A stretch of DNA of 32,261 bases from Saprospiraceae bacterium (GTDB lineage: Bacteria; Bacteroidota; Bacteroidia; Chitinophagales; Saprospiraceae): assembly GCA_020436935.1 (NCBI GenBank), contig JAGQWX010000056.1, positions 1-32,261 on the forward strand. The letters are read 5' to 3'. The position numbers and the translations under genes were made by a program. Shown piece by piece: positions 1-32,261 of the stretch (its first letter is position 1; every line of letters begins with the position of its first letter). The notes under the pieces are model-generated. The model worked only from the letters and a program-made list of their open reading frames with translations, searched no databases and had not been told where the DNA came from.

Positions 1-26
1 GTTGAACTTCGAGGCCAAACAGGTTG

Positions 27-34
27 CAAAACTA
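27..34 (-). promoter_or_regulatory. Candidate -7 element for a gene left of the window
   Basis: The minus strand reads TAGTTTTG, an exact match to the Bacteroidota -7 consensus TAnnTTTG. It lies just beyond the terminator of the OmpA gene and points out of the window, so it would serve a minus-strand gene starting to the left of base 1. No TTG-type -33 element is seen at the usual spacing. An 8-bp motif alone is weak evidence. Confidence 0.3.
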
Positions 35-63
35 AGGGTTATTTTAAATTTATAAACTATTCA

Positions 64-102
64 CATAAAAAAAACGGGAATACTTTTTTGAAGTATTCCC
101 GT
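64..102 (-). terminator. Rho-independent terminator of the OmpA-family gene
   Basis: A perfect 11-bp stem (74-84 pairing with 92-102, acgggaatact) encloses a 7-nt loop. On the minus strand it is followed by a run of seven T. It starts 29 bp after the stop codon of the OmpA-family gene, so it is well placed to end that transcript. Confidence 0.85.
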
Positions 103-130
103 CTCTTTTATTGACACATGTCTTATCCGA

Positions 131-1078
131 TTATTTACCGGCAGCCATGTTTGGATTAAGCAAGTCATAGAATTGATCCAACTTAGGAAGGATAATGATT
201 CTTGTCCTTCTGTTGGTAGCTCTTCCTTCTGCTGTATCATTTGAAGCCAGAGTGTTGAATTGTCCTCTACCCGCAGCGATCAACTTGTTAGGATCGATTT
301 TGAATTTATTTTGCAAAACTCTAACAACTGCAGTAGATCTTTTCACACTGAGGTCCCAGTTGTCAGCGATACAGTCAGTGCTGATTGGAACGTTATCAGT
401 ATAACCCTCCACCATTACTTCCATACCTGGTCTTGACTCAAGGATTTGAGCAATTTTACCGAGGACATCATTGGCCTTAGCAGTTAGGTTGCTGCTACCT
501 GACTGGAACAACATCTTGTCAGAAAGATTTACAAAAACAACTGTTTTGTCAACTTTCACTTCAACGTCTTCATCATCAAGACCATCTTTCAACACACTCT
601 TCAGGTTAACTGCAAGCGCAAGATTGATAGAATCAGCTTTGGTCTTAGCTTCCTGAAGCAATCTGATGTACTTATCTTTTTGCTCCATCTGATCCAAAGT
701 GTTTTTGATGTTAGCATTGGCAGCCTGAGACAAAACTGTAAGGTCTCCAACCTGAACCACCTGCTGATCTCTCAGTTTAATGGCGTCTTCCAGTTGAGAT
801 TTCAAAAGTGAAATTTGCTCGTCTTTAAGATTAAGAGCGGTTGATACTGATGCCTTTTCCTGCTCACATTTCTGTGTTGCTTTTTTGGCATCGTCCAGCT
901 CAAGTGCACAACGATCAAATTTCGAATTCAGCATTTCTACTTCCTTCTTGTGTTCCTCTTCCAGCATGGCAAGCTTCTTTTTGCTGACACAGGATGAAGT
1001 TCCAATAATAAAAATTAGCGATAGGGTTATAAACTTTAGTTGACTAACGCGATTGAACATTTTGAAAACTTTTTTCAA
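131..1078 (-). CDS. OmpA-family peptidoglycan-binding lipoprotein with coiled coil
   Basis: 315 residues. The N-terminus is basic, then a hydrophobic stretch (17-26) leads to a lipobox ending in Cys30 (GTSSC), so the mature protein is probably a lipoprotein. Residues about 35-150 are rich in K/E/Q heptads and should form a long coiled coil. The C-terminal part, about 175-300, is an OmpA-like domain: the segments VEGYTDNVP, DNWDLSVKRS and ATNRRTRIII match the conserved peptidoglycan-binding positions (the Asp and Arg that hold diaminopimelate). Known members tether the outer membrane to the wall or act as MotB-like stators. No transporter or motor partner is adjacent, so structural tethering is the likelier role. 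A second ATG six codons in is a possible alternative start. It is transcribed alone, with a strong terminator downstream. Confidence 0.88.
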   Translation of the reverse strand: MKKVFKMFNRVSQLKFITLSLIFIIGTSSCVSKKKLAMLEEEHKKEVEMLNSKFDRCALELDDAKKATQKCEQEKASVSTALNLKDEQISLLKSQLEDAIKLRDQQVVQVGDLTVLSQAANANIKNTLDQMEQKDKYIRLLQEAKTKADSINLALAVNLKSVLKDGLDDEDVEVKVDKTVVFVNLSDKMLFQSGSSNLTAKANDVLGKIAQILESRPGMEVMVEGYTDNVPISTDCIADNWDLSVKRSTAVVRVLQNKFKIDPNKLIAAGRGQFNTLASNDTAEGRATNRRTRIIILPKLDQFYDLLNPNMAAGK

Positions 1079-1157
1079 TTAAATAAATATTATGATTATT
1101 TTTAATATAACAAATTTTGTGCCGAATTTTGAGTTAAGGTAAGCATTTTTTCCTTAT

Positions 1158-3677
1158 TTAAAACTCTGCTCTTAATTTGAGGTTTATTCGTCTTGATGTC
1201 AGGTTATTTGTAATGGCATATTGGTCATTTATAATGGTTTTGATCCAGGTATTTGAGGCTGGATTTTGTACTTTAAGCAAATTAAAAACCTCTAAGCTAA
1301 CGGCTAATGATTTTGAAAAGTTCAACCAATGATCTGGGTTACGTGCAGCTTTCTTCTGATCCCAAACCTGGTAAATAAAACCGAGATCCGCCCTGTGATA
1401 GGCTTTAAATCTAAAGGTATTTCGGTAAATGATGTTGTCATCCTTGACACCAAAAGGTAATCCTGTTCCAAAAGAAAGGTTGACATTCACTCTGAAGTTC
1501 TCATTCTTCGGCAGATAATCCTGGAAGAACAAATTGACAGTAACCAGTCGATCTGTCGGCCTTGGAACATACTTGACATTGGTAGGAATGGTGTCCCCGG
1601 CACTCCTTCTCAAATGCTGGACACCCAGAATTGATTCCGAAGTCTTGAGAATGCCGATATTCAGCCATGACTCAGCTCCGGGTACAAATTCGCCGTTTAT
1701 CCTCAGGTCCAGACCAGCTGCATACCCCACGGCATCGTTGTCTCCGCTGTATCTGATTCTCACGTTGTCAACATCATAGGAAACCAGTGCGTCGAATTTT
1801 TTATAATACACCTCGGTAATAAGGCGAAAAGGCTTCTGTCCTACTTTTTTCCAAAAGAAATCATAATTCATTCCGAAAACCACGTGGGATGACTTCTGTG
1901 ATTTCACATCATTGTTTACTGTGCCGTCAATTCTCCTGAGTTCGCGATAAAAGGGAGATTGGTAATAGGTGCCACCCGCCAGTGTAAAAGAAAGATTGTT
2001 GATGTTTTCCAGCGGTTGATACGCAATAGACGCCCTTGGGCTGAAAAGCAATTCCTTATTCAACTCTAAATAACTGGCCCTCAATCCGGCAGTTATCTGC
2101 AAATCGTATTTCTGATTTTTAAGGATAGAGAATGTGTTCTGGAAATAACCATTGACCTTGGTATTCACCAATTCATTTTTACTTTTCAAAACATTCGCCA
2201 GTTCGATGGTCTCTCCATTGTAAGGAATTGAGTAATCAGCAGAATCAATCCTTTCCCATTCGTTGATGCGGTCGTCATAAAACTCCAGTTGCCCCTTCAA
2301 ACCCCATTGCAGAAAGTTGGATCTTTTTCCGTTTGAAGTGGGTTTTGAGAATTCAATTCCTCCCTTATGTTCAAGATTCCTGATGTTGTAATACAGGTAA
2401 TTCCGGACATAGTTGTGTTGCGTACCTACACCCAGTAGGGCTATTTCCTGACCGAACTCATCGCTGCCAAAATTGGTTTCTATCTGAGCCAGCCTGTAGT
2501 AGCCCAATATGTCGATGTTTTCCTGCTCGTTGCTGGAAAACCTGGAGGCCATAAGCTTAAGAAACATAGGATTTTTCCTGCCTGATGGCACATAAGTTAA
2601 GGATGTTCCGGTCATACCATTGGTAAATACGTCCTTCTCCCCTCCTTCAAAAACACTCGTGAGTTTTACTGCGAATGTAAACCCGCCAATGGCTGTAGAT
2701 CTAGATGCCGGGATGAAAGAATATTTTGAATCACTGAAGTTGCCAATCACACCCAGCTGTAAATCTTTGGTGATGTCATAAGTAATGTATCCCTGTAAAT
2801 CCACAAAGTTGGGAACATATTCTCCTTGTACATCAAGTGATCCTAATAGGTATTTATTCGTTTTGTAGCGAGCTCCAAGGATGTAGCGCAACTTATTGTA
2901 AGCATTGGCTCCCAATCTTCTACTGCCTTCGACGTGGGCTGAAGCGCCTAGCAGTGACCCGCTGATTGATCCTTTGGTTTCCTCCGGCCTCTTATACCGT
3001 ATATCCAGGACAGAGGCCATTTTATCTCCATACTTGGACTGATAACCGCCACTCGAAAACGACAAATCTCTGATCATGTCTATGTTTGGAAAACTGAGCC
3101 CTTCCTGCTGCCCTGCCCTGATGAGCTGAGGTCTGAAAATTTCAAAGTCGTTGACATAGATGAGGTTTTCGTCATAATTTCCACCTCTGACATTGTATTG
3201 CGACGAAAGTTCTCCGCCTGTACCACTTGAGACCCCCAAGGCAATGTTTGGAAGCACACTTTCAAAATTGCCCGAAGCATTGGGCAAAAGCTTGAATTCA
3301 GACACTTCTTCCCTGACCATCCCTCCGTCTATAATTCTGCTTGCGGTCACCACCACTTCCGCTTCTTCTCTTGGTGCCAGCTTTACAGTGAGGTATCTTT
3401 TACTTCCAGGCTTCATAGCAGGAACAGAGAGTGATGCTTCACCATATCCAATCCTTGTAACAATGATTCTGAAATTTTCATCAGGATTTACTACCAGGCG
3501 AAACTGCCCCAAAGAATCGGTCTCTGCTACATTTGATGTTCCTTCGATATTGGCAATCGCAAAATCTACCGGCTTACCGTCTGATGTAGAAGTAACCCTG
3601 CCAAAGACAATGGTTTCCTGTGCCTTAATGGTTGTAAAAGAGCAAAGAACAATCAGTAAGTAAAGGATTCGATTCAT
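1158..3677 (-). CDS. TonB-dependent receptor with carboxypeptidase-regulatory-like N-terminal domain
   Basis: 839 residues. A signal peptide ends near residue 19 (TIKAQ). Residues about 20-110 form the beta-sandwich seen at the N-terminus of many Bacteroidota receptors (VFGRVTSTSDGKPVDFAIA, then LGQFRLVV). A plug domain follows at about 120-225, including SSQYNVRGGNYDENLIYVND, a typical plug signature. The rest is alternating beta-barrel sequence ending in the aromatic residue expected of an outer-membrane protein (LKLRAEF). It should import a ligand using TonB energy, but the substrate cannot be read from sequence. There is no SusD-like partner, so a polysaccharide-utilisation role is not supported. 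It begins 26 bp after rpe and is probably co-transcribed with it, which is an odd pairing for a receptor. Confidence 0.9.
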   Translation of the reverse strand: MNRILYLLIVLCSFTTIKAQETIVFGRVTSTSDGKPVDFAIANIEGTSNVAETDSLGQFRLVVNPDENFRIIVTRIGYGEASLSVPAMKPGSKRYLTVKLAPREEAEVVVTASRIIDGGMVREEVSEFKLLPNASGNFESVLPNIALGVSSGTGGELSSQYNVRGGNYDENLIYVNDFEIFRPQLIRAGQQEGLSFPNIDMIRDLSFSSGGYQSKYGDKMASVLDIRYKRPEETKGSISGSLLGASAHVEGSRRLGANAYNKLRYILGARYKTNKYLLGSLDVQGEYVPNFVDLQGYITYDITKDLQLGVIGNFSDSKYSFIPASRSTAIGGFTFAVKLTSVFEGGEKDVFTNGMTGTSLTYVPSGRKNPMFLKLMASRFSSNEQENIDILGYYRLAQIETNFGSDEFGQEIALLGVGTQHNYVRNYLYYNIRNLEHKGGIEFSKPTSNGKRSNFLQWGLKGQLEFYDDRINEWERIDSADYSIPYNGETIELANVLKSKNELVNTKVNGYFQNTFSILKNQKYDLQITAGLRASYLELNKELLFSPRASIAYQPLENINNLSFTLAGGTYYQSPFYRELRRIDGTVNNDVKSQKSSHVVFGMNYDFFWKKVGQKPFRLITEVYYKKFDALVSYDVDNVRIRYSGDNDAVGYAAGLDLRINGEFVPGAESWLNIGILKTSESILGVQHLRRSAGDTIPTNVKYVPRPTDRLVTVNLFFQDYLPKNENFRVNVNLSFGTGLPFGVKDDNIIYRNTFRFKAYHRADLGFIYQVWDQKKAARNPDHWLNFSKSLAVSLEVFNLLKVQNPASNTWIKTIINDQYAITNNLTSRRINLKLRAEF

Positions 3678-3703
3678 GTAGTAATTTGGAAATAAACGCA
3701 GAT

Positions 3704-4378
3704 TTATAAGATGCTGATATCGGCAGGAATAGATTTAAATGCTTTAACAGCTGCCAGTGGATCTTTGGCACCAAATACACTGGTACCCGCCACAAGAATG
3801 TCCGTGCCGGCTTTGATGATGGCCTCGGCATTCTGAAGTCCGACACCTCCGTCTATTTCAATCAATGCATTGGAGTTGACCTCGATCAGCATCGTTTTCA
3901 AAGCCTTGATCTTTAGCAAAGAGTTGTAGATAAATTTCTGCCCGCCGAAACCCGGGTTGACTGACATGATCAAAAAAAGATCGGCATCTTCCAGTAAGTT
4001 TTCGACAATTGATATTGGTGTATGTGGGTTTAGGGCAACGCCAGCTTTAGCCCCCGATTCTTTGATCTGATGCACCGTTCTGTGCAAATGTGGACAAGCT
4101 TCAACATGAACAGTGATAATTTCAGCACCCAGACTTCTGAATTCTTCTATGTATTTTTCAGGCTCTAAAATCATAAGATGTACATCCAATGGTTTCTTCG
4201 CCCACTTGCTGATGTGTTTGATGATGGGCTGGCCAAAAGAAATATTAGGAACAAAGCGACCGTCCATAACGTCAACGTGGAAGTAATCAGCTTCGCTACC
4301 GTTGATCATTTCTATCTCTTCTGCCAATCTTCCAAAGTCGGAAGCCAACAGAGAAGGGGCCAAAATTACTTCCCTCAT
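3704..4378 (-). CDS. rpe: Ribulose-phosphate 3-epimerase
   Basis: 224 residues, the usual length. It interconverts D-ribulose 5-phosphate and D-xylulose 5-phosphate in the pentose phosphate pathway, in the cytoplasm. The TIM-barrel signatures are all present: LAPSLLASDFGRL at the start, HVDVMDGRFVPNISFG (metal-binding His and catalytic Asp), MSVNPGFGGQKFI (flexible phosphate loop), and EIDGGV (second catalytic Asp and phosphate-binding glycines). The leader carries a small hairpin just before the start. A TonB-dependent receptor follows 26 bp downstream in the same direction. No key residue appears to be missing. Confidence 0.96.
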   Translation of the reverse strand: MREVILAPSLLASDFGRLAEEIEMINGSEADYFHVDVMDGRFVPNISFGQPIIKHISKWAKKPLDVHLMILEPEKYIEEFRSLGAEIITVHVEACPHLHRTVHQIKESGAKAGVALNPHTPISIVENLLEDADLFLIMSVNPGFGGQKFIYNSLLKIKALKTMLIEVNSNALIEIDGGVGLQNAEAIIKAGTDILVAGTSVFGAKDPLAAVKAFKSIPADISIL

Positions 4379-4389
4379 ATATTCAAATT

Positions 4390-4416
4390 TGCTGCAATAT
4401 TAGAGAAATATCAGCA
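4390..4416 (-). other. Hairpin in the rpe leader
   Basis: TGCTG (4390-4394) pairs with CAGCA (4412-4416) and ATATT (4397-4401) with AATAT (4407-4411), leaving a 2-nt bulge and a 5-nt loop. On the minus strand this hairpin ends about 12 nt before the rpe ATG, where it could limit ribosome access or stabilise the mRNA. It has no T-tract, so it is not a terminator. Function is inferred from position only. Confidence 0.35.
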
Positions 4417-4476
4417 GAATAGAGGATTTTAATAGGGTCAATTCATATTATAGAATACGATTTAGTCCTCACTGTT

Positions 4477-4836
4477 TTAGTATAATACAGAAAACATTTG
4501 TTTGACGGGCTCTCCATCCAAATTGATCTCTATAAAATAGCTTCCCTTTGAAAGTCCCTTAAGGTTTATCACTCTGTCGGTACTTTTCCCTGTGAGAATT
4601 AGCTCTCCCTTGGCATTGGTTATTTTGAAAATGACTTCTGCGGGGAGATTGTCCTTTAGAACCAAACGATTTCCTGTAACATTGGTGGTAACCAGGATAG
4701 GGCCATCCTGCTCTGCCAAAATTGTTGTAGTTGCGTCACTGAAAGCAGCATTGTTTCCTGCTGCAGGATAAGTAAAGCCCAGGACGAGCGAGGCAAATGC
4801 AGTAATAATAAGTCGTAATTTGTACATATCGTTCAT
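4477..4836 (-). CDS. Small secreted protein resembling a lone type IX secretion sorting tail
   Basis: 119 residues. An N-terminal hydrophobic segment (about 7-25, ending near YPAAG) looks like a signal peptide. A short linker leads to about 70 residues resembling the type A sorting domain of the type IX secretion system (Por_Secre_tail): a strand, then VIFKITNAKGELIL, then INLKGLSKGSYFIEI, and a final strand reaching the C-terminus. In known cargo this beta-sandwich sits behind a large passenger. Here there is no passenger. Another ATG three codons in is equally possible as the start. It may be a true mini-protein, the remnant of a larger cargo gene, or a chance look-alike. No function can be assigned. 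It is flanked by the aminotransferase terminator and rpe, and looks monocistronic. Confidence 0.65.
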   Translation of the reverse strand: MNDMYKLRLIITAFASLVLGFTYPAAGNNAAFSDATTTILAEQDGPILVTTNVTGNRLVLKDNLPAEVIFKITNAKGELILTGKSTDRVINLKGLSKGSYFIEINLDGEPVKQMFSVLY

Positions 4837-4932
4837 ATGATCTAAAGTCTTTTCACCTTTTTGACGTATTGAATGTGATATTGTTACATATTAATTCATC
4901 GATTAAGCTACATCATTCTTTAGTATCATATT

Positions 4933-4968
4933 AAAAAAAGAGCCTTCCTGCAATCAGAAAGGCTCTTT
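4933..4968 (-). terminator. Rho-independent terminator of the aminotransferase gene
   Basis: A 10-bp stem (4937-4946, aaagagcctt, with 4959-4968) is extended by a short inner CTG/CAG pairing. On the minus strand it is followed by a T-run. It lies 34 bp beyond the aminotransferase stop codon and separates that gene from the small secreted protein. Confidence 0.85.
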
Positions 4969-5002
4969 GTATTTATGACTTTGCTATCAATACAATTTTA
5001 TC

Positions 5003-6211
5003 TTATTTGAATGTTGTAAGGACCCTATGCAAATTGCCAATGGCTGTTCTCAAATTTTCCTCTGAAGCTGCATACGAAATTCTGATGCAGTCATCATTGC
5101 CAAATGCACTACCAGACACACAACCTACGTGAGCCTCTGCCAGCATGATCTCACAAAAATCATCTGCATTGTTGATGGTAAGCTCACCGTTTGATTTGCC
5201 GAAATAATAGCTGATATCAGGAAATACATAGAATGCTCCTTGTGGATTATTGACTTTTACGCCAGGAATTTGAGACAACAATTCCAACACCAATTTTTTA
5301 CGTGTTAAGAAAGCTGCTGTCATTTCTCTGGTCGGTGTCTGATCTCCTTCCAAAGCAATGGCTGCTGCGTACTGAGAAAATGATGAAGCTCCTGAAGTAA
5401 TCTGACCTTGTACTTTATCGCAAGCTGCTGCCAACCACTGTGGAGCTGCCATATATCCAAGCCTCCAACCTGTCATTGAATATCCCTTTGAAAAACCGTT
5501 GACCACGGCAGTAATTTCTTTCATACCTGGGATGGTAGCAATGCTGGCGTGTTTGCCCACGAAGTTTATGTGCTCATAAATTTCATCTGAAATCACAATC
5601 AGGTTGTTATGAGGAAGTATGACCTGAGCGATGGATTCCAATTCTTCCTGTGAGTACAATGATCCGGTCGGATTACAAGGAGAAGAGAAAATGATCACTT
5701 TAGTTTTGTCATTAATGGCCGCTGCTACCTGCTGAGCATTTACTTTGAAATCCTGGTCAATTCCGGCGCCAACAACAACCGGTATACCTCCGCAAAATTT
5801 CACCAATTCAACATAAGAAACCCAGTATGGAGCAAAAATGATGACTTCATCTCCAGGATTGACAGTAGAAAGGAAAACATTCGCGATCGACTGTTTTGCA
5901 CCTGTTGATACAACGATGTCTTTTTCAGTATATTCCAGATCGTTTTCTCTTTTGAATTTGGAAACGATGGCTTTTTTGAGTTCAGCCAAACCAGAAACAG
6001 GAGTGTACTTGGTGTATCCCTTTGCGAGACCTTCCGCAGCAGCATCTTTGATGTACTGAGGGGTATCAAAATCGGGCTCACCCAAGCTTAAAGATATAAC
6101 CTTTACTCCTTTCGCAGCAAGTTCTCTTGCTTTCTGTGCCATCTTGATGGTTGCTGATTCAGACATTGCCTGAATTTTATCTGATAGCATGACTGATAAA
6201 TCTAAACTCAT
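5003..6211 (-). CDS. Aspartate-type PLP-dependent aminotransferase (class I)
   Basis: 402 residues, fold type I, subgroup I-beta, cytoplasmic. SLSLGEPDFDTP near the N-terminus, SPCNPTG (Asn180), SDEIYEH (Asp209 and Tyr212) and NGFSKGYSMTGWRLGY (Lys242 forming the Schiff base, Arg250 binding phosphate) are in the standard order, with a C-terminal CIRISYA carrying the substrate carboxylate-binding Arg. The closest general description is aspartate aminotransferase, transferring the amino group between aspartate and 2-oxoglutarate. Some members of this subgroup act on prephenate or aromatic substrates, which sequence alone does not settle. It has its own -7 element about 22 nt upstream of the ATG and a terminator after it, so it is probably a single-gene unit. 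Confidence 0.92.
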   Translation of the reverse strand: MSLDLSVMLSDKIQAMSESATIKMAQKARELAAKGVKVISLSLGEPDFDTPQYIKDAAAEGLAKGYTKYTPVSGLAELKKAIVSKFKRENDLEYTEKDIVVSTGAKQSIANVFLSTVNPGDEVIIFAPYWVSYVELVKFCGGIPVVVGAGIDQDFKVNAQQVAAAINDKTKVIIFSSPCNPTGSLYSQEELESIAQVILPHNNLIVISDEIYEHINFVGKHASIATIPGMKEITAVVNGFSKGYSMTGWRLGYMAAPQWLAAACDKVQGQITSGASSFSQYAAAIALEGDQTPTREMTAAFLTRKKLVLELLSQIPGVKVNNPQGAFYVFPDISYYFGKSNGELTINNADDFCEIMLAEAHVGCVSGSAFGNDDCIRISYAASEENLRTAIGNLHRVLTTFK

Positions 6212-6233
6212 AGTATTTGTTTTTTTAGCGGCA

Positions 6234-6241
6234 CAAAGTTA
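6234..6241 (-). promoter_or_regulatory. Candidate -7 element of the aminotransferase gene
   Basis: The minus strand reads TAACTTTG, an exact TAnnTTTG match, placed so that transcription would begin roughly 15 nt before the ATG at 6211. A -33 TTG is not evident at the usual distance. Confidence 0.5.
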
Positions 6242-6277
6242 GTGGTAGAATTGATTAATCACGGAGAGATGCGTGTG

Positions 6278-6328
6278 AAAAGAGAAACATATTTTGTGAA
6301 ATATTCAACATATTGTTAAATATGTCTC
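6278..6328 (-). terminator. Possible terminator of the TPR-barrel-SDR-transporter operon
   Basis: ACATATTT (6287-6294) pairs with AAATATGT (6318-6325), and an outer GAG (6282-6284) with CTC (6326-6328) across a 2-nt bulge. The loop holds a smaller TGAA/TTCA hairpin. It begins 15 bp after the transporter stop codon and is followed on the minus strand by TTTT. The stem is AT-rich and the T-tract short, so this is a moderate call. Confidence 0.4.
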
Positions 6329-6343
6329 AAAATCATATGAAGA

Positions 6344-7123
6344 CTATTTAAAATATCTCGCTGTGAGGTCATTCCAGATATCCACAAGCACATGGGCTTC
6401 CTTGCCGATGAGGTTGATGGCTACAATGGAAATGAGGATGGCTGTAATGAACCGGATGGTTTCCGGTTTAAGAGATTGCAGTGCAAGGCGATTCCCGATT
6501 TGCCCACCGACGAGTACTGCCAGAACCAGCATACCCAGTTTTGAATAATCAATATTGATTTTATTGGAAAATTGTCCCACAAGTCCTGCAATAGAATTTA
6601 CAAAAATGAAAAAACTGGCCATGGCCGCAATTTCTCCTGCAGCCTTCCACCTTTGCAAATGAAGAACAGGAGCCAGGAAAATTCCACCGCCAATACCTAC
6701 CAATCCGGATACAAATCCTATGATTCCACCTAAAATTGGCAAACTTGCCTTATTGGGCTTTCTCACCGTAAATCTTCCATAATCTACAAACATCAGTAAG
6801 GCCCCAACCAAAAGAATTACGCCTAAAAGAAGCAAAAAATAGCTTCTAGGCAACAATATCTTGCCCCCAAGGTATGCCATAGGAATACTCGCAACCAAAA
6901 GCAAAACTGCGTCCGTCCATGGCCGCAATCCCTTAAGGTGAAAATTTATGACACTTCCAAAAACAACGATGATGTTACACACCAGGGAAATGACGCGCAT
7001 TTCTTCAATTGGATACATAGCCAGTGCGAGAATTGCAAGATAGGAAGACCCTCCCCCAAATCCTGCTGAGGAATAAATCGTTGCAATGACAAAAAACAAC
7101 AATACTATCAACCAAAAGGCCAT
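6344..7123 (-). CDS. TauE/SafE (TSUP) family membrane transporter
   Basis: 259 residues, almost entirely hydrophobic, with about eight predicted membrane helices. The two internal repeats each carry the family's glycine-rich motif: SSAGFGGGSSYLAIL near residue 20 and GLVGIGGGIFLAPVL near residue 140. TSUP proteins export or import sulfite, sulfoacetate or other small organosulfur anions across the cytoplasmic membrane. The substrate here is unknown. It is the last gene of a four-gene operon, starting 2 bp after the SDR stop, so the two are probably translationally linked. No sulfur-metabolism gene is nearby to narrow the role. Confidence 0.88.
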   Translation of the reverse strand: MAFWLIVLLFFVIATIYSSAGFGGGSSYLAILALAMYPIEEMRVISLVCNIIVVFGSVINFHLKGLRPWTDAVLLLVASIPMAYLGGKILLPRSYFLLLLGVILLVGALLMFVDYGRFTVRKPNKASLPILGGIIGFVSGLVGIGGGIFLAPVLHLQRWKAAGEIAAMASFFIFVNSIAGLVGQFSNKINIDYSKLGMLVLAVLVGGQIGNRLALQSLKPETIRFITAILISIVAINLIGKEAHVLVDIWNDLTARYFK

Positions 7124-7125
7124 GC

Positions 7126-7770
7126 TCAGAAGTACTTTTTCATGTCCGGAAAATGATAAATTCCTGACGAGGAGTTGGCATCATGAACAACATTGACCAT
7201 GGCCTTACCCAGCTGTTCGACCTTTATGGATGCATATTTGCCAAAAAAATGCTGTGTCCATGTTCCCATCAAAACTTTTGAGATTTTTTCTGCGGTTCTT
7301 TTTTCCTTACGATCGCCCAAAAGTAGACCTGGCCTAAAAATGTAGGTTTTGTCAAAGCCAATAGCTATAAGGTCGTCTTCAGTAATTCCTTTGATCTTAT
7401 TGTAAAAAATAGAACTCGAAGCATTGGCTCCTGCTGCTGAAATCAAAGCACATCTGCTCGCCCCAGCTTTTTTTGCAAGCCTGGCAATCGAAATATTGAT
7501 ATGACGGTCTATTTGTTCAAATTTTTCCTGGCTTCCGGCTTTGGCTATCGTACTTCCAATACACAAAAAACAGTCGTCTACTGATGATGGAAGATTGATT
7601 CCATCTACGTCACCAAAGTCCGTAATGACCTCAGTTAACTTCGGATGTTTAGTATTGCCTGGCTTTCTCGTGAGTGAAATTACAGAGGTACATCGTGAAT
7701 CCTCCAATAAAGATTTCAAAACTTCTCCTCCAGTAAGTCCGGATGCTCCGGCGATCAATGCTACCCCCAT
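7126..7770 (-). CDS. Atypical short-chain dehydrogenase-like NAD(P)-binding protein (TIP30-like)
   Basis: 214 residues with one Rossmann domain. ALIAGASGLTGG at residues 4-15 is the nucleotide-binding loop. DDCFLCIGSTIAKAG matches the second conserved segment of the HTATIP2/TIP30 and YbjT-like group, ALISAAGA holds the usual Ser region, and YNKIKG gives a YxxxK-type active pair. FRPGLLLGDRKEKR is also typical of this group. It is a soluble cytoplasmic protein that binds NAD(P)H, with no established substrate in bacteria. It sits between an outer-membrane barrel gene (16 bp upstream) and a TSUP transporter (2 bp downstream). The exact activity remains open. Confidence 0.8.
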   Translation of the reverse strand: MGVALIAGASGLTGGEVLKSLLEDSRCTSVISLTRKPGNTKHPKLTEVITDFGDVDGINLPSSVDDCFLCIGSTIAKAGSQEKFEQIDRHINISIARLAKKAGASRCALISAAGANASSSIFYNKIKGITEDDLIAIGFDKTYIFRPGLLLGDRKEKRTAEKISKVLMGTWTQHFFGKYASIKVEQLGKAMVNVVHDANSSSGIYHFPDMKKYF

Positions 7771-7786
7771 GATTTGGTTTTAAACT

Positions 7787-9430
7787 TTAAAAACTGGCGA
7801 CAACACCTCCATTGAAATGGATGCCTACCTGAGGATAGCCGTACCACCTTACATTTTTGTTGTTCAGCACGTTGTACGCGTCAAAATACAAACCTACTTT
7901 TTTAGTAATCCAACCTTCAAGGCCCAGGTTGAGGTCGAACAAATTAGTAGTTTTGACCAAAACAGGGATCCTTTGAGCATTGGGATATAAGGTAGCATTT
8001 CTATCTCCCAGATATAAATCTCCTTTCAATTTTAAACGGTCATTGAGGAATGAAGTTTTGGCATAAACGTTTCCTTCCAGACTCAATAATCCGTACGGAG
8101 CTTTGATGTCGTTGTAAGTATAGAAATTTTTCGTGAGCATTCCACCAACTCTGATATCATTTGTCAACGCAAAGTCAGCACTTCCGTTGATAAAGATGCA
8201 TCCAAGGTTGCCATAATCTACTGAAGGCTTGTCATTGGACTCCAGTTGTCTTACTCTGTAATTGACAAAAAATGGCTGTATATCATTGTAACGGTACCCC
8301 GCCCTCGCCTGATAAGTCAAAAACTTCAAATCACCTCTTATACCACCATAAAACTCCCTTCCAACATTAAGATTGATGGTATCGAGAACGGTGTTCACCC
8401 ACGGACTGAAGGCAAGCAGGCTATTGAGGTCATTGATCTGTTGGCGCTGATCTATACCAGCAAAAATTTGAATTTGCTGCGGTGTCAAAGCAAATGATAC
8501 CTCCCCTGTTGGATATGGCTTGAATTTCCCCCCATCAAGCAGCAATGATACACCAGCCTTTATGTTTACTCTACCTTGATGGTATTGCGCCTGAGGTTTG
8601 AAATCCAGCACAAAGTAATATTTGCTCAAGTCCGTAATAGAAATTCTATTCCTGTAGGCATTGGTAGCTATGGGCAGATGGAATGAAAATTTTTCATCCA
8701 ATCTATAAGTTGCTACGCCGTTGATCCCGACTATTTGTTCATTTGCATTGTAATTGGTGGTATTGAGTAAGTCTGTGCTGAACTTAAAATCGTAATCAAA
8801 GCCTGATGCTGTCTCTTCAACATTCTGGATACCCACATAGCCACCATATCTGTTGGTATTCCTCACCAACAAATCAGGATCGACAGGGATATCATCCTCT
8901 ACATATATAAAATAGAAGTTGCGTTTGTCAATATTGTAGTTGATTCCGGCAGTTACAAACATGTTGTCTGTAAGTCTGTATTTGACATCCAGCCCGCCCT
9001 TTGTATTGAGCATTTTCTGATAATCCACTTTTTTGCTGTTGTCTATGGCATAATAATCCAGGTCTGCATGGATTTCATATTTTTCATCCCCTGCTGTGCC
9101 AAAGCGCATTTTGAAAAAAGGATTTCTCAAATTTCCGTAACCTCCCTTAAGATAGACTGATTTGGTATCAAACGCATCCTCGGGGCTCATGGCCAGTGGC
9201 TTGATCACAGGATCAGCGTATTTGATCTCCAGAGGGACAATTGTTACATCGTATTGGTAGACCTTTCTTTGCTGTTCTGTGACAATAATTTTGGGCAAAA
9301 CGTCCACCTTTTCGGCATCTTCCAGCTGAACCTCAAAAGCTTTTACGACTTCTACCTGCTCGGTCTCTATCTGAGCCATTACGAGTTGGCTGAATGCTGA
9401 TAATATGAAGATGATGATATATTTTCTCAC
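7787..9430 (-). CDS. Outer-membrane beta-barrel protein (TonB-receptor-like, no plug)
   Basis: 547 residues. A signal peptide ends near residue 19 (QLVMAQ). A polar segment of about 70 residues follows, then SVYLKGGYGNLRNPFFKMRFG starts a long run of amphipathic strands (LDVKYRLTDN, NIKAGVSLLLDGG and similar), with the terminal sequence GGVVASF ending in an aromatic residue. The barrel resembles the C-terminal part of TonB-dependent receptors, but the plug domain is absent and the length is well short of a true receptor. No TonB box is obvious. It starts 27 bp after a 1038-residue TPR protein and is surely co-transcribed with it, so the two probably work together at the outer membrane. No specific function is known to me. 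Confidence 0.75.
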   Translation of the reverse strand: MRKYIIIFILSAFSQLVMAQIETEQVEVVKAFEVQLEDAEKVDVLPKIIVTEQQRKVYQYDVTIVPLEIKYADPVIKPLAMSPEDAFDTKSVYLKGGYGNLRNPFFKMRFGTAGDEKYEIHADLDYYAIDNSKKVDYQKMLNTKGGLDVKYRLTDNMFVTAGINYNIDKRNFYFIYVEDDIPVDPDLLVRNTNRYGGYVGIQNVEETASGFDYDFKFSTDLLNTTNYNANEQIVGINGVATYRLDEKFSFHLPIATNAYRNRISITDLSKYYFVLDFKPQAQYHQGRVNIKAGVSLLLDGGKFKPYPTGEVSFALTPQQIQIFAGIDQRQQINDLNSLLAFSPWVNTVLDTINLNVGREFYGGIRGDLKFLTYQARAGYRYNDIQPFFVNYRVRQLESNDKPSVDYGNLGCIFINGSADFALTNDIRVGGMLTKNFYTYNDIKAPYGLLSLEGNVYAKTSFLNDRLKLKGDLYLGDRNATLYPNAQRIPVLVKTTNLFDLNLGLEGWITKKVGLYFDAYNVLNNKNVRWYGYPQVGIHFNGGVVASF

Positions 9431-9457
9431 TGCTATATATTTCTTTCGATGATTGAA

Positions 9458-12400
9458 TTAATTGCCGCCACCGGGTTGTTGCATTTCGAGCTGGCCGTCA
9501 GAAGGTGGTTTTATCCTGTTGTTTTCAGCTTCCAGTTTTTCCACGTTTTTCAATTTTTCTGTCGCGAGTGTGGTGATGCTGTTATCGTCTTTAAAGTTTT
9601 CAAGCACTGCTTCAATAGCAGCCCTTGCGTTGAGCAAATCCGATCGGTTGACATAGATGTCTGACATCAACAAAAGACTCTTGGCCACCCAATAAGGATA
9701 GTTGCCACTCTTTTCGTTGGTCTCTTCGCATTGTTTTTCTGCAGCATCCATCCTTCCCAGCTTAAAGTAAGCCTCTGCGATCAGGTATCTGGACTCTGCA
9801 GATTGATTGTTATTTCCTGCCGCTGCCACTTTCTGGAAAGCTGGAATCGCCAGGTCCAGCGAATTGTTTTTATAATGGGTTTTTGCCAGATAAAAATTGG
9901 CAGAGGTCTTTTCATCACTGCTGGATAAGCTGCTTTGTATGACTTTCTGCGCATAGTTGTAAACGTCTGCGTCTTTGGAAAGTCGGAATGCACTCCTCAG
10001 TGCTCCCAATTGAGCGGCATATTTTTCTGCAGGGTCTTTGACCATTTCTTCATAAGCCTTGTAGTACTTCAAGGCAGCTGTAAAGTTTTGAGAATAGTTA
10101 TAGGCGATGATGGCTGCCTTATTCAAGCTTCTTTCTTCATATTCTGTCGGCCCCATGGCGATGATCTCTTCATAATCTGCCAGTGCTTTGTTGTAATCTT
10201 TGTTGATGTTGTGACAATCTGCCCTGTAATACAAGGCATCCTTCTTATAAAATCCGCTTGGAAATTTTGCGAGATAATCACTGAAGGCAGTCACAGCCCT
10301 CCTGTAGTCTGCGTTGAGATAAAAGTTTTTCGCCACCGTATAATTGAGCGAATCCCTGGAGAATTCTGTCAATTCAAAGCCAGGAACAGAATCCAAGTAT
10401 GCAAGGTATTTATCTGCCTGAGCCAGATCTTTGATGTATATCTCTTCCACTCCAAGTAAGGCCTCCCCTCTTTCCTTTGGATTGGGGTCGTTGGCTATGA
10501 CTCGCTTATAATACGTTAATGCACCCTGGACGTCTCCCTGATTATAGGTAATCAATCCCAATCTGAGGAGAGCAGTATTGTAGAATGGTGACTTGTTGCC
10601 GACATTATCCACCAAGGTCAGATAAGAAACAGCAGCTTTGTCCATTGTACCCATGGTTTGATAAGTATCACCAAGCACAAACAAGGCGTCGTCATAGTAT
10701 TCGGAGTTTTTGTGTTCGTCCCGGATTTCCTCAAGCGTCAATATCTTCTTAAACGAGTCCCCCAAAAGTCCTTCGATTTGCGCCCTCTGGTACATGGCAT
10801 AGACGTATCCGGCTTGTTTTCTGGATATGGCCTGGTCATAAAATGTTTTCGCCTCTGCATAATCTTTAAGTTTAAAAAGACAATCTCCTGCCCTTATAAA
10901 TGCATCAGGCAATACGCGGGCCATCATTACTTCATCCTTGATGTTGTTTCTGTTTACATTGAGATCTATGATGGCATTTTTGAATGCAGCCTCAGCGTCT
11001 TCGTAGTTTTTGAGCTTGAGATAATTGTATCCCTGGTAATAGTTGGCCATACCGGGACCTGATTCTACCGGTAAATCTTTGACCTTTTGAGCCATTCCCA
11101 AAAACTTTTCAAATTCGCGGATACTTTTGGCGTAGTCTTTTTTGTCTGATGACAACTTGGCCAGCCAGAATTGTGCCTGTGCTAAGTAATTGGCATCTCT
11201 GGGATAGTTGATCGATTTATTGAGCAATACTTCCGTGCCTGCCCTATCACCTTCAATGTACAATTGTTTGGCCCTCTTCAGCGTAAGGTTTTGGTAGGTG
11301 GCTTCAATCTTAGGACTGAGCTTTGGCAAACTTTCTATGATGCTGATGCTGTTGGCATAATCTCTTGAATTAATGAGGATGTCGTTGATGATGTTTTGAG
11401 CTTCTGTATAATATGGCGAACTTGCCCCAATGCCAACCAATACGTTGATACCTTCTCTTTCAAAACCAAGTTCAGCACTCAGTTTTCCATAATTGAAGGT
11501 AGCTTCTTCTTGTAATCCCGGATCCAAGGCGATGCCACTTACTTTTTTGAAGGCCGCTCTAGCTGAATTTTTGTCTCCCAATTTGAGATAACAGTCGGCC
11601 AGGTAATAGTTGGCTTGCTGCCCCATGCGACTTACTTCGTTGGTGATTTCCAGGAAGTTGTCTTTGGCTTCATTGTATTTGCCTACCTGGTATTGGGTAA
11701 AGGCCAGTTGATAAAATTCTTCTGCTGTAAGCTTTTCTGTATTGGCTTCGTAGTATTCCAGGTGTGGCAGTGCCCTTTGAAAGTCTCTTCTAATGTAGTA
11801 AGCTTGTCCCAGTAATTGTCGGATTTCTTTCCTGTTGAGTACACTGGGCTCGTTGACTTTTTGCTCGGCATATCCGATCAGCTTATCATATTCTTTGGTC
11901 GCAAAGTAGATTTGGGCGAGGTAGTAAGGTATATAAGGTCCATATACGGTAGAGTTTCCTGCGCGTTTGAAACTTTCAACAGCCGAGGAATAGTCATTTT
12001 CAAAATATAAAGACATGCCGTGGTAATAATTCACCGGGTAATAATACTCGTTTCTGATTTCCTTTACTCTTGCGAACTCAGCCCTGGCCTCATTGAATCT
12101 TTTTTGAACAAAAAGTGAATACCCCTTTTTAAAGCTGGCCTCTGACATTTCCAGCAATGACAAACCATCAATATCCATTTTGTCATAGTAATATACAGCA
12201 TCAGAATATCTCTTCTGATTATAATAATAGGAGGCCAACTCGAGCAGCACCGGATGTGAAATTGGGTCAGGAAAATGATCATCGACAAAATTGACAACTT
12301 CGTTCTCTGCTTGTGGCAATTCTGCTCTAAGGGCGCTGATTACCGCAATAGCCCTGGCGTCATTGACCAGTCTTTCAAATTTTTCGAAATGAGGTAAGTC

Positions 12401-12574
12401 CGGCTGATGCACATATTTCTCCATTTCGTACATCGAGGCGATGTAAACATTTTGCTCGAATAAGTCTTTGCCGAGCTTATATTCCTGAAAACGATCGCGA
12501 TATTTTGCTGATTCCTGTGCGTTTAAGGCAACCAGAGAAGTCAATATAAGGAGCAGACCAATGAAATGTCTCAT
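9458..12574 (-). CDS. Large periplasmic tetratricopeptide-repeat protein
   Basis: 1038 residues. A signal peptide (about 1-20, ending SLVALNAQ) is followed by near-continuous TPR-type helical pairs to about residue 1010. Examples are YYYNQKRYSDAVYYYDKM, EAARAEFARVK-like turns, LGQAYYIRRDFQRALPHLEYY, LGLITYNQGDVQGALTYYKR and YLIAEAYFKLGRMDAAEKQ. The C-terminal 30 residues are Pro/Gln/Gly-rich and probably disordered. The shape suggests a large superhelical scaffold in the periplasm or attached to the outer membrane, binding other proteins. It is the first gene of a four-gene operon with a plugless barrel, an SDR and a TSUP transporter. A -7 element sits 31 nt before the ATG. The partner is inferred from context only. 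Confidence 0.85.
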   Translation of the reverse strand: MRHFIGLLLILTSLVALNAQESAKYRDRFQEYKLGKDLFEQNVYIASMYEMEKYVHQPDLPHFEKFERLVNDARAIAVISALRAELPQAENEVVNFVDDHFPDPISHPVLLELASYYYNQKRYSDAVYYYDKMDIDGLSLLEMSEASFKKGYSLFVQKRFNEARAEFARVKEIRNEYYYPVNYYHGMSLYFENDYSSAVESFKRAGNSTVYGPYIPYYLAQIYFATKEYDKLIGYAEQKVNEPSVLNRKEIRQLLGQAYYIRRDFQRALPHLEYYEANTEKLTAEEFYQLAFTQYQVGKYNEAKDNFLEITNEVSRMGQQANYYLADCYLKLGDKNSARAAFKKVSGIALDPGLQEEATFNYGKLSAELGFEREGINVLVGIGASSPYYTEAQNIINDILINSRDYANSISIIESLPKLSPKIEATYQNLTLKRAKQLYIEGDRAGTEVLLNKSINYPRDANYLAQAQFWLAKLSSDKKDYAKSIREFEKFLGMAQKVKDLPVESGPGMANYYQGYNYLKLKNYEDAEAAFKNAIIDLNVNRNNIKDEVMMARVLPDAFIRAGDCLFKLKDYAEAKTFYDQAISRKQAGYVYAMYQRAQIEGLLGDSFKKILTLEEIRDEHKNSEYYDDALFVLGDTYQTMGTMDKAAVSYLTLVDNVGNKSPFYNTALLRLGLITYNQGDVQGALTYYKRVIANDPNPKERGEALLGVEEIYIKDLAQADKYLAYLDSVPGFELTEFSRDSLNYTVAKNFYLNADYRRAVTAFSDYLAKFPSGFYKKDALYYRADCHNINKDYNKALADYEEIIAMGPTEYEERSLNKAAIIAYNYSQNFTAALKYYKAYEEMVKDPAEKYAAQLGALRSAFRLSKDADVYNYAQKVIQSSLSSSDEKTSANFYLAKTHYKNNSLDLAIPAFQKVAAAGNNNQSAESRYLIAEAYFKLGRMDAAEKQCEETNEKSGNYPYWVAKSLLLMSDIYVNRSDLLNARAAIEAVLENFKDDNSITTLATEKLKNVEKLEAENNRIKPPSDGQLEMQQPGGGN

Positions 12575-12605
12575 TTATAAGTAATTATGCCTGGTGATTT
12601 GAAGA

Positions 12606-12613
12606 CAAATATA
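12606..12613 (-). promoter_or_regulatory. Candidate -7 element of the TPR-barrel operon
   Basis: The minus strand reads TATATTTG, an exact TAnnTTTG match, about 31 nt before the ATG of the large TPR protein. It would drive the whole four-gene operon. No clear -33 element. Confidence 0.5.
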
Positions 12614-12716
12614 TCAAAAAAGATTTAACATTAAAAATTTGTATAATATGTCCACAACAACAATACTTGAGGAACGAACTTTTGTTCATTGAACGTATAC
12701 GGCTACCGCAATTGCC

Positions 12717-12755
12717 AAAAAACAAGGCCCCTGTCAAATAACATGACAGGGGCCT
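12717..12755 (-). terminator. Rho-independent terminator of tyrS
   Basis: A 12-bp GC-rich perfect stem (12725-12736, aggcccctgtca, with 12744-12755) has a 7-nt loop. It is followed on the minus strand by TGTTTTTT. It starts 26 bp after the tyrS stop codon. Confidence 0.9.
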
Positions 12756-12780
12756 GATTTATTTTGTTTGATGGCTCTTC

Positions 12781-14043
12781 CTATGATTTTAGGAGAAACT
12801 TATTCTTTTTGCCATTCTCGATCATGACAAATTTGTCGTGAATGAGGTTTTCTAAAATTACAAGTGCATTGATGTCTGATACTTTATTTTTATTGATGGC
12901 AACAGCATTGTTCTGAATGGCTCTTCTTGCCTCCCCTTTGGATGCGAAAACAGGGCATTTATCGGTCAACAGATCCACCAATGAAAGTGGCAAATCTGAC
13001 TTGTCGAACTGATGCGACGGGATTTCTTCAGAAATGGTATCCAGCTGACTGCTTGTCAACTGCAGGAGTTGTTCGTGGCTGGCATTTTTGTCAAACAAAA
13101 TCGCAGTAACCTGGGCAACGCTCTCCAGGGCATCCTTCCCGTGGACCCGTTCTGTCAATTCTTCAGCCAGTATCTTTTTCAATCCGTTGGGATTGTCCGC
13201 ATATTCAGCTTCCAGTGCCTCAACTTCTTCTTTTGATCGCAATGTAAAGTATCTCAGAAATTTGGTCAGGTCTGCATCATCGGCATTCAACCAAAATTGA
13301 TAGAACTGGTAGGCAGAAGTCAATGACGGGTCGAGCCAGATATTTCCTTGTTCTGATTTACCAAACTTTTTGCCATCAGCCTTTGTGAGCAGCGGTGTGG
13401 TTACAGCATAAGCTTTACCCTCACTGTTTCTCCTGATAAACTCTGTACCTGAGGTGATATTGCCCCACTGGTCTGAGCCGCCCATTTGTAAGAGACAGTT
13501 GTATTTTTCGAAAAGACACTGATAATCATATGCCTGAAGCAGCTGGTAACTGAATTCCGTAAAACTAATGCCCGTTTCCAATCTGTTTTTCACGCTGTCT
13601 TTTGACATCATGTAGTTGACCGTCAGCGTTTTACCAACATTACGCATGAAATCCAGGACATTCATCTCTTTATAAAAGTCATAATTGTTGACCATGATGG
13701 CTGCATTTGGTCCTTCAAAATCCAGCAACTTTTTGATTTGCCCAACCTGAAATTCAAGGTTTCTATTCAGATCGTCCACAGACTTCAGATCTCGCTCCTT
13801 GTCCTTACCACTTGGATCTCCAATTCTACCTGTTGCTCCTCCCATCAAAACGATAGGGGTATGACCATGCTTTTGGAACAATTTGAGCAATTGTAATTGT
13901 ACAAAATTGCCGATGGTCAATGAAGGTGCTGTTGGATCAAATCCAATATATCCGGTTATTTTTTGGGTGGATAAAACTTCTTCAATGCCAGGAGTCATAT
14001 CCTGAAGCATGCCTCGCCACCTCAATTCCTCAATAAAATTCAT
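12781..14043 (-). CDS. tyrS: Tyrosyl-tRNA synthetase
   Basis: 420 residues, the normal bacterial length. It charges tRNA-Tyr with tyrosine in the cytoplasm. The Rossmann catalytic domain shows GYIGFDPTAPSLTIGN (the HIGH-equivalent), then MGGATGRIGDPSGK, the tyrosine-binding YQLLQAYDY, QMGGSDQWGNITSG, and KFGKS as the KMSKS-equivalent near residue 230. A C-terminal S4-type RNA-binding domain covers about 350-415 (SKGEARRAIQNNAVAINKNKV). It has its own -7 element about 20 nt before the ATG and a strong terminator, so it is monocistronic. No T-box-like leader is visible, as the leader is too short. Nothing is missing from the active site. Confidence 0.97.
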   Translation of the reverse strand: MNFIEELRWRGMLQDMTPGIEEVLSTQKITGYIGFDPTAPSLTIGNFVQLQLLKLFQKHGHTPIVLMGGATGRIGDPSGKDKERDLKSVDDLNRNLEFQVGQIKKLLDFEGPNAAIMVNNYDFYKEMNVLDFMRNVGKTLTVNYMMSKDSVKNRLETGISFTEFSYQLLQAYDYQCLFEKYNCLLQMGGSDQWGNITSGTEFIRRNSEGKAYAVTTPLLTKADGKKFGKSEQGNIWLDPSLTSAYQFYQFWLNADDADLTKFLRYFTLRSKEEVEALEAEYADNPNGLKKILAEELTERVHGKDALESVAQVTAILFDKNASHEQLLQLTSSQLDTISEEIPSHQFDKSDLPLSLVDLLTDKCPVFASKGEARRAIQNNAVAINKNKVSDINALVILENLIHDKFVMIENGKKNKFLLKS

Positions 14044-14063
14044 GTCATTTGCTTTTCAGGCTG

Positions 14064-14071
14064 CAAACATA
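14064..14071 (-). promoter_or_regulatory. Candidate -7 element of tyrS
   Basis: The minus strand reads TATGTTTG, an exact TAnnTTTG match ending about 20 nt before the tyrS ATG. This implies a leader of only about a dozen bases. No -33 TTG at standard spacing. Confidence 0.5.
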
Positions 14072-14179
14072 GCAAGAAGCTCAGTTTTGAGGTACTTAAT
14101 TTTTGATCTTATTGAAATAATATTTTGTTTTTTGGCAAGAATATCATGTAAGACAAAACATTTTTACAAAATTTGAATT

Positions 14180-14187
14180 TAATTTTG
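14180..14187 (+). promoter_or_regulatory. Candidate -7 element of bshB1
   Basis: TAATTTTG is an exact TAnnTTTG match 20 nt upstream of the TTG start of bshB1. It implies a very short leader. No -33 partner is clear. Confidence 0.5.
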
Positions 14188-14206
14188 GCATCTTAAAAAT
14201 GAATCA

Positions 14207-14938
14207 TTGAAACAAATAAAAGAAGTTGATATCCTGGCCATAGGCGTACATCCCGATGATGTCGAATTGAGTTGCTCCGGAACATTGCTCAAGCACATCA
14301 GTATGGGATATACTGTTGGCTTATGTGATCTGACTGAGGGTGAACTGGGAACAAGAGGAAATAGGGAGACCAGGTATGAAGAAGCTGAAAATGCAGCTCA
14401 CATATTGGGAGTCACTTTCAGAACCAATCTGCAACTTCCGGATGGTTTCATGATGGGAGATAAAGAGACTCTAATAAAGATAGGCAAGATTGTGAGATTG
14501 GCAAAGCCAAAAATTGTGATTTGCAATGCCATCCATGACAGACATCCGGACCATGGAAGATCGGCCAAAATAGTGTCTGATGCTTGTTTTTATTCCGGTC
14601 TGAGTAAGATTGAAATCACTGACGAAGCCGGCAATGCCATTGCACCTCATCGTCCGAAAGCAGTATACCACTATATACAGGACAGAACCTTGAATCCGGA
14701 TTTTGCGGTAGACATCACTGACTTTTTCGATAAAAAAATGGAAGCCATACTGGCGTTTAAGACGCAGTTTTATGAGCCGGGTATGCAAGGACCTCAAACT
14801 CCAATATCAGGAGAAGACTTTCTGGATTTTATAAAATCAAAAAATCGGGTCCACGCCAGAGACATTGGTGCAAAATATGCCGAAGGATTTACGGTAGAGA
14901 GGATACCTGGTGTAGAAGATATGGTCAAACTCAGATAG
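14207..14938 (+). CDS. bshB1: Bacillithiol biosynthesis deacetylase BshB1
   Basis: 243 residues of the PIG-L/LmbE zinc deacetylase family. It removes the acetyl group from N-acetylglucosaminyl-malate, the second step of bacillithiol synthesis, in the cytoplasm. Residues 10-21 hold the metal and catalytic motif (AIGVHPDDVELS), and NAIHDRHPDHGRS near residue 110 supplies the other zinc ligand. LCDLTEGELGTRGNRETR and QFYEPGMQGPQTPISG are typical of BshB1 rather than other PIG-L proteins. The start is TTG at 14207. No in-frame ATG exists before the catalytic motif, and this start gives the expected N-terminal length. A three-codon ORF, ATG AAT CAT TGA (14199-14210), overlaps the start and could couple translation. 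It shares a bidirectional terminator with the sigma-factor gene. Confidence 0.93.
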   Translation: MKQIKEVDILAIGVHPDDVELSCSGTLLKHISMGYTVGLCDLTEGELGTRGNRETRYEEAENAAHILGVTFRTNLQLPDGFMMGDKETLIKIGKIVRLAKPKIVICNAIHDRHPDHGRSAKIVSDACFYSGLSKIEITDEAGNAIAPHRPKAVYHYIQDRTLNPDFAVDITDFFDKKMEAILAFKTQFYEPGMQGPQTPISGEDFLDFIKSKNRVHARDIGAKYAEGFTVERIPGVEDMVKLR

Positions 14939-14953
14939 TTTTACCAAAAGCAA

Positions 14954-14987
14954 AAAAAAAGCTGAAGAGTGATCTTCAGCTTTTTTT
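14954..14987. terminator. Bidirectional terminator between bshB1 and the sigma-factor gene
   Basis: GCTGAAGA (14961-14968) pairs with TCTTCAGC (14973-14980) around a 4-nt loop. The stem is flanked by seven A on the left and seven T on the right, so it has a T-tract in both directions. It lies 15 bp after the bshB1 stop and 11 bp after the stop of the convergent sigma-factor gene, serving both. Confidence 0.9.
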
Positions 14988-14998
14988 ATTTTACAATT

Positions 14999-15868
14999 CT
15001 AGCTTCCTAAGTAGTTTTTCAACAATTTGCTCTTACTTGCAGAACGTAGCTTGTTGATGGCTTTGTCTTTGATTTGGCGTACTCTTTCTCTGGTAAGACC
15101 AAATTTATCACCGATATCTTCAAGTGACATCGGATGCTCAATACCAATTCCAAAATACAACTTGATGACATCGCATTGTCTGTCGGTCAATGTAGACAAT
15201 GATCGCTCGATTTCGGTTCGCAAACTCTCTATGTACTCCAATCCTTTATCAGTGTCTGGTGTACTGTTGTTTTCCAAAACATCCAGCAATGAGTTGTCCT
15301 CACCTTCTGCAAAAGGAGCATCCATTGAAACGTGTCTAGCTGCAACACCAAGTGTTGTTTCCACCTCTTCAGATGGGATTTCCAGCAGTTCTGCCAATTC
15401 TTCAGCAGACGGCTCTCTTTCAAACTCCTGCTCCAATTCTGAGAATGCTCTGTTGATCTTATTGAGTGAGCCTACCTTATTAAGCGGCAGTCTTACGATC
15501 CTTGATTGCTCAGCCAATGCCTGCAGAATGGATTGTCTGATCCACCATACCGCATAGGAAATGAATTTGAAACCTCTCGTTTCGTCGAAACGCTGAGCTG
15601 CTTTGATCAAACCAAGATTGCCCTCGTTGATCAAGTCAGACAATGACAAACCTTGATTTTGGTATTGCTTGGCCACAGAAACCACAAACCTGAGGTTGGC
15701 CTTCGTCAACCTTTCCAGTGCTTCCTGATCTCCTTCTTTAATTCTTTTGGCCAGATCTACCTCCTCTTCAGGCGTCAACAAATCTACTTTTCCAATTTCC
15801 TGCAAATATTTCTCTAATGATTGACTTTCGCGGTTAGTGATAGATTTCGTGATCTTTAGTTGCCTCAT
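14999..15868 (-). CDS. rpoD: Primary RNA polymerase sigma factor (RpoD/SigA family, Bacteroidota type)
   Basis: 289 residues, the short form without region 1.1 that serves as the housekeeping sigma factor in Bacteroidota. Region 1.2 is [20 protein letters not shown]. Region 2 covers about 65-135, with [37 protein letters not shown] and [14 protein letters not shown] (core binding, -10/-7 recognition and melting). Region 3 is at about 140-215. Region 4 ends with [20 protein letters not shown], the helix-turn-helix reading the upstream element. In this phylum it recognises TTTG/TAnnTTTG promoters, and several such -7 elements are seen in this window. It is transcribed alone, sharing a terminator with bshB1. 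No exact TAnnTTTG was found directly upstream of it. Confidence 0.95.
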
Positions 15869-16018
15869 GAACTTGTAGATATATTTATTTTAAAAAAACG
15901 TGCGAAATTATATAAAAATATTTTAATAATTATAAAAAAGTTTGTCTTGCCAAACTTTTAGTGCACTTACCCTTGTCTGAATAAGTCTTACAATATATTT
16001 TTTTGAAAAAAAGTTCAA

Positions 16019-16026
16019 TAATTTTG
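16019..16026 (+). promoter_or_regulatory. Candidate -7 element for the START-like gene
   Basis: TAATTTTG, an exact TAnnTTTG match and identical to the one before bshB1, about 97 nt upstream of the ATG. The region is very AT-rich, so a chance match is likelier here than elsewhere. Confidence 0.35.
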
Positions 16027-16122
16027 ATAAATGGAAAATTTATTTTTTATTTGACCGAAATTACCAAATAATTGGTTGCTACCGACAGAAAATCAAGCAC
16101 TTACACAAAATAAGAAGTTTTT

Positions 16123-16503
16123 ATGCGAAGAGAAAAGATAGAATTAGAATTTATTTTCAAAGCTTCACCAACCATCGTGTATCAATTTCTTACACAACCG
16201 GCCTGTTTGGTCAGATGGTTTTGTGACGAAGTAGACATAAATAGTGAAATTTACAGTTTCAGTTGGAACGGTTCTGATGAGGACGCGGAGATGGTGGATG
16301 ATATAGAAGAAGAAAGAATCAGATTCAAATGGCTGGACGCTGATGATGAGAATGAATACCTTGAATTCAGGATGTACAAGTCCGATGTTACTTATGAAAC
16401 CATTTTAGAAATCACAGATTTTTGCGATGCTGATGATGTAGCATCAACAAAAGACCTTTGGAAAAGTCAGGTAGAACAACTCAAAATCGAGTGTGGAGGC
16501 TAA
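16123..16503 (+). CDS. START-like (SRPBCC superfamily) protein
   Basis: 126 residues, one helix-grip domain. It starts with EKIELEFIFKASPTIVYQFL, then LVRWFCDEVDI and YSFSWNGSDEDAEMVD, and ends with a long helix (TKDLWKSQVEQLKIE). This matches the Bacteroidota START-like/AHSA1-type family, small cytoplasmic proteins with a hydrophobic pocket whose ligand is unknown. It is strikingly acidic. It is transcribed away from the primary sigma factor and converges on an alpha/beta hydrolase with about 60 bp between them. No partner can be inferred. Confidence 0.85.
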   Translation: MRREKIELEFIFKASPTIVYQFLTQPACLVRWFCDEVDINSEIYSFSWNGSDEDAEMVDDIEEERIRFKWLDADDENEYLEFRMYKSDVTYETILEITDFCDADDVASTKDLWKSQVEQLKIECGG

Positions 16504-16542
16504 TCTGCCTCTTCTCATTTGCTTGATAAGTTTAGTCGTGTC

Positions 16543-16566
16543 AGACATGCTATCAATAGTATGTCT
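16543..16566. terminator. Possible terminator between convergent START-like and hydrolase genes
   Basis: AGACATGCTA (16543-16552) pairs with TAGTATGTCT (16557-16566) with one G-T wobble and a 4-nt loop. It overlaps the last two bases of the hydrolase stop codon. T-tracts on either side are broken (TTTGATTTG on the plus side), so termination strength is uncertain. Confidence 0.4.
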
Positions 16567-17419
16567 AGTTTGATTTGAGGTAATCTATCACCTTATCAAA
16601 CACTAGGGGTGATTGAAGACCGTGTCCAAGTCCTTCAGTTTCAACATACTTACAATTTTCCCACTTTGAGGCAATGCTTCGACCATCATTTACTTTATTG
16701 ATGGTATCTGCAGCATCATGGATGAGCATGCCTTTTACATCAATATTTGCTGCGAAATCTGATGCATTGTAATAATGCTGGGGGAAACCATATTTTTCTA
16801 CAAATGCGCGATCAAGCCCTTTTTTTAATGAGTTTGAGGCACCAACAGCATCAAAAAAAGCTGAGGCGATGTCCACCCATCGATCTGGAGATGCAAGAAT
16901 GATCAAATCAGATATGCCCGGATTACCCAGATGACTAAGGCTATACAAAGAAGAATATCCGCCAAAAGAATGCCCGACCAATACATCAACCTGAAATCTT
17001 GTCAAAGCCTGGTGAATAAAAGAAGCATAAAGAGGCGTTGTCGCCAAAGGGCTTCCCGATGCACCGTGAGCTGGGCCATCCAAAGCTATGACATAAAAGT
17101 TTTCTTTCAAAAGAGCAGCCACCAACTTTCGCCAGCGCCAGGCATTGCTTTCCCATCCGTGACACAAAAGGATTTTTTTACCAGTTCCGCGCCAATGGTA
17201 GGTCACCACTTCAAAACCTTCACAATCAAAGCTGATGGTCTCGGCCTTTGCTAAAAACTTTTTCTGATGGGATTCTATTTTTCCTTTGCGTGGCTTAGAT
17301 ATGGCGTTGAGCAGGACTTTGCCGGCGTAATCCTGAGAAAAAAAAGCTAGTACATTTAAGGCCGCACCAATGACTTTGGGCATTTTTTCTTTCCATAGCG
17401 ATTTTAGCTTATTGCTCAT
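16565..17419 (-). CDS. Alpha/beta hydrolase
   Basis: 284 residues. The fold's signposts are ILLCHGWESNAWRWR at about 84-97 (oxyanion region), VLVGHSFGGYSS with nucleophile Ser151 in the GxSxG elbow, an Asp at 235 or 238 (LIHDAADTI) and His266 (EGLGHGLQSP). The complete triad points to an active hydrolase. The substrate could be an ester, amide or haloalkane and cannot be told from sequence. The N-terminal 50 residues are basic and partly hydrophobic (VIGAALNVLAFFSQ) and might hold the protein at the membrane, but no cleavable signal is clear. It is transcribed alone, divergent from a TPR gene and convergent with the START-like gene. Confidence 0.87.
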   Translation of the reverse strand: MSNKLKSLWKEKMPKVIGAALNVLAFFSQDYAGKVLLNAISKPRKGKIESHQKKFLAKAETISFDCEGFEVVTYHWRGTGKKILLCHGWESNAWRWRKLVAALLKENFYVIALDGPAHGASGSPLATTPLYASFIHQALTRFQVDVLVGHSFGGYSSLYSLSHLGNPGISDLIILASPDRWVDIASAFFDAVGASNSLKKGLDRAFVEKYGFPQHYYNASDFAANIDVKGMLIHDAADTINKVNDGRSIASKWENCKYVETEGLGHGLQSPLVFDKVIDYLKSN

Positions 17420-17562
17420 ACTTGCCTGCGATTTCGATAAAACTGCCGTAAAAGTAGGAAATCTATGTTAAGACAGACTCAGAACCTGGCTGATTTATCC
17501 TACTCAATACTTAAGAAATCCTTATATCTGTTTCAAAATAAATGTTCGTATTATTTTTTTTA

Positions 17563-17570
17563 TAAATTTG
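17563..17570 (+). promoter_or_regulatory. Candidate distal -7 element of the TPR-DUF4286 operon
   Basis: TAAATTTG, an exact TAnnTTTG match. If used, it gives a leader of about 200 nt containing the 20-bp palindrome. A weaker proximal candidate (CAATTTTG, 17725-17732, one mismatch) would give a leader of about 38 nt. Confidence 0.35.
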
Positions 17571-17655
17571 ACCAACACTGAATTGGGTTTACCATCACCA
17601 AAAGTTGGGTCCGGGAGCAAGATTGTTTGAAAAGATATGGTTTGAAAAATAGTTG

Positions 17656-17675
17656 AATTTGAAATATTTCAAATT
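17656..17675. repeat. Perfect 20-bp palindrome, candidate operator
   Basis: AATTTGAAATATTTCAAATT reads the same on both strands over all 20 bases. It stands in the divergent region, between the two candidate -7 elements of the TPR gene. Such an uninterrupted dyad fits binding by a symmetric dimeric regulator. The AT-rich content raises the chance level but does not make it likely in so short a region. Confidence 0.5.
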
Positions 17676-17776
17676 AGCATTTGCCTATCAAATCCAATCT
17701 GATGCTTCTCAAGTAGGATAAATTCAATTTTGGTAAACTATTGGGAAACAGATTCCGTTTGATTGTAAGATATACC

Positions 17777-19591
17777 ATGACAAAATCTTCGATGTTCAAT
17801 AAATTGCTTGTTATTGTTTTGCTGTTCGTCACCTCATTTCTTTTTTCTCAGGAATCAAGATTGGCTGATGTTTACTTCAATGATGGCGAATATGAAAAAG
17901 CTGCCACTTTATACAAATCATTGTTTGAAAAGAACAGACAAATCGGCCTTTATTTCCAGAGGTATACTGAAAGTTTGCTCAATTTGAAGGAATATGCAGA
18001 GGCCGAAGCTGCCATCAAAAAAGAATTAAAAACCAATCCTGACGATCCCATGATGAAAATAAGTCTGGGTAATGTATACGACAGGATGGGCAATGAGGCA
18101 GAAGCCAAAAAAATATACGACGATGTCATCAATGATATTGGTAAAAATCCGGACAACATCAATGTCATTGCGAGAAGCTTCACCGGGATGAACATGTATG
18201 AATATGCAGCTGCCGCCTATGAGAAAGCTACTGAGAAATTGAAAAACCCAAAAGCTTTTGCCTTCAACCTTGCTGATTTGTACCGAAGAATCGGGGACAG
18301 TGAAAAAATGATCCATTATTATCTGTTGTGCACAGATCAGTTCAAAAACAATTTGAATTTTTTGTTTGACACCTTTGAGAGAAACCTGAGCGAAGAAGAA
18401 ATTCAAAAGCTCCAGGCTAAATTATATGAACGCATCCAGGAGGAGCCCGATGAAATGATCTTCAATGAAATACTTGCCTGGACTTTCATCAATCAAAAGG
18501 AATATAAAAAAGCACTTCGCCAGGCTAGGGCCATGGATAGGAAACTGAATGAAAATGGAGGTAGGGTCTTTGAAATAGCCAGAACTGCAAAAGCAGACAA
18601 TGACTATGACACTGCCATTGAAGGCTTCCAGTATATCATCGACAACAAAAGTGTCAATTCTTCTTACTTTCTCAGCAGCAAAGGAGAACTACTCGATACA
18701 AAAAGGAGAAAGGTGACCTTCAATTATAATTATACAGTTGGAGATTTGGCTGATCTGGAACATGAATACAAATCATTTCTGGACTTTTATGGCTATAATA
18801 CCGAAACCGTCGGTCTTATCATTGAATTTGCAGATTTGGAGGCGCTATATCTCAATAAAATAGATACGGCCATCAGCCTGCTGAGCGATGTCATCCAATT
18901 GCAGTCTGTTGCTCCAGATCTTAGGGCCAGGGCAAAACTAAAGCTTGGAGACTTTTACCTGATGGAAGAAAATCAATGGGAAGCCACCCTACTCTACTCT
19001 CAGGTAGACAAGGAGTTTAAGGAAGATTTACTCGGAGAAACAGCCCGATTCAGCAACGCTCGTTTGTCTTACTATCTAGGAGATTTTGAATGGGCTCAGG
19101 AGCAGTTTGACATACTGAAGTCGGCTACTTCACGGCTTATATCCAATGATGCGATCGACTTATCGGTCTTCATCATAGATAATCTCAATCTCGATACTAC
19201 GACAGTGCCTATGGAAATGTTTGCCAAAGCGGAGTTGTACATTTTCCAAAATAAGCTGGATGCCGCTTTTGCCTTACTGGATTCCGTTTCAAAAACATAT
19301 CCTGATCACTCTCTTCAGGATGACATCTTATTTGCAAAAGCTCAAATAGCCCGCAAAAAGCAGCAGCCTGACCAGGAGAAATCTTATTACGAACAAATCA
19401 TTGAGAAATACCCTGAGGAGATCAAGGCAGATAATGCCATGTTTGCATTGGCTGGTTTGTACGAATACCATTACAAGGATATCGAGAAAGCCATGGAATT
19501 GTACCGTAAGATCTTTACAGATTACAATTCCAGTACTTTTGCAATAGATGCCAGGAAGAGATTCCGATTACTCCGTGGAGACAATTTATAA
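17777..19591 (+). CDS. Secreted tetratricopeptide-repeat protein
   Basis: 604 residues from the ATG at 17777, which is chosen because it gives a compact signal peptide (hydrophobic LLVIVLLFVTSFLF, then SQ). A TTG at 17741 would add 12 basic residues with no benefit, and an ATG at 17792 is also possible. The mature protein is a chain of TPR-like helix pairs (YFNDGEYEKAATLYKSLF, SLGNVYDRMGNEAEAKKIYD, FALAGLYEYHYKDIEKAMEL). The middle section, about 300-350, is more divergent. It is probably a periplasmic scaffold or adaptor. A DUF4286 protein follows 9 bp later. Its long leader carries the 20-bp palindrome, which suggests regulation. Confidence 0.85.
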   Translation: MTKSSMFNKLLVIVLLFVTSFLFSQESRLADVYFNDGEYEKAATLYKSLFEKNRQIGLYFQRYTESLLNLKEYAEAEAAIKKELKTNPDDPMMKISLGNVYDRMGNEAEAKKIYDDVINDIGKNPDNINVIARSFTGMNMYEYAAAAYEKATEKLKNPKAFAFNLADLYRRIGDSEKMIHYYLLCTDQFKNNLNFLFDTFERNLSEEEIQKLQAKLYERIQEEPDEMIFNEILAWTFINQKEYKKALRQARAMDRKLNENGGRVFEIARTAKADNDYDTAIEGFQYIIDNKSVNSSYFLSSKGELLDTKRRKVTFNYNYTVGDLADLEHEYKSFLDFYGYNTETVGLIIEFADLEALYLNKIDTAISLLSDVIQLQSVAPDLRARAKLKLGDFYLMEENQWEATLLYSQVDKEFKEDLLGETARFSNARLSYYLGDFEWAQEQFDILKSATSRLISNDAIDLSVFIIDNLNLDTTTVPMEMFAKAELYIFQNKLDAAFALLDSVSKTYPDHSLQDDILFAKAQIARKKQQPDQEKSYYEQIIEKYPEEIKADNAMFALAGLYEYHYKDIEKAMELYRKIFTDYNSSTFAIDARKRFRLLRGDNL

Positions 19592-19600
19592 GAATAGATT

Positions 19601-19912
19601 ATGCGCCTTTTATACAATGTGACTACGCATGTAGACCATGAGATTTCTACAGCATGGCAAGATTTTATGGAGAAGTTTTACATTCCAAGGATGATGGACG
19701 GTCCATATTTTGAATCCTTCAAAATGATGAAGGTACTTGGTGATGAAAATGAAACAGGAATTACGTTTGCGGTTCAATATGTTGCCACAGATCTCGACCA
19801 TTTCATGAGTTTTCAGGAAAACGTTTTACCCGAACTCACCCAAATACAAAGATCACTTTTTCAGGATAAGTGCGTAAGCTTTAAAACCCTGATGCAAATA
19901 TTGGCAGACTGA
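19601..19912 (+). CDS. DUF4286 family protein
   Basis: 103 residues, cytoplasmic and without a signal. It opens with LLYNVTTHVDHEISTAWQDF, then KFYIPRMMDGPYFESFKM, GITFAVQYVATDLDHF, and ends with DKCVSFKTLMQIL. This matches DUF4286, a small ferredoxin-like-fold family common in Bacteroidota and of unknown function, with some resemblance to dimeric alpha-beta barrel proteins. It starts 9 bp after the TPR gene and should share its transcript. Nothing here suggests a substrate. Confidence 0.88.
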   Translation: MRLLYNVTTHVDHEISTAWQDFMEKFYIPRMMDGPYFESFKMMKVLGDENETGITFAVQYVATDLDHFMSFQENVLPELTQIQRSLFQDKCVSFKTLMQILAD

Positions 19913-19979
19913 GCCAGCTGTCTGCAGCATCACTAAAAGTCTAGATTTTTTTATAAGCAATTGGATTGATCTTAGCTGA

Positions 19980-21323
19980 TCAATTGCAACCTGCGTCTAT
20001 TCTTGACTGTCGGTCATTGTTTGGAAAACAATTTCCCGAAAGAACATGTGTAGGCTTGTACCTCAACAAATCCGGATCTCTTAGGGATTTATCAAGGAAG
20101 GAAACGAGGTAAGAAACTTCCTCTGAAGTGAGCGTCACCGGTACAAGTTTTGTAGAAATCCTTTCCTGAGGAACTTCAGGGTTCTCAGACTGGGCCAAAG
20201 CCTTGTATTTGATCACGTCTTCCAGAGATCGTTTACTCGCACCATGGAAATAAAAATGGGTATCTCCAACATTGTACAAGCCCGGGACCTTGAACTTGAA
20301 CATATCTTCATCTCTTTTAGTAAAACCACCTCGACCCAGATTTCTTTTGTCCGTAGGTTTAGCATTATACGAAAGCGTCTGATACATGTCTTTTACTCCT
20401 AAAGCATGGAATTCATGCGAACCCAGGTTTGGTTCAAAATGACAGTTAGCGCAGTTGGCCTTGCCAAAGAAAAGTATGGCACCTTTTTTCTCCTGATAGG
20501 ACAAAGCTGACAAATCACCTTTCAACCATCTCTGGAAAGGTGCTCTTGTACTCAAAATTGATCTGATGTACGCAGATAATGCAAACGAACCTGTCAATAA
20601 GGTATAACGCTCGCTTTCTGGTATTTCTGGAAAAGCTTCGTCAAACATTTTGGTATAGCCCAACTGGTCAAGCAGTGTTTTTTCGATTCTGATTCTATGT
20701 ACTATGAGTCCATCGATATTTTGGGTTTCCATACCTGACATGCCCATATGGTTTCTTGCCGTACCTGATTCGTCATTCCATCTTTCTTCTGTACCTTCAT
20801 TTACATGTCCGGCACCAAAAGATCCATTCCACATGGTGTTCTTCACAAAGGCAACATTTACCATAGTCAAAGGCCTTGCAGATTGCACATCGATTTCACT
20901 TTCTTTGTACTCAGTGTTCATCGCACGTTTCTCACCTGCAACACCGTAGGCTACTCCTCCATCTGCAATACCTTGAAAATTATTGGGTTTAAAACCAGCT
21001 TCGGGTACGTGGCATGTTGCACAACTATATGTTCCTTTTCCGGATTCTTTTTTGGCATCCATGGCAAGGCCTGTATCAAAATAAAGCATTTTGCCCAGCT
21101 CTACTTTCGCCTTCGTCAATGGGTTGTGAGGATCCTGGGGAATACTTGCCAAATCATTCTCATCCGGTAAAACATAGTACTCCCAGGATTTCTCCGGGCT
21201 TGCCTGTTCTACCAAACTTCTTAATTCCATATCAAGTTCAACCAGTGTGGGCATCTGGTCGTTGGTACACGAAAACATACCTATAGATAACAGCAAGATC
21301 AGTACTATTGGTTTCGATGTCAT
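19980..21323 (-). CDS. Di-haem cytochrome c peroxidase family lipoprotein
   Basis: 447 residues from the ATG at 21323. That start puts a lipobox (SIGMFSC, Cys19) right after a hydrophobic signal. An upstream ATG at 21374 would add 17 residues and spoil the signal. Two CxxCH haem sites are present: CATCH at 101-105 and CANCH at 291-295, as in the bacterial cytochrome c peroxidase/MauG superfamily. Between them lie the conserved RPLTMVNVAF and MWNGSFG segments. Known members reduce hydrogen peroxide with electrons from a small cytochrome, or oxidise protein side chains, in the periplasm. This one would be membrane-anchored. Transcription is from the purM side, 119 bp downstream of purM, with a weak -7-like TAATTTTA (21345-21352). 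Confidence 0.9.
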   Translation of the reverse strand: MTSKPIVLILLLSIGMFSCTNDQMPTLVELDMELRSLVEQASPEKSWEYYVLPDENDLASIPQDPHNPLTKAKVELGKMLYFDTGLAMDAKKESGKGTYSCATCHVPEAGFKPNNFQGIADGGVAYGVAGEKRAMNTEYKESEIDVQSARPLTMVNVAFVKNTMWNGSFGAGHVNEGTEERWNDESGTARNHMGMSGMETQNIDGLIVHRIRIEKTLLDQLGYTKMFDEAFPEIPESERYTLLTGSFALSAYIRSILSTRAPFQRWLKGDLSALSYQEKKGAILFFGKANCANCHFEPNLGSHEFHALGVKDMYQTLSYNAKPTDKRNLGRGGFTKRDEDMFKFKVPGLYNVGDTHFYFHGASKRSLEDVIKYKALAQSENPEVPQERISTKLVPVTLTSEEVSYLVSFLDKSLRDPDLLRYKPTHVLSGNCFPNNDRQSRIDAGCN

Positions 21324-21442
21324 GGGAGATAGAGATTTAAAATGTAAAATTAACATGGATATGTGACATCTCAAAAAATTTCATCAAGGTTTTCCATTAA
21401 TATCCTGATTTTAACTTAATTATGAATTTTAAAAGATTAAAA

Positions 21443-22627
21443 TTAATAGTTATATATACCACCTTGGTAATGAACTTCTACCCTTTGTTCTTGGGTATTA
21501 TTGGTAGTCACATGGCCAATGACGCCGGCTTCTATGTTGAATCCCTGGCAGATACCAATAATTTCATCGGCTACAGCCTTATCTCTTACATAAAACTCCA
21601 ATCTTGTACCCATATTAAACACCTGAAACATTTCGCTCAATGAAGCACCTGATTCCGTTCTAATGATTTCAAATAGTGGAGGTACTGACAGGAGCTGATC
21701 TTTAATAACAGTAGTACCGGGATGCAGAAATTTTTTGACTTTTGAGTGTGCCCCACCCGTATTGTGAATTATACCAGAAATAGACGATTTATGGCTTTTA
21801 ATAACTTTTGAAAGTATCGGAAGAAAGGTCCGGGTTGGTGACAAAACGAGTTTACCCAAGTTTATCTCCTGACCGTCAACCATTATTTTTTCGGTCAGAG
21901 ACCTGGAGCCGGAATAAACCAAATGTTGTGGAGTTGCTGGGTCATAAGTCTCAGGATATTTTTGTCGGTATTCAGACGAAAACACATCATGTCTTGCTGA
22001 TGTAAGTCCATTGCTGCCCATACCTCCATTGTAGGCATTCTCATAGCTTGCCTGACCATATGAAGCCACACCAACCACCAGATCACCTGGCTGAATGTCT
22101 ATATCAATGACATCTGATTTTTTTAGACGACCGAAGGCAGTGAATCCTACGTCAGCTGTGCGAACGATATCACCTACATCGGCAGTTTCTCCTCCGGCGC
22201 TGTGCATATTGACTCCAAGAGCCTGCATATCTTCAAAAAATCGCTGGGCCCCAAGAATAATGGTTTTGATGACATCTCCGGTAACCAGGTTTTTATTTCT
22301 TCCGATTGTAGAGGATACAATGATATTGTCGATGCATCCCGAACAAGCCATGTCGTCGAGGTTCATCACCAGCGCATCCTGGACAATACCTTCCCAAACA
22401 GACAGATCACCTGTTTCCTTCCAATACATATACGCAAGTGATGTTTTTGTACCTGCAGTATCGGCATGCATGATGGTGCAGTAGTCTTCATCTGAAGCTA
22501 CATAATCCGGTAAGATCTTACAGAAAGCATTTGGGAATAAGCCCTTATCAAGCCCCTTGATGGCCTCATGCACTTCCGATTTATCTGCTGAAACCCCTCT
22601 TTGGAGGTATCTGTCGGTTGAAGACAT
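21443..22627 (-). CDS. purM: Phosphoribosylformylglycinamidine cyclo-ligase (AIR synthase)
   Basis: 394 residues, longer than the roughly 345 of the E. coli enzyme but in line with the Bacteroidota form as I know it. It makes aminoimidazole ribonucleotide from FGAM with ATP in purine synthesis. Matching segments: RYLQRGVSADK at the N-terminus, HADTAGTKTSLAY (equivalent of the DGVGTK nucleotide loop), MNLDDMACSG, AGGETADVGD, GDLVVGVASYG, and in the C-terminal domain IIHNTGGAHSKVKKFL and FNMGTRLEFYV. The loop reads DTAGTK rather than DGVGTK, a feature of this lineage rather than clear decay. It is an isolated pur gene. The leader has a near -7 match (TACCTTTA). Confidence 0.92.
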   Translation of the reverse strand: MSSTDRYLQRGVSADKSEVHEAIKGLDKGLFPNAFCKILPDYVASDEDYCTIMHADTAGTKTSLAYMYWKETGDLSVWEGIVQDALVMNLDDMACSGCIDNIIVSSTIGRNKNLVTGDVIKTIILGAQRFFEDMQALGVNMHSAGGETADVGDIVRTADVGFTAFGRLKKSDVIDIDIQPGDLVVGVASYGQASYENAYNGGMGSNGLTSARHDVFSSEYRQKYPETYDPATPQHLVYSGSRSLTEKIMVDGQEINLGKLVLSPTRTFLPILSKVIKSHKSSISGIIHNTGGAHSKVKKFLHPGTTVIKDQLLSVPPLFEIIRTESGASLSEMFQVFNMGTRLEFYVRDKAVADEIIGICQGFNIEAGVIGHVTTNNTQEQRVEVHYQGGIYNY

Positions 22628-22770
22628 AGTTGAGTGTTGGTTAAATTGAAGTGTAAAGGTAAATTATTTTAAAATCTTTCTAGGTCCGGACCATAGATTC
22701 GGAAATAGATTACGCCATGTGTCCCACACATTTCCAACTAAAATATTAAAATAAAATGTCAGGAAGATGG

Positions 22771-24042
22771 CTATTCAAAGCTCAATATGGTATCCGTAAT
22801 GATCTTACAACACTCCATTACCTGCTCTTCAGTCATTACCAATGGTGGCGCAAACCTGATGATATTACCATGGGTCGGTTTTGCCAAAAGGCCGTTTTCT
22901 TTCAACCTTACACAAATGTTCCAGGCTTTGTCACCTTCTTCTGAGTCGTTGATGACCAAAGCGTTCAACAGGCCCTTCCCTCTCACTTTGACCACAAGGT
23001 CAGAGCGATCCACCAATTTTTGCATTTCTCTCCTGAAGATAACTCCAAGTCTTTGAGCGTTTCCGGCAAGGTCTTCATCTTCAACAATATTCAATGCTTC
23101 CAATGCTACAGCACAAGCCAGAGGATTTCCACCGTAGGTCGATCCATGAGTGCCCGGTTCAATGACCAACATGACATCGTCATTGGCCAACACCGCACTT
23201 ACTGGCATCATTCCACCACTCAGCGCCTTGCCAAGAATCAATACATCGGGTTTTATTTCAAAATCTTTTTCACATTTTTTACCGCAGGAACAATTACCAC
23301 AGACAGCCAATAATTTTCCTGTTCTGGCAATACCAGTTTGTACCTCATCAGCAATGAAGAGCACATTTTTCTCTTTACACCAGTCGCGGACTTGTTTCAG
23401 GTATCCATCGTTTGGAACAACGATTCCTGCTTCCCCCTGTATGGGTTCTATGATGACTCCGGCTACCATCTCATCCTCCAAAGCCGCTTTCATCGACTCA
23501 AGATCATTATAGTCAACCAATACCATTCCCGGCATGTAGGGCCCATAGTTGGTCGTGGCAGAAGGGTCAGTTGATGCTGAAATGATGGTAAGTGTTCTTC
23601 CATGAAAATTATTTCTGGCGAAAATGATTTTAGCCTGATTTTCAGGTAAGCCTTTTTTCTTGTAGGCCCATTTTCTGCAAAGCTTGAGCGCAGTCTCCAC
23701 CGCTTCGGCACCTGAATTCATGGGAAGCACCTTATCAAAGCCAAACATTTCTGACATCTTTTGCTCCAATAATCCCAGCCTGTCGTTGTAAAATGCCCTG
23801 GAAGTAAGGGTCAGTCTTTGTACCTGGTCCGTCATCGCTTTGACCAGTCTGGGATGGCAGTGACCCTGATTGACTGCACTGTATGCAGAAAGAAAGTCAT
23901 AATACCTTTTCCCATTGACATCCCAGACAAATACACCTTTACCCTTACTCAGAACAACAGGAATTGGGTGGTAATTATGAGCGCCATATTTATCTTCAAG
24001 CTCCATGAAATATTGAGCCTGTTCTTGTGCTATTTCTAACAT
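22771..24042 (-). CDS. rocD: Ornithine aminotransferase, with an inserted cysteine cluster
   Basis: 423 residues, class III PLP enzyme. It converts ornithine and 2-oxoglutarate to glutamate semialdehyde and glutamate, linking arginine and proline metabolism. Seen: [26 protein letters not shown] (phosphate loop), [40 protein letters not shown] (Asp232), and [14 protein letters not shown] with Lys272 forming the Schiff base. Between the DEVQ segment and Lys272 lies [10 protein letters not shown], with Cys at 248, 251, 253 and 257 (C-x2-C-x-C-x3-C). The classic enzymes lack this, and it could bind a metal. It starts 15 bp after hldD and probably shares its transcript. Confidence 0.93.
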
Positions 24043-24057
24043 AGATTTGAATTTTTG

Positions 24058-25029
24058 TTAAAAATACGACTTTTTTGATAAGTAGTGGGATACATAATCA
24101 GAAATTCCGTCTTCAAGTGAAAAAAAAGGTTGGTTGTATGCTGTGGAAAGAAATTTTTCCATTTTGGCTTCTGTAAAGTATTGGTAAGTGTTACGGATGT
24201 CCACCGGTGTGTCTATGAATTCAATCCTGGGCTCCAATCCCAAGGCGGTAAAAACTCCTGCCGCCAAATCATAAAAAGATCGGGCCTTGCCTGTCCCAAT
24301 ATTGTAAATACCGTTTGGAACATCATTCTTCTGCATAAGATGTAACATCATATCTACAACATCCATCACATAGATAAAATCTCTGCTTTGTGCGCCATCC
24401 TCAAAATCAGGTCTATGTGATCGAAACAATTCCATTTTACCGGTCAGACTGATTTTATTGAAAGTATGAAAAATGACGGACGCCATCCTCCCCTTGTGAT
24501 ACTCATTGGGACCATAGACATTAAAAAATTTGAGTCCGGCCCAAAATGGAGGAGTCGTTGTTTGCTGTAATACCCAAAGGTCAAAGTTTTGTTTGCTCCA
24601 CCCATACGGATTCATAGGTAAAAGTTGGGATATTTTGTACTGATCGTCATCAAATCCATTTTCACCATTCCCATAGGTGGCCGCACTTGAGGCATATACC
24701 AAGGGGATATCAAAAGCTGCACAACGTTTAAAGACATCTTTGCTGAATTCGAGATTTAAAGTGTTAAATATCGTTTCATCTTGTTCAGTAGTATCAGTTC
24801 TCGCACCCAGATGAAATACAAATTCTACATCCAGACCATTGAGAGAAAACCAGTTGATAAATTCAGCTCTGTCTACTTTCAATAAATGATTTTTGTTTTC
24901 AAGATTTGGGATCTTATCTGCTCTTGAAAAATCATCCACCAGGACCAGCATATGCCCGTATCCCAATGTTTCCAATTTGCTCACGAGGCAGGATCCTATA
25001 AATCCCGCTGCTCCTGTAACGATTATCAT
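24058..25029 (-). CDS. hldD: ADP-L-glycero-D-manno-heptose 6-epimerase
   Basis: 323 residues, extended short-chain dehydrogenase fold. It epimerises ADP-D-glycero-manno-heptose to the L-glycero form, the last step in making the heptose precursor of the LPS core. Seen: IVTGAAGFIGS (NADP loop), FHLGARTDTTEQD, YASSAATYGNG (active-site Ser region), NPYGWSKQNFD (Tyr and Lys of YxxxK), FFNVYGPNEYHKGRMASV and FVPR-equivalent GAQSRDFIYVMDVV. These are diagnostic of HldD within the epimerase family. The gene sits between a small lipoprotein (40 bp upstream) and ornithine aminotransferase (15 bp downstream), a likely three-gene operon without other LPS genes. Confidence 0.94.
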   Translation of the reverse strand: MIIVTGAAGFIGSCLVSKLETLGYGHMLVLVDDFSRADKIPNLENKNHLLKVDRAEFINWFSLNGLDVEFVFHLGARTDTTEQDETIFNTLNLEFSKDVFKRCAAFDIPLVYASSAATYGNGENGFDDDQYKISQLLPMNPYGWSKQNFDLWVLQQTTTPPFWAGLKFFNVYGPNEYHKGRMASVIFHTFNKISLTGKMELFRSHRPDFEDGAQSRDFIYVMDVVDMMLHLMQKNDVPNGIYNIGTGKARSFYDLAAGVFTALGLEPRIEFIDTPVDIRNTYQYFTEAKMEKFLSTAYNQPFFSLEDGISDYVSHYLSKKSYF

Positions 25030-25069
25030 ATGTTTTATTCTGGTCTTATGATTGCTTTTATGAAAAGGA

Positions 25070-25525
25070 TCAGTGCAGCCCCATTTCCTGGTAATAAATC
25101 AACATCCACTCATCTCCAATTTTACTAAATCTTCGGGTCATGATGTATGTCGCTGTGTGATCATGTGTCACTTCAGTGATGATTCCATGAAAGTCAATGA
25201 ATTCTTGTTTGAAACTTCCTCCCATATCATCAAATGTTCTTTGAAATTTCCAATCTTCCTTTTGCCATTTTACAGAGGTGTCTGCAGACTTTTCTCCATC
25301 TTCAAGTGCCCTTTCGCCATCTAGAGGAAATACAATGTGTTCTAATTGGAAGATGCTGTCTTTACCAAATTGGTCATAAAAGCTAAGGAAATCATCTGGC
25401 AATTGTTTGGTAGTTTCTTCTGTTGTGGAAGTTTCTTCCATACTTTCAGATGCTTTGTATTTATTCTTACAAGCTCCTCCTGTCAAGAGGACAAGCAACA
25501 AGACAGACATTAAAATTCGCGTCAT
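25070..25525 (-). CDS. Small lipoprotein, function unknown (possibly DUF4348-like)
   Basis: 151 residues from the ATG at 25525, chosen because it yields a clean lipoprotein signal (MTRILMSVLLLVLLTGGAC, lipidated Cys19) and because a -7-like element lies just upstream at 25545-25552. The earlier ATG at 25570 would lie upstream of that element. After a low-complexity Thr/Glu linker (22-38), the folded part runs from FLSFYDQFGKDSIFQLEHI through VFPLDGE to TRRFSKIGDEWMLIYY. The pattern of an aromatic-rich first helix, VFPL and a closing W-x-L-x-YY strand recalls DUF4348 lipoproteins, but this is a memory-based resemblance. It is the first gene before hldD. Confidence 0.7.
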   Translation of the reverse strand: MTRILMSVLLLVLLTGGACKNKYKASESMEETSTTEETTKQLPDDFLSFYDQFGKDSIFQLEHIVFPLDGERALEDGEKSADTSVKWQKEDWKFQRTFDDMGGSFKQEFIDFHGIITEVTHDHTATYIMTRRFSKIGDEWMLIYYQEMGLH

Positions 25526-25544
25526 TTCAATTCTTTTCGAAGTG

Positions 25545-25552
25545 CAAAGTAA
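25545..25552 (-). promoter_or_regulatory. Candidate -7 element of the lipoprotein-hldD-rocD operon
   Basis: The minus strand reads TTACTTTG, one mismatch from TAnnTTTG, about 20 nt before the ATG at 25525. Its position supports the shorter start for the lipoprotein. Confidence 0.35.
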
Positions 25553-25616
25553 GTTAAAATTTTGGCCCAATTTGATGGATTTTTGAGTTTACCATAGAAA
25601 ATACTCATACGCTGAT

Positions 25617-25624
25617 TATATTTG
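25617..25624 (+). promoter_or_regulatory. Candidate -7 element of the haloperoxidase-like gene
   Basis: TATATTTG, an exact TAnnTTTG match, 45 nt upstream of the ATG at 25669. It faces away from the divergent lipoprotein promoter. A TTTG at 25582-25585 is too far upstream to be a standard -33 partner. Confidence 0.45.
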
Positions 25625-25668
25625 AAAAGGTATCCAACCAAGGAAAATTCACCAAAATTGTTTAGCGT

Positions 25669-27003
25669 ATGTCAAAGGTAAAATTCAGGTTTCATCTTTT
25701 TTTATTAACGGCAGTCTTCGCAATTGCTTCATGTGAGCAGGAAGAATCAGAGAAATTTCCAAATGCACTTAATTACAGTGCCTATGTCAATGATGCATGG
25801 GTGAGTACCGCACTCAAACTGGTCAAAGAAACACCAGGCTTCAGTCCTCCTGTGGCGGCCCGTACATTTGGATATATGGGCTTGGTAATGTATGAATCTG
25901 TCAGGCCCGGGATGCCGGGATATCAAAGTCTTTCAGGCCAGATCAATGGGTATACCAGCGACATGTTGCCCAACATAGCACCTCAGCCTTATCTATGGGA
26001 TGTTGTTGCCAATAAGGCGGTATTTGAAGTCCTAAAGGCCTGTTTTGCTGGGGCTAAGCTCGAAAACATTGATATACTGACACAAAAATACGAGGAAATA
26101 TTGACCACAATCACCAATGGTGATAAAGCTCCAGATGTTGAAGAAGCCTTAGCTCTCGGAGAACAATTTGGTCTGGCAATTGCCGCATATGCAGAATCTG
26201 ATGGCCAGGTAACCTGTTTCAACACCAATTTTCCTACTGATTATCAGGTTATGGTTGGCCAAGGTCTTTGGGAGCCGACTTCAGGCCAGCTAATACCGTT
26301 GCAGCCTTTCTGGGGAAATGTGAGAACTTTTGCACCGGGCTCAGCTTTAGTGTCGGTTGACCCGCCTCTGCCTTACTCAGAAGAAATCACTTCACCGTTT
26401 TATCTTGAGGCCAAAGAAGTGTACGATACGTACAAAAACATCAAAGTCAGAGAAAGAGTAATCGCTGAATATTGGAGTGATGACCCCGGGAAAACAGCGA
26501 CCCCTCCCGGACATTCTTTGAGCATTGCAAGACAAGTTGTAGCCAAAGAAAAATATGGGCTGGGTCTTTCTGCGGCTGTATATGCAAGAATAGGTATGGC
26601 CGTCCACGATGCTTTTGTCAATTGCTGGAAATCTAAATACGAATACAACCTGGTAAGACCGGTGACATACATCAAAAAAACTATAGACCCATCTTTCACA
26701 ACCATACTTGCTACCCCCCCTTTTCCTGAATACACCAGTGGTCATTCTGTTCAATCCGGAGCCACTGCGGCAGTGCTCGAAGGTCTTTTTGGCCTCAATT
26801 ACAATTTTGTAGACTCCACCCATGCTGAGAGAACAGATATCAATGGTGCTCCAAGGTTTTTTCACTCTTTTGAAGAATTTGCAGACGAAGCAGCGATCAG
26901 CAGATTGTATGGCGGTATTCACTATAGAAGGGCTATTGACCTTGGTGTTGATCAGGGAAGAAAAGTAGGAGCAGAAATTATGAAAATAAAATTTACAAGA
27001 TAG
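25669..27003 (+). CDS. Vanadium-dependent haloperoxidase family lipoprotein (PAP2 superfamily)
   Basis: 444 residues. Signal with lipobox ending at Cys22 (AIASC). The C-terminal half carries all three vanadate/phosphate-binding motifs: KYEYNLVRP (Lys323 and Arg330, K-x6-RP), YTSGHSVQSG (Ser357, Gly358, His359) and SRLYGGIHYRRAID (Arg412 and His418). In vanadium haloperoxidases these hold vanadate and use peroxide to oxidise halides. In the related PAP2 phosphatases they hold phosphate. The long helical N-terminal half and absence of membrane helices favour the haloperoxidase-like group, though halide activity is not proven. The second motif has Thr where many members have Pro. It ends 14 bp from the convergent phosphopantetheinyl transferase. 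Confidence 0.88.
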   Translation: MSKVKFRFHLFLLTAVFAIASCEQEESEKFPNALNYSAYVNDAWVSTALKLVKETPGFSPPVAARTFGYMGLVMYESVRPGMPGYQSLSGQINGYTSDMLPNIAPQPYLWDVVANKAVFEVLKACFAGAKLENIDILTQKYEEILTTITNGDKAPDVEEALALGEQFGLAIAAYAESDGQVTCFNTNFPTDYQVMVGQGLWEPTSGQLIPLQPFWGNVRTFAPGSALVSVDPPLPYSEEITSPFYLEAKEVYDTYKNIKVRERVIAEYWSDDPGKTATPPGHSLSIARQVVAKEKYGLGLSAAVYARIGMAVHDAFVNCWKSKYEYNLVRPVTYIKKTIDPSFTTILATPPFPEYTSGHSVQSGATAAVLEGLFGLNYNFVDSTHAERTDINGAPRFFHSFEEFADEAAISRLYGGIHYRRAIDLGVDQGRKVGAEIMKIKFTR

Positions 27004-27017
27004 ATTTTGGCAATCTT

Positions 27018-27701
27018 CTAATTACTTAAGGCAAGAACGAGTACAAAATCGTGTATCAAATCTGCGGAGCATTCAAACTCCATAGTATAGGTTTCCCTTT
27101 GAAGGAAGCCGCTAAAATTGAAAAAGCTTGAATTGTATGTAAAAGGATCAATTTTTATTTCATTCTTGAAGTCAACCCCTTTTCGACCATAAGCCTTGTA
27201 TATCGCTTCTTTTGCCCCCCAAATGGTATGTAACTCCATGATGTAATCTTGATCTGCAGGGTTCAGATATTTTTGCTCGTCATCGTTGACAAATCGTTTT
27301 GCAATCCTATGAATTTTTTCCACCGGATATTGTACATCGATGCCACAGGGCAGGGCATAAATCACAACCGCAACCAGGTCGCCGGAATGGCTCAAAGATA
27401 TCTGAAAATGGCTGCCGTTAAGATGAGGTTTTCCGTACCTGTCCTTGAGGCACGGTATCCTGTCTTCTTCGCCCAATAGGATATGCAACAAATACCTCGA
27501 TGCCAGCCATTCCAATCTTTTCCGCGCCGATAAAAGACTGACTTCAGATTGCTCGGAAGGAAATAACTGGAGCAGACTCAAAAAATATTGCTCGTCTTCA
27601 CTCACCTTCCAAACCCCATAAACCCCTTCTTCCTTGAGTTCATTTTTTAAAATCAATGGCATAGATCCGTTTTTGATGACGATTTGGGCTTTGATGGGCA
27701 A
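27018..27701 (-). CDS. 4'-phosphopantetheinyl transferase superfamily protein (Sfp-type)
   Basis: 227 residues. It transfers phosphopantetheine from CoA to a serine of an acyl or peptidyl carrier protein, in the cytoplasm. Seen: FQISLSHSGDLVAVVI (CoA-binding strand), GIDVQYPVEKIHRIAKRFV (the Mg-binding Asp of the GxD motif) and WGAKEAIYKAYGRKG (W-x2-KEA, the second metal and catalytic motif). Its length suits the Sfp/EntD type rather than the short AcpS type. No carrier protein, polyketide or peptide synthetase is in the window, so it may serve the fatty acid or another distant carrier protein. It is divergent from the WD40 gene. Confidence 0.9.
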   Translation of the reverse strand: MPIKAQIVIKNGSMPLILKNELKEEGVYGVWKVSEDEQYFLSLLQLFPSEQSEVSLLSARKRLEWLASRYLLHILLGEEDRIPCLKDRYGKPHLNGSHFQISLSHSGDLVAVVIYALPCGIDVQYPVEKIHRIAKRFVNDDEQKYLNPADQDYIMELHTIWGAKEAIYKAYGRKGVDFKNEIKIDPFTYNSSFFNFSGFLQRETYTMEFECSADLIHDFVLVLALSN

Positions 27702-27771
27702 TTATCCTTTCCCTGAAGTATACTTGTCGGAAATAGATTTGACATCGACAGAGAGATTGGTATAATTGCCA

Positions 27772-27779
27772 TAACTTTG
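27772..27779 (+). promoter_or_regulatory. Candidate -7 element of the WD40-glycosyltransferase operon
   Basis: TAACTTTG, an exact TAnnTTTG match and identical in sequence to that before the aminotransferase gene. It lies 53 nt before the ATG at 27833. Confidence 0.45.
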
Positions 27780-27832
27780 CAGTCCCAAAAGCGTCTTTAA
27801 CACAAAGCTAGAAATTGCAATATAAATACAAA

Positions 27833-28702
27833 ATGACATTGGTCGGCCATCGGAGTGCCATATACAAATTGCTTGACATTCCTGGCAGCGATAAGTTTAT
27901 GTCTTTGGGAGGTGATGGTATGGTCGTGGAATGGCGCACGGATGGTCATCCCGACGGCCTCATGCTGGCAGATGCTGGAGAGCAAATGTTTACAGGCAAG
28001 TTTTTGTCCTCAGAAAACTGGTTGATCGCCGGGGGAATGAGTGGCAACATCATCTGGCTGGACCTCAATAAAAAAATCATCATCAGAAAAATGTCTCAGC
28101 ACAAAAAGTCGGTCTTTGACATCATCAAGCTGGATGAAAAAAGGAGCGTCAGTGCCAGTGGTGACGGATCTATATGCATTTGGAACAATGAAGATCAGCA
28201 ATTGCTCCTTTCTGTTAAGGTGAGCAGTCAGGGTTTGAGGAAGCTCCTCAGGGTTTCTGATCAATATTTACTGATTGGAAGCAGCGATGGTCACATCTAT
28301 CAAATCAATGTTTCGACCTGGGAAGTGGAGTGTCGTTATGTGGCCCATGACAATTCGGTTTTTGCACTTGCTTTGGGAGATAATCACATCTATTCAGGAG
28401 GAAGAGATGCCTTGCTGAAGTCCTGGTCCTGGGAGAACAATGAACTTGTACCACAAAAAGTGATGAATGCCCATTGGTATACCATCAACGATATTATATG
28501 GTCGGGACATGGAGTATTTACCGCCTCCAGGGACAAAAAAATCCGAGCATGGACCAAAGATTTAGACATCAGTGGCTCATTGACCTTTGCAGAAAATGGG
28601 CATGTCAATTCTGTAAATACACTGATATTAAAAGAAAATTACCTCATTAGCGCGGGGGATGATCGCAGTATTATTTTATGGGCGAAAGATAGTTACCAAT
28701 GA
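27833..28702 (+). CDS. WD40-repeat beta-propeller protein
   Basis: 289 residues from the ATG at 27833. A TTG at 27815 in the same frame would add six residues and cannot be ruled out. WD40-like repeats cover the whole chain: LVGHRSAIYKL with GGDGMVVEW, MSQHKKSVFDI with SASGDGSICIW, YVAHDNSVFALALG with SGGRDALLKSW, then MNAHWYTINDI with TASRDKKIRAW, and NGHVNSVNTL with SAGDDRSIILW. About seven blades can be made out, enough to close one propeller. No signal peptide, so it should be a cytoplasmic interaction platform. Its stop overlaps the start of a glycosyltransferase (ATGA), so their amounts are probably linked. Confidence 0.87.
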   Translation: MTLVGHRSAIYKLLDIPGSDKFMSLGGDGMVVEWRTDGHPDGLMLADAGEQMFTGKFLSSENWLIAGGMSGNIIWLDLNKKIIIRKMSQHKKSVFDIIKLDEKRSVSASGDGSICIWNNEDQQLLLSVKVSSQGLRKLLRVSDQYLLIGSSDGHIYQINVSTWEVECRYVAHDNSVFALALGDNHIYSGGRDALLKSWSWENNELVPQKVMNAHWYTINDIIWSGHGVFTASRDKKIRAWTKDLDISGSLTFAENGHVNSVNTLILKENYLISAGDDRSIILWAKDSYQ

Positions 28703-29571
28703 GTATTTGTGGATTTGGCATCATAAGAAATGCAATTAAATACGACTATCCCATTGTTGAGAGCATTAAGTCTGCGCTTCCTCTGGTGGATGAGTTCATC
28801 CTTCTTGTTGGAAAATCAGATGATGACACCCTTGAATTGGTAAAAACCATTGATTCAAAAGTAAAAATTTATGAAAGCGTCTGGGACGACAATCTCAGGG
28901 AAGGGGGTCGGGTTCTAGCCGCAGAGACCGACAAAGCACTCGCACTGGTTCCATCACATTATACCTGGGCGTTGTATCTTCAGGGAGACGAAGTGTTGCA
29001 TAGCGACGATTATGAAAACATCAAATCTGCATGTGACAGGTGGGCTGAAGACGGGCAATGCGATGGACTGCTTTTCAAGTACAAACATTTTTACGGATCA
29101 TACGATTATATAGCAACTTCATCCCGCTGGTACAGGCATGAAATCAGAATTATTAGAAACAACCAAAATATTTTTTCCTTCAGAGATGCTCAGGGTTTTC
29201 GTAAGAAGCCCAATCAAATATTGAAAGTAAGGACAGCAAATGCCAGCATTTATCATTACGGATGGGTGAAGCCACCGGAAAAAATGCAGCTAAAACAGTA
29301 CGACTTTCAGAAGTTGTGGCATCCGGATGACTGGATCGAAGAACGTTATGCGCCCGAGGGCAGCTTTGATTACAACGGAATTGATGTCTTACAAAAATTT
29401 ATGGGCACCCATCCACCTGCAATTGAGGAAAGGATACAGCAATCAAATTGGAAATTTGACCGCGACCTTACGGTTAATAGATATAGCCTGAAGGATATGT
29501 TTAAAAATTTTATCGAAAACACTACCGGATGGAGACCGGGGGAATACAAAAACTATAGGCTGCTTTCTTGA
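28699..29571 (+). CDS. Glycosyltransferase family 2-like protein
   Basis: 290 residues. The N-terminus has the GT-A pattern: FGIIRNAIKYDYPIVESIKS, then VDEFILLVGKSDDDTLELV and a later WALYLQGDEVLHSDDY, where the acidic QGDE stretch stands in the place of the DxD metal-binding motif. The middle (TSSRWYRHEIRIIRN) and the YHYGWVKPPEKM segment are typical of a Bacteroidota group of small glycosyltransferase-like proteins. Donor and acceptor are unknown. No membrane helix is seen. It is translated from an ATG overlapping the WD40 stop codon. No other envelope-sugar genes adjoin it, so its pathway cannot be read from context. Confidence 0.8.
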   Translation: MSICGFGIIRNAIKYDYPIVESIKSALPLVDEFILLVGKSDDDTLELVKTIDSKVKIYESVWDDNLREGGRVLAAETDKALALVPSHYTWALYLQGDEVLHSDDYENIKSACDRWAEDGQCDGLLFKYKHFYGSYDYIATSSRWYRHEIRIIRNNQNIFSFRDAQGFRKKPNQILKVRTANASIYHYGWVKPPEKMQLKQYDFQKLWHPDDWIEERYAPEGSFDYNGIDVLQKFMGTHPPAIEERIQQSNWKFDRDLTVNRYSLKDMFKNFIENTTGWRPGEYKNYRLLS

Positions 29572-29629
29572 TTGACTTCGATTGCAGAACTAGACTATAT
29601 CTAAACATTTAGAGTACCAAGTGGTGATT

Positions 29630-29637
29630 TAATTTTG
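29630..29637 (+). promoter_or_regulatory. Candidate -7 element of the cytochrome c operon
   Basis: TAATTTTG, an exact TAnnTTTG match in the 147-bp gap after the glycosyltransferase, about 82 nt before the ATG at 29719. A near match TTAATTTG lies at 29650-29657. Confidence 0.4.
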
Positions 29638-29718
29638 AATTTATGCACTTTAATTTGTTTCGAATTTATTTCGAATCACTATGTTTGTCCATTCAATTTT
29701 AAAAGCATCACCATTCAC

Positions 29719-30123
29719 ATGAAAAAAATAACCATCCTAACATTTCTCGCATTTTTGCTCATTGCTTGTGCTGAGAAAAAAACTGAAGAAACAAGTACAA
29801 CACCTGCACCTGTAGAATCTACAGAGCCGGCGGCTGAGGAAGAAATGATGGAGGAAGAGGAGCCTGAAGAGGTAGCAGCACCCTCTCCAATCATTGACGG
29901 AATAAATGCAGGTAAAATATTCAAAACCAGTTGTGCTGTTTGTCACGGTGCTGATGGTAAACTGGGAGCAAATGGTGCGAAAGATCTTACAGTTTCCACT
30001 TTTACACTTGAACAAAGAATCGAAAACATCACCAACGGTAAAGGTCTCATGACTCCATTTGGCAGCATTTTGAAGCCGGAGGAAATTCAGGCTGTCGCAA
30101 AATACACCATGCAACTTAAATAA
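29719..30123 (+). CDS. Monohaem cytochrome c lipoprotein with acidic linker
   Basis: 134 residues from the ATG at 29719, which gives a lipoprotein signal (ILTFLAFLLIAC, Cys17). An in-frame ATG at 29635 would add 28 residues ahead of it and is unlikely. Residues 19-55 are a linker of Thr, Pro, Ala and many Glu, likely extended and strongly negative. The haem domain has SCAVCHGADG (Cys72, Cys75, His76) and GLMTPFG with Met111 as the probable second axial ligand. It should carry single electrons at the periplasmic face of a membrane. The peroxidase or a terminal oxidase could be partners, but none is adjacent. The next gene starts 7 bp on. Confidence 0.9.
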   Translation: MKKITILTFLAFLLIACAEKKTEETSTTPAPVESTEPAAEEEMMEEEEPEEVAAPSPIIDGINAGKIFKTSCAVCHGADGKLGANGAKDLTVSTFTLEQRIENITNGKGLMTPFGSILKPEEIQAVAKYTMQLK

Positions 30124-30130
30124 TAATAAT

Positions 30131-31099
30131 TTGCCCAGGATACTTGTCATCGGTGCAGGAGGCTTCCTGGGAGAAAATATTGTTGATCGTCTAAGTTCAT
30201 CTGATGACCGCCATGAGATTGTAGGGCTTGGCAGAAGCAAAGCACCTTCATATTTTGCAGGCAAATGGATTCAGGCTGACGTCACAGACTTACCACTCCT
30301 TGAGTCAATATTTGAAGAAGGTGACATTGTCATCAATTGTTCAGGTATCGTGAGTTATCATCCCCGTGATGATCAAAAAATGCTCAAAATCAATGAGGAG
30401 GGCACCGCCAATATTGTGGTCGCCTGTCAGAACAAAAAGGTATCTCATCTGATACATATGAGTTCCATTGCGGTTTTTGGACAACGCATACCCGGAGAGA
30501 CCATGAGCGAAAAAAGCATTTGGGTCAAAAGTCCTGACAATACCCAATATGCCATTTCCAAGTTTAAATCAGAACAGCAAGTTTGGAGGGGAATCCACGA
30601 TGGGCTTAGGGCCACCATACTCAACCCGGCATTTATTCTTGGCAAGTTCAAAACGATTAAGTCCACCGCTAGCATTATCCCACTCATCCATAAAAACAAT
30701 ATTTATCATCCCAGAGGTGCGAATGGTTTTGTGGATATTGACGATGTTTCTTCAGCTGTCCTCAAGACCTTGAACGGAGATTTTTCAGGACAAAGGTTTA
30801 TTTTGTGCGGCAGCAACCAGACTTATGAAAACCTATACAGGCAAGTGTGTCTGGCATTGCAAATTCCATTCAGAGCCAAGCCATTGCCCAAATTTCTTGA
30901 ACCATATCTCCCCTTTCTGGATGGCATCAGGGCCTTAGTGACCGGTAAAAAAAGACAAATATTTGCTGATACCGTAAAAGCTTCCCGCCTTTCCAGGGTA
31001 TTTGACAACACCAAATCAAAAGAAGTGCTCGGCATATCATACACTCCCTTTGAAACCACAATTCAACAATCCGTAGCATCGTACTTAAAGCAGCAGTAG
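30131..31099 (+). CDS. NAD(P)-dependent epimerase/dehydratase family protein (extended SDR)
   Basis: 322 residues, started by TTG at 30131. No ATG lies near, and the Rossmann loop (ILVIGAGGFLGENIV) begins at residue 4. Further marks: ADVTDLPLLE, VINCSGIVSYH, LIHMSSIAVFGQ (active-site Ser region) and YAISKFKSEQ (Tyr and Lys of YxxxK). ATILNPAFILG follows the usual pattern for the dihydroflavonol reductase/3-beta-hydroxysteroid group. It is cytoplasmic and should oxidise, reduce or epimerise a sugar nucleotide or an alcohol/ketone, not identified. It sits 7 bp after the cytochrome and 1 bp before the nucleoid protein. Confidence 0.85.
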   Translation: MPRILVIGAGGFLGENIVDRLSSSDDRHEIVGLGRSKAPSYFAGKWIQADVTDLPLLESIFEEGDIVINCSGIVSYHPRDDQKMLKINEEGTANIVVACQNKKVSHLIHMSSIAVFGQRIPGETMSEKSIWVKSPDNTQYAISKFKSEQQVWRGIHDGLRATILNPAFILGKFKTIKSTASIIPLIHKNNIYHPRGANGFVDIDDVSSAVLKTLNGDFSGQRFILCGSNQTYENLYRQVCLALQIPFRAKPLPKFLEPYLPFLDGIRALVTGKKRQIFADTVKASRLSRVFDNTKSKEVLGISYTPFETTIQQSVASYLKQQ

Positions 31100-31100
31100 C

Positions 31101-32141
31101 ATGATCAACATTCACGACGCCTATATCACTGACGCCATTTGTCATTACATACCCGATGCGTCTTCAGGTGCAGATTTGGTGCATGGAAGTTTGCTGGACC
31201 TCGAAGCACTTGGAATTACAGGAGACGTGCTTCATCTGACGACTCAAAACTTTAAAGAACCCAGTTTTTTTGCGTTTACCTTCAATGATGATGACTTTAT
31301 CCTCAATCCATTATACAATTATGCAGGAAACATTTTTGATGAAGACAGCTTTCTTGAAAACAGCATCAAAATAGCGAGATACCTTTTTGACAAATCAAGA
31401 CATCCCTTTGTAAAGCCCGGAGAATTGCTGATAGCAAGGATAAAGAACATCCTGGTCGATGATGAAATGACCAATGGCCTTGCACTTGTCAAACTTGAAA
31501 ACCCCAGAGATTTCCTGCATTTTCAGCGTAACCTGTCAGGCTTGCAAATCTCTAAAACAGATGGCTTCGAACTGGACAAAGTTGATAAAGCTTGTCTTAT
31601 CCTCGAAAGTGACCGCGATGCCGGGTTTAAAATTCTCAATATTGACCAATCCAATAAGAACAACGATGCTAAATATTGGAGGGATGAATTCCTGAGATTG
31701 AAGGAAGTCACCAACGACTATCTAGCCACGAAAGAATACATCAGACTGACCGCCAACTTTGTAAAGTCAAAGGATGCGAACAATTTTTTTGAAGGCAAGG
31801 CAGAGAAGGCAGGAGTTTTGTCAAAGTCCGAAAAATATTTCTCCTCTCAGGAAAAGTTTGAGGAGGCAGAGTTTATGAATGCCGTTTTTGAAAACGATGT
31901 GCAAAAAGAAGCCTTTCAGTCATACAAAAGCCTTACAGAAGAGAACAGTCAGAAGCAATATGAGCCCAATTTTGAGATATCTGAAATGGCCAGCAAAAAG
32001 TATGGCAAGGTCTTCAAATCCGTCATAAAGCTGGATAAAAACTTCCACATCTACGTTCACGGAGACCATAAACTGATCAGAAAAGGAGTTGACGAAGAAG
32101 GTCGTAAATTCTATCAGCTCTTCTATGAAGATGAAGCATAA
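31101..32141 (+). CDS. 37-kDa nucleoid-associated protein (NdpA/YejK family)
   Basis: 346 residues, the usual size. The N-terminus INIHDAYITDAICHYI and the region NPLYNYAGNIFDEDSFLENS with SIKIARYLFDKSRHPFVKPGEL fit the Bacteroidota members of the NdpA family. The E. coli relative YejK lies on the nucleoid, but its biochemical role is not settled. The C-terminal part (about 210-346) is mixed helical and charged, ending in HVHGDHK-like strands (FHIYVHGDHKLIRKG). It starts 1 bp after the epimerase stop. Forty-five bases past its stop, on the other strand, lies the end of a group II intron. Confidence 0.85.
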   Translation: MINIHDAYITDAICHYIPDASSGADLVHGSLLDLEALGITGDVLHLTTQNFKEPSFFAFTFNDDDFILNPLYNYAGNIFDEDSFLENSIKIARYLFDKSRHPFVKPGELLIARIKNILVDDEMTNGLALVKLENPRDFLHFQRNLSGLQISKTDGFELDKVDKACLILESDRDAGFKILNIDQSNKNNDAKYWRDEFLRLKEVTNDYLATKEYIRLTANFVKSKDANNFFEGKAEKAGVLSKSEKYFSSQEKFEEAEFMNAVFENDVQKEAFQSYKSLTEENSQKQYEPNFEISEMASKKYGKVFKSVIKLDKNFHIYVHGDHKLIRKGVDEEGRKFYQLFYEDEA

Positions 32142-32186
32142 ACTCCATCCAGCCTTTATTGCCTGATTTTGGAAGGAAAAGATTTA

Positions 32187-32261
32187 ATCGAGTAGGTGAC
32201 AAAGATAAATGACTTTAGATCAAATTTATCTTTGTCGACCTCTCACACCACCGTATGTACT
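32187..32261 (-). mobile_element. 3' end of a group II intron (domain V 3' half and domain VI), truncated by the window edge
   Basis: Read on the minus strand from 32261, the sequence begins with GTACATACGGTGGT, matching the 3' strand of intron domain V. A 2-nt linker leads to a long hairpin: GAG (32244-32242), AGGT and a 13-bp perfect stem (32236-32224 with 32210-32198), 13-nt loop, then ACCT, an unpaired A at 32193, and CTC. The single bulged A on the 3' side is the hallmark of domain VI. It stands seven bases from the terminal AT at 32188-32187, and introns of this class end in AY. The 5' half of domain V, domains I-IV and any reverse transcriptase ORF lie right of the window. The insertion is antisense to and downstream of the nucleoid protein gene, so it does not break it. 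Confidence 0.78.

Follow-up and report, generated by a model that had tools for sequence, protein, structure and literature searches.

The 3' end of a probable group IIC intron with a short domain V behind the ndk terminator of a Saprospiraceae bacterium

Group IIC introns (bacterial class C), for which O.i.I1, GsI-IIC and Ta.it.I1 are the type cases, are linked to a CGC instead of an AGC triad in domain V. PMC4424553 describes IIC/class C introns as En-minus elements that insert at intrinsic terminators and gives the triad as "CGC for some introns", and PMC8919778 reports that bacterial-C introns are the predominant kind immediately downstream of rho-independent terminators and may be numerous. 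PMC7161350, the source for Ta.it.I1, reports for a IIC intron branching from the bulged A of domain VI that depends on the intron-encoded protein (IEP). A literature search on class C introns of Bacteroidetes together with terminators returned no paper.

Here, we describe the right edge of a 32,261-nt stretch of DNA (the window, all of contig C133) from a Saprospiraceae genome of 5.8 Mb in 181 contigs. This edge is almost certainly the 3' end of a mobile group IIC intron on the minus strand, located just behind the rho-independent terminator of ndk, between ndk and a convergent NA37-family gene. The element resembles other group IIC introns in its 5' GTGTG, 3' AT, bulged A in domain VI and CGC triad, as well as in its endonuclease-less RT-maturase, its insertion right behind terminator hairpins and its several copies per genome, but differs from the consensus of RF00029 (Rfam Intron_gpII) in a domain V of 30 instead of 34 nt, having lost base pairs of the distal helix. 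The last 75 bases of the window (32187-32261, minus strand) run from the 3' half of domain V through domain VI to a terminal AT, and the features at this edge are as follows:

31101..32141, plus strand: flanking gene of the 37-kD nucleoid-associated protein family (PF04245), outside the element and convergent with ndk across the intron
32142..32186, minus strand: 3' exon, intergenic, between the intron and the stop codon that ends the convergent NA37-family gene; starts with T (IBS3-like), as in 11/11 copies
32187..32188, minus strand: terminal AT, predicted 3' splice site; 11 genomic copies are shared up to here and diverge after a common T
32190..32244, minus strand: domain VI hairpin; fold z = -4.61, stem kept in relatives of different sequence
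32193, minus strand: bulged A, presumed branch point, seventh nucleotide from the intron 3' end; from the fold, and A in 7/7 aligned rows
32247..32261, minus strand: 15 of the 30 nt making up domain V, its 3' half; identical to the copy on contig C93, which has all 30 nt

The contig breaks off within the terminal tetraloop of domain V, from where the minus strand reads AGTACATACGGTGGT (the domain V 3' half), GT and a long hairpin with a bulged A, ending in ...CTCGAT at 32187. An 82-nt stretch folds at -26 kcal/mol compared to a shuffle mean of -13.8 (z = -4.61), and none of 200 shuffles folded as well. A previous sequence-only reading of this DNA had seen a group II intron 3' terminus here, with exactly one bulged A seven bases before the AT. 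The sequence, the bulge and the ending were as described, but the A lies four bases before the AT, and "exactly one" is accurate for the 3' arm of the lower stem, where the A is the sole bulge, whereas on the 5' arm one C (near 32237), and close to the apex two further bases, are unpaired too. The 45 bp it had counted between the stop codon and the intron are 32142-32186, as the last gene's stop codon ends at 32141. Rfam gave no group II intron here: at gathering thresholds no such family matched in the window, where domain V is cut to 15 of its 30 nt, nor did a search of 31900-32261 at E up to 10 yield any group II intron, giving only chance matches to other families; the complete domain V on C93 was missed as well.

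The genome contains 11 copies of the 75 bases, all at contig ends, and the window's version is identical to the majority of copies. All 11 copies end in AT, and past ...CTCGAT their flanks all differ, each beginning with T, such that 11 different 3' exons start at the boundary previously predicted from 32186 onward. Short, intergenic, hairpin-forming and present in many copies, the repeat could in principle be a dispersed palindromic element (REP-like or a transcription terminator) merely resembling domains V and VI. We consider this explanation to have practically no chance of being right, as it is refuted by the copies on contigs C93 and C115: the former reads on through a complete domain V to a maturase frame, matching 5' ends with domains D1-D4 exist, and the reason why the copies end with their contigs is that they continue into longer shared sequence. 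The C93 copy extends 345 nt beyond the 75 bases, continuing directly with the predicted 5' strand of domain V, GAAACCGCCGTACACG, and then with the C-terminus of the maturase that had also been anticipated, though the RT gene of the window's own copy falls in the assembly gap. The frame on C93 covers the C-terminal 108 aa, and the proposed maturase HMM search recovered it with GIIM (34.3 bits, cut-off 23, E 2.3e-8); its match to TIGR04416 was weak (25.3 bits, below the cut-off of 300). The evidence thus supports the earlier reading of a group II intron 3' terminus as right, while the 11 copies, the contig stopping at the repeat, the class and the terminator target all lay beyond its view.

The RT part of the copies in the window's genome is unassembled, and the full-length RT/maturase is known from a relative, the intron L032 of a Bacteroidota MAG (JAKPTX010000097.1), which shares the terminator target, D1-D4 (131.9 bits) and a 30-nt domain V with the window's intron but has another domain VI stem sequence. 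The L032 IEP, 465 aa in length and sharing 61% identity with the C93 fragment across 101 aa, has only RVT_1 and GIIM among Pfam domains, without an endonuclease domain, and its best solved match is the GsI-IIC RT (E 4.6e-103), with LtrA far behind (1.7e-36). In C93 the IEP ends 1 nt before domain V, in L032 4 nt before, and domain V of C93 and relatives carries the CGC triad within ACCGCCG. Because of the terminator insertion, the CGC triad, the endonuclease-less IEP and the match of the relative's IEP to the GsI-IIC RT, we place the intron, by sequence, in group IIC (bacterial class C), a known kind, with the protein class assigned by best matches. The same genome harbors other intron types on contigs C130 and C40, which would fit a 3' end belonging to another class, such as a IIB intron with a CL, B or D type protein. 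Such an origin is very improbable given the terminator targets, the CGC triad, a protein that lacks an endonuclease domain and ends 1-4 nt before domain V, and the distance between the GsI-IIC RT and LtrA matches.

The group IIC assignment agrees with where the copies sit. In each of the 10 near-identical copies, a hairpin followed by T residues terminates the 5' exon immediately before GTGTG. We scored 5' exons as terminator-like if the last 50 nt folded at -8 kcal/mol or below, with the 3' arm within 12 nt of the end and at least four T in the last 10 nt. Fourteen loci were entered and 13 scored, C178 being left out with a 5' end off the search pattern. The rule was passed by 12 of these 13 exons (the 10 near-identical copies, C66 and C55, with C139 failing); of 1,950 stretches drawn at random from the same flanks, 208 passed. 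With the fold threshold lowered to -15 kcal/mol or below, the counts were 11/13 and 30/1950. The hairpin on C41 is weak and passed narrowly at -8.2 kcal/mol. The introns of the relatives L031, L032 and L034 also sit behind hairpins.

The 5' end of the intron was represented by contig C115, where the element begins with GTGTG and matches the D1-D4 models RF02001 (120.5 bits) and RF01998 (36.3 bits). Across the genome RF02001 gave strong matches in three places (C55, C115 and C139) and weak ones, under the cut-off, in two more. The end of ndk lies on C115 as well, and this ndk is 88% identical to that of the same-genus genome G005. The last gene of the window has an ortholog in G005 (66% identical at the DNA level over 901 bases); there, ndk follows it after 77 bp on the opposite strand, and the intervening space is intron-free and contains a hairpin with a T tract in ndk orientation. 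The comparison with intron-free relatives called for by the sequence-only reading found an empty site between the same two genes. Because C115 holds the end of ndk and the NA37-family gene and ndk are adjacent without an intron in G005, C115 and C133 very probably flank one insertion, with C115 contributing the 5' half of the window's own intron behind the ndk terminator, a link that rests on synteny in one of four relatives: the NA37 gene lies beside ndk in G005 only, as checked with a short ndk motif. The 5' half on C139 was dropped as a partner, being single-copy, whereas the C115 5' end recurs at 10 contig ends. Given that 5' remnants occur in this genome (C66 and C178) and that the middle of the window's copy is unassembled, the site might instead hold a dead 3' fragment and not a full copy. 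We regard this as unlikely, since C115 has the matching 5' 472 nt of the intron at the syntenic position and the window's 75 nt are those of the majority of copies. With the full insertion as the preferred reading, the locus provides a detailed example of a group IIC intron behind an ndk terminator.

The C115-type 5' end gave 12 matches in total, of which 10 are contig ends at 99-100% identity, all starting with GTGTG, and two are diverged remnants. This start and the AT at the 3' ends agree with the GUGYG and AY termini of group II introns. These 10 intron 5' ends compare with 11 3' ends, and no whole copy of this intron lies on a single contig in the window's genome. About ten near-identical copies led the assembler to break contigs inside the intron, which explains the assembly break at the window edge; the copies mark about ten sites at which a retroelement, apparently active recently, has inserted. 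As judged from their sequences, the near identity of these copies points to recent copying. By analogy with group IIC biology, the intron RNA would fold into a ribozyme, bind its own RT/maturase and splice via attack of the bulged A, and the resulting RNP would reverse-splice into DNA at terminator hairpins; with a protein lacking an endonuclease, priming would likely occur at replication forks.

The domain V of this intron is short. On C93 the complete domain is ACCGCCGTACACGTAAGTACATACGGTGGT, 30 nt with a fold of -13.3 kcal/mol, and in form it agrees with the conserved short hairpin of group II introns that bears the catalytic triad and a 2-nt bulge. In C93, L031, L032, L034 and the same-genus genome G004 the 30-nt form has a lower stem of nine pairs and a distal helix of only two or three, capped by a GUAA or GUGA loop, G004 differing in the second base. 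The ltrA intron of Microscilla sp. PRE1 plasmid pSD15 (NC_002806.1), whose IEP is 56.5% identical to that of L032, likewise lies behind a hairpin and T tract, has a 30-nt domain V and is RF02001-positive and RF00029-negative, but differs in a distal helix of three clean pairs, a GAGA loop and its plasmid location. RF00029 missed all six complete 30-nt domain Vs (C93, L031, L032, L034, G004 and Microscilla), at E limits of 0.1 for L031, L032 and L034, 1 for Microscilla and 10 for C93 and G004. Over the whole genome it found only two introns, on C130 (40.1 bits, cut-off 40), where domain V has 33 nt, and on C40 (53.2 bits).

Allowing up to two mismatches, we scanned 395 genomes from the phylum for the short domain V and found it in the window's own genome only, L031, L032 and L034 lying outside this sample; the exact motif was found in no viral contigs. 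At this two-mismatch stringency the form is rare, yet it is present in L031, L032, L034 and G004. Literature searches on the short domain V or the Microscilla intron returned nothing relevant, and the accessible part of PMC3552965 is silent on them, which is weak evidence of absence from print. That the copies are nearly identical suggests activity of the short form. We tentatively propose, with the balance tilting slightly against it, a Bacteroidota IIC lineage in which domain V has lost about two distal pairs (30 versus 34 nt) and zeta-zeta' docking has been adjusted while mobility was kept, and which would be undercounted in surveys starting from domain V, since the standard Rfam domain V model misses such introns. 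If real and active, the short domain V would serve as a natural experiment on how much of its catalytic hairpin the ribozyme can do without, and would argue for extending the Rfam model.

Other group II introns and remnants occur in the same genome. Two further introns, both RF00029-positive, lie at C130:33985-34754 and C40:1-314, the C130 maturase being 34% identical to the C93 fragment. The intron 5' half at C55:95342-95676 has the top D1-D4 score in the genome (138.1 bits) and is located behind a terminator hairpin. At C139:29358-30191 there is a single-copy group II intron 5' half with an RT N-terminus and a 5' exon that is not terminator-like, and this intron may use another target. C66 and C178 match the first 60 and 115 nt only (87 and 84% identity) before passing into unrelated sequence; neither has a D1-D4 match, and both are taken as short 5' remnants of the same intron family. 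In the same-genus genome G004, a related intron is present in at least six copies, likewise at contig ends; it shares the short domain V but ends in ...CTACTTAAT and represents a separate expansion.
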